From: Robiginitalea sediminis
GTDB lineage: Bacteria > Bacteroidota > Bacteroidia > Flavobacteriales > Flavobacteriaceae
Reading direction: 5' to 3'
Length of the DNA stretch: 64,000 nucleotides
Assembly: GCF_002198115.1 (NCBI RefSeq)
Contig: NZ_NGNR01000001.1
Location: 812,296-876,295, forward strand
Within the stretch, counting starts at the first letter, position 1. Every line of letters begins with the position of its first letter. A program made the translations under genes and the position numbers. The notes under the pieces were generated by a model. The model did not search any database and had not been told where the DNA came from. It worked only from the letters and a program-made list of their open reading frames with translations. Positions 1 to 64,000 of the stretch are shown in pieces.

Positions 1-108
1 GCCGGCGTTTTTTTTGGTCTTGGTTTCGCTCGAACCAGGACCCTGCCACCGCGCCATCTGGCCCCTTCGCTAAAACAGTCCACCGGACTGTTTTTTAACG
101 CTCGGTCC
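1..108. repeat. Left copy of ~110-bp direct repeat flanking the island
   Basis: This stretch repeats almost base for base at 12389-12501 with an offset of 12388. It begins inside a terminator (GCCGGCG followed by eight T) and contains the hairpin AAAACAGTCC/GGACTG. It ends at CTCGGTCC, just before the 23-bp att core. The copies differ mainly in the T-run length after the hairpin. It is probably the downstream flank of a tRNA gene, amplified in tandem; the window opens in the middle of a unit. Confidence 0.85.
72..96 (+). terminator. Hairpin plus T-run in the flanking repeat
   Basis: AAAACAGTCC, a two-base loop and GGACTG are followed by six T, which is the form of an intrinsic terminator. 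The same hairpin recurs at about 12460-12486 in the right-hand copy of the repeat. Confidence 0.55.
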
Positions 109-131
109 GGTTCGAGCCCAAGAGGGGGAGC
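109..131 (+). other. Left attachment core (attL), tRNA-Asn 3' end
   Basis: These 23 bases, starting GGTTCGAGCCC and ending GGGGGAGC, are identical to 12214-12236 and 12351-12373. They correspond to the T-loop through the acceptor 3' strand of a tRNA. The bases to the left (CTCGGTCC) do not pair with CCAAG, so there is no intact tRNA here. This is only a tRNA tail that can act as a recombination core. Confidence 0.65.
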
Positions 132-142
132 CCAGTAAACAT

Positions 143-179
143 AAAGCTTCAGCGAGTCTCAGACTTCTGAAGCTTTTTT
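143..179 (+). terminator. Intrinsic terminator at the island left end
   Basis: A perfect 10-bp stem, AAAGCTTCAG (143-152) with CTGAAGCTTT (167-176), has a 14-nt loop and runs into a T tract. It lies 11 bp inside the att core, where a tRNA terminator carried by an island end would be expected. Confidence 0.7.
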
Positions 180-181
180 CA

Positions 182-202
182 TTTGCAAACATTTTGCAAA
201 CA
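182..202. repeat. Two TTTGCAAACA repeats, candidate integrase arm sites
   Basis: TTTGCAAACA occurs at 182-191 and 193-202, 11 bp apart, so both lie on the same helix face. A third copy lies at 12078-12087 by the integrase start, close to the opposite end of the island. Paired copies near both ends suit arm-type binding sites. Function is inferred from position only. Confidence 0.45.
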
Positions 203-295
203 CCCCAAATTTTAACAGTTTTACCCCTTTTTTCTTGTTCTCCAAGGCTTTGTCGTATCATTCCCCGAGTCAATTCAAGAGCACTTTTTTAACCC

Positions 296-325
296 AAATC
301 TTACCAAATCTTACCAAAACTTACC
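296..325. repeat. Three tandem 10-bp iterons
   Basis: AAATCTTACC, AAATCTTACC and AAAACTTACC follow one another without gaps. Exact helical-turn spacing close to an island end suggests binding sites for the integrase or an excisionase. The same region shows no coding potential. Confidence 0.45.
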
Positions 326-417
326 TGCTTGCCTAGGCAATCATTTGGAGCAAAATCCACTTTTTTATCATAATTCATAACTGAATATCAATCAGTTGGG
401 ATGTTTTTATCATAAAA

Positions 418-483
418 ATGGAATCACTAGTCAAACAAGAGATTCTTCAAGTGATAGAATATAAGCGGATAATGATATCGTAA
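418..483 (+). other. 21-codon open frame, probable gene remnant
   Basis: The frame begins MESLVKQEILQVIEYK and stops at TAA 481-483. It reads like the start of an alpha-helical protein but is cut short. A hairpin (TAACCGG/CCGGTTA) overlaps its stop. The 132-795 interval otherwise holds only the terminator, iterons and a minus-strand short frame, and I see no intact gene in it. Confidence 0.2.
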
Positions 484-584
484 CCGGCGGTAGCCGGTTA
501 CCCTCTTGCTTCTTCCGAACCCTTTGCGAAGCAAAGAAATAAATTGCGTCAAGTTGCACTATCCATTTACGGCTCCTACGGCCA

Positions 585-716
585 TTATTCTGAAAGATTG
601 TTGAGTTTACAAGATGAAAGATCTTTCCAAAAATCCTGGAAGTAATAAGACATAATTAAAGCGAGACCACCGAGATTTATTCCCAGGTAGCTGAGCATTC
701 CTTCCAGGAAATTCAT
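585..716 (-). CDS. Possible 43-residue membrane peptide
   Basis: A minus-strand ATG frame encodes a peptide with one hydrophobic segment (about residues 9-27, reading YLGINLGGLALIMSYYF) followed by a charged tail. Its composition looks like a real membrane segment rather than random translation. It has no recognised family and may be the surviving end of a larger gene, since the region is full of remnants. Confidence 0.25.
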   Translation of the reverse strand: MNFLEGMLSYLGINLGGLALIMSYYFQDFWKDLSSCKLNNLSE

Positions 717-795
717 GATCTACTATCTTGGGCCTATAAAGGATATTTAGTGCATAATGCACTATACAGAAACGTTGTACGCAAGTTGACCTAAT

Positions 796-1275
796 ATGAC
801 GATAAAAAATATCAAGTCGGAACAACAAGCCGAATTGAGCGAATTCGTGCTCGGAATACAAAACGGGGAATTTGGACTTCGGTTTTAAGAAAATGAACAA
901 CGGGACTTGATTGATACGGCAGAATTTTATAAAGGTGGTGGGTTTTGGATTGCGGAGTTGGAACGTGAAATTGTGGGATGTATCGGACTTCAAAAATTGA
1001 ATGGGAATATTGGGGTTTTAAGAAAGATGTTCGTCAAAAAAGAACTGCGTGGGACGGACTTAAAAATTGCTCAAAATCTATTCGACAAATTAAAGTCGGA
1101 ATCCGAAAAAATCGGATTTAAAAGTATTCTGCTGGACACACCTTCAGTTGCCAAGGCGTCGCACCGATTTTACGAAAAGAATGGATTTTTTGAATTGGAC
1201 AGGTCACAAATCCCGCCTGAATATAAGTTTCCCGACAGGAATTCCAAAATATTCGAACTCAAACTGACGGAATAA
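796..1275 (+). pseudogene. GNAT acetyltransferase with internal stop
   Basis: The frame from ATG 796 encodes a GNAT-type N-acetyltransferase. It has the family pattern of an N-terminal EFGL segment, then FYKGGGFWIAELE, VGCIGL, the LRKMFVKKELRG acetyl-CoA region and a C-terminal FYEKNGF. Codon 31 is TAA (886-888) in the middle of the conserved stretch ...NGEFGLRF-stop-ENEQRDLIDT..., and both sides remain in one frame. A start at 907 would lack the first beta strand. I therefore call it a nonsense-inactivated gene. Readthrough or sequencing error is the alternative. Confidence 0.75.
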
Positions 1276-1281
1276 AAACCT

Positions 1282-1414
1282 GCGTACAACAAGGTGTATA
1301 ATTAATTGCGGTCGGAATTTCCAAGTGGAAATTCCTGCCATCAATTATCTTTAGGGCTAGGCGGACATTTTCCGTTGGAATAGTCCGCAACTAATCATAC
1401 ACGAACCGTTAGCG
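1282..1414. repeat. attC-like imperfect inverted repeat
   Basis: Six bases after the GNAT stop, TGTATAATTAATTGCGG (about 1295-1311) is answered by CCGCAACTAATCATACA (about 1385-1401). An inner pair (GGAATTTCC/GGAAATTCC) adds a second stem. Outer boundaries read CGTACAAC and CCGTTAGCG, loosely like integron attC R-boxes, but they do not match GTTRRRY exactly. A gene followed by such a site resembles a single-gene cassette. No integron integrase is in the window. Confidence 0.45.
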
Positions 1415-1463
1415 ATAATGACAAAGTCAACTTCATTAGATATTTTGCATAGTAACTAAAAAG

Positions 1464-2450
1464 GTGAAATACATTTCAATCAATCTATATCGTAAAGTGA
1501 TTAATCATGCTATCGCTGAAGGCATGACCAGAAATGATTTCATTGAACTTCCAACACCGATGTCTGATATTGACAACATTCAAGCTGTACCAGCTGATGA
1601 GTTTTTTAAACTCCATGAGATGATCGATGAAAGGCTAGGGCCTGGTTTCTCGGTTAGAGTAGGCCAACAAATGAAAATTGAAGATTATGGTGTTCTGGGG
1701 CTCTCATGGCGGACCTGTTCCTGGGCAGGTGAGATTTTCGATAGAAGTGAGCGTTATTTCAAATTACTCTCCAATACTTACGTTTTTAAAGTTGATAAAA
1801 AATCAAATATTTCAACTATTTACTTACTACGCGAGCCACATCGAAGAGGTTTAGAGCTTTCTAATGAAGCTACCCTTTCTGCTGCTGTGGTTGTATTAAG
1901 AGACATGACAGAAACGAATATTTCGCCCATTGAGGTTTCTTTTAAGCATAACCCGCCCAGCGATCTCAGCACTTATGAAGAAGCATTCCAATGCACAATA
2001 CTTTTTAATCAACAGCATTACGCAATTACTTACAAGACTTCTGACCTGGAAACCCGTACAGCTAAGGCAGATGCAAGTATCAATCGTTTTCTCGTTGAGC
2101 GAGTCGAAGAAGAAACCAATAAACTTGAGGTTGCGGGTAATAAACTGGTTTTTGATGTAGAGAAGCTGATAACAGATGCACTCCCTAGCGGCATCCCAAG
2201 CATTCATCACATTGCCGAACATATGGGCATGAGCAATCGCACGTTGACACGAAGATTAACTGAAGCTGGAGTCTCTTACCGCGATCTAATCAAAAAGATT
2301 CAGGAAAGCGTTGCTACAAATCTGCTGAAAAAATCATCGAGAAGTATAGCTGAAATTGCATTCGAAACTGGTTTTTCAGAGCAAAGTGCTTTTAACCGTG
2401 CATTCAAGCGATGGAAGGGCCTTTCCCCTGTCGAATTTCGGAAAAACTAA
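1464..2450 (+). CDS. AraC-family transcriptional regulator
   Basis: This 328-residue protein has an N-terminal ligand-sensing half of the Arabinose_bd/OruR type (about 20-200) and a C-terminal double helix-turn-helix (about 235-328). The HTH shows the family signs MSNRTLTRRL and IAEIAFETGFSEQSAFNRAFKRW. The start is GTG. An ATG 20 codons in (MTRNDF) would cut the conserved N-terminus. It lies upstream of, and codirectional with, a cytochrome-DUF1772-AhpD-NmrA gene run, and it probably controls that run in response to an organic effector. Ligand unknown. Confidence 0.85.
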   Translation: MKYISINLYRKVINHAIAEGMTRNDFIELPTPMSDIDNIQAVPADEFFKLHEMIDERLGPGFSVRVGQQMKIEDYGVLGLSWRTCSWAGEIFDRSERYFKLLSNTYVFKVDKKSNISTIYLLREPHRRGLELSNEATLSAAVVVLRDMTETNISPIEVSFKHNPPSDLSTYEEAFQCTILFNQQHYAITYKTSDLETRTAKADASINRFLVERVEEETNKLEVAGNKLVFDVEKLITDALPSGIPSIHHIAEHMGMSNRTLTRRLTEAGVSYRDLIKKIQESVATNLLKKSSRSIAEIAFETGFSEQSAFNRAFKRWKGLSPVEFRKN

Positions 2451-2555
2451 TTCACACCTCCATTTTGGCGTAAAGTATCAAAGCTTTGGCTCAAAATGTC
2501 AAGCATACCCCCTCCCTTACTTTCAATTTTACACTCGTAATCAATTACGAATAAA

Positions 2556-2909
2556 ATGAAAGCAAGACTCATTTAAACATCATGGCTAGGAGTAATAACA
2601 GCAGCGCTGATTGTGATTAGCGCTTTTAATACCCAAACAGATATCCATGAGAATCATGGCGAGCTACCTTATAAGGACGAAAAGCTAAAAAAAGAAGCAT
2701 TTAAGATTCTTGATACGAAATGTAATGTCTGCCATCGCAAACAGAACCCTTTCATGGTCTTTAATGAAAAGAACATATCCAGAAGGGCAAAAAAAATCTA
2801 TCAGATGGTCTTTGTCGAACGGAGAATGCCTAAAGGAAACGAGATCCAATTGACCAATGAAGAATTCATCAAGCTGAAAAAATGGCTGTTCACTGAAAAC
2901 ATACTATAA
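2556..2909 (+). pseudogene. Small c-type cytochrome-like protein, nonsense in signal peptide
   Basis: From ATG 2556 the frame reads a signal-peptide-like start (MKARLI, stop, TSWLGVITAALIVISAF). Then comes a soluble domain with one haem motif, CNVCH, and a PFMVF/RRMPKGN segment. The TAA at 2574-2576 falls at codon 7 inside the signal peptide. A GTG at 2613 would restart translation but would leave the protein cytoplasmic, where haem attachment could not occur. I see a nonsense-damaged exported monohaem protein. It precedes the DUF1772 gene by two bases, so the two were probably coupled. Confidence 0.6.
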
Positions 2910-2911
2910 AT

Positions 2912-3420
2912 ATGGAAATTTCACTAAAAGCAATGGTCTTGTTGGGAGCAGTAATCCTGACTGGCCTTTCAGCAGGCTTGTTATTCGCCTGGTCGGTTTC
3001 GGGAATCCAGGAACTAAGCTAATAGGGAATCAACCCTACCTAGAAACTATGCAGTCTATCAACAGGGCAATTCTCAACCCAGCATTCTTTATTGTATTCT
3101 TTGGTAGTGTGATTTTGCTAAGCATTGCCAGTATTTATGAGTTTCATTCTAACAAAGTCGTGTTCGGACTTATGCTATCCTCTGCTATAACCTATATGGC
3201 AGGAACGATACTAGTGACAGGGCTTGGCAATGTACCACTCAATGATCAATTAGATGTTCTCAAAATTGGAGAAATGAACGCCTCACAGATAGCGCAATTC
3301 AGACAGTTCTACGAAACCAACTGGAACAAGCTTCATCTAATTCGGACAGTATTTGCAGTAGTCTCATTCCTTCTGTCGGTAGTAGCGCTCTTTGTTCATG
3401 TAAAAGAATCTAATCCTTAA
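2912..3420 (+). pseudogene. DUF1772-family membrane protein, frameshifted
   Basis: ATG 2912 opens a frame with the first transmembrane segment (about residues 9-28, LLGAVILTGLSAGLLFAWSV) and stops at TAA 3020-3022. The rest of the same protein continues in another frame from about 3012 to 3420 and holds three further membrane segments. Restoring one C in ATCCAGGAACT (about 3006-3016) gives the expected VIPGTKLIG joint. It therefore looks like a one-base deletion in a four-helix DUF1772 (anthrone-oxygenase-like) protein. ATG 3049 could give a version lacking helix 1. Confidence 0.7.
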
Positions 3421-3432
3421 ATCACAAATCAA

Positions 3433-4035
3433 ATGGCCTTTTTTAGTTATCTCAACGAAAACTCCGATATAACAGATATTACCTTCAATGATCGTCCAAG
3501 GCTCGGCCCTATGGATAAAGCGTCACAGGAAATCATGAGAGGTAAATCCTCTTTTACCGAAGCAGAGCGCGAAATAATGGCTGCGTATGTTTCAGGGCTC
3601 AATGCTTGTGCATTTTGCCACGGCTCTCATAAAGCCGTAGCTGAGCAATTCGGTATCAGTCCTCAGGTAATAGAACAGCTGATTGAAGATGTCGATTCAG
3701 CACCTATTAACGAATCACTAAAGCCGGTCTTTCATTACCTGAAAAAATTAACCCTGACCGCAAGCAAACTCACCAAAGCCGATGTGGAAAAAGTAATAGC
3801 AGCAGGCTGGTCAGAAGATGCGCTGCATGAAGCCATTCTAGTCGGCTGTCTATTCAATTTCTACAACCGATTGCTAGACGGACACGGTATCAAAGGCAAC
3901 CAGGCAATTTACCAATTTGGAGGGCAGCACCTCGCAAAGAATGGCTATGGTGTCCCTTGGTTCATAGGACTTATTAAGAACACCATCAAAAAAAGCAAAC
4001 TCAAAAAGCTGCATGAATTAGAGAAGCAGCTTTGA
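3433..4035 (+). CDS. AhpD-like carboxymuconolactone decarboxylase family protein
   Basis: This 200-residue, all-helical protein belongs to the AhpD/CMD fold. The redox motif C59-A-F-C62 followed by H66 is the catalytic CxxC of alkylhydroperoxidase D relatives, so peroxidase or electrophile-detoxifying activity is likely. The basic C-terminus (KNTIKKSKLKKLHELEKQL) is an extension. It follows the DUF1772 gene by 12 bp and precedes the NmrA gene by 28 bp, so the set is probably one operon under the upstream AraC protein. It appears intact, unlike the two genes before it. Confidence 0.8.
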   Translation: MAFFSYLNENSDITDITFNDRPRLGPMDKASQEIMRGKSSFTEAEREIMAAYVSGLNACAFCHGSHKAVAEQFGISPQVIEQLIEDVDSAPINESLKPVFHYLKKLTLTASKLTKADVEKVIAAGWSEDALHEAILVGCLFNFYNRLLDGHGIKGNQAIYQFGGQHLAKNGYGVPWFIGLIKNTIKKSKLKKLHELEKQL

Positions 4036-4063
4036 GCAAAGATTTAAACTCAAAATTATAGAA

Positions 4064-4906
4064 ATGAAAGACAATATCTTAGTAATCGGAGGAACCGGTA
4101 AGACTGGTCACCGAGTAGTAAAAGGCCTCTCTGAATTAGGCCACCATGTAACCGTAGGGTCAAGGAAAGGCACTCCTGCATTTGATTGGGAAGACTACTC
4201 CACTTTTGCGCCTGCCCTTAAAGGAATGGATCGTGCCTACATCGTTTATTATCCTGATCTGGCAGTTCCTGGCGCCAAAGAAGCCATCACAGCATTAACC
4301 GAGGCAGCTTTGAAAGCAGGTGTAGAAAAAGTTGTGCTGCTATCTGGAAAGGGAGAAACGGTAGCAGAAGCCTGTGAAGAAATCGTGGCGAATTCGGGGC
4401 TTAACTATACTCTGGTAAGGGCATCATGGTTTAACCAGAATTTTAGCGAAGGAGCTTTTCTTGATTTCGTCTTGGCGGGACAAGTAGCGCTACCTATGCC
4501 AGAGGCAGAGATTCCATTTGTAGATGCAGACGATATCGCTGAAGTAGTGACGAAGGTGCTGGTAGACGATTCCTACAACGGTGAAACCATCACCGTGACC
4601 GGCCCCAAAAAACTAACCTTTGGCCAGATAGTAAAAATAATGGAGCAAGCCATTGGAAGAAACATCCAATACATCCCTATCTCTATCGAAGAGTTCAAAG
4701 CAGGAATGAAAGCTGCAGGCCTTCCGGATTCTTATGTATGGCTCTTTGGCTATCTATTTAAAGAGGTGCTTGGAAACCCTGACAATCAGGCAGTGTCTAA
4801 TGATGTCAAAAGAGTGCTAGGCCGCAGAGCCACTTCTTTTGAAGAATATGTGCAAAAGACCTTAGATACTGGTGTTTGGAATCAAGCCGTATCAGAAAGC
4901 ATCTAA
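4064..4906 (+). CDS. NmrA-like NAD(P)-binding protein
   Basis: This 280-residue atypical short-chain dehydrogenase of the NmrA/HSCARG type has the dinucleotide motif GGTGKTG at residues 9-15. The family signature LVRASWFNQNFSEG lies near 125-140. Such proteins are NAD(P)H sensors or quinone/flavonoid reductases. No Tyr-x-x-x-Lys catalytic pair is evident, which favours sensing or a non-classical reductase role. It is the last gene of the AraC-linked run and has no sign of damage. Confidence 0.8.
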   Translation: MKDNILVIGGTGKTGHRVVKGLSELGHHVTVGSRKGTPAFDWEDYSTFAPALKGMDRAYIVYYPDLAVPGAKEAITALTEAALKAGVEKVVLLSGKGETVAEACEEIVANSGLNYTLVRASWFNQNFSEGAFLDFVLAGQVALPMPEAEIPFVDADDIAEVVTKVLVDDSYNGETITVTGPKKLTFGQIVKIMEQAIGRNIQYIPISIEEFKAGMKAAGLPDSYVWLFGYLFKEVLGNPDNQAVSNDVKRVLGRRATSFEEYVQKTLDTGVWNQAVSESI

Positions 4907-4954
4907 CATCAACTACACACGGACATAGTCATAGCTAATTGGGGTAATAAATCG

Positions 4955-5056
4955 ATGGAATGTATTAAAGAAACAGGCCGACTCTATAGAGACGCAATGA
5001 TCTTAATCGTTGGCCTGATCTTTTTAGGCTGTTCCAGAATGTCGATCGAAAAGTAG
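4955..5056 (+). other. 33-codon open frame with lipobox-like segment
   Basis: The frame contains MILIVGLIFLGCSR, which looks like a lipoprotein signal (hydrophobic stretch ending L-G-C). It then stops eight codons later. It is most simply the 5' remnant of a lipoprotein gene. The 4907-5176 gap holds nothing else recognisable. Confidence 0.25.
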
Positions 5057-5176
5057 AGTATTTAGTCATTTCAACTACTCAATTATCCGATTATCAAGAG
5101 TTGAGTGCTAGCTGTGAATTACTTAAAACGTACAATATTAATTCGGACTAAAAACTACACCCATAAACTCAACATC

Positions 5177-5953
5177 ATGAATATAAGGCACTTAATGAAC
5201 ACATTCACGGCTATAACATCAATTATTCTTTCCTTTTTTGTTATTGGAATAGATGTTCAATTAAACCCAAATAGCTCAGAAAAATTACTCGAGGTTAAAA
5301 CGGTTCTTTTTACATATACCTCAGATACAACACTAACACTAGAAGAGAAAAGTGTGATAGAAAAAGCACTAACTCAACATACAAATCAGGTGAGTATGGT
5401 ATTAACAAAGCTTCCAGATACCATTATGTATAAAGTTAATATAGTAGATCACAATCTGGATATAGTCAAAGGTGTCTCGGGGATGACTTTAAGGCATAAG
5501 ATGAACGCGTTAATTCAAGTTGATCTTTCAAGTCAATATCCTGGAGGGGTAGTTAAAGCAGGGCAAGATGGTTTAAAGAGCTTGCTATGGCACGAATTAC
5601 ATCATGTTCAACGAGGCTGGTCTATTGAGCAAAATGAATTTGAACAGGGTATAGATATCGCAGCAATAAATGAAGGATTGGCGGTAGTTTTTGCTGAAGA
5701 ATATACAGGAGAGTCAGAAGTGGTGAACTCTACTGCCGATGTTACAGATGCTTGGGTAGATGAAATCCTACAACTGCCAAAAGAAGCCGATTATATGACA
5801 TGGGTATCGGGAATACACCCTGATGGTAGAAGCTACATTGGCTATAGAACAGGCAATTATATAATCAGAAAAGCAATGGAGAAATCAAGCAAAAGTATAT
5901 TAGCCTTGAGTGAATTAAGTCCGACTGAGATTCTTGAATTAGCTGGTTATTAA
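5177..5953 (+). CDS. YjaZ/DUF2268-like zinc-dependent protease
   Basis: I chose ATG 5177, which gives a 258-residue protein with a signal or anchor segment (about residues 8-25). The frame is open back to 5105, but that part is not signal-like. HELHH at 139-143 is a gluzincin-type HExxH zinc motif, and the downstream NEGLAVVFAEEY supplies the likely third ligand. The C-terminal SYIGYRTGNYIIRKA resembles DUF2268 predicted proteases. Substrate unknown. It is preceded and followed by poorly coding DNA, so it is likely a single-gene unit. Confidence 0.65.
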   Translation: MNIRHLMNTFTAITSIILSFFVIGIDVQLNPNSSEKLLEVKTVLFTYTSDTTLTLEEKSVIEKALTQHTNQVSMVLTKLPDTIMYKVNIVDHNLDIVKGVSGMTLRHKMNALIQVDLSSQYPGGVVKAGQDGLKSLLWHELHHVQRGWSIEQNEFEQGIDIAAINEGLAVVFAEEYTGESEVVNSTADVTDAWVDEILQLPKEADYMTWVSGIHPDGRSYIGYRTGNYIIRKAMEKSSKSILALSELSPTEILELAGY

Positions 5954-6247
5954 CATGAATAAAATAAATCACAAAAAAAACCCCCACCTAAAATCATAGT
6001 CACCAATGTTCTGCTATCACCAAGCTCCTTGGCTAATTCAGTGTAGCACTTTTAGTGCTCAGTAGTTAGTTGAAACAGGAATTGAATCTAAATGATGTTT
6101 GCCAAGTAAATGAATATCAAACCAATCAATATTGTGGAACCTTGCTGGGGATGCTGTTTTATCTGGGTTTAAAACCATTCCGCATAAAAGTACATAACCT
6201 AAAATAGGTTCTTATAGCAGCCTTATAAACTTGATTTTTGAAATAAA

Positions 6248-7225
6248 ATGAGATCTACAAACCTGCTTAAAAATACGAGACTGTCTACTCGAACTACTAT
6301 ATTCTTAACAGTCGGATTGATTGTTATTTGGTGTTCCAATCATATTACAAAAAAGTCGAGATTGATTTCGCTTAGTCAGTCACCTGCCTATGATGAGGCA
6401 GTAATTTTTAGTGAAGGAAAAATCTCAACAGATGCCTTTGAGTTTGCGATCACTTTCACACCAGCAATGGACGAAGTATTTTGGACCAGAAGGCAGCCTG
6501 ACTCGAACAATGAGATTATGACGATGCAACTGGTGGAAGGTCATTGGACAGATCCGGAACCTGTGTTTTTTAAGGCTAAATCTGGATGGGACTTTGAGCC
6601 ACAAATCAACCCTCAGGGAACGCGACTCTTTTTTGGAAGTACCCGACCTCTGCCAGATTCCTCTACATCTAATGGACTGCACCAATGGTATAGTGTGAGG
6701 AATCTAAACGGATGGAGTAATCCGGTTCCATTAGAAAGCCCATTCATTGATGAGTCAGTAATTATGTACTTAACTTCTTCAGAAAAGGGAAATCTCTTCT
6801 TCACTACCGGAGAAAAAGGAGACAAACCTGAAGACTGGGTAATCTATCAGTCTATCAATCAAGAAGGAAAGTATCAGCCAATTGAAAGAATGGGAAGTGC
6901 CATCAACTTTGAGGGCAAATATATAGCCCATTCTTATATAGCACCTGATGAAAGCTACCTCATCTACGATGCAAAACGTGACTCAGGTCAAGGTGGTAGT
7001 GACTTATACATCAGTTTCAACCGAAAGGGTCACTGGACGAAAGCATTGAATATGGGACCTCAAGTAAATACCCCTCTAACTGAAATGTGCCCGAGTGTTT
7101 CTCCCGATCAGAAGTACCTGTTTTTCCATAGAGGTGATGAAAACAAGGGAAATATTTATTGGATAGAATTCCAGCCTATAAAAGCACAATTAGAGTTTCA
7201 AAGTAAAAACAATTCAAAAAAATGA
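6248..7225 (+). CDS. PD40 (TolB-like) beta-propeller protein
   Basis: This 325-residue protein has an N-terminal membrane or signal segment (about 16-31, ending in WCSNH). Repeated propeller blades show the PD40 pattern (INPQGTRLFFGS, IAPDESYLIYDA, VSPDQKYLFFHRG). Such domains bind peptides or glycans in the periplasm, and no enzyme motif is visible. Its stop overlaps the next gene start (ATGA at 7222-7225), so it is translationally coupled to the serine hydrolase. The 294 bp before it hold no gene. A related PD40 protein lies at 9200-10144. Confidence 0.7.
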   Translation: MRSTNLLKNTRLSTRTTIFLTVGLIVIWCSNHITKKSRLISLSQSPAYDEAVIFSEGKISTDAFEFAITFTPAMDEVFWTRRQPDSNNEIMTMQLVEGHWTDPEPVFFKAKSGWDFEPQINPQGTRLFFGSTRPLPDSSTSNGLHQWYSVRNLNGWSNPVPLESPFIDESVIMYLTSSEKGNLFFTTGEKGDKPEDWVIYQSINQEGKYQPIERMGSAINFEGKYIAHSYIAPDESYLIYDAKRDSGQGGSDLYISFNRKGHWTKALNMGPQVNTPLTEMCPSVSPDQKYLFFHRGDENKGNIYWIEFQPIKAQLEFQSKNNSKK

Positions 7226-8565
7226 ATAACAAAATATTAATTCTGGTAACACTTGCTCTGGTGTTTTCTTGCAAAGAAAACGACAAGCCACAGAAAACAG
7301 AAACGCAATCAAGAAATAACTACGCGGTTGAAATAGACAGTTTTTTGACAAATCTTGCAAAGGATCAAATATTCATGGGAAGTGTGTCTCTCTCAAAGAA
7401 TGGTGAAGTTGTCTATTCCAATGCGATAGGTTACAGCGACCTTGAAAGTGAGATAAAAGCGAATAAAAACACAAAATACAGAATTGCCTCAATTACAAAA
7501 GTCTTTACTGCTGTCCTTATCTTTAAAGCAATTGAAGATGGCAAAATTCAACTTGATCAAACAATTGATAGTTTCTTTCCGACATTATTAGATGGAGACA
7601 AAATCACTATAGCTCACTTATTGCACCATCAAAGTGGAATTATGAGCTATACCAAAGACCAGTATTTTTGGGATAATCGCACTCAAAATCAATCTTCAAA
7701 AGATTTAATGAATGTGATAATCAGTCTTGATAGAAATTTTGAGCCAGGTGAAAATACCGAGTACAGTAACTCCAATTACTTTTTACTTGCACAACTGCTT
7801 GAGCTCGTTTATGACGATCGCTACGAAAACTTATTAGAAAAAAACATCATCAAACCGCTTGGGCTTCAAGATACCTATGTGGGTAAAACCACTCATTCAG
7901 ATCATAACGAAAGCTTCTCATACACTTCAGAAAATGGAGAATGGAAATTATTCCCTGAAACTCATTTATCCATCGCTAAGGGTAGTGGCTCACTACTTTC
8001 AACTCCTTCAGATCTAAACATCTTTTTTAGAAGTTTGATGAATGGTCAATTAATTTCTTCAGCATCGATAGAGAAAATGACCACTATTATTCGCAATCAT
8101 GGTATGGGTATTTTCAGATACCATATACATGATCAGTCTGGGTATGGGCATGGTGGAAATATCGATGGTTTTACAGCCAATAGCATTTACTTTATGGATC
8201 TTGATGTAGCCTTAACTATAAGCTCAAATGCATCATCCATGCCTATTGAGGAAGTATATTCTGAAATCTTGAAAGTCTATTTGGGAAAACAGGAAGTCAC
8301 CATTTCTGAAGAAGAAGTTGCACAGTTTGTAGGAGTTTATATTTCTGAAAATGACCCTGAAGATCAATGTGTTTTCATTCAAGACAACAATGTTTTAGTC
8401 AATTTCATAAAAAATGAATTCAAAGCACCATTAGTTTATTGGGGCAATAATAGGTTTGTTTTAGAACAACTTTATGCAGAATCAATCTCGTTTACTTTTT
8501 CGGATGATGGGAACCAATTGATTTTTGAGCAAGGTGATTATAGGGGTGTCTACAAAAAAGAATAA
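7222..8565 (+). CDS. Beta-lactamase-fold serine hydrolase lipoprotein
   Basis: This 447-residue exported lipoprotein has its lipobox cysteine at residue 17. The class C/penicillin-binding fold is shown by S90-I-T-K93, the YSN triad at 181-183 and HGG at 310-312, which are the three catalytic motifs of the serine beta-lactamase-like family (esterase, D-aminopeptidase or PBP4-like). The C-terminal ~80 residues form an extra beta domain often found in this family. It is coupled to the upstream PD40 gene. Actual substrate cannot be told from the motifs. Confidence 0.85.
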   Translation: MNNKILILVTLALVFSCKENDKPQKTETQSRNNYAVEIDSFLTNLAKDQIFMGSVSLSKNGEVVYSNAIGYSDLESEIKANKNTKYRIASITKVFTAVLIFKAIEDGKIQLDQTIDSFFPTLLDGDKITIAHLLHHQSGIMSYTKDQYFWDNRTQNQSSKDLMNVIISLDRNFEPGENTEYSNSNYFLLAQLLELVYDDRYENLLEKNIIKPLGLQDTYVGKTTHSDHNESFSYTSENGEWKLFPETHLSIAKGSGSLLSTPSDLNIFFRSLMNGQLISSASIEKMTTIIRNHGMGIFRYHIHDQSGYGHGGNIDGFTANSIYFMDLDVALTISSNASSMPIEEVYSEILKVYLGKQEVTISEEEVAQFVGVYISENDPEDQCVFIQDNNVLVNFIKNEFKAPLVYWGNNRFVLEQLYAESISFTFSDDGNQLIFEQGDYRGVYKKE

Positions 8566-8666
8566 CCACCTAAAATACGGCACATGCACTATGCTCTTTG
8601 GGCTACGGGATTTATCCACATCGAAATAGTATTATTTATAAAACAGACTTCAATAATAGAGCTCAA

Positions 8667-9119
8667 ATGATGATCAGAAAAGCAAAAGAGATTGATGTAC
8701 CACTAATTGTAGCAATGCTAGCTGATGACAAACTCGGAAGCATCCGGGAAGATTACCAGCTACCACTACCCTCTTCATACATTGAGGCTTTCCATAAGAT
8801 TGATAGGGATTCCAATCAGAAACTCATAGTGGTTGAGAACGAGCAGGGTGAGATCATTGGTGCCATGCAGCTTTCATTCATACAGTATCTGACTTATCAG
8901 GGCGGAATTCGAGCTCAGATGGAGGCAGTACGTATCCATAAAAATTATAGAGGAACTGGGCTGGGTACTAAGATGTTGAAATGGGCTATTTTCAGAGCCA
9001 AAGAAAATGGTGCCCATGTGCTACAGCTTACAACAGACAAAAAGCGACCTGATGCCATACGTTTTTATGAATCTCTTGGATTTAAGGCCACACACGAAGG
9101 AATGAAAATGCATTTATAG
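8667..9119 (+). CDS. GNAT family N-acetyltransferase
   Basis: The start at 8667 or 8670 (MMIRKAKEID) fits the family, whose first strand begins here. The open frame extends upstream to a TTG at 8598 without family character. The acetyl-CoA motif is RGTGLG in motif A (VRIHKNYRGTGLGTKML), and motif B ends in RFYESLGF. The protein is about 150 residues and complete. Substrate unknown. It stands alone between the serine hydrolase and the second PD40 gene. Confidence 0.8.
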   Translation: MMIRKAKEIDVPLIVAMLADDKLGSIREDYQLPLPSSYIEAFHKIDRDSNQKLIVVENEQGEIIGAMQLSFIQYLTYQGGIRAQMEAVRIHKNYRGTGLGTKMLKWAIFRAKENGAHVLQLTTDKKRPDAIRFYESLGFKATHEGMKMHL

Positions 9120-9199
9120 AGCATGAGAATGGTATGCTCAAATTAACAATACTTACTTTTTAACCTGTAGTAATCCCTCAGAACCAATTTAAACACCAA

Positions 9200-10144
9200 G
9201 TGAATAGAAAACATTTCCTATTGCTCGTAATTGGACTTCATTTAATGTTGCTTGGCTGTAAGCAAACTAATTCTAATCAATCGTATCTAGATCAAGCACC
9301 TCCTACATCTACTCCCAAAGTATTTGCATCATCAATTGTTAACACCGACAGTATTGAAATTAATACAGTGTTTAACACTTCTTTTACAGAAGTATTTTTC
9401 ACAAGAATCATCAATAAGAAATTTGTTATCCATCATTCTGAGTTCACTGATGGTCATTGGAGTTCACCAAAACCTTTACAAATGTTTGCTGATCACGAGA
9501 AAGAGTCAGTTGCCATTGATCCTTCCATCAGCCAAGATGGAAATACAATGTATTTTCTGGGGATAAGTCCAGAGGACCGTTTGAAAAAATCTAAACCTGA
9601 TATTTATAAAAGTCAAAAAGTTGATGGGAAATGGCAATTAGCTACTAAAGTTGAACAGCCTATATCAACTCAGGAATATGCAGAATCATACCCTGTTGTG
9701 GTTTCAGACGGTAGTTTATACTTTACATCTGATAGACCTGGTGGTTTTGGAGGAAGAGATATTTATCGTGCGCAATACTTAGGAAATGGAAAGTTTGATA
9801 CACCAGTAAATATTGGCGCAGAAGTAAATTCTGATAAAGGAGAAAGAGGTACCTATGTTTCACCAGATGAAAGTTTCCTTATCACTGCTAATACCTATAC
9901 TGATGAAAGGGGCTTTGCAGTTTCATTCAAAAAAAATGGCAAGTGGCAGAGACCTACTGTTTTTAACCTTGGTGAAACTATAGATGAAAACTGGGTTTAT
10001 TATTGTCCTTATATGTCACCCGACAATAAATATTTTTTCTTTTCCAAAAGATATAGCTATCCATCAAATAGCGGATGGACGGGTGTTATGAAAGGCAAAG
10101 TATACTGGGTCAATTCTACTGAGATTTTTAAAAAATGTAATTAA
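9200..10144 (+). CDS. PD40 beta-propeller lipoprotein
   Basis: The GTG start gives a 314-residue lipoprotein (signal LLLVIGLHLMLLGC, lipobox Cys 20). At least four PD40-like blades are visible: ISQDGNTMYFLG, VSDGSLYFTSDRPGG, VSPDESFLITAN and MSPDNKYFFFSKR. GGFGGRDIYRA is the classic TolB-like glycine-rich turn. It is related to the 6248-7225 protein but differs in its anchor and in the number of clear blades. It is probably an outer-membrane or periplasmic binding scaffold, and no catalytic motif is seen. Confidence 0.75.
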   Translation: MNRKHFLLLVIGLHLMLLGCKQTNSNQSYLDQAPPTSTPKVFASSIVNTDSIEINTVFNTSFTEVFFTRIINKKFVIHHSEFTDGHWSSPKPLQMFADHEKESVAIDPSISQDGNTMYFLGISPEDRLKKSKPDIYKSQKVDGKWQLATKVEQPISTQEYAESYPVVVSDGSLYFTSDRPGGFGGRDIYRAQYLGNGKFDTPVNIGAEVNSDKGERGTYVSPDESFLITANTYTDERGFAVSFKKNGKWQRPTVFNLGETIDENWVYYCPYMSPDNKYFFFSKRYSYPSNSGWTGVMKGKVYWVNSTEIFKKCN

Positions 10145-10269
10145 AGTTTGAATCAAAAGAAAAAAAAGAGTGCGCCTTTATGAAAAGATGGGAAAAACAG
10201 CTACTTAGGAGGGTATGAAGCTATATCTATGATCAGGCGTTGATAATAAAAAATGAGTTAAAGCATATT

Positions 10270-10655
10270 ATGAAGCCAAATTAGCTATTCGATTTCTACT
10301 TTCGATCTTAATTCCTCTTACCCTATTTCACATAAGTGTACTCCTAAAGATCATACCACAAGACATAATATGGGGAGGAAGTTTAGGTAGTGATAGTGAA
10401 ATGTATATGCTTGAGTGCATTTCGATAATTGTTTCCATTTATTTGACAGTAGTTCTAATGATAAAAGGATCATTTATACGACCGCTTCTTACTTCGAAAG
10501 TTGTAAACTTCTCTCTTTGGGCATTTCTGGTGCTGTTTATCCTAAATACGGTTGGAAATGTGCTAGCAAAATCAGCTACAGAGCAACTTTTTGCACTGCT
10601 GACGATGGTAATGTCAGTTTTGCTATGGACTGTCTTGAAAAAACAAGATACCTAA
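10270..10655 (+). pseudogene. Small multi-helix membrane protein, frameshifted at codon 2
   Basis: An open frame without a start codon runs from about 10275 to 10655. It encodes four hydrophobic segments (LAIRFLLSILIPLTLFHI, ISIIVSIYLTVVLMI, LWAFLVLFILNTVG, LFALLTMVMSVLLWTV). Directly before it lies ATG AA-GCC AAA; adding one A after 10274 would give MKAKLAIRF and a complete protein of about 128 residues. I infer a one-base deletion. Translation from ATG 10401 would lose the first helix. Function unknown. Confidence 0.55.
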
Positions 10656-10685
10656 AAGAGTTCATAAGTAGGGGTATAATTAATT

Positions 10686-10816
10686 GCTAACAATAGCTAT
10701 ACGTAAGCCGGGGTTTAGTGCTAAATTTATATTTAGAGAACATTAGCAAACATATTGGTAACCGGAAAGTGAAGTGCCATGAAATCCCGCACTACGAATA
10801 GCCAAACCGTTGAAAA
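10686..10816. repeat. Second attC-like imperfect inverted repeat
   Basis: CTAACAATAGCTATACGTA (about 10687-10705) is opposed about 130 bp downstream by TACGAATAGCCAAACCGTTG (about 10793-10812). The shared stem is roughly GCTATnCGTA. Its length and its place just after a small gene match the element at 1282-1414. The boundary boxes deviate from the integron consensus, so the identity is tentative. Confidence 0.3.
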
Positions 10817-10857
10817 CTAATGCTCTTAGTCTAAATTGCCTCCACCAGCTTTTCATT

Positions 10858-12054
10858 TTATGCATCCAGAACGTCCGTTGGAAGTGATTTCAAATAGATT
10901 TGTGTTGTATTCAGCTTGCTATGACCCAGCATCGCTGAAATAGCCTGAAGGGGGATGTTTTGAAGCATGGCATGGGTCGCAAAGCTGTGCCGTGAGACAT
11001 AGGTGGTCAGTCTATGCCGTATCCCACACAGTGCGGCTATTTCTTTCAAACCTCTGTTGTAGCGGTGGCGCTCCCAGTCGTTATCCTTGTGCTGATCTTC
11101 CAGGGAAGCCCGATTAATTACGGGAAGGATGAATTCCTTCTCCGATTTTCCTTCGATATAGTATTCGAGCAACTCCCACAAAGCGTCCGTAATCTTTATG
11201 TTGTAGTGTTTCGAGGTCTTTTTACGCCTCACCAGAATACGACCTTCTACAATATTCTCTATTTTCAGGAAGCACATATCTACAAAGGACATCCCATAGA
11301 GCATAAAGGAGATCAAAAAATAATTCCTGTAATGGAAGAGTTTCGTTCCCATTTCTACTTTGAGTGCCATTATCTTGCTAAGACATTCTGCATCTAAAGC
11401 CCGCTTGGCAGTTGGAGTCATTCGGATCTTGTAATGAAAAAATGGGTAGGCCTCTCTTTCGATGTACCCTTCCTTGATCCCTTTGTTGTAAATGGCTTTT
11501 AATACTCGCATATAGGAGGCCACCCCGTTTAGTGTATTACCTTCCTTGGAAAGATGGAATTGCTCGAACTTCTTGAGGAAATCGTAATTGATCTCGTTAA
11601 ATCGAATGTCCCTTCCCTTGCTAAATACACGAAGTATCCTAATAAGTCCTGCATAGGACCGGGCAGTACCGAATCGTTGCGAGGCATTGAGCTCCTCAAC
11701 TTTCTCTTCGCCAAATGCCAGGAAGGAGTCAAAATTTTTTCTACGAGAGATCCGTTCGCGCACCTGATTGATAGACATATAATCCAACTCTCCCCGGTCG
11801 AATAGCTTGTTTAAAACATCCACCATTCGTGTTTTCTCCTTGAGCAATAAATTGTTTATCCGGCTCACGTGGCGAGAACCAGGCCAGGAGGTTTTGATCT
11901 CTGATTTTCGAACATCCCAATAGGCAGAATGTACTGAAAATCCCGCGGTGATCGAAGTGGTTTTTCGATGGTGAGTAAGGCGAAAAACGATGGGATAGGA
12001 TCCGTCCTTTTTCTTCCTTCTCGTATCTTGTAAAAGGCTTAAAAATGTCTTCAC
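10858..12054 (-). CDS. Tyrosine recombinase (island integrase)
   Basis: This is a Bacteroidota-type site-specific integrase of about 398 residues from a GTG start, or 417 from the upstream ATG at 12111. The GTG fits the family N-terminus (FLSLLQDTRRKKKDG). It has an arm-binding domain, a SAM-like core-binding domain and a C-terminal catalytic domain. Numbering from the ATG, catalytic residues visible are R374 (SRHSF), H397 (GHSKL) and nucleophile Y406 (QIYLK). The usual first arginine is replaced: the box reads LYGMSF. IntDOT of CTnDOT also lacks it. It is transcribed inward from the right att site and should catalyse integration at the tRNA-Asn tail. Confidence 0.9.
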   Translation of the reverse strand: MKTFLSLLQDTRRKKKDGSYPIVFRLTHHRKTTSITAGFSVHSAYWDVRKSEIKTSWPGSRHVSRINNLLLKEKTRMVDVLNKLFDRGELDYMSINQVRERISRRKNFDSFLAFGEEKVEELNASQRFGTARSYAGLIRILRVFSKGRDIRFNEINYDFLKKFEQFHLSKEGNTLNGVASYMRVLKAIYNKGIKEGYIEREAYPFFHYKIRMTPTAKRALDAECLSKIMALKVEMGTKLFHYRNYFLISFMLYGMSFVDMCFLKIENIVEGRILVRRKKTSKHYNIKITDALWELLEYYIEGKSEKEFILPVINRASLEDQHKDNDWERHRYNRGLKEIAALCGIRHRLTTYVSRHSFATHAMLQNIPLQAISAMLGHSKLNTTQIYLKSLPTDVLDA

Positions 12055-12077
12055 AAACCAGAAGGTAGTGAAACAAT

Positions 12078-12087
12078 TTGCAAACAA
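12078..12087. repeat. TTTGCAAACA copy beside the integrase start
   Basis: This is the same decamer as the two copies at 182-202 near the other island end. It lies between the two possible integrase starts, about 110 bp from the right core, where an integrase arm site or autoregulatory site would be expected. Confidence 0.4.
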
Positions 12088-12193
12088 TTTGGTGATATCA
12101 ATTGAATCCAATTGACATCAAATATTATGTAATGATCAGAAAGTGAGAGTTATATGAAGGATTTTGTATTTAATAATACCTCCCTGGCCGAGG

Positions 12194-12236
12194 CTGTTAA
12201 TCAGAGGGTCCTTGGTTCGAGCCCAAGAGGGGGAGC
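12194..12236 (+). other. Right attachment site: 3' half of tRNA-Asn
   Basis: CTGTTAA (anticodon loop with GTT) is followed by TCAGA, a five-base variable loop, the T arm CTTGG-TTCGAGC-CCAAG with perfect pairing, and the acceptor strand AGGGGGA plus discriminator G. The 5' half of the tRNA is absent; the preceding bases do not fold. This is the partial tRNA copy expected at one end of an element that recombines with tRNA-Asn(GUU). Confidence 0.65.
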
Positions 12237-12245
12237 TACAACATA

Positions 12246-12269
12246 GGCCGGTATTCACCGGCCTTTTTT
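12246..12269 (+). terminator. Terminator after the right att core
   Basis: GGCCGGT-ATTC-ACCGGCC forms a 7-bp GC-rich stem followed by six T. It sits 10 bp after the tRNA-Asn tail, as a native tRNA terminator would. Confidence 0.75.
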
Positions 12270-12350
12270 ATTTCTCTTGGTCTCGAGCCAACGCGCCATC
12301 TCGCGCCTCACTATCAAAGGTCCACCGGACCTTTGCTGGCCGTTCGGCCG

Positions 12351-12373
12351 GGTTCGAGCCCAAGAGGGGGAGC
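12351..12373 (+). repeat. Third copy of the 23-bp tRNA tail
   Basis: This copy is identical to the att cores at 109-131 and 12214-12236. It is preceded by TTCGGCCG, which does not complete a T stem. It lies 137 bp after the right core and starts another tail-terminator-repeat unit, so the site is a tandem array. Confidence 0.8.
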
Positions 12374-12375
12374 AT

Positions 12376-12403
12376 AACGCCGGCGCCTGCCGGCGTTTTT
12401 TTT
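12376..12403 (+). terminator. Terminator after the third tRNA tail
   Basis: AACGCCGGC, a four-base loop and GCCGGCG are followed by eight T. The window begins with the second half of this same hairpin at 1-15. Confidence 0.75.
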
Positions 12404-12501
12404 GGTCTTGGTTTCGCTCGAACCAGGACCCTGCCACCGCGCCATCTGGCCCCTTCGCTAAAACAGTCCACCGGACTGTTTTTTTTACGCTCGGTCCGGT
12501 T
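12389..12501. repeat. Right copy of ~110-bp direct repeat
   Basis: This matches 1-112 with only a small change in the T run after the internal hairpin AAAACAGTCC/GGACTG (about 12460-12486). Where the left copy continues into the att core, this one reads GGTTGGAGC and departs, so the array ends here. The 12112-12533 interval holds no gene, only these att sites, terminators and repeats. Confidence 0.85.
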
Positions 12502-12533
12502 GGAGCAAAAAGCCCATCAGAGATGATGAGTGA

Positions 12534-13529
12534 TCAACCCAGGGATTTGATATAATCCTGTCGAATGCGTTTGGCAGTCTTGTGATGCCCGTCATGGCTC
12601 CATCCCGGAGGCATCACTATGTAGGCCAACTTATTGGCTATTCCCGGAGCGTACCAGACGTCTTTGGCCAACGCAATGATTTCACCAAAATAGACGTCTA
12701 CAAAACTTCCGCTATTGATCTTACGGGTAATGCCGTATTCGGGCTTTTGCTCCATGTCCTCTTCCTGATAGGTTTTAAACACCCGATCCCATATGTTTAA
12801 AAGGTTGCAAAAGTTTGTATCCATATACAAGGGATTTCGGGCATGGTGCACCCTATGATGTGAGGGGGTCAGGATCAGGTGGTTCAGCCATCCGAATCGG
12901 GCGTCCTTGATGAGATTCTCCCCTACGTGTATAAAGGCGCCATAGGTACCGTCTATGAACATAATCAAAAAGAGTAGTTCGGGACGAACCCCCAGCAGGA
13001 TACAAATAGAGGTGCGGATGGTATCGGCATAAGGAGCTTCTAGAAAGAAGTGTGCGTGCGTTACCGACAAATTCATGTCTTCGGGAGAGTGATGCGTGGC
13101 ATGCAGGCACCAAAACAACCGCACCTTGTGTCCCAGATAGTGGTAGATGAAATGCGCAAATTCCCAAATAATGTATCCATAGACAAACCAGTACCAGGTA
13201 CCCGAGGTCTGAAAAGGTGCGAGGGGTTGAAGCCATCCGATGAGAAAACCGACCATGCCTATGGCGATGAAGCGGCCTACGATACGGTTGAAGACATAGA
13301 TCAGAAAATTGACCTTGTATACCTTGGTCTGTGGCTTTTTATAGACCCATCCAAGTACAAATTCAAGCAGAATGAGCAAAGGGATGATGGGATAAATGAG
13401 TGATGCCACACCCTCATAAGTCCTGAGGGCCTCATAATTGCCGGAACTTAAAATTTCCCAGAGCGAACGGATGCCAAGAAATCCGACGATTTCCTGATAC
13501 AGGGTTTCAAGAAATTCTATAAAAACCAA
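12534..13529 (-). CDS. Sterol desaturase / fatty acid hydroxylase family protein
   Basis: This 331-residue integral membrane di-iron enzyme carries the histidine clusters H126-FIY-H130, H143-AT-HH147 and HH-RV-HH at 224-229, which bind the non-haem iron pair. Hydrophobic helices lie at about 44-62, 84-102 and 112-131. Members hydroxylate or desaturate lipids or carotenoids using O2; the substrate here is unknown. It is the first gene outside the island and has host-like composition. Its 3' end lies 33 bp from the terminal repeat. Confidence 0.85.
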   Translation of the reverse strand: MVFIEFLETLYQEIVGFLGIRSLWEILSSGNYEALRTYEGVASLIYPIIPLLILLEFVLGWVYKKPQTKVYKVNFLIYVFNRIVGRFIAIGMVGFLIGWLQPLAPFQTSGTWYWFVYGYIIWEFAHFIYHYLGHKVRLFWCLHATHHSPEDMNLSVTHAHFFLEAPYADTIRTSICILLGVRPELLFLIMFIDGTYGAFIHVGENLIKDARFGWLNHLILTPSHHRVHHARNPLYMDTNFCNLLNIWDRVFKTYQEEDMEQKPEYGITRKINSGSFVDVYFGEIIALAKDVWYAPGIANKLAYIVMPPGWSHDGHHKTAKRIRQDYIKSLG

Positions 13530-13792
13530 TTCATACTGAGTTAGGCGAATCTATCTTAAGCACTCCTAAAGCTAACGAATTCTGACGTCTTATTTAAAAG
13601 GTCATCTGATTGGAGACAGCCGGGCTTAAAACGGCATTTGGTTTTGTTTGCGGTAATCGCATCGGGAATTTGCTCTGTGGTTGGGAATGAACAAACCATG
13701 CCAGGGCTACGGGTATCGTCAAATTGTTAAATCCCTCCCATTTTCCACTGCTGCCTCCTTAGTAATGCCGATCTTCTCAGAAAATTGAGGTA

Positions 13793-14149
13793 ATGAAACA
13801 GGTATGCCTTTTTTGTGCGATGCTACTTCTGGCGCAAATACATCTGATTGCCCAGACGGAGTTTGAACTGGACCCCAACCAGAGTATGCTCATGACCGGG
13901 AAGGGCCCCGGGCAGGATGGCACTGTAAACCCCTATGCGGGGGAAGACTGCTACGCTATTGTCAGGAACCTTGGGGAGGTGGCCTTTTCCATCCGGATCC
14001 AGCAAAAGGGGGAAATTCTCGCAACCATCCCGGTGGGCGGGAGGGAAACCAAAAAAGTAAAACTCCTGGTGGGGCAGGAACTCTACCTGGACCCGGAAAC
14101 AGACCAAATGGCCCGCGCGAGTGTGGATTACGAAAAAATCCCTTCGTAA
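13793..14149 (+). CDS. Small exported protein of unknown function
   Basis: This 118-residue protein has a signal peptide ending around LIAQ-TEF (residue 21). The mature part is a compact beta-rich domain (FSIRIQQKGEILATIPVGGRETKKVKL) without cysteines, suggestive of a small beta sandwich in the periplasm. I do not recognise a family. It is followed after 29 bp by an exported cupin and may share a transcript with it. Confidence 0.65.
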   Translation: MKQVCLFCAMLLLAQIHLIAQTEFELDPNQSMLMTGKGPGQDGTVNPYAGEDCYAIVRNLGEVAFSIRIQQKGEILATIPVGGRETKKVKLLVGQELYLDPETDQMARASVDYEKIPS

Positions 14150-14178
14150 CTTAGCGCTCAACATTTTCACCGCATCCT

Positions 14179-14655
14179 ATGAAGACTTCTATCCTCCTGC
14201 TGTTGTGCAGCATCCCATTCCTCGGGGTTTCCCAATCGGACACGTATACTGTTACCTCTTATTTGGATGAGGGCATGAAAGCCCCCAATACCCATTATAT
14301 TGGCGAAGCCTGGCTCAATGGCCTGGTCCGGGCCGATGGTGATTTGGGCTACAACATCACCAAGGCCACCTTTAAGGCCAATTCCACCCTGGACTGGCAC
14401 TGGCACGGAACCCCCCAGGTCCTCATCGTAGTGGAAGGCGCAGGCTATTACCAGGAGCGGGGGAAAGCGCCTATCCTCATGAAAAAAGGAGACGTGATCA
14501 CCTGTCCGAAGGAAACCGAGCATTGGCACGCCTCCTCTAAGGAAGGCGACGTGACCTACCTGGCGATCTACGGAGGATCCACCCCAACAACCTGGACAGA
14601 GGTCCTCACCCAGGAGGCTTACGATGCGGTCGCCCGACAGGTAGGGGGTCAATAA
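14179..14655 (+). CDS. Exported cupin-domain protein
   Basis: This 158-residue protein has an N-terminal signal peptide (about 1-19). It is a single cupin with metal-binding motif 1 reading DWHWHGTPQVLIVVEG and motif 2 containing CPKETEHWHA, so three histidines and a glutamate are available for a metal. Relatives annotated as cupin or mandelonitrile-lyase-like proteins are of uncertain activity. It follows the small exported protein gene. Confidence 0.8.
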   Translation: MKTSILLLLCSIPFLGVSQSDTYTVTSYLDEGMKAPNTHYIGEAWLNGLVRADGDLGYNITKATFKANSTLDWHWHGTPQVLIVVEGAGYYQERGKAPILMKKGDVITCPKETEHWHASSKEGDVTYLAIYGGSTPTTWTEVLTQEAYDAVARQVGGQ

Positions 14656-14833
14656 GGGAGTCACCTCAAAACATAAGGCCGGTGTACCTTGTATATGCTC
14701 TGGCCGAATGTTAATTCCCAGCATTTCTCATAAAAATTGAGGGTTTCCTCTTGTGTTTTTGCTCTTGAGGATGGTATCTTTCTGTAAGAGTACGTCCTGT
14801 TTTCCGGACGCCTTTTGAAAAACCATCGAGCCC

Positions 14834-15610
14834 ATGGCAAACAATGCCCAATGCAACCCTTTTGCAATAACTTTAAGTTGCAGCCACCACGGCCTGCGCC
14901 CGCTTCGGAGTTTTCTTTTGCTGTTTCTGACTTTCCTTGCATTCGAAGGAAAAGCCCAATCGGGGACTGACGGCTCCTCCGATTCATGGATCATCACCCC
15001 TGGCCGGGGGTACTCCAACCTTTCGTTCTCCCTGGACCAGCGCAAGGCCGAAAATGAGGACCAATTGCTTCGGCAAGTCGTAGACCAGGATAAAGTCAAT
15101 TTCCGGATTACGGCCTCGGGCGGATATGCCCTGAAGGACGGCTTCACTGTTGGGCTGGGCCTGAGTTACGGGAGGGACCGTGAGGATATTACCTTCCTGA
15201 ACGAGGACTCCGAGGAAGTCACCTCCCGCAGCATAGGCCAGGACATATCTTTTATCCCGAACATCCGTAAATACATCCCCTTCGGTGACGGGAAATTCCA
15301 GGTCTTTGTGCAGTCGGACCTTCGCATTTCACTGGGCGAGTCCGAAAGGCGGAACTTCCTGGTCTCCGACGTGGAACGCATCGAGAATAATTATGTGCAG
15401 TTACGGCTCGGGGTACAACCGGGGGCTGTCATTTTTTTCAACCGGAACTGGGCTTTTGAGACCTCCGTGGGGATTGTGGGGCTGTCTTCCAAATGGAGCA
15501 AGGAAACGGTGAACAATGACCGGGCCAACCAGACCAGGATCACGGAGAACAATATAGACCTGAAACTCAACCTGCTCGCCCTGAACCTGGGCGTGGCCTA
15601 TTATTTTTGA
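14834..15610 (+). CDS. Outer-membrane beta-barrel protein
   Basis: The frame gives 258 residues. The signal peptide is the segment RSFLLLFLTFLAFEGKAQ, so the real start may lie downstream of ATG 14834, which would put 25 polar residues before it. The mature part alternates amphipathic strands (VNFRITASGGYAL, FTVGLGLSYG, FQVFVQSDLRISLG, NYVQLRLGVQPGAVIFF) and ends in a terminal phenylalanine (GVAYYF), the usual barrel-assembly signal. It is probably a porin-like or OmpW-like 8-stranded barrel. The PCMD lipoprotein follows 9 bp later, so the two likely form one transcript. Confidence 0.75.
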   Translation: MANNAQCNPFAITLSCSHHGLRPLRSFLLLFLTFLAFEGKAQSGTDGSSDSWIITPGRGYSNLSFSLDQRKAENEDQLLRQVVDQDKVNFRITASGGYALKDGFTVGLGLSYGRDREDITFLNEDSEEVTSRSIGQDISFIPNIRKYIPFGDGKFQVFVQSDLRISLGESERRNFLVSDVERIENNYVQLRLGVQPGAVIFFNRNWAFETSVGIVGLSSKWSKETVNNDRANQTRITENNIDLKLNLLALNLGVAYYF

Positions 15611-15619
15611 ATCTGAGTT

Positions 15620-16693
15620 ATGGAAATGAAATCGGGAATAAAAACCATCGCGAAGCCCTTTCTCCTACTGGCACTTATACTCCTCCAGGGATGTATTAAA
15701 GAAGATAAGTTCGGGTTATCCGGGTTTAATCAGATAAGAGCCTTTGAAATTCCGGGGCAGGCCGGGCCTACCACCATTTCCCAGGACGAGCTCCGGATTA
15801 CCATCCCCTTTGCGGAAGGGGAAGATGTCTCTGCCCTGGCACCACAGCGCATCGAGATTTCCAACCTGGCCCGGATATCTCCCCGGGCAGGGGAGGTGCA
15901 GGATTTCAGGGAACCTGTCTTGTACACCGTTACTGCAGAGGATGGGAGTGAGGCCGTATGGGAAGTTACAGTACGCGTGGCAGAACCCCAGCCCCAGCTG
16001 GCTAACAGCGGCTTCGACCTCTGGTACGATGCCGGGGGGTACCAACAGCCCGGTTCCGATGCGGAAAGTACCATTTGGGACACAGCCAACCCGGGCCTTG
16101 CCATAGTGGGAGGGGCCAATACCACCCCGGAAGACCTGGGCAATGGCGATTTTGCTGCCCGCATGGTGAGCGTTCGCGCCCCCTTATTTGTCCGGATGGC
16201 GGCCGCAACCCTGTACACCGGGTCTTTTACAGATGGTTTTCCCAACCCCACCGACCCGCGGTCCAATATCGATTTTGGCACCCTGTTCAGTGGCCGCCCC
16301 TCGGCCTTCAGGGTGGCCTATCGGTACCTGCCGGGGGCGGAATACCTGGACGGTTCCGGAAATCCTTTACCTGGAGGAGACCAGGCAGACTTGTACATCC
16401 TGCTGGAGCGCAGGGAAGGCGATCAGGTAGCCCGTGTGGGTACGGCCTGGTACCGGAGCGGCGATACCGTGGCAGACTGGCAGACCCTGGAGGTCCCGGT
16501 CAAATACGGACCGCTTTCCTCATCGGACCCTGAATTTGAGTATGCCAATATCCGACCCGGGGAAACCTGGGCAGACCCGGATGCCCGGCCCACCCATATC
16601 ACTGTAGTTTTCTCCTCAAGCGCCCTGGGCGATTTCTTTACCGGGGCCATTGGGAGTGAGCTTTGGGTGAATGATTTTGAGTTGGTGTATTAG
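15620..16693 (+). CDS. PCMD-domain surface lipoprotein
   Basis: This 357-residue lipoprotein has lipobox ILLQGC near residue 25. The N-terminal ~100 residues form a DUF5018-like immunoglobulin domain (TVTAEDGSEAVWEVTV). The rest is the putative carbohydrate-metabolism domain (PCMD; NSGFDLWYDAGGY through GSELWVNDFELVY). Such proteins are surface-exposed, bind glycans and travel with outer-membrane barrels. It lies 9 bp after the beta-barrel gene. No catalytic residues can be named. Confidence 0.75.
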   Translation: MEMKSGIKTIAKPFLLLALILLQGCIKEDKFGLSGFNQIRAFEIPGQAGPTTISQDELRITIPFAEGEDVSALAPQRIEISNLARISPRAGEVQDFREPVLYTVTAEDGSEAVWEVTVRVAEPQPQLANSGFDLWYDAGGYQQPGSDAESTIWDTANPGLAIVGGANTTPEDLGNGDFAARMVSVRAPLFVRMAAATLYTGSFTDGFPNPTDPRSNIDFGTLFSGRPSAFRVAYRYLPGAEYLDGSGNPLPGGDQADLYILLERREGDQVARVGTAWYRSGDTVADWQTLEVPVKYGPLSSSDPEFEYANIRPGETWADPDARPTHITVVFSSSALGDFFTGAIGSELWVNDFELVY

Positions 16694-16859
16694 AGCCATC
16701 CCATAAGGTTACCATCCGAATGGCCGCGCCTGCTATTCCTTTTCCGGGGAATATCCCGACAGAAAACGGACCGCGAACATCCGGGAAAACTGCAATGCAA
16801 CCCATGTTACAAACCCTTCTCCTCAGGATGCCTACCTTTACACCCTAAATAAAAATGTT

Positions 16860-17222
16860 ATGCCCACTGTAAAACTTACAGCCCAGAAATTCAAGGAGGA
16901 GATCTTTGATTATACCACAGAAAAGGAATGGAATTTTAAAGGGGAAAAACCCGCCATTATCGACTTTTATGCAGACTGGTGCGGCCCTTGCAAAATGGTA
17001 GCCCCTATCCTGGAGGAACTCTCCGACGAAAACCCGGAGATTGTCATCTACAAGGTAGATACCGAAGTGGAGCAGGAGCTGGCGGCCATCTTCCAGATCC
17101 GGAGCATCCCGAGCATCCTGTTTATCCCAAAGGAGAAACAGCCTATGATGCAGGCCGGGGCCCTGCCCAAGCACGTCCTGCAGGATGTCATCGACAAGGA
17201 ATTGCTTACGTCGGTTTCCTAA
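16860..17222 (+). CDS. trxA: Thioredoxin
   Basis: This 120-residue cytoplasmic thioredoxin has the active site W40-C41-G-P-C44 and the cis-proline loop SIP84. The N-terminal ~25 residues are slightly longer than in E. coli TrxA. A strong terminator lies 24 bp after the stop. It reduces disulfides in general redox housekeeping. There is no operon partner, since the upstream gap of 166 bp should hold its promoter. Confidence 0.88.
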   Translation: MPTVKLTAQKFKEEIFDYTTEKEWNFKGEKPAIIDFYADWCGPCKMVAPILEELSDENPEIVIYKVDTEVEQELAAIFQIRSIPSILFIPKEKQPMMQAGALPKHVLQDVIDKELLTSVS

Positions 17223-17245
17223 GCTGCCGTTCCTGAATCGTATGT

Positions 17246-17275
17246 GCCGGCCCCTCAGGGGGGCCGGTTTTTTTA
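17246..17275 (+). terminator. Terminator of the thioredoxin gene
   Basis: GCCGGCCCC and GGGGCCGG form a GC-rich stem (two or three extra G in the 3' arm) followed by seven T. Confidence 0.8.
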
Positions 17276-17345
17276 TTTCCAAAAGTGGCTTCTCCGGATG
17301 GAAAATCCAGCCACGCGCATGGGCACACAACGGCAGATTATTCCG

Positions 17346-17353
17346 TACATTTA
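17346..17353 (+). promoter_or_regulatory. Bacteroidota -7 box TACATTTA
   Basis: TACATTTA lies 24 bp before the ATG of the BNR gene and matches TAnnTTT. The same octamer appears before three other genes here (34065, 36641, and 50707 on the minus strand). No clear -33 TTTG is present at this copy. Confidence 0.45.
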
Positions 17354-17377
17354 AGGAGACGAAAACCAACACATACG

Positions 17378-20300
17378 ATGAAAAAAGTACTCTTGTTGCT
17401 GGCCTTGAGCGCCGTGTTCCTTTTCGATGGGACATCTCTCAATGCACAGCGTCGAAAAAGCAATGCCCCTGCCAAGGGCCCCGAACTGCCACTGCAAGCC
17501 TTTACATTCCGCAACATTGGCCCGGCCTTCCTGTCGGGACGAATTGCGGATATCGCCATTGACCCGGAAAACGAAAGTGTCTGGTATGTGGCGGTGGGTT
17601 CCGGCGGGGTTTGGAAAACCGAAAATGCCGGTACCACCTGGATGCCCCTGTTCGACCAGCAGGGGTCCTACTCCACGGGGTGCATTACCCTGGACCCGCA
17701 GAATTCCGCAACGGTCTGGGTAGGCTCCGGCGAAGATGTGGGCGGGCGCCACGTGGCCTACGGGGATGGGGTTTACCGGTCCAAAGATGGCGGGAAATCC
17801 TGGGAGAATCTTGGCCTGAAAGAAACCGAACACATTGCCCGGATTATTGTTCACCCGGATAACAGCGACGTGGTCTGGGTGGCTGCGCAGGGTCCGCTTT
17901 GGAAAAAAGGCGGCCAGCGCGGGGTGTACAAAACCACCGATGGCGGGGCAACCTGGACCCAGGTCCTGGGCAACGATGCCTGGACGGGGGCAACCGACCT
18001 TATTATAGACCCGCGGGACCCTCAGGTTCTGTACGCCGCTACCTGGGACCGCCACCGAACCGTAGCTGCCCTTATGGGCGGGGGCCCGGGGACCGGGATC
18101 CATAAATCCACCGACGGGGGGGAGACCTGGGAGGAACTCACCAGCGGCCTGCCCAAATCGAACATGGGGAAAATAGGCCTGGCTATCTCGCCCCAGCAAC
18201 CCGATGTGCTCTATGCCGCCATAGAACTGGACCGTAAAACCGGTGCCGTGTACCGCTCTGCAGACCGGGGGGCCTCCTGGAAAAAGATGTCCAATACGGT
18301 TTCCGGGGGTACCGGGCCGCACTATTACCAGGAGCTCTATGCCAGCCCGCATAAGTTCGACCGGCTGTACCTGATGAATGTACGCGTACTTACCTCGGAG
18401 GACGGGGGCAAGACCTTCGTCCAGCTCAAGGAGGAGGAAAAGCACTCCGACAACCACGCCATGGCCTTCAAGAAGGACGACCCCAATTACCTGATGATTG
18501 GCACCGATGCGGGCATCTACGAGAGTTTCGACCTGGCCGAAAACTGGAGGTACCATAAAAACCTGCCCCTGACCCAGTTTTACAAGGTAGCGGTGAACAA
18601 CGCCGAGCCCTTCTACCATGTCTTTGGGGGGACGCAGGACAACGGTTCCGCAGGCGGGCCATCGGCTACCGACGAGCGGGAGGGGATTGCCAACAAACAC
18701 TGGTATAAGACCCTTTTTGCAGACGGCCACCAGTCTGCCACCGACCCCCAGTACAACGACATTATCTATGCCGAGACTCAACAGGGCGGGCTGCACCGCG
18801 TGGACCTGAGCACGGGGGAACAGGTGTTTATCCAGCCCCAGGCGGGCAAGGGGGACCCGCACGAGCGTTTTAACTGGGATGCCCCCATCCTGGTATCGCC
18901 CCACGACCCGGCCCGGCTCTATTTTGCCTCCTACCGCGTTTGGAAATCCGAGAACCGGGGCGACAGCTGGACTCCTATTTCCGGCGACCTTACCCGCAGC
19001 GAGGAGCGCATCGAACTGCCGATTATGGGCCGCCAGCAGTCCTGGGACAATGCCTGGGATGTAGGGGCCATGTCCAATTACAACACCATTACCTCCCTGA
19101 GCGAATCCCCGGTGCAGGAGGGGTTGCTCTACGCGGGCACGGACGATGGCTTTATTGCCGTGAGCAGTGACGGGGGCGACAACTGGAACCGGATACCGGT
19201 GACGCGCCTGGGCCTTCCGGCCCGGAGCTTTGTGAATGACATCAAAGCGGACCTCCACGACGTGAATACGGTCTACGCAGTGCTGGATAACCACAAGGAA
19301 GGGGATTTCCGGCCCTTCCTGTACAAGAGTACAGACCGGGGGCAGACCTGGACCTCACTTTCCTCCGGCCTTCCGGAGCGCACCCTCTTATGGCGTATTG
19401 TGCAGGACCACGTAAATAAAAACCTGCTGTTCCTGGCCACCGAATTTGGGGTATACACTTCCTTAGACGGTGGGTCCAACTGGCAGAAATTGCCCGGCAC
19501 CCCCAGTATGGGCTTCCGCGACCTGGCCATCCAGAAGCGGGAGAACGACCTGGTGGCGGCCTCCTTCGGACGCGGGTTCTTTATCCTGGACGACTACAGC
19601 GCCCTGCGCCAGCTTACCCCGGCAACCTTACAGGAAAAGGGAAAACTCTTTGCCCCCAGGACCGCCAAATGGTATGTGCCCCGCAGCAACCTCGGGAATA
19701 CCGGGGCAGACTTTTACCTGGCCAAAAACCCGGAGTTCGGCGCGGTATTCACCTATTATCTTTCCGACGACTACACCACCGCCAAAGAACGCCGTCAAAA
19801 GGCCGAAAAAGAAGCGGATAAGACCGGGGCGGATATTCCGTTCCCCGGATATGAGGGTATCGACAAAGAGAACAGCGAGCAGGAAGCCCGCGTCTGGATT
19901 ACCATCCGGGATGCCAGTGGCAACGTGATCCGCAACCTGAGCGAGAAGGCCTCCAAGGGGACCCATCGCCTGGCCTGGGACCTGCGCCATGCCAGCACGG
20001 GGGCCATAGATCCGGAACTCAGCGGCGGCGGCGGCTGGTTCAGCCGTGGCCCGATGGCAACCCCGGGGACCTATACGGCCTCCATGTCCCTGCAAAAGGA
20101 CGGACAGGTAACACCCATGGGAGAAGCTGTAAGCTTCCAGGTGAAGCCCATCCGGGAAGGCGTGTTAAAGGGTATGGATTATGACAGCTATAATGCCTAT
20201 CGCGGGGAGCTTACCCAGGTTCAGGACCAACTGGAGCGGATGCGCGACCAGTTTGAACAGGCCGAAACGGCTTTGAAGGGCTTTAAGCAAGCCCTGGCCC

Positions 20301-20632
20301 GGACACCTGCGGCCCCCGCCGGATTGGCTTCCGACCTTTTCGCACTGGAAGAAGCAGTGCGTGCGCTGAAAATCAAGGCCGAGGGCAGCCCCGCCCGGGA
20401 AGAGATCGGGGAGCGCAACCCCCCGTCCATCCAATCCCATTTTTCAACGGCCTTCCGCGGGATGACTACCACCTATGGGCCTACGCCCCTGCACAGACGC
20501 AGCCTGGGGATAGCCCGGGAGATGCTAGCGGAAATGCAGCCGGAACTCAGCCGGATTACCGGGCAGATGATCCCGGCCCTGTCCAAAAAGCTAAAGGACG
20601 CTGGTGCCCCCTACATCAAAGGGCAGGACTAA
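17378..20632 (+). CDS. Exported BNR/VPS10-type beta-propeller protein
   Basis: The chosen ATG opens a signal peptide (about 1-24, ending SLNAQ). The frame is open upstream but not signal-like. The protein is 1,084 residues. Its first ~750 residues are two sortilin-like propellers built of Asp-box repeats (SKDGGKSWENL, TTDGGATWTQV, STDGGETWEEL, SSDGGDNWNRI, SLDGGSNWQKL). A C-terminal beta and helical region follows. These are usually annotated glycosyl hydrolase or WD40/YVTN/BNR proteins, but no sialidase catalytic set is evident. A paralogue of similar build lies at 36671-39814. It probably acts at the cell surface or periplasm. Confidence 0.8.
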   Translation: MKKVLLLLALSAVFLFDGTSLNAQRRKSNAPAKGPELPLQAFTFRNIGPAFLSGRIADIAIDPENESVWYVAVGSGGVWKTENAGTTWMPLFDQQGSYSTGCITLDPQNSATVWVGSGEDVGGRHVAYGDGVYRSKDGGKSWENLGLKETEHIARIIVHPDNSDVVWVAAQGPLWKKGGQRGVYKTTDGGATWTQVLGNDAWTGATDLIIDPRDPQVLYAATWDRHRTVAALMGGGPGTGIHKSTDGGETWEELTSGLPKSNMGKIGLAISPQQPDVLYAAIELDRKTGAVYRSADRGASWKKMSNTVSGGTGPHYYQELYASPHKFDRLYLMNVRVLTSEDGGKTFVQLKEEEKHSDNHAMAFKKDDPNYLMIGTDAGIYESFDLAENWRYHKNLPLTQFYKVAVNNAEPFYHVFGGTQDNGSAGGPSATDEREGIANKHWYKTLFADGHQSATDPQYNDIIYAETQQGGLHRVDLSTGEQVFIQPQAGKGDPHERFNWDAPILVSPHDPARLYFASYRVWKSENRGDSWTPISGDLTRSEERIELPIMGRQQSWDNAWDVGAMSNYNTITSLSESPVQEGLLYAGTDDGFIAVSSDGGDNWNRIPVTRLGLPARSFVNDIKADLHDVNTVYAVLDNHKEGDFRPFLYKSTDRGQTWTSLSSGLPERTLLWRIVQDHVNKNLLFLATEFGVYTSLDGGSNWQKLPGTPSMGFRDLAIQKRENDLVAASFGRGFFILDDYSALRQLTPATLQEKGKLFAPRTAKWYVPRSNLGNTGADFYLAKNPEFGAVFTYYLSDDYTTAKERRQKAEKEADKTGADIPFPGYEGIDKENSEQEARVWITIRDASGNVIRNLSEKASKGTHRLAWDLRHASTGAIDPELSGGGGWFSRGPMATPGTYTASMSLQKDGQVTPMGEAVSFQVKPIREGVLKGMDYDSYNAYRGELTQVQDQLERMRDQFEQAETALKGFKQALARTPAAPAGLASDLFALEEAVRALKIKAEGSPAREEIGERNPPSIQSHFSTAFRGMTTTYGPTPLHRRSLGIAREMLAEMQPELSRITGQMIPALSKKLKDAGAPYIKGQD

Positions 20633-20653
20633 GCTAAAGAAGTGTAATACCAC

Positions 20654-20693
20654 TAAGCCCCACGGGACTCTGTTCCGCGGGGCTTATTTTTTT
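20654..20693. terminator. Terminator between convergent genes
   Basis: TAAGCCCCACGG, a nine-base loop and CCGCGGGGCTTA are followed by seven T on the plus strand. It terminates the BNR gene, and the near-symmetric A at its left may also serve the convergent amidohydrolase gene. Confidence 0.75.
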
Positions 20694-20705
20694 GATGCGT
20701 CTGGG

Positions 20706-22340
20706 TTATTCTTTTCCGGCCGGTTTGCGCAGGACCTGCCCCGCGCGAAGGTCCATAAACCTTCCCTGGTCGATGGCCACCTGCCCGTTTACCAGGACAT
20801 AGGGGATGCCTTCCGGATATTGGTGGGGCGCCTCAAAGGTCGCGAGGTCCTTAACGGTAGCAGGGTCAAAAACCGTAATGTCGGCTTTCATCCCGGGTTT
20901 CAACAGGCCCCGGTCCGCAAGGTTCAGGGTCCGGGCTGGCAGGGCGGTCATTTTATAGATGGCCTCTTCCAGGGAGAGCAGCTTTATGTCCCGCACATAG
21001 TGGCCCAGGACCCTGGGGAAGGTGCCGTACCATCTGGGGTGCGGATGACCTTCTCCCGGCCAAACCAGCCGGCCGTCCGAGGCGATCATGGTTAAGGGGT
21101 GCTGCATGATGCGCTGCACGTCGGACTCGTCCATGGCAAAAAATACGCACGAGGCTCCACCGTTTGCCTGGGCTTCCGAAACCAGGAAGGCGCCGTTTTC
21201 AGGGGTGGGATCCAACCCGCGCTGCCGGCACCAATAGGCCAATGTTTTGCCCTCGAGCTCCGGCATCCAACTGACTTTGGCAAACTGGATGCGCTCCAGG
21301 TCTTCCCCGCCCCGGTCGTTGAGGATGTTAAAGACGATCCCCCTTTGGATGCTGTCCCGGGTTATGGGGTCATCCAGGCGCTGCAGGAAGGCCTCTTGTC
21401 CTCCTGCCCGGGCCCAGGCCGGAATCAGTACTGAAATCCCGGTATAACTCGCATTGTAAGGGTACTGGTCTATGCGTACATCCAGCCCTTCTTCCACTGC
21501 CGCATCGACCATGGCCAGGGTCTGGGCGCTCTTTCCCCACATGGGCTTCCCGATAACCTTATGGTGGGTCAGGACCACGCGGATTCCGGCTTCCCTGGAA
21601 ATGCGGATAGCTTCTTCCACCGAATGGAAAATGTCCAGGCCTTCCTCCCGCAGGTGGGAGGTATAGATGCCTCCTGCCTGGGCAGCAACCGCTGAGAGGG
21701 CCACCACTTCTTCCGTTGCGGAGAAACTCCCGGGGAGGTATTTCAGCCCTGTTGAGATCCCGAAGGCGCCCTCTTGCATGGCCTGGGCTACATGGGTTTT
21801 CATTTGCTCCAGTTCGCCGGCGGTCGGGGCGCGGTTTTCCAGCTCCATAATGTTGCGGCGAACCGTATTGTGGCCAATCAGGTAGGCCACATTCATCCCA
21901 ACCCCAAGTTGTTCAAGGCTGTCCAGAAATGACCCGAAAGGCCAGGGACTGGTGCCGTCCGGACCCCCCAGGCTGGTGGTAACCCCCTGCCGAAGGTGGC
22001 TTTGGCAATCCGAATGCGATAGAATGGGATCCAGGTGGACGTGCAGGTCGATAAAACCCGGGGCAACCGCAAGGCCGGTTACATCGATGGTCCGCTCTGC
22101 GGCCTTCCCCTGCAGGTCACCAATGGCAGCAAGCGTATCGGCCCGGATTCCGATGTCGGCTACCACGGGAGCTCCCCCGCTGCCGTCATAGATAGTACCT
22201 CCTTTCAGGATAAGGTCGTATGGGGCTTCTCCTGCACATCCGGTCAGGAGCAGCACCAGAAAAAGGAAGACAGGAATCCGGCGCCATGCCGGTTTGGTAC
22301 TGCCAGGTTGCGAGCCCGGATCAGCCGTTGTGCGACCCAT
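20706..22340 (-). CDS. D-aminoacylase-like amidohydrolase lipoprotein
   Basis: ATG 22340 gives 544 residues with lipobox LLLTGC near residue 34, so the protein is membrane-anchored outside the cytoplasm. The TIM-barrel amidohydrolase signature DLHVHLD supplies the first metal histidines. TSHLREEG, LTHHKV and MIASDGR supply the others, and GISTGLKYLPG is typical of N-acyl-D-amino-acid deacylases. It should hydrolyse N-acyl-D-amino acids or D-dipeptide-like substrates. Its first ~20 bases overlap the 3' end of the CDGSH gene, so the two are translationally linked. Confidence 0.82.
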   Translation of the reverse strand: MGRTTADPGSQPGSTKPAWRRIPVFLFLVLLLTGCAGEAPYDLILKGGTIYDGSGGAPVVADIGIRADTLAAIGDLQGKAAERTIDVTGLAVAPGFIDLHVHLDPILSHSDCQSHLRQGVTTSLGGPDGTSPWPFGSFLDSLEQLGVGMNVAYLIGHNTVRRNIMELENRAPTAGELEQMKTHVAQAMQEGAFGISTGLKYLPGSFSATEEVVALSAVAAQAGGIYTSHLREEGLDIFHSVEEAIRISREAGIRVVLTHHKVIGKPMWGKSAQTLAMVDAAVEEGLDVRIDQYPYNASYTGISVLIPAWARAGGQEAFLQRLDDPITRDSIQRGIVFNILNDRGGEDLERIQFAKVSWMPELEGKTLAYWCRQRGLDPTPENGAFLVSEAQANGGASCVFFAMDESDVQRIMQHPLTMIASDGRLVWPGEGHPHPRWYGTFPRVLGHYVRDIKLLSLEEAIYKMTALPARTLNLADRGLLKPGMKADITVFDPATVKDLATFEAPHQYPEGIPYVLVNGQVAIDQGRFMDLRAGQVLRKPAGKE

Positions 22341-22503
22341 CACAAAACGGGGCATCCCCGGTTTTGCCGCAGTTGCACAGCGAGAACCGGTTGCGGGTGG
22401 GGATTTCATTCCCGTCTGCATCCAGGAGCTGGATTTCTTTGGCGTTTAATACGGTAACCTTTCCGGTTTTGGAGATTTGGATAGTGGGTTTTGTGTTTTC
22501 CAT
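22321..22503 (-). CDS. CDGSH iron-sulfur domain protein
   Basis: This 60-residue protein has the complete CDGSH 2Fe-2S ligand set: C43, C45, C54 and H58 (SLCNCGKTGD...CDGSH). It is a stand-alone domain, the normal size for bacterial members, and probably has a redox or Fe-S transfer role in the cytoplasm. It is first in a two-gene unit with the amidohydrolase. The functional link between the two is not obvious. Confidence 0.88.
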   Translation of the reverse strand: MENTKPTIQISKTGKVTVLNAKEIQLLDADGNEIPTRNRFSLCNCGKTGDAPFCDGSHNG

Positions 22504-22676
22504 CTGATTTGTGCATTACCCCCTAAAGGTACAACCCCGGAGGGTTTCCGTCAAAGGGCAGGGTGATGGAAATGAAAATGCGATTGGGGTTTAAACCTTT
22601 TGTGCCCGGCAGACTCTAATTACCTGTTGTCCGAGGACCTCATACAGAAACACAAACCCTTTATAACCCATATCCC

Positions 22677-23186
22677 ATGAACCGTAACATCAGCAATCAA
22701 TTCCGCGTCTTCCACCGCTATCTCGGCTTTTTCCTGGCCGGGATTATGGCCGTATACGCCATTAGCGGCATCGTCCTAACCTTCCGCAACACCGATTACA
22801 TGAAAAGCGAGGTGGCGGTGAGCCGGACCCTGGAGCCAGGCCTGGAAGGCGATGCCCTGGGGGCTGCTCTCAGGAAGCGTGGGTTTAAGGCCGATAGGAC
22901 CGAAGGTGATATGGTCTACTTTGACGGGGGCAGTTACAACAAGGCAACGGGAGCAGCCGAGTATACTGAATTGCGCCTCCCGCTGGTGCTCGAGAAGATG
23001 AACAACCTGCATAAGATGCATTCGGGTAACCCTTTATTCTGGCTCGGAATCTTTTTTGGCGTGGCCCTGCTGTTCTTTTCGGTTTCGGCCTTCTTTATGT
23101 TTATGCCCGGGGCGCCGGTCTATAAAAAAGGGCTGTATTTTGCGGCCGCCGGCTTCCTGCTTACAGTTGTCCTGCTCTTTGTTTAG
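22677..23186 (+). CDS. PepSY-associated membrane protein
   Basis: This 169-residue protein begins with a hydrophobic helix typical of PepSY-TM proteins (FRVFHRYLGFFLAGIMAVYAISGIVLTF, about 9-36). A ~70-residue periplasmic PepSY-like domain and two more helices (about 120-140 and 150-168) follow. The histidine in FHRYLG and NNLHKMHSG could bind haem or metal, as in related ferric-reductase-like proteins. It is transcribed alone, divergently from the CDGSH gene. Confidence 0.6.
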   Translation: MNRNISNQFRVFHRYLGFFLAGIMAVYAISGIVLTFRNTDYMKSEVAVSRTLEPGLEGDALGAALRKRGFKADRTEGDMVYFDGGSYNKATGAAEYTELRLPLVLEKMNNLHKMHSGNPLFWLGIFFGVALLFFSVSAFFMFMPGAPVYKKGLYFAAAGFLLTVVLLFV

Positions 23187-23309
23187 TCCCTTCCCGCATA
23201 GGGCTTACTACCGGATTATGCCCTGGCAGGAGGGCTCAAGGTCCCGTTATACAGAGAAGGGAGGGGAAGCCTTTGGTCCAATTCCGTACCTTTAGGGGAA
23301 ACCCTCCAG

Positions 23310-25703
23310 ATGAAACAGACGATTCTGGCAGTACTTGGGTGCTGCCTGTTGGCGACGGCCTGTCGCCAGCAACCCCTTTCCTCCGGGGAACATGCCCTAG
23401 CCGGGGTCTCCGAGCCCGTAGAAGTCTACCGGGACCCGTATGGAATCAACCATATTTATGCGCAGAACGAACACGATCTGTTCTTTGCCCAGGGATACCT
23501 GGCGGCCAAAGACCGGTTGTTCCAGTTTGAAATCTGGCGCCGCCAGGCCACCGGTACCGTTGCGGAAATCCTCGGGGAACGGGCGTTGAAACGGGATATC
23601 GGCACCCGGCTTTTCCAATACCGGGGAGACCTGGATGCTGACCTGAACCAGTACCACGACCGGGGCTCGGAAATTATCCGCGCCTATACCGACGGGGTTA
23701 ACGCCTACATTGCCGAGGCCCGGGAAAAACCGGAGCAACTCCCCCTGGAATTCCGCGCCCTGGGAATCCTGCCCGAACCCTGGACCCCGGATGTGGTGAT
23801 TTCGCGCCACCAGGGCCTTTTGGGCAACAGCCAGGAAGAACTCGCCATTGGGCGTGCTGTGGCTGCCATCGGGGCAGATTCCGTTAAGGCCTTGCTTTGG
23901 TTCCACCCCAGGGAACCCGATCTGACCCTTCATGGGGGGGTCGATGCCGAGGGCTTGTCTGAAGACATTCTGGAGTTGTATAACGCCTACCGCAAATCCG
24001 TGGTTTTCCAGGCAAATGACCTCTTGCCCGAGTACCGTAGCCAGGCGGCGGCCCTTAGCTTTCCTGCTCCCAATAACAACCCTCCTGACAGCCTGGGGAT
24101 AGGCAGCAACAACTGGGTGGTGCGGGGCGAGAAAATGGCCAATGGGAAACCCCTGATGGCCAACGATCCCCACCGCAGTATCCGGGTGCCGTCCCTTCGG
24201 TATATGGTGCACCTGTCGGCCCCGGGCTGGGATGTCATAGGTGGGGGAGAACCCGAGATTCCGGGGGTGTCCATCGGGCACAACCCATACGGCGCCTGGG
24301 GCCTTACCGTTTTCGAGACCGATGGGGAGGATTTGCTGGTGTATGAAACCGACCCGGAAAACCCGAATCGCTACCGCTACCAGGATGCCTGGGAGGAGAT
24401 GGAGGTCATCCGGGAAGAAATACCTGTTAAGGGCCAGGACCCGGTGTCGGTAGCCCTGCGCTATACCCGCCACGGTCCTGTACTTTTTCAGGATACCCTG
24501 CGCCACCGGGCCTATGCCATGCGGTGTGCCTGGATGGAACCTGGGGGTGCGCCCTACCTGGCGTCCCTGCGCATGGACCAGGCACAGAACTGGGAGGAAT
24601 TCCGGGAAGCGTGCCGCTACAGCAACATCCCGGGGGAGAATATGGTTTGGGCAGGCGTCGATGGGGCTATCGGGTGGCAGGCCGTTGGGATAGCGCCTGT
24701 ACGTAAAGGTTTTTCCGGACTGGTGCCCGTGCCAGGAGACGGACGGTTTGAGTGGGACGGCTACCTTCCCATTAAACAAAAACCCTCCGCCTATAATCCT
24801 GAATCGGGCTATATAGAAACTGCCAACCAGAATGTTACCCCGGCTTCCTACGACCGTTGGGATGCCATTGGCTATACCTGGTCCGATTCGTTCCGGGGCA
24901 GGCGGATCGAGGAGGTACTGGAGCAAAAAGACCTGCTTACCCTGGAGGAGATGAAGGCCCTCCAGAACGACTACCTGTCCCTCCCGGCCCGGACCCTGGT
25001 GCCCTACCTGGAGGCCTTACAGTTGCCGCCTGCTGCAGACAGCCTCCGAAGGCGCCTTAGCGGGTGGGATTACCGCCTGGACCCGGATGCAGTGGCTGCG
25101 GGCATTTATGTGGCCTGGGAAAATGCCATCAGGGAGCTAGCCCACGAGCGGTTTGTACCGGCCCGCGCCAAGGCTTATATACAGACCCTTCAGCTGGAGC
25201 GTATCCTGCAGTGGGTAGCGTCCCCGGAACCCCATTTTGGCAGTACGGCTGCTCGGGATGCCTTCCTGCAGGAAGCCTTCCTCCGCGCAGAGAGTTTCCT
25301 GAAAAAACAGTTGGGCCCGGATCCGTCCAAGTGGGCCTATGGCCAACCCGATATGAAGCATATCACTATAAGGCACCCGCTTAGCCGCTCCCTGGTTGCC
25401 GATTCGGCCCAGGGCCTCGATTTCGGCCCCGTATCCCGGGGTGGAAATGGGTTTACCCCGGGTTCCACCGGGAACAACCTGAACCAGAGCAGCGGGGCTA
25501 CCTTCCGGGTTATTGTCCCGGTAGGAGAATGGGACAAAGCCCTGGGGATTAACAGCCCCGGACAATCGGGGAACCCGGAAAGCCCATACTATGGGAACCT
25601 GTTCGAAACCTGGGCGTCAGATGGGTATTTCCCCCTCTACTATTCCCGCGATTCCGTCCAGCGGCATGCCGATGCCCGTTTGGTCCTGACACCGGCTAGG
25701 TAG
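23310..25703 (+). CDS. Penicillin acylase family lipoprotein
   Basis: This 797-residue Ntn hydrolase has lipobox LLATAC18. It shows the family layout: an alpha chain beginning VEVYRDPYGINHIYA, then a spacer, then a beta chain starting at the conserved GIGSNNWV. S266 would become the N-terminal nucleophile after self-cleavage. Downstream motifs ANDPH, GVSIGHNPYGAWGLT and GGNGFTPG are typical. It should hydrolyse amides such as N-acyl-homoserine lactones or beta-lactam side chains; which one is unknown. It converges with the efflux operon. Confidence 0.88.
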   Translation: MKQTILAVLGCCLLATACRQQPLSSGEHALAGVSEPVEVYRDPYGINHIYAQNEHDLFFAQGYLAAKDRLFQFEIWRRQATGTVAEILGERALKRDIGTRLFQYRGDLDADLNQYHDRGSEIIRAYTDGVNAYIAEAREKPEQLPLEFRALGILPEPWTPDVVISRHQGLLGNSQEELAIGRAVAAIGADSVKALLWFHPREPDLTLHGGVDAEGLSEDILELYNAYRKSVVFQANDLLPEYRSQAAALSFPAPNNNPPDSLGIGSNNWVVRGEKMANGKPLMANDPHRSIRVPSLRYMVHLSAPGWDVIGGGEPEIPGVSIGHNPYGAWGLTVFETDGEDLLVYETDPENPNRYRYQDAWEEMEVIREEIPVKGQDPVSVALRYTRHGPVLFQDTLRHRAYAMRCAWMEPGGAPYLASLRMDQAQNWEEFREACRYSNIPGENMVWAGVDGAIGWQAVGIAPVRKGFSGLVPVPGDGRFEWDGYLPIKQKPSAYNPESGYIETANQNVTPASYDRWDAIGYTWSDSFRGRRIEEVLEQKDLLTLEEMKALQNDYLSLPARTLVPYLEALQLPPAADSLRRRLSGWDYRLDPDAVAAGIYVAWENAIRELAHERFVPARAKAYIQTLQLERILQWVASPEPHFGSTAARDAFLQEAFLRAESFLKKQLGPDPSKWAYGQPDMKHITIRHPLSRSLVADSAQGLDFGPVSRGGNGFTPGSTGNNLNQSSGATFRVIVPVGEWDKALGINSPGQSGNPESPYYGNLFETWASDGYFPLYYSRDSVQRHADARLVLTPAR

Positions 25704-25725
25704 CAATAGGCTACCCTAGGTTGCT

Positions 25726-26883
25726 TTATTCCGGTGCCACCAGGTTAAACGCCCCCCGGAACAGGACTTCAGTATCCGCACCCAACGCGGGGCTGCTAAC
25801 CGGGATGTACCCGCCCCGGGGAGTACCGGTTTCAACAGCAGCCTGGCGGAAGAGGTAGCCTGTATCCGTACGCTCCTGCAGGAGTAGTATATAGGACTTC
25901 CCCTGTTGGGTGACCACCGCAGATTCGGGTACGGCCCACTGGGGTGCTTCCGCGGTTTCTACCCCTACTTCAATAGAAGCGCGTACGTACATACCCACCA
26001 GGAAACCGGAATGCGCTTCCTCCTCCAGATGGGCGTGGACTTTTACTGTGCGGTCCTCATCGATGGCGGCCCCGATCAGGTGGACATGTGCCGCATAGGT
26101 ATTCTCGGAGTATTCCGGCAGGCGAAACCGTATCTCCTGGCCAACCTTTAGTTTTGAAATGTCTTTTTCGTAGACATTGAGTTCCAGGTGCAGGTGGTCG
26201 TTATTGACAATTTCGGCAATTTCCGTTGCCGGGGAAACAAAGACTCCCTTACGCACATTGACCCGTGTGAGGGATCCTGCTATGGGGGCGTAAACCGGGC
26301 TTTCCGAAGTAAGCTCCCCCGCTTCCACCCGGCCTGCCGGGATGTTGAGCAATTCCAGCTGTTTTTTAAGGCTGTTCTGTTGGGCCAGGGTAGTCCGGTA
26401 TTGACTCTCGGCTTGCAGATATACTTTTTCCGAGGTGATGTTTTCGGAAAACATGGTTTTCTGCCGCTCGTATTCGGCCTTGAGGTAGGGCAATTGTTCC
26501 CAGGCTTCCAGGTACTGTTGCTGCAACTTCAGGAACTCCGGGCTTTCCAGGGAAACAATGCGCTGCCCTTTGCGTACCTGGTCGCCAACCAGCAAGGAGA
26601 TATCTTTTACAAAGCCGCCGTTCAATGCGCTTACCACTGCCCGGTTCTCCGGGGGTACGTCTATGATCCCGCTTACTTCGAGGGTTTGAGGGAAGGCCTT
26701 TTGTTCCGGTTTCCCGAGGACCATACTATTGGCTTCGAACTGATTGTGAGCTATGGAGATCAGTCCTTCCTGCCCGGTAGGTTCCGACGGTTCAGAAGGG
26801 TTCTGCTGGGCTTCCCTGCACCCGGGGAAGGCCAGGAAGACCAGGGCTGGGATAAGGAAGAAGCGAAAGGAGGTGCGTTTCAT
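25726..26883 (-). CDS. RND efflux periplasmic adaptor (CusB/CzcB type)
   Basis: This 385-residue lipoprotein has lipobox FPGC22. Membrane-fusion-protein layout is clear: barrel-sandwich half (VVSALNGGFVKDISLLVGDQV), an alpha-helical hairpin (about 125-190), the second lipoyl half (VYAPIAGSLTRVNVRKGVFV), a beta barrel and a membrane-proximal domain. It links the inner-membrane pump to the outer-membrane channel. It is the last gene of the operon, one base after the pump gene, so the stoichiometry is coupled. Confidence 0.88.
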   Translation of the reverse strand: MKRTSFRFFLIPALVFLAFPGCREAQQNPSEPSEPTGQEGLISIAHNQFEANSMVLGKPEQKAFPQTLEVSGIIDVPPENRAVVSALNGGFVKDISLLVGDQVRKGQRIVSLESPEFLKLQQQYLEAWEQLPYLKAEYERQKTMFSENITSEKVYLQAESQYRTTLAQQNSLKKQLELLNIPAGRVEAGELTSESPVYAPIAGSLTRVNVRKGVFVSPATEIAEIVNNDHLHLELNVYEKDISKLKVGQEIRFRLPEYSENTYAAHVHLIGAAIDEDRTVKVHAHLEEEAHSGFLVGMYVRASIEVGVETAEAPQWAVPESAVVTQQGKSYILLLQERTDTGYLFRQAAVETGTPRGGYIPVSSPALGADTEVLFRGAFNLVAPE

Positions 26884-26884
26884 G

Positions 26885-29800
26885 TTAATACGTAATAAAA
26901 TTAATGTTCAGGACACTCTGGTTATAAGCGTGGAGTTGGTCCAGGTATGCCAGCCGGATTTCGTATCCGTTCTCCAGGGACTGTATGTATTGGAAATAGT
27001 CGATTTCCCCATTTTGGAAACTCATTTCTGCGGCGCGCAGAATGGCTTCCGCCAGGGCGTTGCCTTCGTTTTCGTAATAGGCCAAGGCCTCCTGCTGCCG
27101 TTCCAGCTCCACCTGTAGCTGTGCCAGTCGTGAACGCAATTGCAGGGCATAGTCGTTGCGCTCTTCGGACAGGGCCTGCACAGTTAAGCGGGCCGTCCGG
27201 ATCCTCGAGGCCTGGGCCCCGAAAAGCAAGGGGATTTTCAGGCCGAAACTAAAGCCCTCCAGGTTGCCTTCTATGGCGGAGTTGGTTCCATAGAAGTACT
27301 CGGCGCTGAGGTCTGGCAAAAGGCTGTTGACCTCTGCGCTTCGTGCCGCCTGGCTTGCGCCGATTCGGCTATCGTACAGGCGCATTTCAGGCGTGGAGGC
27401 CAGTTCGGGGGGCATTGGGGTAAACCGAACAGGGTCTGCCGGGGTAAGCTGCAGTGCGCTGTCTGCCTGTATCAGGTGTTGCAGCCGGGTTTCCAGCTGG
27501 GAAACCAGTGTGATTGAGGCTTCGAGCTGCAGGCGTACCTGGCGTTGTTTGGAACGCGCGGTGACCTTCTCCAGGTAGTTGGTTGCCCCGAGATCGAAGC
27601 GGCGGTCTGCCGCATTTGCAAATTGTATGTACAAGCTATCCAGGCGTTTATAAATGAGCGTTTTGGCCGAGGCAGTCAGATAGGAACTGTACGCGAGGCT
27701 CACCTGGTAATGCAATTCCCGGCGCTGGGCATCGTATTGGCTTTTGGCCCCTTCTGCCTGATAGCGGAGGTTCCGCCTGCGGGCCGCATAGACTGTGGGG
27801 AAGGCAATTTCCTGTCGGACCCCGTACACATCCAACGGAAGGTCTGCGGCCAGGTTATTCTGGTCCCGTCCAAAAAACAACTCGGTTTTGCCAAAATCCA
27901 ATGCGGTTCCCTTGAAGGCCTCAGCGGTTTCCCACCGGAGGCGGGCGGCCTCCAGGCCGGTATTATTCTGGTCTGCCAGTTCCAGCAACTGCTCCAGCCC
28001 CTGAGGTTGCTGGGCTCCTGCACCGAAGGTTCCCCCAAGGAGCAGCAGCAGGGTAAGGGCTTGTGTTCTCCGTTTTTTCAACAATTGTTTGTGGTGCCCG
28101 CCTCCTGTACCGAACAAGGTGTAGAGCACCGGCAGGACCACCAGGGTAAGCAGGGTAGCGCTTACCAGCCCGCCGATGACCACAGTGGCCAGGGGTCGCT
28201 GCACCTCTGCCCCGGCACTCGATGAAATGGCCATGGGCAGGAAACCCAGTGCTGCCGCCGCGGCCGTGAGGAGGACGGCACGAAGGCGGTCCGAGGCTCC
28301 CTGAAGGACCAGGGCATCAAGGTCTTTTTGGCCTTCTTTACGGAGTTCCTTAAAATGCTCTACCATGACGATCCCGTTGAGCACGGCAATCCCGAAAAGG
28401 GCGATAAAACCAACCCCTGCCGAGATGGAAAACGGCATCCCCCGCACCCAGAGCATGAGGACACCTCCAACGGCAGCCAGGGGGATGGCCGAGAAAACCA
28501 TAAGGGCTTCCCGCAAGGACCCAAAGGCAAAATACAGCAGCACAAATATGAGCATCAGGGCTATGGGGACGGCGATTTTAAGACGCTCCTTGGCGCTCTG
28601 TAAGTTCTCGAACTGCCCGCCATAGGTCACGGTATACCCGGGAGGGAAATTTACTTGTTCCCCGATCAGCCTTTGGATATCATCTACCACCGATTGCAGG
28701 TCCCGGTCGCGCACATTGATGCCTACCACGATCCGCCTCCGGGTATCGTCCCGGGAAATCTTGGCAGCGCCCTCCTGGTAGGTCACCTCCGCAACTTCCC
28801 CCAGCGGGACCTTGCCACCACCGGGTAAATCGAGGTAGAGCTGACGCAGGTCTTCCAGACGGGTGCGCTGGCTCTGGTCCAGGCGGATGGCCAGGTCAAA
28901 GCGCCGTTCCCCCTCAAAAACCTGCCCTACCGTGCGCCCTGCATAGGCCAGGGAAATCATGTCGTTGATGTCCTGGATGTGCAGGCCGTAGCGCGCAATC
29001 CGGGTGCGGTTATAAGCTACATTCACCTGGGGCAGGCCCTCTACCTTTTCGACAGTGATGTCCGCAGCACCCGGCACGTTTTCGGCTAGGGCCCGGATTT
29101 CTTCCCCTTTCCGGGCCAGGACGCCCAGGTCCTCCCCGAAAACCTTGATGGCGATATCGGCCCGGACCCCGGTAATGAGCTCATTAAACCGCATCTCTAT
29201 GGGCTGGGTAAACTCCACTTCCATGCCGGGAATAACTGATAAGGCTTCCTTAAACCGGTTAGCCAGCCCGTCCTTGGTCTGGGCTGAAACCCATTCGGAC
29301 CGGGGCTTCAGGGTAATGATCACGTCGCTCTCCTCCATACTCATAGGGTCTGTGGGGACTTCTGCAGCCCCAATCCGCGTCACTACCTGGTCTACTTCCG
29401 GGAAGCTCTCGATCAGGATCCGTTCGATCCGGGTAGTGGTTTCAATGGTCTCTGCCAGGCTGGTACCCGTTTTCAGGACCGGTTGTATCACAAAATCCCC
29501 CTCGTCCAGGGTGGGGATGAATTCCCCTCCCATCCGGGAAAACAGGAAAACAGCCCCCAGCAGGAACGCCGCGGCCAGCCCCAGGACGGTCCGTTTATGG
29601 CCCAGGGCCCAGGTAATGGTAGGCCGGTACAGCGCGTTGATCCGGCGTACCAGTCGAAGGGCAAAGTTGTTGTCCGGGTTTTTGACGGGCCTAAGAACCA
29701 TGGAAGCCATTACAGGGACATAGGTAAAGCACAGCACCATGGCTCCCAACAGGGCAAAACTAAAGGCCAGGGCCATGGGGCGGAACATTTTGCCCTCTAC

Positions 29801-31216
29801 CCCCGTCAGGGCCAGGATGGGAATAAAAACAATCAGGATTATGAGCTGGCCGAAGATGGCACTATTCATCATTTTGACCGCGCCCTTCTTGGTGATGTCG
29901 TCGCGCATGGCCCTGAACTCGGAAGGGGACAGGTGGTCCTGCCCCTGCATCCTGACCGAAATCTGGTAGGCGATGAATTCCACAATAATCACTGCCCCAT
30001 CGATGATAATACCGAAATCGATGGCCCCGAGGCTCATCAGGTTGGCGTCTACCCCAAAGAGGTACATCAGGGACAGGCCCATCAGCAGGGAGAGCGGGAT
30101 CACGGAAGCCACCACCAGGCCCGAGCGCAGGTTGCCCAGTAATAAGACCACCACAAAAATCACGATCAGACACCCCAGCAGCAGGTTTTCCTTTATGGTA
30201 TCAGTAGTGCGGCTTATCAGTTCGCTCCTGTCCAGGAAGGCGTTGATATAAACCCCTTCCGGAAGGGTTTGGGAAATGGCGGCAACCCGCTCTTGTACCG
30301 CCCCGATGACTTCATTGGAGCTCGCCCCTTTGAGCATCATAACCTGCCCCAGGACTTTTTCCCCTTCCCCATTCCCGGTGATGGCCCCGAAACGGGTGGC
30401 GCTCCCGAAGCCCACTTCCGCCACATCGCGCACAAACACGGGTAACCCGTCAACGTCCTTTACCACCGTATTGCGGATGTCCTCCAGGTTCCCCACAAGG
30501 CCCTCGCCCCGTATAAAGTAGGCCTGGTTCACCTTTTCGATATAGCCGCCCCCGGCCACGCTGTTATTGCGTTCCAGGGCCGTAATCAGGTCGCCCACCG
30601 TAACGTCCATGGCGGTTAGGCGGTCTGTGCGGACAGCCACCTCGTATTGCTTCAGGTACCCGCCCCAGGTATTGACTTCCACCACCCCGGGGATACCCGA
30701 TAGCTGGCGTTTTACGATCCAGTCCTGGATGGTCCTCAGGTCCGTGGTGGTATACCGGTCCTCATACCCGGGTTTCACATCGAGGATATACTGGTAGATT
30801 TCCCCCAGGCCGGTGCTGATAGGGCCCATTTTTGGGGTGCCAAACCCTTCAGGGATCTGTTCTTTGGCAGCTTCGATTTTTTCGGCAATCAGCTGCCGGG
30901 GCAGGTAGGTGCCCAGGTCGTCCTCAAAAACAATGGTAACCACCGAGAGCCCGAATTTCGAGATGGATCGGATTTCGGTAACCCCTGGCAGGTTGGCCAT
31001 CTCCAGTTCCACAGGGTAGGTAATAAACCGCTCCATATCCTGGGTGGAGAGGTTGCGGGAGGTGGTAATAACCTGTACCTGGTTGTTGGTCACGTCGGGT
31101 ACGGCCCCTATGGAGATCCGCGTGAGGGAATACAGGCCAAACAGAACCAACCCCATTGTAAAGAGGAGGATCATGAATTTGTTCCGCAGGCTGAAATGGA
31201 TAATATGTTGAAGCAT
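26885..31216 (-). CDS. CusA/CzcA heavy-metal RND pump fused to a TolC-like channel
   Basis: At 1,443 residues it is about 400 longer than CusA. Residues 1 to ~1030 are a heavy-metal-efflux RND pump with 12 helices and the TM4 proton-relay motif D400-F-G-III-D406. A hydrophobic stretch near 1040-1055 (ALTLLLLLGGTFGAGAQ) reads like a signal peptide. The remaining ~390 residues are an outer-membrane-factor domain with long amphipathic helices (ELADQNNTGLEAARLRWETA and similar). It exports metal cations, probably Cu, Zn or Co, by proton antiport. Inner and outer components in one chain are unusual, but there is no frameshift: the frame is continuous. Confidence 0.88.
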   Translation of the reverse strand: MLQHIIHFSLRNKFMILLFTMGLVLFGLYSLTRISIGAVPDVTNNQVQVITTSRNLSTQDMERFITYPVELEMANLPGVTEIRSISKFGLSVVTIVFEDDLGTYLPRQLIAEKIEAAKEQIPEGFGTPKMGPISTGLGEIYQYILDVKPGYEDRYTTTDLRTIQDWIVKRQLSGIPGVVEVNTWGGYLKQYEVAVRTDRLTAMDVTVGDLITALERNNSVAGGGYIEKVNQAYFIRGEGLVGNLEDIRNTVVKDVDGLPVFVRDVAEVGFGSATRFGAITGNGEGEKVLGQVMMLKGASSNEVIGAVQERVAAISQTLPEGVYINAFLDRSELISRTTDTIKENLLLGCLIVIFVVVLLLGNLRSGLVVASVIPLSLLMGLSLMYLFGVDANLMSLGAIDFGIIIDGAVIIVEFIAYQISVRMQGQDHLSPSEFRAMRDDITKKGAVKMMNSAIFGQLIILIVFIPILALTGVEGKMFRPMALAFSFALLGAMVLCFTYVPVMASMVLRPVKNPDNNFALRLVRRINALYRPTITWALGHKRTVLGLAAAFLLGAVFLFSRMGGEFIPTLDEGDFVIQPVLKTGTSLAETIETTTRIERILIESFPEVDQVVTRIGAAEVPTDPMSMEESDVIITLKPRSEWVSAQTKDGLANRFKEALSVIPGMEVEFTQPIEMRFNELITGVRADIAIKVFGEDLGVLARKGEEIRALAENVPGAADITVEKVEGLPQVNVAYNRTRIARYGLHIQDINDMISLAYAGRTVGQVFEGERRFDLAIRLDQSQRTRLEDLRQLYLDLPGGGKVPLGEVAEVTYQEGAAKISRDDTRRRIVVGINVRDRDLQSVVDDIQRLIGEQVNFPPGYTVTYGGQFENLQSAKERLKIAVPIALMLIFVLLYFAFGSLREALMVFSAIPLAAVGGVLMLWVRGMPFSISAGVGFIALFGIAVLNGIVMVEHFKELRKEGQKDLDALVLQGASDRLRAVLLTAAAAALGFLPMAISSSAGAEVQRPLATVVIGGLVSATLLTLVVLPVLYTLFGTGGGHHKQLLKKRRTQALTLLLLLGGTFGAGAQQPQGLEQLLELADQNNTGLEAARLRWETAEAFKGTALDFGKTELFFGRDQNNLAADLPLDVYGVRQEIAFPTVYAARRRNLRYQAEGAKSQYDAQRRELHYQVSLAYSSYLTASAKTLIYKRLDSLYIQFANAADRRFDLGATNYLEKVTARSKQRQVRLQLEASITLVSQLETRLQHLIQADSALQLTPADPVRFTPMPPELASTPEMRLYDSRIGASQAARSAEVNSLLPDLSAEYFYGTNSAIEGNLEGFSFGLKIPLLFGAQASRIRTARLTVQALSEERNDYALQLRSRLAQLQVELERQQEALAYYENEGNALAEAILRAAEMSFQNGEIDYFQYIQSLENGYEIRLAYLDQLHAYNQSVLNINFITY

Positions 31217-31296
31217 AAATGCTGGGTGTCAATAGGTAATACCCCGGAGCCCTGGGTAGGCTGCCGAGTTCAAAAAAAGGCGAGCAAGGAGTAAGG

Positions 31297-31698
31297 CTAC
31301 GCCTGTCTGGGTGGCTGAAAGACCCCTGGGGTGAAGGCTGCAGAGCCGGAAAGGAGATAGTGGAAGTTCCGGTCGTTGTTGCGCGTGCTTTCCTGGGAGG
31401 TTTGCAGCTCAAGGTCGAGGTGCTTTACCAGGAACACAGGGGATATACATAGTTGCAGGTGTTGCTGGAAGGGTAGCCTTTCGTGTTGTTCGCGCTCCTC
31501 CTGGTGGTTCTGGTTGTGGTCTTCTTTCAGGTCACCATAATGTTTGGAAATGAAGGTCACCAGGTTGTCCCCGAATTGTTCCTTGTGGTAACGGGCGTGC
31601 TCCAGCAAATCGTCCAATTGCGCCAGGTCCTGAAAACTCAGGTGCAGGCTTTGCAGCAGGAGCAGAGCAGAGAGCACTATGGAACAGGCACGCAGCAT
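31297..31698 (-). CDS. His/Glu-rich exported protein of metal-efflux operon
   Basis: This 133-residue protein has a signal peptide (about 1-20, IVLSALLLLQSLHL). The helical mature part is rich in His, Glu and Gln (HARYHKEQFG, ISKHYGDLKEDHNQNHQEER, EQHERLPFQQHLQL). I do not recognise a named domain, but it lies 80 bp upstream of the RND pump on the same strand. A periplasmic metal chaperone or sensor is the natural guess. The C-terminus ends FTPGVFQPPRQA. Confidence 0.65.
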   Translation of the reverse strand: MLRACSIVLSALLLLQSLHLSFQDLAQLDDLLEHARYHKEQFGDNLVTFISKHYGDLKEDHNQNHQEEREQHERLPFQQHLQLCISPVFLVKHLDLELQTSQESTRNNDRNFHYLLSGSAAFTPGVFQPPRQA

Positions 31699-31849
31699 AA
31701 CAAGCTTAAAGGTAATGATTTTGCCTTTAAGTGCGCAGACAACACCTACAGACGATCCTTAGACGTGGAATTCCGCCATGGGTTTAATGCGCTGTTTCCG
31801 GATATGGGTGCATTTTGTACCTTTCTGGTGTAACCAACCCTGTATAAAA

Positions 31850-33451
31850 ATGAAAACCCGTTTCCCCCTGATGGCAGCCGTGCTGGTCTTTGCCCTTGCC
31901 CTGCCCTCCGGAATCTGCGCCCAACAGGCATATGCCAAATCCAGTATCCGAAAACAAAAAGCCCGGGCTTCGGAGGCTGTGGCCAAGCGCCACAAGCAAA
32001 CCCAGGTGATGATCGACAAGGTCTTCAGCTTTGCTGAGCTGGGCTTCCATGAAAAGGAATCTTCTGCCTACCTGACCCAAATCCTGGAGGAAGCGGGCTT
32101 TGAGGTCACCTACGGTATTTCCGGAATCCCAACGGCCTGGCTGGCCAGGTGGTCCAGGGGCGAAGGCCCGGTGATTGCCCTGGGAAGCGATGTGGATTGC
32201 ATCCCCAAGGCTTCCCAGTACCCCGGGGTGGCCTACCACAAACCCATCGTGGAGGGGGCGCCCGGCCATGGGGAGGGACATAACTCGGGATTGCCCCTAC
32301 TGGTAACAGCCGCCTTGTCGGTTCAGGAAATCATGGAAAGCGAGAACATTGGGGGTACCCTGGTGTTGTGGCCGGGTATCGCCGAGGAATTGCTGGGCTC
32401 CAAGGCCTGGTTTGTCCGGGATGGGTATTTTGAGGATATAGACATGTGTATTTTCACCCATGTGAGCAGCAACCTGTCGGTTTCCTGGGGGCAGGCCAGG
32501 GGAACGGGCCTTATTTCGGTGGAGTACGGTTTTAGTGGGGAAGCGGCCCATTCGGCCGGTGCCCCCTGGCGGGGCCGTAGCGCCCTGGATGCTGCAGAGC
32601 TGATGAATATCGGCTGGAACTACAAGCGCGAACACCTGCATCCGCTCAAAAGGTCCCATTCCATCTTCACCGACGCCGGGGACCAGCCCAATGTGGTACC
32701 TTCCGAGGCAGCCATCTGGTTTTACCTCAGGGATGTCACCTACGAGGGGATTATGGAAATGTATGAAGACGCCAACCACATTGCAGAGGGGGCCGCGCTG
32801 ATGACCGATACGCAAATGCACTCCCGCGTGCTGGGGGCTGCCTGGCCGCGGCACTTCAACAAGGTGATTGCCGAAACCATGTACGAGAATATCAAAGCGG
32901 TGGGCCTGCCCCAGTGGTCCGATGCCGACCAGCAGCTCGCCCGGGCTGTTCAGAAAGAAGTCGGTTCCCGAGACACCTCCGGCCTGGCTACCGAGCTTTC
33001 GGAACTCGGCCTTCCGGTAGAGCAGCCGGTTAGCGGCGGCTCGGATGATATCGGGGATGTGAGCTGGACCGTGCCAACGGTAACCCTGCGTTTCCCGTCC
33101 AACATCCCGGGCCTGCAGGGGCACCATTGGTCCAATGCCATTGCCATGGCTACCCCCATTGCCCACAAGGGTGCCACGGCCGGGGCCAAGGTAGTGGCCA
33201 TGACGGTGCTGGATTTCCTGATGCAACCCCAGCTGGTGGCCCAGGCCAAAGACTACTTCGAGAATGTCCAGAAAAAGGAGACCACCTACCGCCCCATGAT
33301 CTCGGAATCGGATCCGCCCCCGGTGGAACTCAACACCACCATAATGGAAACCTACCGGCCACAGCTGGAGCCGTTTTATTTTGACGAATCCCGGTACGAT
33401 ACCTATCTGGAGCAGCTGGGGGTGGAATACCCCACGCTGAAGCAGGAATAG
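31850..33451 (+). CDS. M20-family metallo-amidohydrolase, exported
   Basis: ATG 31850 gives 533 residues with a signal peptide (to about 24, GICAQ). The frame opens at 31778, but the extra residues are not signal-like. It resembles AbgB/aminobenzoyl-glutamate hydrolases: IALGSDVDCIPK, GHGEGHNSGLP, PGIAEELLGSKAW and SGEAAHSAGAPWRGRSALDA. Metal ligands sit in D-x-D and H-x-E-x-H, and the dimerisation domain follows. It should cleave N-acyl amino-acid amides in the periplasm. It stands as a single gene. Confidence 0.82.
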   Translation: MKTRFPLMAAVLVFALALPSGICAQQAYAKSSIRKQKARASEAVAKRHKQTQVMIDKVFSFAELGFHEKESSAYLTQILEEAGFEVTYGISGIPTAWLARWSRGEGPVIALGSDVDCIPKASQYPGVAYHKPIVEGAPGHGEGHNSGLPLLVTAALSVQEIMESENIGGTLVLWPGIAEELLGSKAWFVRDGYFEDIDMCIFTHVSSNLSVSWGQARGTGLISVEYGFSGEAAHSAGAPWRGRSALDAAELMNIGWNYKREHLHPLKRSHSIFTDAGDQPNVVPSEAAIWFYLRDVTYEGIMEMYEDANHIAEGAALMTDTQMHSRVLGAAWPRHFNKVIAETMYENIKAVGLPQWSDADQQLARAVQKEVGSRDTSGLATELSELGLPVEQPVSGGSDDIGDVSWTVPTVTLRFPSNIPGLQGHHWSNAIAMATPIAHKGATAGAKVVAMTVLDFLMQPQLVAQAKDYFENVQKKETTYRPMISESDPPPVELNTTIMETYRPQLEPFYFDESRYDTYLEQLGVEYPTLKQE

Positions 33452-33493
33452 GGGATTGCCAGAGTGGTTCTGCTTTAGGAGATAAAAAAGGAC

Positions 33494-33988
33494 TTATCCG
33501 AGGGTCAGGGTCATCAGGTAATCGTCCATGATAAAGCCGTCCCCGATGTCCGTAATGGTCCCGGGGCCCTGTTCAAAACCCATTCGCAGATAGGCCCGGA
33601 TAGACTCGGTATTGTCCTTGTTTACGGTAAGGGCAATATGCGAGCAGCCCCAGGCAGCTGCCCGGGCCCGGACAAAATCCATGGCATGCCTGCCAAGGCC
33701 CTTGCCCCGGAATTCCTGGGCCACGTAGATTTTACTCAGGAATAAATGGCCCTCCCGTTTTTCAAAGGCCAGGTAACCCGCGGGCTCTCCATCAGCGCGG
33801 ACCAGGTAATACCCCATGCCTCCGGCCACCTGCGCTGCAATGGCCGGTACGCTTTGGTATTTTTCCAGCATGTAATCTACCTGGGGTTTCCCGATGATGG
33901 GGATGTAGTGTTCCCGCCAGATCCGGTCTGCCAGCCGGGCAATGGTTTGGAAGGCAACATTATCCTGCGCCGGTTCAATCTGAATCAT
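33494..33988 (-). CDS. GNAT family N-acetyltransferase
   Basis: This 164-residue protein has the acetyl-CoA pyrophosphate loop RGKGLG at 94-99 and a complete motif A (LSKIYVAQEFRGKGLGRHAMDF). Motif B is SIRAYLRMGFEQG. The layout resembles diamine or small-molecule acetyltransferases of the PaiA type (VDYMLEKYQS), but the substrate cannot be fixed. It is transcribed alone on the minus strand, divergent from the DUF1080 gene. Confidence 0.82.
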   Translation of the reverse strand: MIQIEPAQDNVAFQTIARLADRIWREHYIPIIGKPQVDYMLEKYQSVPAIAAQVAGGMGYYLVRADGEPAGYLAFEKREGHLFLSKIYVAQEFRGKGLGRHAMDFVRARAAAWGCSHIALTVNKDNTESIRAYLRMGFEQGPGTITDIGDGFIMDDYLMTLTLG

Positions 33989-34041
33989 GGTAAAGCTGAA
34001 AATGCAACGCCTAAAATACGCATTCGCGGCGGGACGCAGGA

Positions 34042-34072
34042 TTTCGCCCCTTTCAAATATTCCCTACATTTA
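34042..34072 (+). promoter_or_regulatory. Promoter TTTC-N19-TACATTTA
   Basis: TTTC (34042-34045) and TACATTTA (34065-34072) are 19 bp apart, matching the Bacteroidota -33/-7 arrangement, 13 bp before the first possible start of the DUF1080 gene. The short gap favours the later ATG at 34098. Confidence 0.5.
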
Positions 34073-34085
34073 AGCGAAACAAAAA

Positions 34086-35030
34086 ATGTCTGAACTTATG
34101 CGTACTTCCCTTCACCTCTGTTTACTGGCTACTGTTGTTTTAGGGGTAGCCCAAATGACTGCCCAAGGGAACGAACTGCTGGGCCGATGGGACCTGGAAG
34201 TCCAGTATGGGGACCGGTGGTTGCCTTCCTGGCTGGAAGTGGAGCAATCCGGAAACAAGGCCCTTGTGGGTCATTTTGTGAGTATGGCAGGAAGTGCCCG
34301 CCCCATTTCCGAAGTGCACCTCAAAGACGGCCTGTTTTCCTTTTCGATCCCGCCTCAGTGGATAGGGTCCCAATACATGCACCTCACCGGCACGGTCAAT
34401 GGGGATGCGGTGGAAGGAAATATCCTGGACCATATGGGGATGTCGCGTGCCTTCCGCGGCGTTCGTGCCCCCCTGCTGATGCACGAGGAGCCTGCTGCTT
34501 GGACCGAACCCCGCTCCCTGATCCCGGCCTCTGGCCTCGACGGGTGGACCACTACCCCCGGGAGCCAGACCAACCAGTGGGTGGTGGAGGACGGGATCCT
34601 GAAGAGCCCGGCCTCGGGTGCCAACCTTATGACCACCGAGACCTTTATGGACTTTAAGCTTCACATTGAGTTCCGGTATCCGGAGCATTCCAATTCCGGG
34701 GTGTACCTGCGCGGCCGTTATGAGGTGCAGGTAGAGGACAGCCAGGGCAAGGAGCCCAATTCCCATTTCCTGGGAGGGGTATATGGTTTCCTCACCCCCA
34801 ACGAAAATGCGGCCCGGAAGCCTGGGGAATGGCAGGAATACGATATTACCCTGGTAGGCCGGCGGGTAACGGTGGTCGCCAACGGGAAAACCATCATCTA
34901 CAACCAGATCATCCCCGGTATTACAGGGGGCGCGCTGGACAGTAACGAGGCTTCGCCCGGCCCCATCATGCTGCAGGGCGACCACGGCCCGGTGGAGTAC
35001 CGGAACATACGGATTGCGGTTCCGCAATAA
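34086..35030 (+). CDS. DUF1080 (3-keto-disaccharide hydrolase) protein
   Basis: This 314-residue exported protein has a signal peptide ending near MTAQG. ATG 34098 (MRTSLH) is an equally good start. The first ~110 residues form a beta-rich domain. The second part is the DUF1080 jelly roll: DGWTT, WVVEDGILKSP, FKLHIEFRYPEHSNSGVYLRGRYEVQVEDS, and the end YRNIRIAVP. This domain is known to hydrolyse 3-keto-glycosides and to bind sugars. It acts outside the cytoplasm, probably in glycan use. Confidence 0.82.
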   Translation: MSELMRTSLHLCLLATVVLGVAQMTAQGNELLGRWDLEVQYGDRWLPSWLEVEQSGNKALVGHFVSMAGSARPISEVHLKDGLFSFSIPPQWIGSQYMHLTGTVNGDAVEGNILDHMGMSRAFRGVRAPLLMHEEPAAWTEPRSLIPASGLDGWTTTPGSQTNQWVVEDGILKSPASGANLMTTETFMDFKLHIEFRYPEHSNSGVYLRGRYEVQVEDSQGKEPNSHFLGGVYGFLTPNENAARKPGEWQEYDITLVGRRVTVVANGKTIIYNQIIPGITGGALDSNEASPGPIMLQGDHGPVEYRNIRIAVPQ

Positions 35031-35041
35031 GAACCGGATAC

Positions 35042-36550
35042 CTAGTCCGGCTTTCGCTCCAGGGTTTCCCCCAGGAACTCCACGGCCCGGACCTGGCCCT
35101 GCGGGTCCATAAGGAACTGGGCAAACTGTTTCATACGGTAGCGGTTTTCCGGGGTTGTCCGGAAGGTGTCGTAGTGCCAGTGAGTGGCCTGGAAGCGGGC
35201 ATATCCATTGAAATCCAGCAGCAGCCCCTCCCCATCCGGGCGCACCTCCAGGGTGCCCAGCATGGGGTGGGTATACCTCCCGGCATAGGCCGTTAATGGC
35301 AGGGTAGTACGTGTATCGGGAAGCCTTGCCTCTTGTATCTTTCGATCCTGTTCCTGGGCCTGTATCCGCACCCAGCCATAGAGGTTCTGGATTTCGCTGT
35401 TCCAGTCCCGGCTGTCGTCCTGGAAGGCCCACAGGTCCATGGCCTTGTAAAGGATGGCGTGGCGCAGTTCCGCGTGGTCGAGGTTGGCCATGACATACAC
35501 GGCTGTTTTGGCGTGGTGCATGACCCCTGCGATGGCCACCAGCCCGGTTATACTACCGGTGTGGAAATCGAGTTTCTGCCCCCTGTAGTCGTGCTGGAAC
35601 CAGCCAAGGCCATAGGTATGCCATTGGGGCGCGGTAAGCTGACGGGTTGGGTAAAAGTCCCGCTCCGGCACAAAGGCGTGGGGTTTGAACAAATAGTCGA
35701 AGGTTTGGCGGGACAGGAGTTGTTTGCCTTTGTAGGCACCATTGCTGGTAAGCATCTGCAGGTAGTGTTCCACATCTTCCAGGCAGGTGTAGATCATCCC
35801 GGCTGCCCCGATCTGGTCACTTTGGTTGAGGGGCACCGGGTGGATGCTACCATCGAGGTCCTTGTAGTATGGCGTGGCGCAATTCCCGGCGCTCTGTACC
35901 TCCCGGGCCATAGCCACGGTGCGGTCCATCTCCAGGGGGGCGAAGATTTCATCCTGGACAAAGCGGGTCCAGTGTTTTCCGGAAACTGCGTGGACAACCT
36001 CCCCGGCCACCGCGTACATCAGGTTGTTGTACTGGTAGCCGCCCCTTGTGGGGTAGGCTTTTTCGGCCCGGGCGAAACGGGCCAGGGCCTCGGTTGTGGA
36101 AGTGCTGTCTGCAAACCAGATAAGGTCTGCCTGGGAAATACCCAGGTTGTGGGTTAGCAGGTCCTTGATGCGGGCTTCCTCCCTAATGTATGGGTCAGAG
36201 AGTTGGAATTCGGGTAAGTGCCGGTACACCTTGTCCTCCCATTGCAGCTGCCCCCGGTCCACCAGGATTCCCAGGGCCATACAGACCACGGCCTTTGTGG
36301 TGGAGCCCATATTGAAAAGCGTTTGGCGGTCTACAGCAGCCTCGGATCGCAAGTTACTGACCCCGTACGCATTACTAAAGACCACCTCTCCGTCCTGCAC
36401 TACTGCAGTGACCATTCCCGGGATTTTCCAGTCTGCCATGCCTTTGCGGACCATGGCATCGAGGGATTCGCCGGGGTTCTGTGCGCGCAGTGCAGGCAGG
36501 GCAATCAGCAACAGGTGAAATAAACAAAGAAGGTAGCGGGATCGGGCCAT
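35042..36550 (-). CDS. Exported beta-lactamase-fold serine hydrolase
   Basis: ATG 36550 opens a good signal peptide (MARSRYLLCLFHLLLIALPALRAQ is hydrophobic to about residue 24), giving 502 residues. Catalytic motifs are STTK near residue 85 (MGSTTKAV), a YNN or similar second motif in GGYQYNNLMYAVAGE, and HTG in DFHTGSITG. The C-terminal ~100 residues match a DUF3471-like beta domain (YAGRYTHPMLGTLEVRPDG). It is likely an esterase or peptidase. It is divergent from the BNR gene at 36671. Confidence 0.85.
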   Translation of the reverse strand: MARSRYLLCLFHLLLIALPALRAQNPGESLDAMVRKGMADWKIPGMVTAVVQDGEVVFSNAYGVSNLRSEAAVDRQTLFNMGSTTKAVVCMALGILVDRGQLQWEDKVYRHLPEFQLSDPYIREEARIKDLLTHNLGISQADLIWFADSTSTTEALARFARAEKAYPTRGGYQYNNLMYAVAGEVVHAVSGKHWTRFVQDEIFAPLEMDRTVAMAREVQSAGNCATPYYKDLDGSIHPVPLNQSDQIGAAGMIYTCLEDVEHYLQMLTSNGAYKGKQLLSRQTFDYLFKPHAFVPERDFYPTRQLTAPQWHTYGLGWFQHDYRGQKLDFHTGSITGLVAIAGVMHHAKTAVYVMANLDHAELRHAILYKAMDLWAFQDDSRDWNSEIQNLYGWVRIQAQEQDRKIQEARLPDTRTTLPLTAYAGRYTHPMLGTLEVRPDGEGLLLDFNGYARFQATHWHYDTFRTTPENRYRMKQFAQFLMDPQGQVRAVEFLGETLERKPD

Positions 36551-36617
36551 GGCGGGTATTGGTTTTAAGGTTATCCCGTTAAAGTACAAAACCGGGGCGA
36601 ATTTTGTGGCCCGGGGG

Positions 36618-36648
36618 TTTTAATTCCGTTGCCAATCTCCTACATTTA
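36618..36648 (+). promoter_or_regulatory. Promoter TTTT-N19-TACATTTA
   Basis: TTTT (36618-36621) and TACATTTA (36641-36648) have the 19-bp spacing of Bacteroidota promoters and lie 22 bp before the ATG of the second BNR gene. Confidence 0.5.
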
Positions 36649-36670
36649 GCAGATGATATAAATCCAACCC

Positions 36671-39600
36671 ATGCGTAACTTTTACTTTACCCTCATCCTT
36701 TCCGTTTTGGCGATTCCTGTCTGTGCGCAGGACCTGAACACCTATCTGGAACCCGTTAAGTACCGGAATGTAGGACCTTTTCGAGGAGGTCGTTCCACCG
36801 GATCTTCTGGTGTTAAGGGGGATCCGCTCACCTATTACATGGGAACAACCGGCGGTGGCCTCTGGAAAACCACAGATGCAGGGCAGTACTGGCGGAATGT
36901 CTCCGACGGGTATTTCAAGACCGGTTCTGTGGGGACGGTTTCGGTTTCCGAAAGCCATCCCAACGTGGTCTACGTGGGGATGGGGGAGCACGCCCCGAGG
37001 GGGGTGATGACCTCGTATGGGGACGGGGTGTACAAGTCCACAGACGGGGGCAAGACCTGGCAGCACATGGGCCTGGAACTCACCCGGCATATTTCCCGGA
37101 TCATCATCCATCCGGACAACCCTGATATCGTCTGGGTGGCCGCACAGGGGGCCCTCCATGGCCCGGGCATGGAGCGCGGGGTATATAAGTCCACAGACGG
37201 GGGCCATACCTGGAAGCAAACCTTATTTGTGAATGAAAGAACAGGTTGCAGCGACCTTTCGATTGATTACCACAACCCCATGGTGATGTATGCCGCCATG
37301 TGGGAGCACCAGCGGAAACCCTGGACGGTGATCAGCGGGGGCAAAGGCAGTGGGTTTTATAAATCTGTAGACGGCGGGGAGACCTGGAGCCCCATAGACA
37401 ATGGCTTCCCCAAGGAGAAGGGGAAAACGGCCATCGCGGTTTCCCGCGCCAACCCGGACCGCGTTTACGCCCTTCTGGAAAGCGATTCCCAAAAGGAACT
37501 CGGTGGGCTTTTCACCTCTTCGGACGGGGGCGCGAACTGGAAGCGCGTAAGCGGGGACCACCGGCTTATCCAGCGGGCCTGGTATTATATAGAGGTTTTC
37601 CCGGACCCGGTGGAGGAACATACGGTATATGTACTGAGCGCTTCGGCATATCGCTCCATCGATGGCGGCCGGAACTGGGAGGAGATCCAGACCCACCATG
37701 GGGATTACCACGACCTGTGGATTAACCCTGACAACCCCGACAACATGGTTATTTCCGATGACGGGGGGGCTGAAATCACCTTCGACGGGGGGAAGAACTG
37801 GTCCCGCCAGGACCAGATGCCCACCGCACAGTTTTACCGCGTGGCCGTAGACAGCCTGTTCCCCTATAATCTCTATGGCGGGCAGCAGGATAATTCTTCG
37901 GTGAAGATCTCCAGCATCGGGCTGGGGTCCTCCGGGATCGGGAGGGAGCACTGGGAACCTTCCGCCGGGGGTGAAAGCGCCTTCCTGGCCTTCGACGCCA
38001 AGAACCCGGTAAAAGTGATGGGGGGTAGTTACCTCGGCACCGTGGACCTCCTGGATGTGGAGGCCCAGACGAGCACCCAGGTCATGATAGAACCCAACCT
38101 GTACCTGGGGCTGCCGGCCCGGGAGATGAAATACCTGTTTAACTGGAATGCGCCCATCATCAAATCCGTGCATGAGCCCAATACCTATTACCACGCCGCC
38201 CAGTACCTGTTGCGCACCAGGGACGACGGCCTCACCTGGGAGGTGGCCTCCCCGGACCTGACCGGGAACCAGGACGAAAAGCAGGGCAACGGGGGCGGGC
38301 CCTATACCAACGAGGCTGTGGGGGCTGAGAATTATGGCACTATTGCCTACGTCATTGAATCCCCCCACCAACCGGGGGTTATCCTTACCGGGAGCGATGA
38401 CGGGAAGGTCTACCTTACCCGGAACAACGGGGCGGATTGGGAAGACATCACCCCTAAGGGGATGGGCGAGACCCTGGTGAATGCCATCGAGGTTTCCCCC
38501 CACGACCCGGGCACATTTTACCTGGCCGCCACCCGCTACAAATTCAATGACTTTGCCCCCGCACTGTACAAGAGTACCAACTATGGTAAAACCTGGGTCC
38601 GCATAGACCAGGGGATTCCCTACGGGGCCTATACCCGGGTGGTCCGTGAGGACCCCGCACGTAAAGACCTGCTCATTGCGGGGACGGAACTGGGGGTTTA
38701 CCTCTCCTTCGACGGGGGGAAATCCTGGGAACACTTCCGCTCCAACCTGCCTATTGTTCCCATCACAGACCTGCAAATCCGCCACGGCGACCTGATCCTG
38801 GCTACCCAGGGGAGGTCCTTCTGGATTTTGGACGATATGGGCCTGATCCGACAGTTCGAAGGCCCGGCAAAAACGGCAAAACTGTACCGCCCGGAAGATG
38901 TTGTCTTCCCCAACTGGTACAGCAGCATGAACGGGGCCAACCCCACAGGGTATTCCGATACGGAGGGTGTTAATCCCGCCAGTGGGATGGTGATTTATTA
39001 TGAATTACCGGAGTTGCCGGAGTCTGCCGAAGTGACCCTTACGATTCGCGATGCAGCCGGGGCCACGGTCAGGACATACAGCTCAAAGCCGGATCCCAGC
39101 TACCAGGAATATGAAGGCGCCCCGCCAAGGGAGCGGGTGCTGCCTGCCAAAAAAGGCCTGAACCGATTGGTCTGGGACCTGCGGTACCCCATGCTGCCCG
39201 GGGCCCCGGAAGTGTATATCGAAGGGAGTTTCCGGGGCCACAAGGCTGTTCCCGGAACCTATACGGTGGTACTGGAAGCAGGCGGTCAGCCCCTGAGCAC
39301 CTCTGCTGCCATCCTGCCCAACCCGAGGATTCCGACCACCCCGGAGCAGTTTGCCGACTACCACACTTTTATGGCCTCGGCAGAGGCTGCCTACCGGGAT
39401 ATGACCGAGATCACGAACCGCATGCACGGGATGCACCTTAGGCTCAAGGAGGTGATGAAACACCTGGAAGCCATGGGGCATAAAGCCCAGTTCGAAGAGG
39501 CAAAGGAGCTTTCAGGTGCCCTGGAGGCCTGGGATAAGACCATGGTCCAGCGCCTTTCAAAGGCCTATGACGATGTGGAAAATTTTGTGAACGGGTTTAC

Positions 39601-39814
39601 AGCCGAGTACATTACGGCCTTTAACCATGCAGACAGCGGCATTCCCCGCGTGAACCAGGGCACGAAGGAGAAAGTGGCTGCCCTGAACCGACAGTGGGCG
39701 GGCTACCGGGCTGAGGCTCTGAAGCTTATCAATGATGCCGTGCCCGCCTTTAATGCATCCCTTCGGGACGTGGGAGTCGGGGCGGTGTATTATCCCGGCC
39801 CGGCCCCGGAGTAA
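36671..39814 (+). CDS. Second exported BNR/VPS10-type propeller protein
   Basis: This 1,047-residue protein has a signal peptide (1-19, IPVCAQ). At least six Asp-box blades are visible ([67 protein letters not shown]), followed by a C-terminal beta sandwich and a helical tail (about 890-1000). Order and spacing match the 17378-20632 protein, so the two are paralogues. The helical C-terminus ([20 protein letters not shown]) is a likely interaction region. No catalytic sialidase residues can be assigned. Confidence 0.8.
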
Positions 39815-39932
39815 AAGCCTGGCTCCCGGAGGCTCAAAGCGGGCGCTTGGTCGATGAAATCGGGTCATTGGCCAAAGCTATTTTCCGGTTCGCGCGAAAA
39901 GTGCTTTTTTCACCTTCCGAGAACCGTAAAGC

Positions 39933-40568
39933 GTGAAAATCCCCGTTGTTTACACCTATCCCATCCTTTTGGGAGCCTTTTTGCTGTTAACCTCCTGTGC
40001 CGGGGGGAAACAGGAGGATACCTATGGGGATGCATGGGGCACCGTTGTGGCCTCGGAGCAGTGGGAGACTGCCGCCGCCCAGCCTTCCGCTTCACCCTCC
40101 CTTCAGCAGACTACCTATTTTGCGCTCCCGGACCTGGAACAGATAACCGACGAGAACGTGGACCCTGCCTTTATTGAGCGGTACCCGAAACTGGTAAGCC
40201 GGGCCTATTTTCGGCTCATCTCAGAGGCCCTCGAGGCAGACCGCCGTATTGCCCGATCCTACCAACAGCTTTACACCGAGGCAGCCAAACCGCAAAACGC
40301 TGCCAACCGGATAGTTCAGGAAGACCTCGAAGCAGCGCGTAAACGGTTTTTGGCCCACCGCAGGATGCTGGAGGGCCTGCGCTCCTGGAAGTCCTTTAAC
40401 CCCTATGGCTCAGACGACTTGGATTTCTTCCTGGAGGAACAGCTGCGGATATCCTATGCCCTCCACCGCAAGGGGGCGGCAGACCGCCGTATTGTGGACC
40501 ACTTGATGACCGAGCTCGCCGACCTTTTCCACAAGTATGGGGAGGGGAGCACCACCTCGCCCCTTTAA
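39933..40568 (+). CDS. Lipoprotein of unknown function
   Basis: This 211-residue protein has lipobox LLLTSC22. After a short low-complexity linker (about 30-60) it is predominantly helical and charged, with stretches such as IARSYQQLYTEA and LEAARKRFLAHRRMLEGL suggesting a coiled or helical-bundle domain. I recognise no family. It is transcribed alone between the BNR gene and an XRE-controlled membrane gene. Confidence 0.65.
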   Translation: MKIPVVYTYPILLGAFLLLTSCAGGKQEDTYGDAWGTVVASEQWETAAAQPSASPSLQQTTYFALPDLEQITDENVDPAFIERYPKLVSRAYFRLISEALEADRRIARSYQQLYTEAAKPQNAANRIVQEDLEAARKRFLAHRRMLEGLRSWKSFNPYGSDDLDFFLEEQLRISYALHRKGAADRRIVDHLMTELADLFHKYGEGSTTSPL

Positions 40569-40636
40569 GTCGCCTTTTTGCCTTCTGAAAACCCTTCCTT
40601 TTTCGGGCAAGGAAAAGCCCTTTCCAGAATTTTTTG

Positions 40637-40696
40637 TAAACAACACTTGACATTTGTTAAATATTGTTTACATTTGTCAAACAAACTTTACAAATT
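40637..40696 (+). promoter_or_regulatory. Candidate operator: repeated TTnACATTTGTnAAA
   Basis: TTGACATTTGTTAAA and TTTACATTTGTCAAA lie 20 bp apart, two helical turns, in a very AT-rich patch 20-60 bp before the membrane gene. A partial third element, TTTACAAAT, follows. Such repeats suit a small dimeric repressor, and the XRE protein encoded two genes on is the obvious candidate. Confidence 0.5.
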
Positions 40697-40714
40697 TCAC
40701 CTAAAATCTCGTAT

Positions 40715-41128
40715 ATGAAAACAACACAAAATGAATCCAGGATGCGCCGAATGCGCGTGTTGCGGCAACTGTCCCTGTGGACCTTGTTCTGGGTCCTCAC
40801 GAAAGCCCTGGTAGTCTTCGGGCATAAATCCCTGTGGTCGGGTACGCCATGGATAACCGCGGTGTTCCTGGCACTGAATCTTCTGGTGGGCATCGGGATG
40901 GTTTGGACCTATAAACACCTGATGACGCTGATGGACGAATTGGAGCGCAAGATCCAGCTGGAATCTATGGGGATTACCCTGGGCCTGACCCTGGTGGCAG
41001 GGATCGGGTATTCCGTTATGGACATCACCAACCTGATCCCCTGGGATGCGGAAATCGGGATCCTGATTTTCTTTACCGGGGCCTGCTACATTATCAGTAT
41101 GATCGTAAATACGCGCCGCTACTGTTAG
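40715..41128 (+). CDS. Small membrane protein paired with an XRE regulator
   Basis: ATG 40715 gives 137 residues with four hydrophobic segments: about 20-40 (LSLWTLFWVLTKALVVF), 48-68, 86-104 and 115-132. The segment after helix 2 (HLMTLMDELERKIQLESMG) is amphipathic. Its sequence and position, directly before a short XRE gene, resemble DUF-type membrane proteins with linked repressors. The operator repeats upstream suggest autoregulation of the pair. Function unknown. Confidence 0.7.
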   Translation: MKTTQNESRMRRMRVLRQLSLWTLFWVLTKALVVFGHKSLWSGTPWITAVFLALNLLVGIGMVWTYKHLMTLMDELERKIQLESMGITLGLTLVAGIGYSVMDITNLIPWDAEIGILIFFTGACYIISMIVNTRRYC

Positions 41129-41150
41129 GACAGGGCGAAAAACAGACCTA

Positions 41151-41348
41151 ATGAAGAATAACATCCGAGATCTGCGCGCCGAAAAGCAACTCACCCAGGG
41201 CGACCTGGCCGAAGCGGTAGGGGTATCCCGGCAGACCATCAACGCCATCGAGAAGGAGAAGTTCGACCCCAGCCTCCCCACGGCTTTCCGGATTGCCCGC
41301 TTGTTCGGAAGAACCATAGAAGAGGTGTTCCGTTACGAAGAGGTATAG
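41151..41348 (+). CDS. XRE-family repressor
   Basis: This 65-residue protein is a bare helix-turn-helix domain of the YgzD/Xre type: MKNNIRDLRAEKQLTQGDLA, then VGVSRQTINAIEK as recognition helix, then PSLPTAFRIARLFGRTIEEVF. It probably binds the repeats at 40637-40696 and controls itself and the membrane gene 22 bp upstream. Its stop (41346-41348) is close to the nickel permease start, but the permease probably has its own signals. Confidence 0.85.
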   Translation: MKNNIRDLRAEKQLTQGDLAEAVGVSRQTINAIEKEKFDPSLPTAFRIARLFGRTIEEVFRYEEV

Positions 41349-41413
41349 TGCGCCTTGCGGATTGGCGCTTTGCTCCAAATGTTTACCTTAGTGTTGATCC
41401 ATACCATAGCCAT

Positions 41414-42109
41414 ATGATTTTTCCCCTGTTTTCGGGAATGTTCGCTGCGATCCTGCATGTGATATCCGGTCCGGACCACCTGGCGGCCGTCACCCCCTTT
41501 GCCATTGAGAGCAAGCGCAAAGCCTGGAAAATTGGCCTGAACTGGGGGGTGGCGCACCTTACGGGGATGCTCCTGATAGGCCTGTTATTCATGCTTTTCC
41601 GGCAGATGATACCGGTAGAAACCATTTCCCAGTACAGTGAACAATTGGTGGGCCTGGTACTGGTGGTGGTGGGGCTGTGGGCGCTCTACGGGGTGGTGCG
41701 CAAAGGGAAACACTCGCATTTGCACATCCACCAGGATGGGGCGCCCTATATGCATAAACACACCCATTCCCACGAGAAATCCCCCGCACACAGCCATACC
41801 CATCAGGGAAGGCCGCGCAACAGGGGGTTGGCCACCTTCTCCATCGGCTTTCTGCACGGCCTCGCGGGCATTGCCCACTTCCTGTTATTCCTGCCGGTGC
41901 TCGGGTTCGAAACCCGGGCAGAATCCGCGGCGTATATCGGCGGCTTCGGGTTGGGCACCGTCCTGGCCATGACTCTGTTTACCCTGCTGCTGGGGCGCTT
42001 GTCTGAACTGGCCAAAAACTGGCATAACCCCATGTTCTTCCGTGGGATTCGCCTTGCCGGCGGGCTTTTTGCCCTGCTAATCGGGGTGTACTGGATGCTG
42101 ATCAATTAG
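41414..42109 (+). CDS. Nickel/cobalt permease-like protein, His-rich loop
   Basis: ATG 41414 gives 231 residues and six hydrophobic segments. The first contains the HxxxxD-like motif HVISGPDHLAAVTPF, a signature of nickel/cobalt transporters (NicO/UreH-like), and the fourth contains GFLHGLAGIAHF. The central loop (about 100-135) is His-rich (HSHLHIHQDG, HKHTHSHEKSPAHSHTH), suitable for metal binding. It converges on hypE with a 4-bp overlap of the 3' ends, and it is the natural nickel supplier for the hydrogenase. Confidence 0.8.
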   Translation: MIFPLFSGMFAAILHVISGPDHLAAVTPFAIESKRKAWKIGLNWGVAHLTGMLLIGLLFMLFRQMIPVETISQYSEQLVGLVLVVVGLWALYGVVRKGKHSHLHIHQDGAPYMHKHTHSHEKSPAHSHTHQGRPRNRGLATFSIGFLHGLAGIAHFLLFLPVLGFETRAESAAYIGGFGLGTVLAMTLFTLLLGRLSELAKNWHNPMFFRGIRLAGGLFALLIGVYWMLIN

Positions 42110-43128
42110 CAAATACGGGGGAGTTGCTCTCCGAGTAATGGGGTTACGATTCGCGTTCCCCCAATGGTGCTGCGCATGACCACTTTCCCGACGTGCTCTG
42201 CGGTCACGTTTCCCACCAGGGCAGCCTGCCTGCCGTTTTTATGGTCCTGGACAAGGGCAAGGGCTTCCGCTGCTATTCCGGGTTCCACAAAGGCGCAGAA
42301 CACCCCTTCGTTGGCTACGTAAAGGGGGTCGAGCCCTAAAATTTCGCAGGCGGCCGAAACCTGGCTGTCTACCGGAATTTGGGTTTCGTCCAAAAAGATT
42401 CCCAACCCGGCGTCCCCGGCAATTTCGGAACAAACGCTGGCCAGCCCCCCACGGGTAGGGTCCCGAAGCAGGTGGACCTTATCCCCGAAGCGGTCCAGCA
42501 ACGCCAGGATTATCTCGTGCAGGGGGGCGGTGTCGCTGCGAATCTCCGATTCGAATTCCAGCCCTTCCCGCTTGGACATAATAGCCATCCCGTGTGCGGC
42601 GAGCGGCCCGCTAAGCAGCAGAGAGTCCCCTTCCTTTACCCGTTCCAGACCGATATTTGCCCCAGGGTGGAGCGTGCCAATCCCGGTGGTGTTGATAAAA
42701 ATCTGGTCCCCTTTGCCTTTTTCCACCACCTTGGTATCCCCGGTTACGATCTGCACACCGGCCGCATCGGCTGCCTTGCGAACCGACTGGACCACCCTGC
42801 GGAAGGCCTCCAGGGGCAGCCCTTCTTCCAGGATAAAGCCCAGGCTCAGGTACCGGGGCCGTGCCCCGCACATGGCCACGTCATTGACCGTCCCGTTGAT
42901 GGCCAGGTCGCCGATATCCCCTCCGGGAAAAAAGATGGGAGAAACCACAAAGCTATCGGTGGAAATAGCCACAGGCCCGGGAATATCCAGAACCGCACCG
43001 TCGTGCTTCCGGTCCAGAAGGGGATTGCCAAAATATTCGAATACAATCTGATCCAGCAGTTCGCGGGTCATGATTCCGCCACTTCCGTGGCCCAGTTGGA
43101 TGGTTTCCGGCAGGGTTGGGTCTTTCAT
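42106..43128 (-). CDS. hypE: Hydrogenase maturation protein HypE
   Basis: This 340-residue PurM-like protein ends in the diagnostic PRIC tail, whose cysteine carries the thiocarbamate/thiocyanate for the Fe-CN ligands. The ATP-binding N-terminal half includes GHGSGGIMT and AINGTVNDVAMCGA. It works with HypF, which donates carbamoyl, and with the HypC-HypD scaffold. It is the last gene of the minus-strand operon, with hypD ending 7 bp before its ATG. Confidence 0.95.
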   Translation of the reverse strand: MKDPTLPETIQLGHGSGGIMTRELLDQIVFEYFGNPLLDRKHDGAVLDIPGPVAISTDSFVVSPIFFPGGDIGDLAINGTVNDVAMCGARPRYLSLGFILEEGLPLEAFRRVVQSVRKAADAAGVQIVTGDTKVVEKGKGDQIFINTTGIGTLHPGANIGLERVKEGDSLLLSGPLAAHGMAIMSKREGLEFESEIRSDTAPLHEIILALLDRFGDKVHLLRDPTRGGLASVCSEIAGDAGLGIFLDETQIPVDSQVSAACEILGLDPLYVANEGVFCAFVEPGIAAEALALVQDHKNGRQAALVGNVTAEHVGKVVMRSTIGGTRIVTPLLGEQLPRIC

Positions 43129-43134
43129 AGCTAA

Positions 43135-44217
43135 TTACTGGTGGGCAAAATGATAGTATGCGGCGCAGGCGCCCTCGGATGACACCATGGGGGCGCCCAT
43201 TGGCGACCTCGGGGTGCACTCTTTTCCAAAATACGGGCACTCCCGGGGTTTTTTCTGCCCCTTCAGGATAGCCCCGGCCATGCAGGGGTTTTCCCGAGAC
43301 TCCGAAGGTTGTTGGAGGTCCAGTTTCTGTTCTGCGTCGAAGGCCGCGAATTCCGGTCGCATGGCATACCCGCTGTTTGGGATAGTGCCGATGCCGCGCC
43401 ATTTGCGGTCTGAGACCCGGAACACCTGTTGGATGACTTGCTGGGCAGCCGTATTTCCTTCTTCCGTAACGGCCCGCGTATACTGGTTTTCCACCCGGTA
43501 TTCCCCGGCTTCCAGCTGCCGTACGGCGTGGTAAATCCCCTGTACGAGGTCCAGGGGTTCAAAACCCGTTACCACGATGGGGATCTTAAAACGAGCGGCG
43601 ATGGGGTGGTATTCCCGGTAACCCATGATGGCGCAAACGTGGCCCGCGCCTAAGAAGGCGTCTATCTGGCAGAACGGGTCGTCCAGAATGCCTTCCATGG
43701 CCGGGGGGACCAGCACATGGGAAACCAGGATGGAATAATTCTGTAAGCCTTCCTTGCTGGCCTGCAGGACCGAAAGCGCATTGGCCGGAGCGGTAGTTTC
43801 AAACCCCACAGCGAAGAAGACGACTTCCCGGCCCGGGTTTTCGCGGGCAATGCGAACGGCTTCCAGGGGGGAGTACAGCACCCGGAGGTCACCTCCGTTG
43901 GCCTTGGCCTCAAGCAAACTCATACGGTTGCCGGGCACCCGGATCATATCGCCGAAGGAACACAGGATAACCCCTTTTTCCATTAGGGCTACGGCCTGGT
44001 CTATCAGGTCTGCCGGGGTTACGCAAACCGGGCATCCGGGGCCGTGGATCATCTGGATGGTCTCCGGTAGCAATTGCAGGATGCCGTTTCGGACCAGGCT
44101 GTGGGTCTGACCACCGCAGATCTCCATGATCTTCCAGGTGCGCGTAGCGGTTTTCCCGATTTGCGCAATAACCTTCTGGGTGGCTTCCAGGTCCCGGTAT
44201 TCGGTAAGGTGCTTCAT
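43135..44217 (-). CDS. hypD: Hydrogenase maturation protein HypD
   Basis: The start at 44217 (MKHLTEYRD) matches family N-termini; the frame is open to 44370. The protein is 360 residues. Conserved cysteine motifs are visible: MEICGGQTHS, GPGCPVCVTP, and a C-terminal 4Fe-4S region with CMAGAILKG, CPYFGKECTP and EGACAAYYHF. With HypC it is the scaffold where the Fe(CN)2CO unit is built. Its first four bases overlap the end of hypF. Confidence 0.95.
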   Translation of the reverse strand: MKHLTEYRDLEATQKVIAQIGKTATRTWKIMEICGGQTHSLVRNGILQLLPETIQMIHGPGCPVCVTPADLIDQAVALMEKGVILCSFGDMIRVPGNRMSLLEAKANGGDLRVLYSPLEAVRIARENPGREVVFFAVGFETTAPANALSVLQASKEGLQNYSILVSHVLVPPAMEGILDDPFCQIDAFLGAGHVCAIMGYREYHPIAARFKIPIVVTGFEPLDLVQGIYHAVRQLEAGEYRVENQYTRAVTEEGNTAAQQVIQQVFRVSDRKWRGIGTIPNSGYAMRPEFAAFDAEQKLDLQQPSESRENPCMAGAILKGQKKPRECPYFGKECTPRSPMGAPMVSSEGACAAYYHFAHQ

Positions 44218-46475
44218 CGGTTGCAGTATAAATGGTACATGAGCTGGCCGTAGGCAATATTTTCGTCGTTGGGTGGCAGTTCCCGGTGCAGGATGAGCTG
44301 GAACCGCCCTTCGCACAGGCGGCTTAAAGCTTCGACCAAAAAGGCGTTCTGGAAGACGCCCCCGCTGCACCCGATCCGGGAATACCCGCCACGGGTAGCC
44401 TTTTCGAAAACTATTCGGGCCAGGGTGTACATAAAGTTACCAATAATCTGGGGGACTTCCACCCCGGCCTGCCTGTCTTTCAGGACCCTTGTGAGCAAAC
44501 CCCTGGCCGGGATATTTCCTTCTGGTGTCAGACCAGCGTAACAGGTGGCCTTGTCCCAGTCAAAAGCCCTGGCCTGGGCTTCCAGTTTCATTGCAGCTTC
44601 CCCTTCGAAGGTATTGTGGTCGCAAAGACCTGTAAGGGAAGCCACGGCATCGAACAGCCGACCCACCGAAGAGGATTTAACCCGGTTTTTGGGCAGGAGC
44701 CTTTGGTATACCTGCCATTCTTCCGCACGGAACTTTCGCCTGGTTTCATCCCAGGATAGATCCCCAATGGCCAGGAGCGATAGCCTGGGTTCCCGGGACA
44801 TTTTATCCCCGGCCAGCCAGTCAAAGTACTCCACGTGACCCTGGCGGGTCATCTTTCCCCTCGAATAGTCGAAAAACTCCCCTCCCCAGATGTGTCCGTC
44901 CGTGCCATACCCCGTCCCGTCCCAAACCACTCCAAGGATAGGCTCAGAAGCCTCCAGGAGGTTGTGTTCGCCCAAAAGTGCCGCAAAATGGGCCATGTGG
45001 TGCTGGACCAGGTGGCAGGGAACCCCCAATTTTTGGGCCCACTTTTGTCCGTAATGGGTACTGTGGTAACCGGGGTGGGCATCGGCTAGGATGGCCTTGG
45101 GGAGGCTGTTGAATATGGAGGTAAAACCAGAGGCTACCCGGGAGAAGCGGTTGTAGACCTCGTAGTTAGTGAGGTTTCCCAGGTATTCGCTGAGGTAGAG
45201 GAAGCCATTGGGCAGGTACGCCAGGGTACTCTTCAGGTCTGCCCCCATGGCCAGGAGCCGGGCCCCTTCCGCCCCATCAGGTGCAGCCCCGGCGTTGGGG
45301 GCAAACCCCCTGGAGCGACGGAGCATAATACGTTGCCCACCGGGCGTATACCGAACCACCGAATCGTCCTGGGGGTGGAGGATTTCCAGGTCGTGCTCAA
45401 AGAAATAGTCCGCCACCCCCCGGAGTTTTTCCCGCGCTTCATCAGGTCTGTGGCAGATAGGGGAACCATGGAGGTTCCCGCTGGTGGCGATTATAGGCTG
45501 TGGAAACGTGCTCGAAAGCAATTCCAGAACCCCGCTGTAGGGAAGCATCACCCCAAGCTGGTCGAGCCCGGGGGCCACCTCCTCCAGGCAAACACCCCCG
45601 GTATACGTATGAGTTGAGAGCAGGACGATGGGGTGCTCTGGGGACAGGAGTTCGGCCCACTCCCGGGGAGAAGGCGACAGCTCGGCTTCCAGGCGCTCCA
45701 GGGACGGATAGAGCAGGGCAAAGGGTTTAACCGGTCGCTGTTTTTGCTCCCGAAGGCGCCTGATGGTTGGGGCTTGGGCGGCATCGCAACACAGCAGGAA
45801 GCCCGACTGGTTTTCTATGGCCAGGATGGCCCCCGATTCCAGTAGCCTGCCCATTTCCTCGAATACGGCCAGGCCCTGCAGTCCGCAATCGGTTCCATCT
45901 GCTTTCCGGAGCCGGAAACCGATACCGCAAGTAGGGCAGCTGTTGGTTTGGGAATGGAAGCGGCGGTGGGTGGGGTTGGTATATTCGGCCAGGCAATCCG
46001 GGCATTGTGGAAAAGCCTCCATGCTGGTGTGTTCCCGTTCGAAAGGAAAGGTACGGGTAACCGACCAGCGGGGGCCGCATTTCACGCAGCTGGTAAAAGG
46101 ATAGGCCCAACGACGGTTTTGTGGGTCCTGCAATTCGGCCGCACACTCCGGGCATAAGGCGAAATCCGGGGTGAGTTGCAGATTCAGCGGGGCACTAGTT
46201 TCGGAAGGAACAATCCGGAATGCCTCGCTGTAATGAATCTCAGAAATGGTGTAGTCGTGATGGTGTATCCGTGCCAGGGGAGGGGGCTTGGAGGTAACCT
46301 GGGTATAAAATTCCTGTAGTTTCTTTTCCGGCCCGGTGGCCAGGATAAGCACCCCTTCTTCGTTATTGGAAACCGTTCCAAAGAGGCCTAGCCGCGATGC
46401 CTCCCGGCAAACAAACGGCCGGAACCCCACCCCTTGCACCCTGCCCTGGAGCACAATGCGGTAGGTGCGGTTCAC
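44214..46475 (-). CDS. hypF: Carbamoyltransferase HypF
   Basis: This 753-residue, four-domain protein has an acylphosphatase domain at the N-terminus (GRVQGVGFRPFV), and two zinc fingers at about 105-185 (CPECAAEL with CVKCGPR; CPDCLAEY with CPTCG). A YrdC-like domain follows (KQRPVKPFALLYPS), then a Kae1-like domain with HHMAHFAALLGEH and WDGTGYGTDGHIWGGEF. It turns carbamoyl phosphate into HypE-bound thiocarbamate for CN ligand synthesis. Full length for the family. It overlaps its neighbours on both sides by four bases. Confidence 0.95.
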   Translation of the reverse strand: MNRTYRIVLQGRVQGVGFRPFVCREASRLGLFGTVSNNEEGVLILATGPEKKLQEFYTQVTSKPPPLARIHHHDYTISEIHYSEAFRIVPSETSAPLNLQLTPDFALCPECAAELQDPQNRRWAYPFTSCVKCGPRWSVTRTFPFEREHTSMEAFPQCPDCLAEYTNPTHRRFHSQTNSCPTCGIGFRLRKADGTDCGLQGLAVFEEMGRLLESGAILAIENQSGFLLCCDAAQAPTIRRLREQKQRPVKPFALLYPSLERLEAELSPSPREWAELLSPEHPIVLLSTHTYTGGVCLEEVAPGLDQLGVMLPYSGVLELLSSTFPQPIIATSGNLHGSPICHRPDEAREKLRGVADYFFEHDLEILHPQDDSVVRYTPGGQRIMLRRSRGFAPNAGAAPDGAEGARLLAMGADLKSTLAYLPNGFLYLSEYLGNLTNYEVYNRFSRVASGFTSIFNSLPKAILADAHPGYHSTHYGQKWAQKLGVPCHLVQHHMAHFAALLGEHNLLEASEPILGVVWDGTGYGTDGHIWGGEFFDYSRGKMTRQGHVEYFDWLAGDKMSREPRLSLLAIGDLSWDETRRKFRAEEWQVYQRLLPKNRVKSSSVGRLFDAVASLTGLCDHNTFEGEAAMKLEAQARAFDWDKATCYAGLTPEGNIPARGLLTRVLKDRQAGVEVPQIIGNFMYTLARIVFEKATRGGYSRIGCSGGVFQNAFLVEALSRLCEGRFQLILHRELPPNDENIAYGQLMYHLYCNR

Positions 46476-47011
46476 ACAGCCTGTTTTTCGTGGAACAGGT
46501 TTTGCGCCAAGGTCAGGATTTGCTCCGAGGCTGTCGGAATGGCGGCCTTTACGGCATCGGAAAGGTCCACCGTCATGGGAGTAATCCCGTCTATGGATAC
46601 GGTAAGGAGGTACAAGTCCGGCTGGTGTTCCATCAGGTATACCGCCTCGATCATATCCTTAAGCCCCAGGTCGTGGACGCTAAGGGCAGAAGGAAAGTCG
46701 CTTGCAAATTTCGGGCGAAGCCATTGGGTGGTCCCCGCAGGTTCGCCATCCATAGTGGCATCCACGAAGATGATGGTGCCATATGCATGGAACCGATCCA
46801 GCAGCAGGAACCCGCCCGTACCCCCGTCCAGTAAGTCCACGTACTGTGGCAACGACTGACGCGATAGGGCCTCTATGATGCGGACACCAATCCCCTCATC
46901 ACCCATCAGGTAATTGCCAACTCCCATGACCAGGATGGCTCCGGACTTGTCTTTTTCAAAGTAATAGGCGTCGCTGCTTACAGCCTCGGGCATGTCGGGT
47001 ATTCCATCCAT
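46472..47011 (-). CDS. Hydrogenase maturation protease (HyaD/HupD)
   Basis: This 179-residue endopeptidase has the family start VMGVGNYLMGDEGIGVRIIE, whose glutamate and following DGGTGG bind the nickel of the immature large subunit. SVHDLG provides the conserved histidine. It cleaves the large-subunit tail after the C-terminal histidine of DPCIACAVH. About 28 residues precede the usual start, yet the spacing (3 bp after the cytochrome b gene) supports the longer form. The hypF start overlaps its end. Confidence 0.9.
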   Translation of the reverse strand: MDGIPDMPEAVSSDAYYFEKDKSGAILVMGVGNYLMGDEGIGVRIIEALSRQSLPQYVDLLDGGTGGFLLLDRFHAYGTIIFVDATMDGEPAGTTQWLRPKFASDFPSALSVHDLGLKDMIEAVYLMEHQPDLYLLTVSIDGITPMTVDLSDAVKAAIPTASEQILTLAQNLFHEKQAV

Positions 47012-47014
47012 AAT

Positions 47015-47767
47015 CTAGCTTGCGGTTTTTGCAGGGGTTTCCTTTTCCTTGTCAGGTTGTAATTCCACGATGTCCTCCTTGTGGATCCGCTCCTCACAAA
47101 CGAATTTATATCCGCCAAACATGGAAGATACCTCGCCCCGGCCTTCCAGCCAGTCGTGGTAGAACACCAGGTAGACATGGACCAGGGTAAAGAGGATAAA
47201 CACCCATGTAGCCACATGGTGGATGGTGCGGACCATAAAATCGCCCCCGAACAGCGGGACCACCCAGGCAAATAGCTGGGGCAGCCACCATTCAGAAGAA
47301 CCCGAATACAGCCCGAAACCGGTAAAGACCTGCACCAGGCCCACTGCAAAGAGTGCCAGGTAGGACAGGGCGGCAACGGAATTGTGCCCAACGCTGATGT
47401 TGCGCACGTCTTCCACCTTGTCGTTGCGCAGCAGGATATCCACTTTCAGGACATGGAGGATGTTGCGGCGCATTTTCCGGCTAAAGGGAAGGAACGACTT
47501 CCAGTGGGAAAACCGGTTGCCCACAAAGGACCAGTAAACCCGCAGGATCATATTGAAAAAGAACACATAGGCCGCGGCAAAATGGATAAACCGAACGGTC
47601 CCGAAAAGGTAAGTCTCCGAGGCTTCCCGGCTCGACATGAGGGCAGGGGGGTCTGCGATGATAAACCCGGTAACTGCCAGGACCGTAATGGAGAGTACGT
47701 TAATCCAATGGAAAAAGCGCACCGGGAGTTCCCAGACATAAACGCGTTTATAGTTCTTAGAAGCCAT
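47015..47767 (-). CDS. Hydrogenase cytochrome b subunit (HyaC/HupC)
   Basis: This 250-residue integral membrane dihaem cytochrome has four main helices. Haem-ligand histidines occur in RFFHWINVLS, VRFIHFAAAY, IHHVATWVF and LVHVYLVFYHDWLEG, the last being the typical family C-terminal motif. It takes electrons from the small subunit and reduces quinone. It follows the large subunit by 11 bp. The hydrophilic C-terminal tail (about 225-250) is longer than in HyaC. Confidence 0.9.
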   Translation of the reverse strand: MASKNYKRVYVWELPVRFFHWINVLSITVLAVTGFIIADPPALMSSREASETYLFGTVRFIHFAAAYVFFFNMILRVYWSFVGNRFSHWKSFLPFSRKMRRNILHVLKVDILLRNDKVEDVRNISVGHNSVAALSYLALFAVGLVQVFTGFGLYSGSSEWWLPQLFAWVVPLFGGDFMVRTIHHVATWVFILFTLVHVYLVFYHDWLEGRGEVSSMFGGYKFVCEERIHKEDIVELQPDKEKETPAKTAS

Positions 47768-47778
47768 AGTGCCGGGGT

Positions 47779-49512
47779 TTAGATGTCACAACTGGACAGG
47801 TTCTGTACCTGCGAAATATGCCTTCCCTTCTCATCATACAGGTGCACCGCACAGGCAATGCAGGGGTCGAAGGAATGAATGGTTCGGATAATTTCAAGCG
47901 GCAGCTCCGGGTCGGCTACCGGGGTGTCCAGTAGCGTGGACTCGTAAGCCGAACGCTGGCCTTTGGGATCCCTCGGGGAGGCATTCCAGGTAGAGGGTAC
48001 CACCAACTGATAATTGGCGGTTTTTCCTTCCTCTATGCGGATCCAGTGAGCCAGGGAGCCCCGGGGCGCTTCGCTGAACCCTACCCCTTTGGCATCTGCC
48101 GGCCAGGTGTCGGGTTCCCACCGCTCGGTATTGGCCATGCGCGTATCCCCATTTTTGATGTTGTTGAGCAGGGTATTGTAGAATTCCATGGTCCAGTTGG
48201 CCACCAGCCGTGTTTCCAGGCCTCTGGCCGCAGTCCGGCCCAGGGTGGAGAACAGGGCGTCTACCGGCACATCCAGCTGGGCGAGGGCGCCGTTGACCAG
48301 TTCCTGGATTTCCTGGTTGCCCCGTGCATAACCTACCAATAGTCTGGCTAGCGGACCCACTTCCATGGGCTTGCCTTGCCAGCGCGGGGTTTTGATAAAG
48401 CTGTAGGGCTGGCTTACGTCCAGGGAGTCGTAGGGAGGTTTGGGTCCGGTATATTTGATGTTGGTCTCCCCGTCCCAGGGGTGTTTCCCGGCTTCGCGCC
48501 CCTCGGCGTAGTCCTCATACCAGGAGTTGTTTACGAACTCCTCGATGTCCCCGCCCCGGTGGTCTACATCGTAGACCTTGCTCAGGTCGCGGTCCAGGAT
48601 AATGCCCTGCGGGAATTTAAAGCTAGATACGTCGGCATAGCCGTTAGTGGGGAAGTCCCCATAGCACATATAGTTTCCAAACCCTTTGCCAATAGCCCCC
48701 CAATCCTTATAGAAGGAGGCGATGGCCATCAGGTCGGGCAGGTAGACTTGTTCCACGAATTGTTGCCCCTCTTTCAGCAGGCGACCCACATAGGCCAGGC
48801 GTTCGGCATTTATGCCGCCCGGACTTTCGGTATTGATGGCGCATGCCATCCCGCCTACCAGGTAGTTGGGGTGGGGGTTTTTCCCGCCAAAAATGGTGTG
48901 AACCTTGACGATTTCCTTCTGCCATTCCAGGGCTTCCAGATAGTGGGCCACGGCCAGCAGGTTTACCGCCGGCGGGAGCTTCATTTGCGGGTGCCCCCAG
49001 TAGCCATTGGCAAAAATGCCGAGCTGTCCGCTCTCTACGAACCGGGTGATCCGTTTCTTGATGTCGGAGAAATACCCGGGGGAGCTTTTCGGCCAGGAGG
49101 AGATACTCTGCGCCAGGGCGGAGGTTTCCGCCGGGTCGGCCTGGAGGGCATTCACCACATCTACCCAATCCAGGGCGTGGAGGTGGTAGAAGTGGACCAC
49201 GTGGTCGTGCATATAAAGGGCACCCTCCATGATGTTGCGGACCATTTCCGCATTGGGCGGGATCTGGATGCCCAGGGCGTCCTCAACAGAACGGACCGAG
49301 GCCAGGGCATGGACAGTGGTACACACCCCGCAGGCGCGCTGAACAAAGGCCCAAACGTCCCTCGGGTCCCGTCCCTTTACGATATTTTCGAGCCCCCGGA
49401 CCATTGGGCTCGAGCTATAGGCGTCTGTGATTTTCCCATCTTTGACTTCCACCTCAATGCGGAGGTGGCCTTCTATCCGGGTAATGGGGTCCACTACAAT
49501 TCTATTGGCCAT
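47779..49512 (-). CDS. [NiFe] hydrogenase large subunit (group 1)
   Basis: This 577-residue catalytic subunit has the four nickel-iron cysteines in R-A-C61-G-V-C64 and D-P-C551-I-A-C554-AVH. The maturation protease should remove the 20 residues after H557. It oxidises H2 at the periplasmic face. Closest resemblance by eye is the group 1d HyaB/HupL type. It starts 26 bp after the small-subunit stop and is exported with it as a folded pair, having no signal of its own. Confidence 0.95.
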   Translation of the reverse strand: MANRIVVDPITRIEGHLRIEVEVKDGKITDAYSSSPMVRGLENIVKGRDPRDVWAFVQRACGVCTTVHALASVRSVEDALGIQIPPNAEMVRNIMEGALYMHDHVVHFYHLHALDWVDVVNALQADPAETSALAQSISSWPKSSPGYFSDIKKRITRFVESGQLGIFANGYWGHPQMKLPPAVNLLAVAHYLEALEWQKEIVKVHTIFGGKNPHPNYLVGGMACAINTESPGGINAERLAYVGRLLKEGQQFVEQVYLPDLMAIASFYKDWGAIGKGFGNYMCYGDFPTNGYADVSSFKFPQGIILDRDLSKVYDVDHRGGDIEEFVNNSWYEDYAEGREAGKHPWDGETNIKYTGPKPPYDSLDVSQPYSFIKTPRWQGKPMEVGPLARLLVGYARGNQEIQELVNGALAQLDVPVDALFSTLGRTAARGLETRLVANWTMEFYNTLLNNIKNGDTRMANTERWEPDTWPADAKGVGFSEAPRGSLAHWIRIEEGKTANYQLVVPSTWNASPRDPKGQRSAYESTLLDTPVADPELPLEIIRTIHSFDPCIACAVHLYDEKGRHISQVQNLSSCDI

Positions 49513-49538
49513 GGTGGTTTATTTTGCGTTAGCGGGTG

Positions 49539-50663
49539 TTAGGATTCAAAGCGTTTTTCGTTCTCTTTGCCGAGCTTGATACTTTCCTTGAGTTGCTTGC
49601 GTTTGGAAATATTCGCAGCAATGGCGTGGGCGGCCAGACCCCCGGCCAGGGCGCCGGCGGCCACCTTGCCGATGGTATCTGCGGAGGACTCGATACCGAA
49701 GCCTGCGAGCCCGGTGAGCCGTTCGTAGAACGGGCCATTATCCCAGAAGTCCTCCTCGCTGCAGCCGATGCAGCCATGTCCGGACTGGATGGGGAAGCTC
49801 ACCCCGTTGTTCCATTTAATGGTGCCACAGGAATTATAGGTCATCGGGCCGCGGCAGCCTACCTTATAAAGGCAATACCCTTCCTTGGCATTGGCGTCGT
49901 CGAAGGTTTCGGCAAACAGGCCTGCATCGTAATATGGCCGGCGGTAGCAGCTGTCGTGCACCCGCTTGGCGTAGAATGCCTTGGGCCGTCCCAGGTTGTC
50001 GAGTTCCGGCAGGCGGTCGAAGGTAATCAGGTGGACAATGATCCCCGCCATGACCTCTCCGATGGGCGGGCACCCCGGAACCTTAATGATGGGCTTGTCC
50101 TTAATGATTTTGTGGATGGGGGTGGCTTCGGTTGGGTTCGGGTAGGCAGCCTGCACACAACCGTTGGAAGCGCAGCTTCCCCATGCAATAATGGCTTTGG
50201 CCCCTTCCGCCGCTTCCAGTAGCAGTTCCTTGGCGGACCGCCCTGCAATACAACAGTAGTTACCGTCGTCCCCCAGCGGGACAGACCCTTCAACACAAAG
50301 GATATACTCTCCTTTGTATTTCTCCATGGTGGCGTGTTTGGCTGCTTCGGCCTGGTGGCCGGAGGCTGCCATGAGGGTAAGGGTGTAATCCAGGGAAATT
50401 TTGTCCAGGATAATGTCCGAAACAATCGGGTGGTCCGAGCGGATAAAGGATTCGCTGCAGCAGGTGCATTCCTGGTAGTGCTCCCAGATCACGGGGATCC
50501 GGAACGTAGTTTCAAGGGATTTTGCCACCTGCCCGATCATGGAAGTCTCCAGACCCATATAGGCTGCAATGTAGGTGGCGAATTTCATGAAATCCCTGCG
50601 CGAGTAGCCTTGCCTGATGATGCTCTCGTAATAGGTTTCCTGAGGGGTTCTTTCAAAAGCCAT
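49539..50663 (-). CDS. [NiFe] hydrogenase small subunit, oxygen-tolerant type
   Basis: This 374-residue protein has a twin-arginine signal (SRRDF at 21-25) and a C-terminal membrane anchor (about 331-352). Proximal-cluster cysteines are C66, C68, C69, C164, C169 and C198 ([23 protein letters not shown]). Six rather than four cysteines is the mark of the 4Fe-3S cluster of oxygen-tolerant membrane-bound enzymes such as E. coli Hyd-1. The remaining cysteines (CYRR..., [20 protein letters not shown]) hold the medial and distal clusters. It is first in the minus operon. Confidence 0.95.
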
Positions 50664-50706
50664 TTGATTACCAGTTGGTTAAAGGATGTCTTGAGGGTGA
50701 ATTCCT

Positions 50707-50737
50707 TAAATGTAGGAGTACCTAACTGGGCGAGAAA
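50707..50737 (-). promoter_or_regulatory. Promoter of the hydrogenase structural operon
   Basis: On the minus strand TTTC (50737-50734) and TACATTTA (50714-50707) are 19 bp apart, the Bacteroidota arrangement, and 44 bp before the small-subunit ATG. The same 148-bp gap must also hold the divergent hypA promoter; a weaker TATTATTG at 50773-50780 is a possible -7 box for it. Confidence 0.55.
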
Positions 50738-50811
50738 TGATATTTATCAGGTTTTTTGGATGGGGAAACCTGTATTATTGGAAGATATCCCAATTGCTGA
50801 AAACCAGGGAC

Positions 50812-51153
50812 ATGCACGAACTCTCCATCGCCATGGGCATTGTAAAGATTGCAGAGGACCAGACCCGGAAGGCTGGGGCGAGCCGTGTTGAGGTGATCGA
50901 GATGGAAATCGGGGAATTGGCCGGGATCGCCTTCGATTCCCTCGATTTTGTCTGGCCCGTGGCCGTGAAAGATACGGTGCTGGAACAGGCAGAAAAGCGC
51001 ATAGCCGTCATTCGCGGGGAAGCGCTTTGCATGGATTGCCAAACCCGGTTCGGGTTGCAGCAGCTCTACGAGCCCTGCCCCAAGTGCAGCAGTAACCTCA
51101 AGGTTATCGAGAAGGGAAAGGAATTGCGCGTTAAGGCGCTGGAAGTGGTTTAA
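50812..51153 (+). CDS. hypA: Nickel insertion protein HypA
   Basis: The start at 50812 gives MHELSIAM, the invariant N-terminus that binds nickel through H2 and E3. The frame extends upstream to 50737, which is not family-like. Length is 113 residues, with a zinc site from C73, C76, C89 and C92. It delivers nickel to the large-subunit precursor together with HypB. It is first in the plus-strand operon, with hypB 19 bp on. Confidence 0.95.
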   Translation: MHELSIAMGIVKIAEDQTRKAGASRVEVIEMEIGELAGIAFDSLDFVWPVAVKDTVLEQAEKRIAVIRGEALCMDCQTRFGLQQLYEPCPKCSSNLKVIEKGKELRVKALEVV

Positions 51154-51172
51154 ACCTTAATAAAGTAGTATC

Positions 51173-52072
51173 ATGTGCGGAACATGCGGTTGCGGAAGCG
51201 GGGAAGACGGGGTTCGGATTTTGAGCCCGGATTTGGGTAACCATCCCCACCACCATCACGATCACAGTCACGACCATCACCATCACGGGCATGGTCACGA
51301 CCATCATCACCACGATCACCACCACCATGATCATCATCACCACGACCACGATCATAGCCACCATCACCACGCACATACCCATGCGCACCCCCATGAACAT
51401 CATGCAACGGATACGGTCCGCAGCCGGGTGGTAGCGGTAGAGCAGGATGTCCTGCGGGAAAACGATGTGATGGCTGCCCGGAACCGGGGCTATTTTGAAG
51501 CCCGGAACATCCTGGCGTTAAACCTGGTGAGTTCCCCGGGGTCTGGTAAAACCACCCTCTTAGAGCGAACCCTCCGGGACCTGGGAGAGGAAATGGACTT
51601 CTACGTAATTGAGGGCGACCAGCAAACCACCAACGATGCCGAGCGTATTGCAGCCCTGCAGGTGCCGGTCCGTCAAATCAATACCGGCAAAGGGTGCCAC
51701 CTGGAAAGCGACATGATCTACGAGGCGGTCCGGCAGCTGGATATTGCCAATGACGGGGTGCTGATGATCGAAAACGTGGGCAACCTGGTTTGCCCGTCCA
51801 TGTTTAACCTGGGCGAACAGGCCCGCGTGGTGATCATTTCGGTTACGGAAGGGGAGGACAAACCCATCAAGTACCCGGACATGTTCCACACCTCCCAGAT
51901 TTGCCTGATCAACAAAACGGATCTGTTGCCCTACCTGGAATGCGACCTGGAGCGTTTGAAGAACTATGCCCTGCAGGTGAATCCCGACCTGAAATTCTTC
52001 GAGGTTTCCGCCCTGAAGGGCGAGGGCATGGAGCAGTGGTACAACTGGCTCAGGAGCCAACGCAACCCTTAG
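51173..52072 (+). CDS. hypB: GTPase HypB with long polyhistidine segment
   Basis: This 299-residue protein has the N-terminal high-affinity nickel motif C2-GT-C5-G-C7-G. The following segment (24-77) contains 37 histidines in 54 residues, which can store nickel. The P-loop is GSGKTT at 123-128, then EGDQQT and NKTDLL for GTP. It powers nickel transfer with HypA. The His block is far longer than in E. coli HypB and resembles rhizobial forms. Confidence 0.95.
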   Translation: MCGTCGCGSGEDGVRILSPDLGNHPHHHHDHSHDHHHHGHGHDHHHHDHHHHDHHHHDHDHSHHHHAHTHAHPHEHHATDTVRSRVVAVEQDVLRENDVMAARNRGYFEARNILALNLVSSPGSGKTTLLERTLRDLGEEMDFYVIEGDQQTTNDAERIAALQVPVRQINTGKGCHLESDMIYEAVRQLDIANDGVLMIENVGNLVCPSMFNLGEQARVVIISVTEGEDKPIKYPDMFHTSQICLINKTDLLPYLECDLERLKNYALQVNPDLKFFEVSALKGEGMEQWYNWLRSQRNP

Positions 52073-52084
52073 AAACCTTCGGCC

Positions 52085-52351
52085 ATGTGTCTGTCCATTC
52101 CCGGTAAACTCATCGAAATCACCTCCGTCCTGGACGATACCTTCCGCCTGGGCCGGGTGTCTTTCGACGGCGTGGTCAAAGAAGTAAACCTGACCCTGGT
52201 GCCCGAAGCCCGCGTGGAGGATTACGTCATGGTCCACGTGGGCGCCGCCATTGCCGTGGTCAACGAGGAAGAGGCCAGGAAGACCTTCGAGGTGCTCCGG
52301 CAGCTGGGCGAACTAGATGAACTGGAACCGCCTCAACCCCCGGAGGCCTGA
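52085..52351 (+). CDS. hypC: Hydrogenase maturation chaperone HypC
   Basis: This 88-residue protein begins MCLSIPGKLIEI; the second-residue cysteine binds the Fe unit and the large-subunit precursor. It partners HypD and escorts the Fe(CN)2CO group. The C-terminus (ELEPPQPPEA) is longer than usual and acidic. It begins 12 bp after hypB and ends 3 bp before the Aat-like gene. Confidence 0.93.
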   Translation: MCLSIPGKLIEITSVLDDTFRLGRVSFDGVVKEVNLTLVPEARVEDYVMVHVGAAIAVVNEEEARKTFEVLRQLGELDELEPPQPPEA

Positions 52352-52354
52352 GAC

Positions 52355-53017
52355 ATGCCATATTTCGAACTCCAACAAGAAAACCCCGTTTTTCCGCCTG
52401 CCCATTTTGCAGACCCGGAAGGCCTGTTGGCTGTTGGGGGGCAAATGACGGAAGCGTTGCTGCTTAAGGCCTACCAGGGCGGCATCTTCTACTGGCACCA
52501 CCCCATGAAGCACGTGCGTTGGTGGAGTCCGGACCCTCGGATCGTACTGTATACAGACGCTGTGGACCTGGAACAAGCAGTCCGCCCATCTCCATGGACC
52601 ACTACCGGGAACAACGCCCCTGAAGCCCTCTTGCGCCTGTGCCAGGAAAGCCATAACAAGGAAGGGGCAATGTACCCTTCCTGGCTGTCCGAACGCATGT
52701 ACCGGATTTTTATGTCCCTGCAGGCAAAGGGCCGGCTCTTTACGCGGGAAGTCTGGGACGGGGACATGCTTATTGGCGGTTTTTTCGGCGTGATTTCCGG
52801 GAGCATCTGCCATGGGGAGTATGCGGTTGCCACCCGGGAAGGGGTAGACACCCTGGCCATTGCCAGTGCTGCCGGGCAACTGCGCAAAATGGGGGTAACC
52901 CTTATGGATATGCATAAAGAAACCGCCCGGGATGCCGGGCTGGAGTACGATACCCTATCGAGACTGGAATTTGTCGGCCGCTGCCGTATGGCAGCTGTAT
53001 CCGATGCAGCTAACTAA
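52355..53017 (+). CDS. Divergent Aat-like leucyl/phenylalanyl-tRNA-protein transferase
   Basis: This 220-residue protein has an Aat fold: GLLAVGGQMTEALLLKAY, WWSPDPR at 56-62, and EVWDGDMLIGGFFGV at 132-146. Several usual Aat residues differ. FFGES becomes CHGEY (152-156), and the catalytic D-C-Q region reads D-M-H (185-187). True Aat transfers Leu or Phe to N-terminal Lys or Arg, marking proteins for ClpS/ClpAP. Here the gene sits 3 bp after hypC and 12 bp before a TPR gene, so a role with the hydrogenase is possible. It could equally be a genuine but diverged housekeeping Aat. Confidence 0.75.
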   Translation: MPYFELQQENPVFPPAHFADPEGLLAVGGQMTEALLLKAYQGGIFYWHHPMKHVRWWSPDPRIVLYTDAVDLEQAVRPSPWTTTGNNAPEALLRLCQESHNKEGAMYPSWLSERMYRIFMSLQAKGRLFTREVWDGDMLIGGFFGVISGSICHGEYAVATREGVDTLAIASAAGQLRKMGVTLMDMHKETARDAGLEYDTLSRLEFVGRCRMAAVSDAAN

Positions 53018-53029
53018 TTGGACAAAACC

Positions 53030-54775
53030 ATGGAAACATTTCAGGAAACCATTCAGGCACTGACCCAAAAAGGGCGGTTTTCAGAGGCAGCGTCCTTTTG
53101 TCGCGACCTGCTTTTACAGGAACCCCAAACCATAAACCGCGTCCAGGTGGCAACCACCCTGGCCCATTTGCTGGCCTGGGAGGAGGACCGGGAAGCAGCA
53201 GAAGCCGTTTACCGGGAACTCCTGGACTCTCTGGCAGAAGGGGAGCGGGCCTACCGGGCATCGACTTGTAACAACCTGGGGGAACTCCTCCGCCCTTCCC
53301 GGCCAAAGGAGGCCATCGAATGTTTTGACCAGGCGTTGGCCCTGTATTCCGATTTGGGCAAGGGGAATGACCAGTATCGGATGCACCTTGGAAACACCCT
53401 CATGGCGCGGGGCAGTACCTATGAAGCCCTGCAAAAATTCGGTTTTGCCAAAAAGGATTACAAAGCAGCCCTGGAGGTTTACAACGGCCAACCTGGGCAG
53501 CAGGCCCAGGAAATGAGGGCCCTGGCCCGCTACCAACTTGGGGGTGTGTATATGGAGGAGTTCAATGCCTTCGATGCACGCGTCCATTACACCCGTGCAT
53601 GCGAAAGGTACAAGGAGCTGCTGGAAGCCAACCCGGGTTCCGGCAGGGAAAGTTTCCTTCCCATGCTTGCCGCCACCTGGAACAACCTGGCCCTTGCGGA
53701 AAGGGACGCTGAGCAATATGAGAGGGCATCGGAATGTTACCGGGAAGCGATAAAATCCTATGGCGAACTAAGTGCGGACCGGCCGGAGGTATTCCTGCCT
53801 TACCTGGCCCAGTCCTACTCCGGGATGGGAATTTTGCTTGCAGAAAAATTCCGCCACTTCGAAGAAGCCCTGGACTATAACCAGAAGGCACTCGACATTT
53901 ATGAGGACCTCAGCGCAAAGCAGCCGGAGCAGTATTCGCACTACAGGGCCACTGCCTGGCACAACGCCGGGGTATACTGGGCCGAATTGCGCAACTGGCA
54001 GGCTGCAGAGCAGGCATTCGACCACGCCCTGGAAGCCAGGCGGAAACTGGAGGAGGCGGCTCCCGGAACCTTCACTGCAGACCTTGGCTCTACGGCCATG
54101 AACCTGCTCGAACTCTACCGGGAACGTTTGGAAGATCCTGAGCTCAGTGGGTACCGGGAACGGGCAATGGAACTTTCCACTTCCCTGCAAGGCTGGCTTG
54201 CTGCCCTGCAGGGAGGTCCGGTAATCCGCAATATGAAGGCAGACCTGGAACTCCTTACGTCCTATTTCTCCAACCTTGATGAATCCGGGATTGCTATCCG
54301 CGCCGCCCGCAAGGAACAACAAGCCTTGATGGAGGAGATTGACAGCACCCTTGAGGTAGCTGAAAAAAAAGGCTATCAGGCCCGGATTCTGGATATTTGG
54401 CGAGGGGTTCAACAGAACTATACAGCGCACCCCCAGGCAGTTGAAGGCCTTGTCCTGGCCCTGAGCAACATGGCCTGGCTGGAGACTTTATCGGGAAACC
54501 CTGAATTGGCCCTCTCCCTACTGGACGAGGCGGCAGCTTTTGAGGTACACCCCCGGGCTGTGCTTTGCAACAGGGCCCATTGCCACCTGCTGATAGGCCA
54601 GGCCGACAAAGCCAACACCATGTACCGGGAACTTTGGAACCAGACGCACCCTTCCGGGGAGTCTTACGGGGCCATCATAAACCGGGACCTTTGGAGCCTG
54701 CTCCGGCACGGGAGGATTACAGCAGACCAGCTCCCTTCCTCCGACAGTTTCCGGGACCCGGCTTTGCAGGACTAA
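53030..54775 (+). CDS. TPR-repeat protein in the hyp operon
   Basis: This protein is about 581 residues, from an ATG 12 bp after the Aat-like gene. A TTG at 53018 is also possible. It is alpha-helical with successive tetratricopeptide units (AIECFDQALALYSDLGK, ASECYREAIKSYGELSA, ALDYNQKALDIYEDLSA, AEQAFDHALEARRKLEE). There is no signal peptide, so it is cytoplasmic. It may be a scaffold for hydrogenase assembly or just a co-transcribed neighbour. No enzymatic domain is seen. Confidence 0.75.
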   Translation: METFQETIQALTQKGRFSEAASFCRDLLLQEPQTINRVQVATTLAHLLAWEEDREAAEAVYRELLDSLAEGERAYRASTCNNLGELLRPSRPKEAIECFDQALALYSDLGKGNDQYRMHLGNTLMARGSTYEALQKFGFAKKDYKAALEVYNGQPGQQAQEMRALARYQLGGVYMEEFNAFDARVHYTRACERYKELLEANPGSGRESFLPMLAATWNNLALAERDAEQYERASECYREAIKSYGELSADRPEVFLPYLAQSYSGMGILLAEKFRHFEEALDYNQKALDIYEDLSAKQPEQYSHYRATAWHNAGVYWAELRNWQAAEQAFDHALEARRKLEEAAPGTFTADLGSTAMNLLELYRERLEDPELSGYRERAMELSTSLQGWLAALQGGPVIRNMKADLELLTSYFSNLDESGIAIRAARKEQQALMEEIDSTLEVAEKKGYQARILDIWRGVQQNYTAHPQAVEGLVLALSNMAWLETLSGNPELALSLLDEAAAFEVHPRAVLCNRAHCHLLIGQADKANTMYRELWNQTHPSGESYGAIINRDLWSLLRHGRITADQLPSSDSFRDPALQD

Positions 54776-54816
54776 TGTTGCCGGAAAGCATGTATCTTTA
54801 GGGAAACCATATCCCT

Positions 54817-55389
54817 ATGAAAATCCAATCGCTTTTATTATTTGGGTGGGCCCTGCTGGTTGTGGCCTGTGCCCAGCCATTGGACCGTCCGGTGACCGAG
54901 GCCCCTGTTGATTCCCCGCCTGCCGGCTATAATCCTGAGGCCCGGTTACAGGAGTTGGGTATAGAATTGCCCGAAGCGGCTACCCCTGTGGCCAATTACG
55001 TCAATGCCGTACGCGCCGGCAACCTCATTTTCCTTGCGGGGAAGGGACCCAAGCAGGCAGATGGCACCTACATTACCGGGAAGGTGGGCCAGGACCTGAC
55101 CCAGGAAGAGGGGTACCAGGCCGCCCGGGTTACGGCCATCAATCAATTGGCGGTCCTTAAGGCCGAATTGGGAGACCTCAGCAAAGTAAAACGGATTGTA
55201 AAGGTGCTGGGGATGGTCAATGCCACCCCGGAGTTCACCAACCAACCCGAAGTGGTCAACGGGTTTTCCGACCTGATGGTTGAGGTGTTCGGAGAAAACG
55301 GGAAACACGCCCGGGCCGCTGTGGGTATGGGCTCCCTACCCCGGAACATTGCCGTGGAGGTGGAATTGGTGGTGGAGGTTTACGAGTAG
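54817..55389 (+). CDS. RidA/YjgF-family lipoprotein
   Basis: This 190-residue protein has lipobox LLVVAC18 and a linker, followed by a complete RidA domain (about 45-190: AATPVANYVNAVRAGNLIFLAGKGP, GYQAARVTAINQLAVLKAELG, PRNIAVEVELVVEVYE). The family substrate arginine near the C-terminus is probably in KHARAAVGMGSLPRN. RidA deaminates reactive enamines and imines; the membrane-anchored exported form is less usual. It stands alone after the TPR gene. Confidence 0.82.
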   Translation: MKIQSLLLFGWALLVVACAQPLDRPVTEAPVDSPPAGYNPEARLQELGIELPEAATPVANYVNAVRAGNLIFLAGKGPKQADGTYITGKVGQDLTQEEGYQAARVTAINQLAVLKAELGDLSKVKRIVKVLGMVNATPEFTNQPEVVNGFSDLMVEVFGENGKHARAAVGMGSLPRNIAVEVELVVEVYE

Positions 55390-55421
55390 GCCTGCGTAGC
55401 CACTTTAAAGCAATTTGTCAC

Positions 55422-56834
55422 TTAGAGGGACGAAGCCCAGAGAATCCACGGCGTGGCAAGCAGGAAAATGACCGTATTCATTACAGTGATAACGGCACCC
55501 TGCCGGTAAATGTCCTCAGAGGGGAGAAAACCGCTTCCCGCAAACAAAACATTCGAACTGGACGCCTGCGGGGTTACCACCGCAAAGTAATTCGTGGCAA
55601 AAGACAGCATAAAGGCCATCAGGGCAGCCGGCACCTGGGCATCCACGGCCACCTGCAAAAAGACGGCATACAGCGCCAGCAAATGGGCCGTCTGACTCAC
55701 AAAGAGGTAATGGATTAGAATATAGAGTACCGTTAGGAGGACATAGACGGTTATCCAGTGGAAGCCCCCGATATAGGATGCGATCTGGCCTCCCAGGGTC
55801 TGCATAAAGCCCATATCGTTCAGCGCGGTACTCATCATATACAGGATGGCAAACCAGACATAGGTTTCCAGGGCATCCCCTGCACCCTGGCGGATATCGT
55901 CCAAAGTATACACATTGGCCAGGATCAGGACGGATAGCCCGAGGAAGGCGACGATGGCCAGGTTAATGTCCAGGACGGGGGAGAAGGCCCAAAGCAGGAT
56001 CATCCCGAAAAAAGTGACTCCCATAATCCACTCCTGCCGGCTCATGGGTCCCATCTCGCGAAGCGCTTTCCGGGCCACCTCCGGGGCCTGAGGGGTGTAC
56101 TTGCTTTCCGGGGGGAACCGCTTATACAGGACCAGGGGGATCAGGATCAGGGCCAGCAGGCAGGGGACCGAGGCCACCAGCAGCCAGTTCCCGAAGTTCA
56201 TGGTTACCCCGAATTGGGCGGCCAGGCCAGCCCCTACCGGGTTGGCAGCCATACCCGTAAACCAGAGGGCAGAGCTGATGGTATGCCCCGAAATGGCCGT
56301 CATCATCAGGTAGGTCCCGGTATTGCGGCGTTTCTCCGGGGTAGGCTCCGACCCGGTATCGAGGGCCAGGGCGTGGGTAATGGGGTAGAGGATCCCCGAA
56401 CGGGCTGTATTGCTCGGGATGGCAGGCCCCAGCAGGGTGTCGGTCGCCACCACGCAGTACCCCAGGTTTAAGGTGGAATGCCCGAAACGACGGATCAGCA
56501 AAAAGGCAATCCGCCTGCCCAATCCGGATTTGATGACCCCTTTGGCCACCAGGAATGCAGCCAGGATGAGCAGGATGAAACTCTCCGAGAACCCCGAGAA
56601 CGCCGTTTCCGGCGGTAAGACCCGAAGCAGGACCACAGCCACCAGTGCCAGGATGGAGGCGGTAAAAATAGAGAGCCCCTCAATGAGCACCCCGATAATG
56701 GCGGTAATGAATATGGCGAAAAGGTGCCAGGCTTCCGGGGACAGGTTCCAGGGTGCCGGCAGGTTCCAGATGAGGATACCAATAATGAGGGTTATGGCCC
56801 TTTTGATCCAAAGCGTCTTCCGGGAAGGTTCCAA
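55422..56834 (-). CDS. DASS-family dicarboxylate/anion transporter
   Basis: This 470-residue protein has about 12 hydrophobic segments and belongs to the SLC13/DASS family (2-oxoglutarate/malate translocator type). The two repeat signatures are visible as PAIPSNTARSGILYP (the SNT motif) and VTPQASSSNVLFAGSG near the C-terminus. It imports or exchanges di- or tricarboxylates or similar anions. It is followed downstream, on the minus strand, by the convergent RidA gene. No regulator is adjacent. Confidence 0.85.
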   Translation of the reverse strand: MEPSRKTLWIKRAITLIIGILIWNLPAPWNLSPEAWHLFAIFITAIIGVLIEGLSIFTASILALVAVVLLRVLPPETAFSGFSESFILLILAAFLVAKGVIKSGLGRRIAFLLIRRFGHSTLNLGYCVVATDTLLGPAIPSNTARSGILYPITHALALDTGSEPTPEKRRNTGTYLMMTAISGHTISSALWFTGMAANPVGAGLAAQFGVTMNFGNWLLVASVPCLLALILIPLVLYKRFPPESKYTPQAPEVARKALREMGPMSRQEWIMGVTFFGMILLWAFSPVLDINLAIVAFLGLSVLILANVYTLDDIRQGAGDALETYVWFAILYMMSTALNDMGFMQTLGGQIASYIGGFHWITVYVLLTVLYILIHYLFVSQTAHLLALYAVFLQVAVDAQVPAALMAFMLSFATNYFAVVTPQASSSNVLFAGSGFLPSEDIYRQGAVITVMNTVIFLLATPWILWASSL

Positions 56835-56917
56835 GGTAGTAAGGTTGATTCCGTTCCAAGGTAGCGAAAATCGGAAGAAGCCTGACCGTGGTCCGGGAAG
56901 TGTGCTCGTGGCTCAGT

Positions 56918-57173
56918 AGGGCTCAGTCTGAAAATACCAAAACACCGGTCTTGCTTCGCAACCCCGGGTTTTATTTCTAGGAAGCCCTTGTTCAGGGCGA
57001 TGCCGCTAGGAGATACCTTCCCCTGAAGTGCGCTCCGCTCTACTTCAGGGTCGGTGTTCCTAAGGAGGGCTCAGTCTGAAAATACCAAAACACCGGTCTT
57101 GCTTCGCAACCCCGGGTTTTATTCCCGTCGGTCTGCTTAGGAAAGCGAGCTTTCCACGCAAACCTTCGGAAAT
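56918..57173. repeat. tRNA-tail repeat block A (two copies of a ~57-bp unit)
   Basis: A unit beginning GGGCTCAGTCTGAAAATACC and ending CCCCGGGTTTTATT occurs at about 56919-56975 and 57067-57123. Between them a hairpin CCCTGAAGT/ACTTCAGGG lies at 57021-57050. On the minus strand this is the region downstream of tRNA-Arg(CCG). Block B (57355-57604) repeats the whole layout. Confidence 0.8.
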
Positions 57174-57203
57174 AAAACACCCCGGCAACTGCCGGGGTGT
57201 TTT
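57174..57203 (-). terminator. Terminator of tRNA-Arg(CCG)
   Basis: AAAACACCCCGGC-AACT-GCCGGGGTGTTTT is a perfect 13-bp stem. On the minus strand it lies 12 bp after the tRNA 3' end and is followed by TATT. Confidence 0.8.
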
Positions 57204-57215
57204 GGTGCTTATTTG

Positions 57216-57287
57216 TAGCCCCGCTAGGAATCGAACCTAGATCTTGGGTACCGGAAACCCACATACTATCCATTGTACTACGGAGCC
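57216..57287 (-). tRNA. tRNA-Arg (anticodon CCG)
   Basis: The 72-nt gene on the minus strand folds fully. Acceptor is GGCTCCG/CGGGGCT with two G-U pairs, the anticodon arm is TGGGT-TTCCGGT-ACCCA, and the T arm is CTAGG-TTCGATT-CCTAG, with discriminator A. CCA is not encoded. It reads CGG arginine codons. Confidence 0.93.
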
Positions 57288-57354
57288 GCAAGGGGTGCAA
57301 AGATAAAAAGGTTTCTGTGTTTTGGAATAAAAAAGTGTTTTGAGTTTGGAAGGG

Positions 57355-57604
57355 TACAGACTGAAAATACCCAAACGCCGGTTTTGCTTTGTAACCCCGG
57401 GTTTTATTTCTCGTCCTCGCTTAGGGAGGGGTAGGCCAAGAGATAGCTTCCCCTGAAGTGCGCTTCGCACTACTTCAGGGTTGCTGTTCTTGAATGGGGC
57501 TCAGTCTGAAAATACCCAAACGACGGTTTTGCTTCGCAACCCCGGGTTTTATTCCCGTCGGTCTGCTTAGGAAAGCTCGCTTTCCACGCAAACCTCCGGA
57601 AATA
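57355..57604. repeat. tRNA-tail repeat block B
   Basis: This is the same organisation as block A: units at about 57355-57408 and 57497-57553 with a hairpin CCCTGAAGT/ACTTCAGGG at 57451-57480, followed by a terminator and tRNA-Arg(CCU). Sequence similarity to block A is high, so a tRNA-plus-tail segment of roughly 430 bp was duplicated in tandem and the two tRNAs then diverged. Confidence 0.8.
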
Positions 57605-57633
57605 AAACGCCCCGGCAAGTGCCGGGGCGTTTG
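57605..57633 (-). terminator. Terminator of tRNA-Arg(CCU)
   Basis: AAACGCCCCGGC-AAGT-GCCGGGGCGTTT forms a perfect 12-bp stem, 12 bp after the tRNA 3' end on the minus strand. It is related to the terminator of tRNA-Arg(CCG) with compensating changes in the stem. Confidence 0.8.
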
Positions 57634-57645
57634 GGTGCTTATTTG

Positions 57646-57717
57646 TAGCCCCGCCAAGAATCGAACTTGGATCTAAAGTTTAGGAAACTTCTATTCTATC
57701 CATTGAACTACGGGGCC
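57646..57717 (-). tRNA. tRNA-Arg (anticodon CCU)
   Basis: The 72-nt gene on the minus strand has acceptor GGCCCCG/CGGGGCT, anticodon arm GAAGT-TTCCTAA-ACTTT, T arm CCAAG-TTCGATT-CTTGG and discriminator A. CCA is not encoded. It reads AGG codons. Its first 22 nt are repeated twice upstream, at 58147-58168 and 58598-58619, in the GIY-YIG modules. Confidence 0.93.
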
Positions 57718-58146
57718 AATCTTTTGGAAGCGGTTCAAAAGGGTTTGCGAATTTATGAATACTTTTTAAAAATGGTTGTCTCTGAATGATTATCCCGATG
57801 GGTTAAAGGACTTTTGATCAAATCTGTCGATGAGTTTTTTCTGCATTTCGGGATACTTTTTCAAATTATCAACATATTGCCGGCTTTTCATCCGCTTGAT
57901 ATGTTGTTCTATTTTAAGCCCGATGGTCTTATTTCTAACTTCAAGGATCAGATAGTATTCCCAGGGAATTTTATTTCGGGACTTACCTTGATTGAGGCCT
58001 TTATCATTGTGCCACTTAAGTCTTTTCTGGGTATCGCTAGTGCTGCCGATGTAATACGAATCGTCTTTAAGGGACCGTATCATGTAGACGTAGTAAGGCA
58101 CGTTATTCAGGAAATGAAAGGAAACTTCCCCCGATAGCTATCGGGG
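57696..58146 (-). mobile_element. GIY-YIG/tRNA module, copy 1 (451 bp)
   Basis: On the minus strand, from 58146 down to 57696, the unit contains the palindrome CCCCGATAGCTATCGGGG (58129-58146), a GTG-started GIY-YIG gene and a ~50-bp AT-rich promoter-like tail. It ends in the first 22 nt of tRNA-Arg(CCU), here joined to the rest of the intact tRNA. The period to copy 2 is exactly 451 bp. Read this way, the unit inserted after tRNA nucleotide 22 and supplied a replacement promoter and 5' end. Confidence 0.7.
57790..58101 (-). CDS. GIY-YIG nuclease, copy 1
   Basis: This 103-residue single-domain GIY-YIG endonuclease of the UPF0213/YhbQ type starts at GTG. The motif is Y4-V-Y with Y17-I-G, the catalytic arginine is probably R27 (KRLKWHN) and the metal-binding glutamate E65 (GLKIEQHIKR). 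The basic C-terminal half can bind nucleic acid. It differs from copy 2 at nine residues, none of them catalytic, so both genes seem under selection. It lies 45 bp after a 22-nt tRNA 5' fragment and may be transcribed from a tRNA promoter. Confidence 0.85.
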   Translation of the reverse strand: MPYYVYMIRSLKDDSYYIGSTSDTQKRLKWHNDKGLNQGKSRNKIPWEYYLILEVRNKTIGLKIEQHIKRMKSRQYVDNLKKYPEMQKKLIDRFDQKSFNPSG

Positions 58147-58597
58147 CTATCCATTGAACTACGGGGCCAAGCTTTTGGAAGCGGTACAAAAGGGTTTGCG
58201 AATTTATGAATACTTTTTAAAAGTGGTTGTCTCTTAATGACTATCCTAATGGGTTAAAGGACTTTTGATCAAATCTGTCGATGAGCTTTTTCTGCATTTC
58301 GGGATACTTTTTCAAATTATCAACATATTGCCGGCTTTTCATCCGCTTGATATGTTGTTCTATTTTAAGCCCGATGGTCTTGTTTCTAACTTCAAGGATC
58401 AGGTGGTATTCCCAGGGAATTTTGTTTCGGGACTTTCCTTGATTGCGGTCTTTATCATTGTGCCACTTAAGTCTTTTCAGGGTATCGTAAGTGCTGCCGA
58501 TGTAATAGGAAGCGTCTTTAAAGGATCGTATCACGTAGACGTAGTAAGGCACTTTTCTGAGGAAATGACAGGAAACTTCCCCCGATAGCTATCGGGG
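58147..58597 (-). mobile_element. GIY-YIG/tRNA module, copy 2 (451 bp)
   Basis: This is the same unit as 57696-58146. It has a palindrome at 58580-58597, a GIY-YIG gene, a promoter-like tail with CGAATTTA at 58199-58206, and a 22-nt tRNA 5' fragment at 58147-58168, which here is not followed by a tRNA body. A further 22-nt fragment at 58598-58619 precedes it. That fragment is probably the original tRNA start, now separated from its gene. Confidence 0.7.
58241..58552 (-). CDS. GIY-YIG nuclease, copy 2
   Basis: This 103-residue GTG-started GIY-YIG domain protein is identical to copy 1 at 94 of 103 positions; most changes lie in the first half (7, 11, 14, 22, 25, 35, 36, 50). The motif tyrosines, R27 and E65 are kept. 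It is nearest the original tRNA-Arg promoter region. Expected activity is site-specific or structure-specific DNA nicking or cleavage. The tRNA gene is the likely target by context only. Confidence 0.85.
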   Translation of the reverse strand: MPYYVYVIRSFKDASYYIGSTYDTLKRLKWHNDKDRNQGKSRNKIPWEYHLILEVRNKTIGLKIEQHIKRMKSRQYVDNLKKYPEMQKKLIDRFDQKSFNPLG

Positions 58598-58619
58598 CTA
58601 TCCATTGAACTACGGGGCC
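58598..58619 (-). other. Detached 5' end of tRNA-Arg(CCU)
   Basis: These 22 nt are identical to nucleotides 1-22 of the intact tRNA (57696-57717), up to the 3' side of the D loop. They are followed on the minus strand by the palindrome of the GIY-YIG module instead of the anticodon arm. Upstream lies TGCGAATTTAAAAATACTTTT (58629 on, plus strand), resembling the tails of the modules. This was probably the start of the tRNA before insertion. Confidence 0.75.
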
Positions 58620-58686
58620 GCAGCGGGGTGCGAATTTAAAAATACTTTTCCAAAACTTCCCTAAATTCGTAGGGAAAGCAAGACGT

Positions 58687-59130
58687 GTGAAGGCAAAGAA
58701 AAAGATCAACCTATTTGTGGACGGGGCTATAACCCCGGGGTTTATCGCGGAATCCATCGCGAAACACCAAAGCAAAACAGGCATAGGCGCCCACGATATC
58801 TTCCTGGGGCAGGTACGGGCAGACCAGATTGATGGTAAAACGGTAACGTCCATAAGTTACACGGCCTACGAGGAAATGGCCCTGGAGAAGATGTATGAAA
58901 TCCGGGAAGATACCTTTTCAAAATTCGACCTGAGCTGCATGCATGTGTACCATAGCCTGGGGGAGGTACCCACGGGGGAAATCTGCCTTTTTGTATTTGT
59001 ATCCTCTGCCCACCGCGGGCCGGTATTTGAGGCTTTGCACTATGTGGTGGAACGAATTAAGAAGGAGTTGCCCGTATTCGGAAAGGAACACTTCGGAGAC
59101 CAGGGCTACACCTGGAAAGTCAATACCTGA
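58687..59130 (+). CDS. moaE: Molybdopterin synthase catalytic subunit MoaE
   Basis: This 147-residue protein has the MoaE motifs: GAHDIFLGQVRAD, YTAYEEMALEKM, HSLGEVPTGEICLFVFVSSAHR, and the catalytic lysine region RIKKELPVFGKEHF with GYTWK. It forms molybdopterin synthase with MoaD and converts cyclic pyranopterin phosphate to molybdopterin. moaC follows 4 bp later. No moaD is present in the window. Confidence 0.92.
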   Translation: MKAKKKINLFVDGAITPGFIAESIAKHQSKTGIGAHDIFLGQVRADQIDGKTVTSISYTAYEEMALEKMYEIREDTFSKFDLSCMHVYHSLGEVPTGEICLFVFVSSAHRGPVFEALHYVVERIKKELPVFGKEHFGDQGYTWKVNT

Positions 59131-59134
59131 TCCT

Positions 59135-59563
59135 ATGGTCGATATTACAGCAAAGAAAGCAACCCTGCGCACGGCCGTGGCAGAGGCCCTGGTGGTACTG
59201 AGCGACTCCAAAACCGTTACCGCGATTGAAGCCGGCCAGGTACCCAAGGGGGATGTTTTTGAAATGAGCCGCGCCGCGGGCCTCTTGGGGATCAAGAAGA
59301 CTCCGGACCTGCTGCCTGACTGCCACCCTCTGCCTATTGAGGGAGCCAGGATCACCTACCAGATGGAAGGCCTGGAAATCCGCATCCGGGTTTGGGTCAC
59401 TACGATTTATAAAACAGGGGTGGAGGTAGAGGCTATGCACGGGGCCAGCGTTGTGGCCCTGAACCTCTACGACATGCTGAAGCCCCTCGACAAGGGGATC
59501 GAAATCCGAAATATCCGGTTGGTGGAGAAAACAGGAGGTAAATCCGATATCCGCCGGTCCTGA
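59135..59563 (+). CDS. moaC: Cyclic pyranopterin monophosphate synthase MoaC
   Basis: This 142-residue protein starts at MVDITAKKATLRTAVAEA, about 15 residues shorter than E. coli MoaC, whose N-terminal tail is missing. Conserved regions are present: LLPDCHPLPIEGARI, TGVEVEAMHGASVVALNLYDM, and the lysine loop DKGIEIRNIRLVEKTGGKSD. It completes the GTP to cPMP step after MoaA. It is co-transcribed with moaE. Confidence 0.92.
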   Translation: MVDITAKKATLRTAVAEALVVLSDSKTVTAIEAGQVPKGDVFEMSRAAGLLGIKKTPDLLPDCHPLPIEGARITYQMEGLEIRIRVWVTTIYKTGVEVEAMHGASVVALNLYDMLKPLDKGIEIRNIRLVEKTGGKSDIRRS

Positions 59564-59569
59564 GACCAG

Positions 59570-60286
59570 TTACCTCAGGGACCAGATCTCGTACATGGGC
59601 TCCCCTCGGCTGTTACTGCCCTTGTGGTGCCAGTCATTCCCCATGCGTTCGAACTGGAAGCTGAGTTCTGCCCCTACCCGGCTGTCATCCCTCGAAAAGA
59701 ATTCGATAACCTCGGTGTAGGCCCCGTCCATGGCAGCGTATCGCCCGCCTCCGGTGCCCATAAAGGCCATGGTCTCGGTATTGTAGGCAATCCATTGGAA
59801 ATGGCCATCCATCAGGAACTTCAGGGTTTTGCGCGGGTTGGAATCCCCCCTGCGTTCCTGTCCCTCGTCCGGACCCCGGGTGGCAAAAAGCCATTCCCCG
59901 TCCAGTTCCTGAGACAAATGGGGCTGCCGGGTGTAGGGCCGGTCTTCATTGCCGTTAAAGATCAGGTTTCCCGACACAAATCCATAGGAGACATGGTGCT
60001 GGCGCTCCCCGGTTTTTTCGAAATCCGAATTAAACTCAAGGGTTACCCGCATGCTGTCTTCCTCTATGGTGTAAAACCCTCCCATGGTCTGAATAAAATG
60101 GGCCGGGTCTGAATCATAACTGGTGTAGATGGCGTAGTCCTCCGAGATTTTCAGGACGTGGTGGCGCACCCCTGTATCGAGGGTTTCCTTCGCGGTATAG
60201 ACCCCGGGCTCCAGTTGTGCGCTGGAAATAGGCGCTGTCAGAAGGGCCAGTATGAGGGCAGCAGGTTTGGTATTTAATAATTTCAT
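59570..60286 (-). CDS. Exported protein of unknown function
   Basis: This 238-residue protein has a signal peptide (to about 23, PISSAQ). The mature part is beta-rich with repeated lipocalin-like elements (GGFYTIEEDSMRVTLEFNS, LDGEWLFATRGPDEG, GGRYAAMDGAYTEVIEFF). The pattern suggests a secreted DUF4488/lipocalin-like domain often seen in Bacteroidota, but I cannot fix the family. It converges on moaC with 6 bp between the stops. Confidence 0.65.
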   Translation of the reverse strand: MKLLNTKPAALILALLTAPISSAQLEPGVYTAKETLDTGVRHHVLKISEDYAIYTSYDSDPAHFIQTMGGFYTIEEDSMRVTLEFNSDFEKTGERQHHVSYGFVSGNLIFNGNEDRPYTRQPHLSQELDGEWLFATRGPDEGQERRGDSNPRKTLKFLMDGHFQWIAYNTETMAFMGTGGGRYAAMDGAYTEVIEFFSRDDSRVGAELSFQFERMGNDWHHKGSNSRGEPMYEIWSLR

Positions 60287-60699
60287 AATTTACATAAGAG
60301 TTGGACCACCCGAATTTACGATATATTTCCGTTCGGGAACAGGAGAAAACACCGCTGGGAAGCGGGCTAAAAAAAAATGTGCAATCGCGCTTGTTTTTTT
60401 GAAAAAAAGGTTTCATTTGCACCCGCGTAAACGGTATGTACCGCAGGCGCGTAGCTGAACATTTTGAAGTGTGTTTCTATGTTCGGGCTGGCAGGATTTA
60501 GGAAGTCATACCTGTCAGCGGCCTATGGGATAGGCAACCGGAGTTTAAAGCTAACTTCCGCATTTCTGTTTTTCCGGGAATTCCTTTTCCCATCCTTGCC
60601 AGGCGGCGATTTGTATCCTCCTGGTGTCCTTCTCAGTCCGGGGAGCGTTTCCCCTGTTTTTGCCACCGGATCGGACGGATCCACTGAATTACAACATCC
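60287..60699. other. 413-bp intergenic region before the polyamine operon
   Basis: I see no convincing gene. The left third is AT-rich and on the minus strand carries TAAATTCG, a -7-like box for the exported-protein gene. The centre has short A and T runs. An open frame from TTG 60464 whose stop overlaps the speA start (ATGA) lacks any protein character. The region should hold the operon promoter, but no clear box could be assigned. Confidence 0.5.
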
Positions 60700-62169
60700 A
60701 TGAATATTACTTACCGCGATCTAATCGATCAGACGTACTACTTTCCTACCGAAGAGTTCGACCTTGACCAGTCCGGGCTCCGGTTTAACGGAGTTTCCCT
60801 CAATGACCTGGTGGAGCGCTACGGCAGCCCCATGAAGTTTACCTATCTGCCCAAGATTTCCCAGAACATCAACAAGGCCAAGGGCTGGTTTGCCGATGCC
60901 ATGGCCAAATACGACTATCCCGGGAAATACTATTACTGTTATTGTACCAAGAGCTCCCATTTCCGCTATGTACTGGACGAGGCCCTGAAGAACGATATCC
61001 ATATGGAGACCTCTTCGGCTTTCGACATCAATATTGTGGAGCACCTGAAAAAGGAAGGCCGTATCGATAATGATACCTATGTTATTTGCAACGGGTTCAA
61101 ACGGGAGGCGTATATCGACAATATTGCCCGTTTGATTAATGGCGGCCACCACAACTGTGTTCCCATCATCGACAATTATGAGGAGTTGTCCCTTTTGGAG
61201 GGGGCCATAGACAAACCCTTCCAGGTGGGGATCCGCATCGCTTCCGAAGAGGAACCGAAATTCGAATTTTATACCTCCCGCCTGGGCATCGGGTACAAGG
61301 ATATCGTCCCTTTTTACGAGAACCAGATCCGGGATTCGGAGCAGGTAGAACTCAAGATGCTCCACTTTTTCATCAATACGGGGATACGGGACAACGCCTA
61401 TTACTGGAACGAGCTGGTGAAGTGTCTTAAGGTGTATGTGCGCCTGCGCAAGATTTGCCCCACCCTGGACAGCCTGAACATCGGTGGGGGCTTCCCTACC
61501 AAGAACTCCCTGGCCTTTGAGTACGATTACGCGTACATGGTAGACGAGATTGTAAACCAGATACGCCTGGCATGCGAGGAAGAGAACATCCCGCCGCCCC
61601 ACATCTTTACCGAATTCGGGAGCTTTACCGTAGGCGAAAGCGGGGGCGCCATTTACCAGGTGCTGTACCAAAAGCAACAAAACGACCGGGAAAAATGGAA
61701 CATGATAGACAGCTCGTTTATCACTACCCTCCCGGATGCATGGGCCATCAACAAGCGGTTCATCATGCTGCCCATCAACCGCTGGAATGACCCCTATGAG
61801 CGCGTCCTGTTGGGGGGGCTTACCTGTGACAGCGACGATTACTACAACAGCCAGCAGGATATGAATGCCATATACCTGCCCAAATACCACGTGAGCAAGC
61901 CGCTTTACATCGGCTTTTTCCATACCGGGGCCTACCAGGAAACCATCGGGGGCTTTGGGGGGTTGCAGCACTGCCTGATCCCGCACCCGAAACACGTGCT
62001 GATAGACCGGGACGAAGAAGGACAGATCACCTACCGGCTCTTCAGCCGGCAGCAGCGCCCGGAAGACCACCTCAGGATACTGGGGTACGACGGGGAATAT
62101 GCCGAAACGGAAGAACCCCTGGTGATGCCCGAAAATGAATTGGCCAACCCTAATGCATTGAATTCATGA
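60700..62169 (+). CDS. speA: Biosynthetic arginine decarboxylase (fold III)
   Basis: This 489-residue PLP enzyme has the TIM barrel and beta domain of alanine-racemase-fold decarboxylases. The PLP lysine is K84 (YCYCTKSSHF), the phosphate loop is NIGGGFPTKN, and the C-terminal substrate site is near GLTCDSDD. It is ~150 residues shorter than E. coli SpeA, lacking the helical insertion, a form common in Bacteroidota. It produces agmatine from arginine. Its stop overlaps the speB start. Confidence 0.9.
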   Translation: MNITYRDLIDQTYYFPTEEFDLDQSGLRFNGVSLNDLVERYGSPMKFTYLPKISQNINKAKGWFADAMAKYDYPGKYYYCYCTKSSHFRYVLDEALKNDIHMETSSAFDINIVEHLKKEGRIDNDTYVICNGFKREAYIDNIARLINGGHHNCVPIIDNYEELSLLEGAIDKPFQVGIRIASEEEPKFEFYTSRLGIGYKDIVPFYENQIRDSEQVELKMLHFFINTGIRDNAYYWNELVKCLKVYVRLRKICPTLDSLNIGGGFPTKNSLAFEYDYAYMVDEIVNQIRLACEEENIPPPHIFTEFGSFTVGESGGAIYQVLYQKQQNDREKWNMIDSSFITTLPDAWAINKRFIMLPINRWNDPYERVLLGGLTCDSDDYYNSQQDMNAIYLPKYHVSKPLYIGFFHTGAYQETIGGFGGLQHCLIPHPKHVLIDRDEEGQITYRLFSRQQRPEDHLRILGYDGEYAETEEPLVMPENELANPNALNS

Positions 62170-63098
62170 ATCCGAACAACAATTATGCGGGCATCCCGGA
62201 TAGGTATGCCCAACTGGAGAAGGCCGGGGTAGTTCTGATCCCCGTACCTTACGATGGTACCAGTACCTGGGGCAAAGGTGCAGACCGAGGACCCGAGGCT
62301 TTCCTGGATGCCTCTGCCAATATGGAGCTCTACGATATAGAAACCGATTCCGAAGTCTACCGCCAGGGGATTTACCTGGCGCCTCCCATCACGGAAGACA
62401 GCAGCCCGGAGGCCCTGGTGGACGCCGTGCACAGCACGGTTAAGGGGTATATCAAGCGCAATAAATTCGTAACCCTTTTCGGGGGGGAGCATTCCCTTTC
62501 CATCGGTTCCATCCGCGCCTTCAACGAATGCTTCGAAGACCTGACGGTCCTTCAGATAGACGCCCATGCCGACTTGCGGAAGGAGTATGAGGGCAGCGCC
62601 TGTAACCACGCCTGTGCCGTACATGAGGCCGCCCAGACCACCAACCTGGTACAGGTGGGGATCCGCAGTATGGATGCCATCGAAAAGACCTATATGGACC
62701 AGGAAAAGGTCTTTTTCGCCCATGAGATGGCCACGGACGATTACTGGATGGACAAGGTAATAGACCTGTTGGGAGACAACGTGTTTATCACCTTCGATCT
62801 GGATGCCCTGGACCCATCCATCATGCCTTCTACCGGTACCCCTGAACCCGGGGGGCTGTTCTGGTATGAAACCCTCGAGTTCCTCAGGCGGGTCTTCGAG
62901 GAGAAGAATGTGGTGGGCTTCGACCTGGTGGAACTTTGCCCCAACCCGGCCAACCGGGCCCCGGATTTTTTGGCCGCCAAGTTGTACTACAAAATGCTTA
63001 CCTATAAATTTTCCGGTGAAGAGGCCGAGGAAGACGAACCCGCAGATTCCGGATCGGTTCCGGGGCTTGCGACAAACTTCGATGACGATGACTACTAA
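62166..63098 (+). CDS. speB: Agmatinase
   Basis: This 310-residue ureohydrolase has all metal-site motifs: GGEHS, DAHADLR and FDLDALDPS. It splits agmatine to putrescine and urea. The C-terminal ~25 residues (EEAEEDEPADSGSV, ending DDDDY) are acidic and probably disordered, beyond the normal family end. It overlaps speA by four bases and the next gene by about 17 bases, so all three are coupled. Confidence 0.92.
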   Translation: MNPNNNYAGIPDRYAQLEKAGVVLIPVPYDGTSTWGKGADRGPEAFLDASANMELYDIETDSEVYRQGIYLAPPITEDSSPEALVDAVHSTVKGYIKRNKFVTLFGGEHSLSIGSIRAFNECFEDLTVLQIDAHADLRKEYEGSACNHACAVHEAAQTTNLVQVGIRSMDAIEKTYMDQEKVFFAHEMATDDYWMDKVIDLLGDNVFITFDLDALDPSIMPSTGTPEPGGLFWYETLEFLRRVFEEKNVVGFDLVELCPNPANRAPDFLAAKLYYKMLTYKFSGEEAEEDEPADSGSVPGLATNFDDDDY

Positions 63099-64000
63099 GG
63101 GACCCATTTCCGGGTTTATTACCCATTATTACAAACACTTTAACGCCGCTGCCCTGGTTGATGCCGCCAAAGGGTACGAGGCCCAGCTGGAACAAGGTTC
63201 CAAGATGCTGGTGTCCCTGGCCGGGGCCATGAGTACAGCGGAACTCGGCAAAATCTTCGCCGAGATGATCCGCCAGGACAAGGTGCATATCATTTCCTGT
63301 ACCGGGGCCAACCTGGAGGAAGACCTCATGAACCTGGTGGCCCACAGCCACTACCGACGCGTGCCCAATTACAGGGACCTGACGCCCCAGCAGGAATGGG
63401 ATTTGCTGGAACAGGGGCTCAACCGGGTTACCGATACGTGTATCCCGGAGGAAGAAGCCTTCCGGCGATTGCAGCGCCACATCTTCGACTTGTGGAAGGA
63501 GGCCGACGACAAAGGCGAGCGGTACCTGCCGCACGAATTCATGTATAAATTGCTGTTGTCCGGGGTACTGGAACCCTATTACGAAATAGACCTGAAGGAT
63601 TCCTGGATGTATGCCGCGGCAGAAAAAAATCTCCCCATTGTTTGCCCGGGGTGGGAAGACAGTACCATGGGGAATATTTTTGCCTCCTACGTCCTGAAGG
63701 GCGAGCTGAAGGCTTCTACCATGAAGTCCGGGATCGAGTATATGACCTTCCTGGCAGACTGGTATACGGCCAATAGCGGAAAAGGCATCGGCTTTTTCCA
63801 GATTGGCGGGGGTATCGCAGGGGATTTCCCGATCTGCGTGGTTCCCATGCTCTACCAGGACATGGAGCGGACAGACACCCCGTTCTGGAGCTATTTCTGT
63901 CAGATCAGCGACAGTACCACCAGCTACGGCTCCTATTCCGGGGCCGTGCCCAACGAAAAAATCACCTGGGGCAAACTCGGGATCGACACCCCGAAATTCA
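63082..64000 (+). CDS. Deoxyhypusine-synthase-like protein (partial, runs off the window)
   Basis: The start is ATG 63082 or 63088, inside the end of speB. The 306 codons seen encode a deoxyhypusine synthase family protein: GSKMLVSLAGAMSTAELGKIF, VHIISCTGANLEEDLMN, VPNYRDLTPQQE, and GIGFFQIGGGIAGDFPICVVP. Bacteria lack eIF5A, so the bacterial relatives usually work on small polyamines. In this operon it would follow putrescine formation, perhaps making homospermidine or a similar product. The C-terminus, with the catalytic-lysine region, is outside the window. Confidence 0.85.
   Translation, partial: MTMTTKGPISGFITHYYKHFNAAALVDAAKGYEAQLEQGSKMLVSLAGAMSTAELGKIFAEMIRQDKVHIISCTGANLEEDLMNLVAHSHYRRVPNYRDLTPQQEWDLLEQGLNRVTDTCIPEEEAFRRLQRHIFDLWKEADDKGERYLPHEFMYKLLLSGVLEPYYEIDLKDSWMYAAAEKNLPIVCPGWEDSTMGNIFASYVLKGELKASTMKSGIEYMTFLADWYTANSGKGIGFFQIGGGIAGDFPICVVPMLYQDMERTDTPFWSYFCQISDSTTSYGSYSGAVPNEKITWGKLGIDTPKF

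Follow-up and report, generated by a model that had tools for sequence, protein, structure and literature searches.

A candidate selfish cassette of one small GIY-YIG gene and a hairpin-marked partial tRNA adjoins tRNA genes across a bacterial phylum

The 64,000-nucleotide stretch of Robiginitalea sediminis DNA analyzed here (the window) carries two tandem units, which we judge, with moderate confidence, to be copies of a selfish, site-specific cassette. The cassette belongs to a phylum-wide family and consists of one small GIY-YIG gene and a hairpin-marked partial copy of its target tRNA. Our preferred reading is that these cassettes work in the manner of intronless homing endonucleases, with duplication of the end of a gene. 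In the window and in its relatives, the nuclease open reading frame (ORF) lies between a functional tRNA and a duplicated tRNA end, and the nuclease is free-standing, outside any intron. A group I intron or another known RNA within the cassette was considered and set aside, since a search of the window and 14 loci against Rfam yielded tRNA and no other family.

Tandem Repeats Finder placed one array at 57696-58619, with a period of 451 bp, 2.0 copies, and 94% matches. The earlier note had described an exact 451-bp period, one GIY-YIG nuclease gene per unit, and a single full tRNA-Arg(CCU) at the end of the array, and all three were borne out. ARAGORN and Rfam recognized the intact tRNA-Arg(CCU) on the minus strand at 57645-57717, and its genome gave no second full match; the ORFs at 57790-58101 and 58241-58552 are intact and score above the Pfam cutoff for GIY-YIG. 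Their products, 103 amino acids each, are 91% identical with nine differences, the number already counted in that note, and the dN/dS between the two ORFs is 0.28. On the tRNA strand, each unit runs from tRNA nucleotides (nt) 1-22 through the 18-bp palindrome CCCCGATAGCTATCGGGG and nt 27-36 to the ORF; the palindrome thus lies within a partial tRNA copy, where it takes the place of nt 23-26. The 22 nt at 58147-58168 and at 58598-58619 are identical to nt 1-22, as had been claimed, but the copy does not end beside the palindrome, since it resumes beyond it with nt 27-36. The features are as follows.

57645..57717, minus strand: intact tRNA-Arg(CCU), the target gene, at the right end of the array (ARAGORN; Rfam RF00005, 65.4 bits)
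57718..57789, minus strand: tail of the inner unit, with a putative promoter at about 57746-57767 that resembles the sequence before the empty tRNA in genus mates (sequence, empty sites)
57790..58101, minus strand: inner GIY-YIG nuclease gene, 103 aa (intact ORF, Pfam, conserved residues of relatives)
58119..58128, minus strand: short arm (nt 27-36) of the inner partial tRNA copy (comparison with the tRNA)
58129..58146, minus strand: inner hairpin mark, CCCCGATAGCTATCGGGG, in place of tRNA nt 23-26 (palindrome search, tRNA comparison)
58147..58168, minus strand: long arm (nt 1-22) of the inner partial tRNA copy (exact match to the tRNA)
58169..58240, minus strand: tail of the outer unit, with promoter-like sequence (sequence; within the 451-bp repeat)
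58241..58552, minus strand: outer GIY-YIG nuclease gene, 103 aa, 91% identical to the inner gene (intact ORF, Pfam)
58570..58579, minus strand: short arm (nt 27-36) of the outer partial tRNA copy (comparison with the tRNA)
58580..58597, minus strand: outer hairpin mark (palindrome search, tRNA comparison)
58598..58619, minus strand: long arm (nt 1-22) of the outer partial tRNA copy (exact match to the tRNA)
58620..58660, minus strand: outer promoter-like region adjoining moaE, with the same flank in the occupied genome G304 (sequence, by eye)

The two units differ at 28 positions, none of which falls within the first 50 (copy and mark), a distribution with a probability of about 0.03. With a tolerance of up to 2 mismatches, the window contains the 16-mer CCCGATAGCTATCGGG two times, versus 0.02 occurrences expected. 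The GIY-YIG ORF is the only gene of note on the strand of the unit and fills its 451 bp, leaving no room for an integrase gene, in agreement with the proposal of a module without integrase. tRNA-targeting islands with tyrosine integrases insert in a tRNA gene and restore that gene; the unit described here, unlike those islands, holds a GIY-YIG ORF alone, and units of its type restore the 5′ part of the tRNA.

The window proteins belong to the GIY-YIG nuclease superfamily: they matched PF01541 at 4e-11 and 7e-9, and Pfam detected no further domain in them. Y6, Y17, G19, R27, H31, and E65 are invariant in an alignment of 14 relatives, and catalytic roles are ascribed to Y6, Y17, R27, H31, and E65. 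Structure prediction supports the assignment weakly: the best model reached a pLDDT of 79 (39-59 for the other four models), and its best Foldseek matches were SLX1, EF2693, and I-TevI, all at E > 0.03. Five of the six pairs compared gave dN/dS values of 0.16-0.48, the sixth pair being saturated. As for possible vehicles, a search at 1e-6 found no match to the window protein in plasmids and phages; viral contigs gave none to one short pattern, which is weak evidence.

The window protein, used as the query against 299 genomes of the family (E <= 1e-8), gave 65 matches in 40 genomes, grouped into 47 loci, 12 of which hold two or more units. Family and phylum here mean those to which the window belongs, presumably Flavobacteriaceae and Bacteroidota. 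The earlier note had proposed asking whether relatives adjoin tRNA genes, and they do. ARAGORN found a tRNA on the same strand in 41 of the 47 loci, within 200 bp in 39 and at 425 and 802 bp in the other two. Four of the six loci without a tRNA (L027, L210, L215, and L216) lie no more than about 300 bp from a contig end, and tRNA-like remnants were seen by eye in L027 and in the remaining two, L025 and L031. At L036, the nearest tRNA (Ser) is not the source of the copies, which by eye resemble tRNA-Pro.

A profile of 14 relatives was then run against 395 genomes of the phylum (E <= 1e-12) and matched 141 of them. Among the matches listed, 68 rows were examined, namely 28 of the 30 returned loci (L221 and L222, already in the family set, were left out) and 40 further stretches down the list; for some genomes the second place was passed over, as were a few other entries (G620, G683, G342, and G520 among those skipped), and L249 and L254, both within the 68, are one place. 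A tRNA was found in 59 of the 68 rows and within 200 bp in 56, each of these 56 on the strand of the gene. Five of the nine rows without a tRNA (L243, L247, L268, L280, and L281) lie no more than about 430 bp from a contig end, and the L230 stretch begins inside a long array; L246, L269, and L276 are plain misses. In the two sets together, a contig end is close by in 9 of the 15 cases without a tRNA. If 3.5 Mb of DNA is taken to hold 40 tRNAs, a gene placed at random would have a chance of about 0.9% of such adjacency.

As a control, other GIY-YIG loci of the genus were inspected over the 1.9-3.2 kb fetched, and 0 of 21 had a tRNA; a 22nd control row, L095, does have one, and its sequence can be read as that of a cassette inserted at tRNA-Pro(GGG). 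Small GIY-YIG genes distant from tRNAs also occur (L005, L087, L103, L106, and L217), so the tRNA rule is limited to the cassette family. A strict-pattern contig scan with the single window protein returned only six distant relatives, and L010, a GIY-YIG gene of the Pelagibacteraceae adjoining tRNA-Glu, was set aside for lack of a tRNA copy. Targets of the family include Arg, Asn, Asp, Gly, Met, Phe, Pro, Lys, Val, and Ala tRNAs, at either tRNA end.

Loci read by eye have one orientation, with the nuclease gene between the intact tRNA and the partial copy, and the partial copies match the host's own tRNA. In 5′-types the partial copy comes first (Arg nt 1-22 plus 27-36; Asn nt 1-14 plus 18-27), and in 3′-types it comes last (Asn nt 33-45 plus 51-75; Met nt 25-35 plus 41-75; further 3′-type targets are Asp, Gly, Phe, Ala, and Lys). 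The idea that the element replaces the 5′ end of a tRNA holds in the window and describes one version within the family, in which 30 of 102 labeled tree rows are 5′-type and 72 are 3′-type. The gap in the partial copy is occupied by a hairpin with a loop unconstrained in both length and sequence. For several classes of target (Arg 22/27, Asn 14/18, Met 35/41), its position is constant across genera. In some copies the hairpin takes the place of an entire tRNA arm, as it does with the anticodon arm of certain Ala and Pro tRNAs.

A script seeking colinear pieces of the neighboring tRNA with an insertion was applied to 116 gene loci, 101 of which have a tRNA by ARAGORN, and it detected at least one marked copy in 66 of these 101. 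For the other 35 loci, reading by eye revealed a hairpin in a tRNA copy in at least 14 (L021, L022, L040, L041, L201, L205, L239, L242, L260, L267, L271, L287, L289, and L290). The script yielded 120 marked copies with 77 distinct inserts, and a stem of at least 6 bp was present in 106 of the 120 versus 3.6% of shuffled inserts. The motif CCCGA-loop-TCGGG lies within 98 of the 120; the Pro(UGG) group has different stems (CCACGC/GCGTGG and TCACGC/GCGTGA), and a further stem type is CCTGCCTG/CAGGCAGG. Single-unit loci likewise bear a marked copy.

The mark changes little between most tandem units. Over eight informative pairs, differences number 1 in 147 positions for the mark and 0 in 163 for its 10-bp flanks, against 103 in 1,993 for the ORF (mark plus flanks versus ORF, Fisher p = 4e-6; the pairs, three of them from the array L157, are not fully independent). 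Six of the 14 tandem pairs were left out of this count, namely three from L249 without differences and those of L018, L224, and L284, whose members differ at more than 25% of positions and are perhaps no genuine tandem units; for these last three, the mark differs at 11/18, 0/19, and 8/14 positions, respectively.

Nine genus mates were searched for tRNA-Arg(CCU). The site is occupied in G304, which has its own tandem pair with a period of 427, and in G306, in which it is split over two contigs; G305 (74% complete) gave no tRNA-Arg(CCU) match. In the other six (G299, G300, G301, G302, G303, and G191), the site is clean and empty, with a promoter-like stretch directly upstream of the tRNA, a result that speaks against simple slippage, the outcome that the earlier note had named as refuting its proposal. 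The gene moaE adjoins tRNA-Arg in G191, and by eye the same moaE-side flank is present in the occupied G304. tRNA-Phe, too, is clean in G191, G300, G301, G302, and G303 (no full match in G299 and G305), and it is accompanied by a marked partial copy without a nuclease gene in the window's genome, G304, and G306. Occupied and empty alleles at one site, as known for intronless homing endonucleases, were therefore found at both tRNA-Arg and tRNA-Phe. The window's genome carries further gene-less marked copies at tRNA-Leu and tRNA-Gly and, at tRNA-Ile, a mark followed by nt 58-75; such copies may be remnants after gene loss or non-autonomous copies. The elements of the window's genome and G304 group together, and vertical inheritance with loss within the genus is a possible explanation.

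The target of a cassette is a lineage trait with some switches. On a tree of 49 proteins, the label combining target and side changes 15 times versus 33.5 times when shuffled, a contrast that near-copies help to produce, and the labels Arg5 (96/97), Pro5, and Phe3 form single groups. On a phylum tree of 115 proteins, built from few columns and with many forks unresolved, the target amino acid changes 22 times; Gly3 and Arg5 each form one group, and of the nine Met3 rows seven, drawn from three families, fall together, while Asn3 and Asp3 change seven times each and Val3 and Pro3 are scattered. Such lineage-linked targets are as expected from site-specific nucleases.

The spacing of the genes gives some indication of how they are expressed. 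In Arg 5′-types, the end of the ORF overlaps or precedes a promoter-like stretch (AAAAGTATTCATAAATTTGC and similar) before the intact tRNA, and a similar stretch stands directly before the tRNA in the empty genus mates; the region at 58620..58660 is probably the original tRNA promoter. In Asn 5′-types, the tRNA begins no more than 13 bp past the end of the matched region, and in Pro 5′-types, the stop codon of the nuclease gene lies inside the tRNA. The tRNA and the nuclease are therefore probably on a common transcript in these two classes, and the tRNA seems to depend on it, which would make loss of the cassette costly. The nuclease gene of 5′-type units is probably read from the tRNA promoter.

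We favor a homing-like cycle as the probable origin of these structures. The nuclease would cut a tRNA gene that carries no mark, at the place of the hairpin or close to it, and the break would be repaired from a cassette-bearing copy, with the tRNA arms serving as homology. The outcome would be a marked copy, a nuclease gene, and an intact tRNA, or the mirror order, and since repair would leave an intact tRNA, the host tRNA would survive. The marked copy would resist cutting, and a later cut in the intact tRNA copy, if repaired from the neighboring unit, would give rise to tandem arrays. We infer the cutting, the transfer, and this role of the hairpin. The intact tRNA beside a cassette retains the supposed cut site, so self-cutting would have to be weak or tolerated. 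Other weak points of the cycle are the choice of one target by a bare GIY-YIG domain, the lack of a match in the possible vehicles searched, and the hairpins that occur outside cassettes. The proposal that a mobile element inserts at a tRNA that survives the event, put forward in the earlier note, is supported by the adjacency to tRNAs and by the empty sites.

The strongest competitor, which we regard as fairly improbable, is that the marks are an independent, REP-like mobile hairpin that landed in dispensable tRNA copies, the cassette being a separate matter. The hairpin is not private to the nuclease family. TCCCGA-N3-8-TCGGGA matched 449 times versus 17 for the control in 20 genomes with nuclease relatives, and still 289 versus 14 times in 20 genomes without one (E <= 1e-12). 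Exact copies of the 16-mer CCCGATAGCTATCGGG number 13 in the window's genome, 24 in G306, and up to 40 elsewhere, with none in 18 of 40 genomes, and its reversed control is absent from all 40. For G306, only 5 of the 24 copies have a tRNA no more than 450 bp away in their contig (6 counting the broken Arg locus). In G125, which has no relative at the threshold, 20 of 25 hairpin sites were fetched; most are distant from tRNAs, two are near tRNAs yet outside tRNA copies, several lie by eye within terminator-like or repeat hairpins, and one stretch has a weaker GIY-YIG match (1.5e-9).

In the window's genome, by contrast, 9 of the 13 copies have one of the 38 tRNAs no more than 350 bp away; discounting the window cassette, whose own two copies lie 413 and 864 bp from the tRNA, the figure is 9 of 11. 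About four of these near-tRNA copies (Phe, Leu, Gly, and Ile) sit in a recognizable tRNA copy; those by Asp, Lys, Leu(GAG), and Ala do not, L143, L147, and L149 being among them, as an independent hairpin would allow. Such a hairpin is harder to reconcile with a mark that keeps the same tRNA position across genera and changes little between most tandem units. REP/RAYT systems also scatter small palindromes in a genome, but a RAYT origin was rejected, since no gene for their Y1 transposase (Y1_Tnp) was detected in the 10 genomes of the genus. The mark thus belongs to a wider genomic hairpin family and is not a private signal of the cassettes; it may have been recruited rather than being element specific.

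A second alternative, which we consider unlikely and less probable than the first, is guidance by RNA: a partial-tRNA transcript with a constant hairpin would be bound by the nuclease through the hairpin and directed by its arms to the tRNA gene. The near-constant stem, the variable flanks that match the adjacent target, and the near absence of change in hairpin and 10-bp flanks in the eight informative pairs would suit such a guide, as would a nuclease without an obvious specificity domain and a loop free in length and sequence. If true, this reading would describe a phylum-wide homing system built from tRNA fragments. However, the tie between target and protein lineage is the one expected of protein-read sites and argues mildly against free retargeting by RNA, and the hairpin is also present in genomes and places without the nuclease. 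Moreover, a wobble test for RNA-level selection on the stem was negative, with mismatches showing no G-U bias (7 G-U versus 7 A-C; some rows are misregistered).

A toxin-antitoxin or defense role, in which the marked partial tRNAs would serve as decoy or antidote against a nuclease that attacks tRNA, appears quite improbable. Short arrays of partial tRNA copies at L233 and L257 would fit it, but GIY-YIG enzymes are known as DNA nucleases, a toxin need not adjoin its target gene, and the empty genomes G299 and G301 have a tRNA-Arg identical to that of the window. Least probable of all is local duplication without mobility, in which an old gene beside a tRNA was duplicated with a bit of that tRNA by slippage or unequal crossing-over: arrays of near-identical units do occur and unequal crossing-over between copies can enlarge them, but one protein family beside many different tRNAs, at either end and mostly with a marked copy, the marked copies at single-unit loci, and the clean empty sites at two tRNAs in genus mates rule against it.

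The site-specific cassette reading has precedents in intronless homing. To our knowledge, with its single gene of about 300 bp, the cassette would be among the smallest selfish elements. According to the accessible text of the reports, SegB is a free-standing GIY-YIG homing endonuclease of T-even phages (PMC13096335, PMC2988022) that cuts within tRNA genes, with recombination-dependent tandem amplification of a tRNA segment (PMC13096335). Like the cassettes, it is a GIY-YIG gene among tRNA genes and outside an intron, and its tandem amplification supports, by analogy, the tandem-growth step proposed above. It is a phage gene, however, for which that text reports no hairpin-marked tRNA copy, whereas the cassettes are bacterial, extend throughout a phylum, and are tied by lineage to a tRNA and a side. 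Similar in architecture are the mORFs of fungal mitochondria at atp6, atp9, cox2, and nad3, described in the accessible part of PMC3630166 as endonuclease ORFs inserted in a host gene that bring a copy of the gene end, so that the host gene remains functional and the old end becomes a displaced duplicate. The cassettes share with them a nuclease ORF, a duplicated gene end, and a functional host gene. The mORFs, three LAGLIDADG and one GIY-YIG, involve carboxy-terminal ends of protein-coding genes, with no hairpin mark mentioned in that part of the paper, while the cassettes occupy bacterial tRNA genes at both ends.

A third comparison is with I-TevI, which, in the accessible text of PMC2988022, binds but poorly cuts a homing-like site beside its own gene in which the cleavage motif is ill-placed. 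The marked copy may be likened to this operator as a bound but poorly cut twin site, although I-TevI is intron encoded and has a DNA-binding domain, unlike the cassettes. The marked copy as an operator in the same sense was rejected, since in the 72 of 102 rows that are 3′-type it lies downstream of the gene and can be no promoter operator of that gene. Among the papers listed from the open-access literature, a scope outside which most subscription papers and preprints fall, none gives an account of such tRNA-GIY-YIG cassettes or of the palindrome letters, and in the accessible text of a GIY-YIG superfamily survey from 2006, tRNA comes up three times, never for such cassettes (PMC1564403).

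Taken together, if the site-specific cassette reading is true, an element has colonized tRNA genes phylum-wide, duplicating parts of them and leaving hairpin-marked pieces behind, which would explain the tandem small GIY-YIG genes and the partial tRNAs of these genomes. It would be a bacterial counterpart of the fungal elements that duplicate gene ends and of the phage SegB. Three questions would also become testable, namely the way in which a bare GIY-YIG domain locates a single tRNA gene, the survival of a host whose single-copy tRNA gene is cut, and the role of the hairpin.

Hairpin-marked partial tRNA copies were found to adjoin intact tRNAs at several loci at which no nuclease gene lies between the two (L142, L144, L146, L150, L118, L130, and L135), the tRNAs represented being those for Phe, Leu, Gly, Ile, and Ser. 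At two further loci (L233 and L257), marked partial copies form short arrays with a period of ca. 85 to 95 bp, so a nuclease gene cannot fit within the repeat. At L040, L041, L201, and L205, the TAG stop codon of the nuclease ORF falls within nucleotides 1 to 9 of the downstream tRNA-Pro, and one marked copy at L201 is still recognized as a tRNA by Rfam.

GIY-YIG genes also occur in other settings. One belongs to Pelagibacteraceae, and no tRNA copy is present at its locus:

L010, 4917-5260: GIY-YIG gene, starting 10 bp after tRNA-Glu

A separate small GIY-YIG lineage is present in the genus, with one gene in the genus mate G304 (L088), where a tRNA-Asn lies nearby, and another in G306 (L103), where there is no tRNA and the locus is close to a contig end.

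Two repeats of other kinds were noted in the window:

57023-57048 and 57453-57478: two copies of a further long hairpin, CTGAAGTG..CTACTTCAG
51247-51381: overlapping tandem repeats, CAC/CAT-rich

None of the former would be expected by chance; its copies lie in similar-looking stretches adjoining the two tRNA-Arg genes, and resembling hairpins were seen by eye in stretches of G306. The latter possibly encodes a histidine-rich stretch.

Finally, visual inspection revealed a TCCCGA-loop-TCGGGA hairpin nested in the loops of hairpin repeats, some of them terminator-like (L121, L133, L136, L138, L140, L151, L154, L159-L161, L319, L323, L327, and L328). This hairpin appears as if it had been inserted into the loops.
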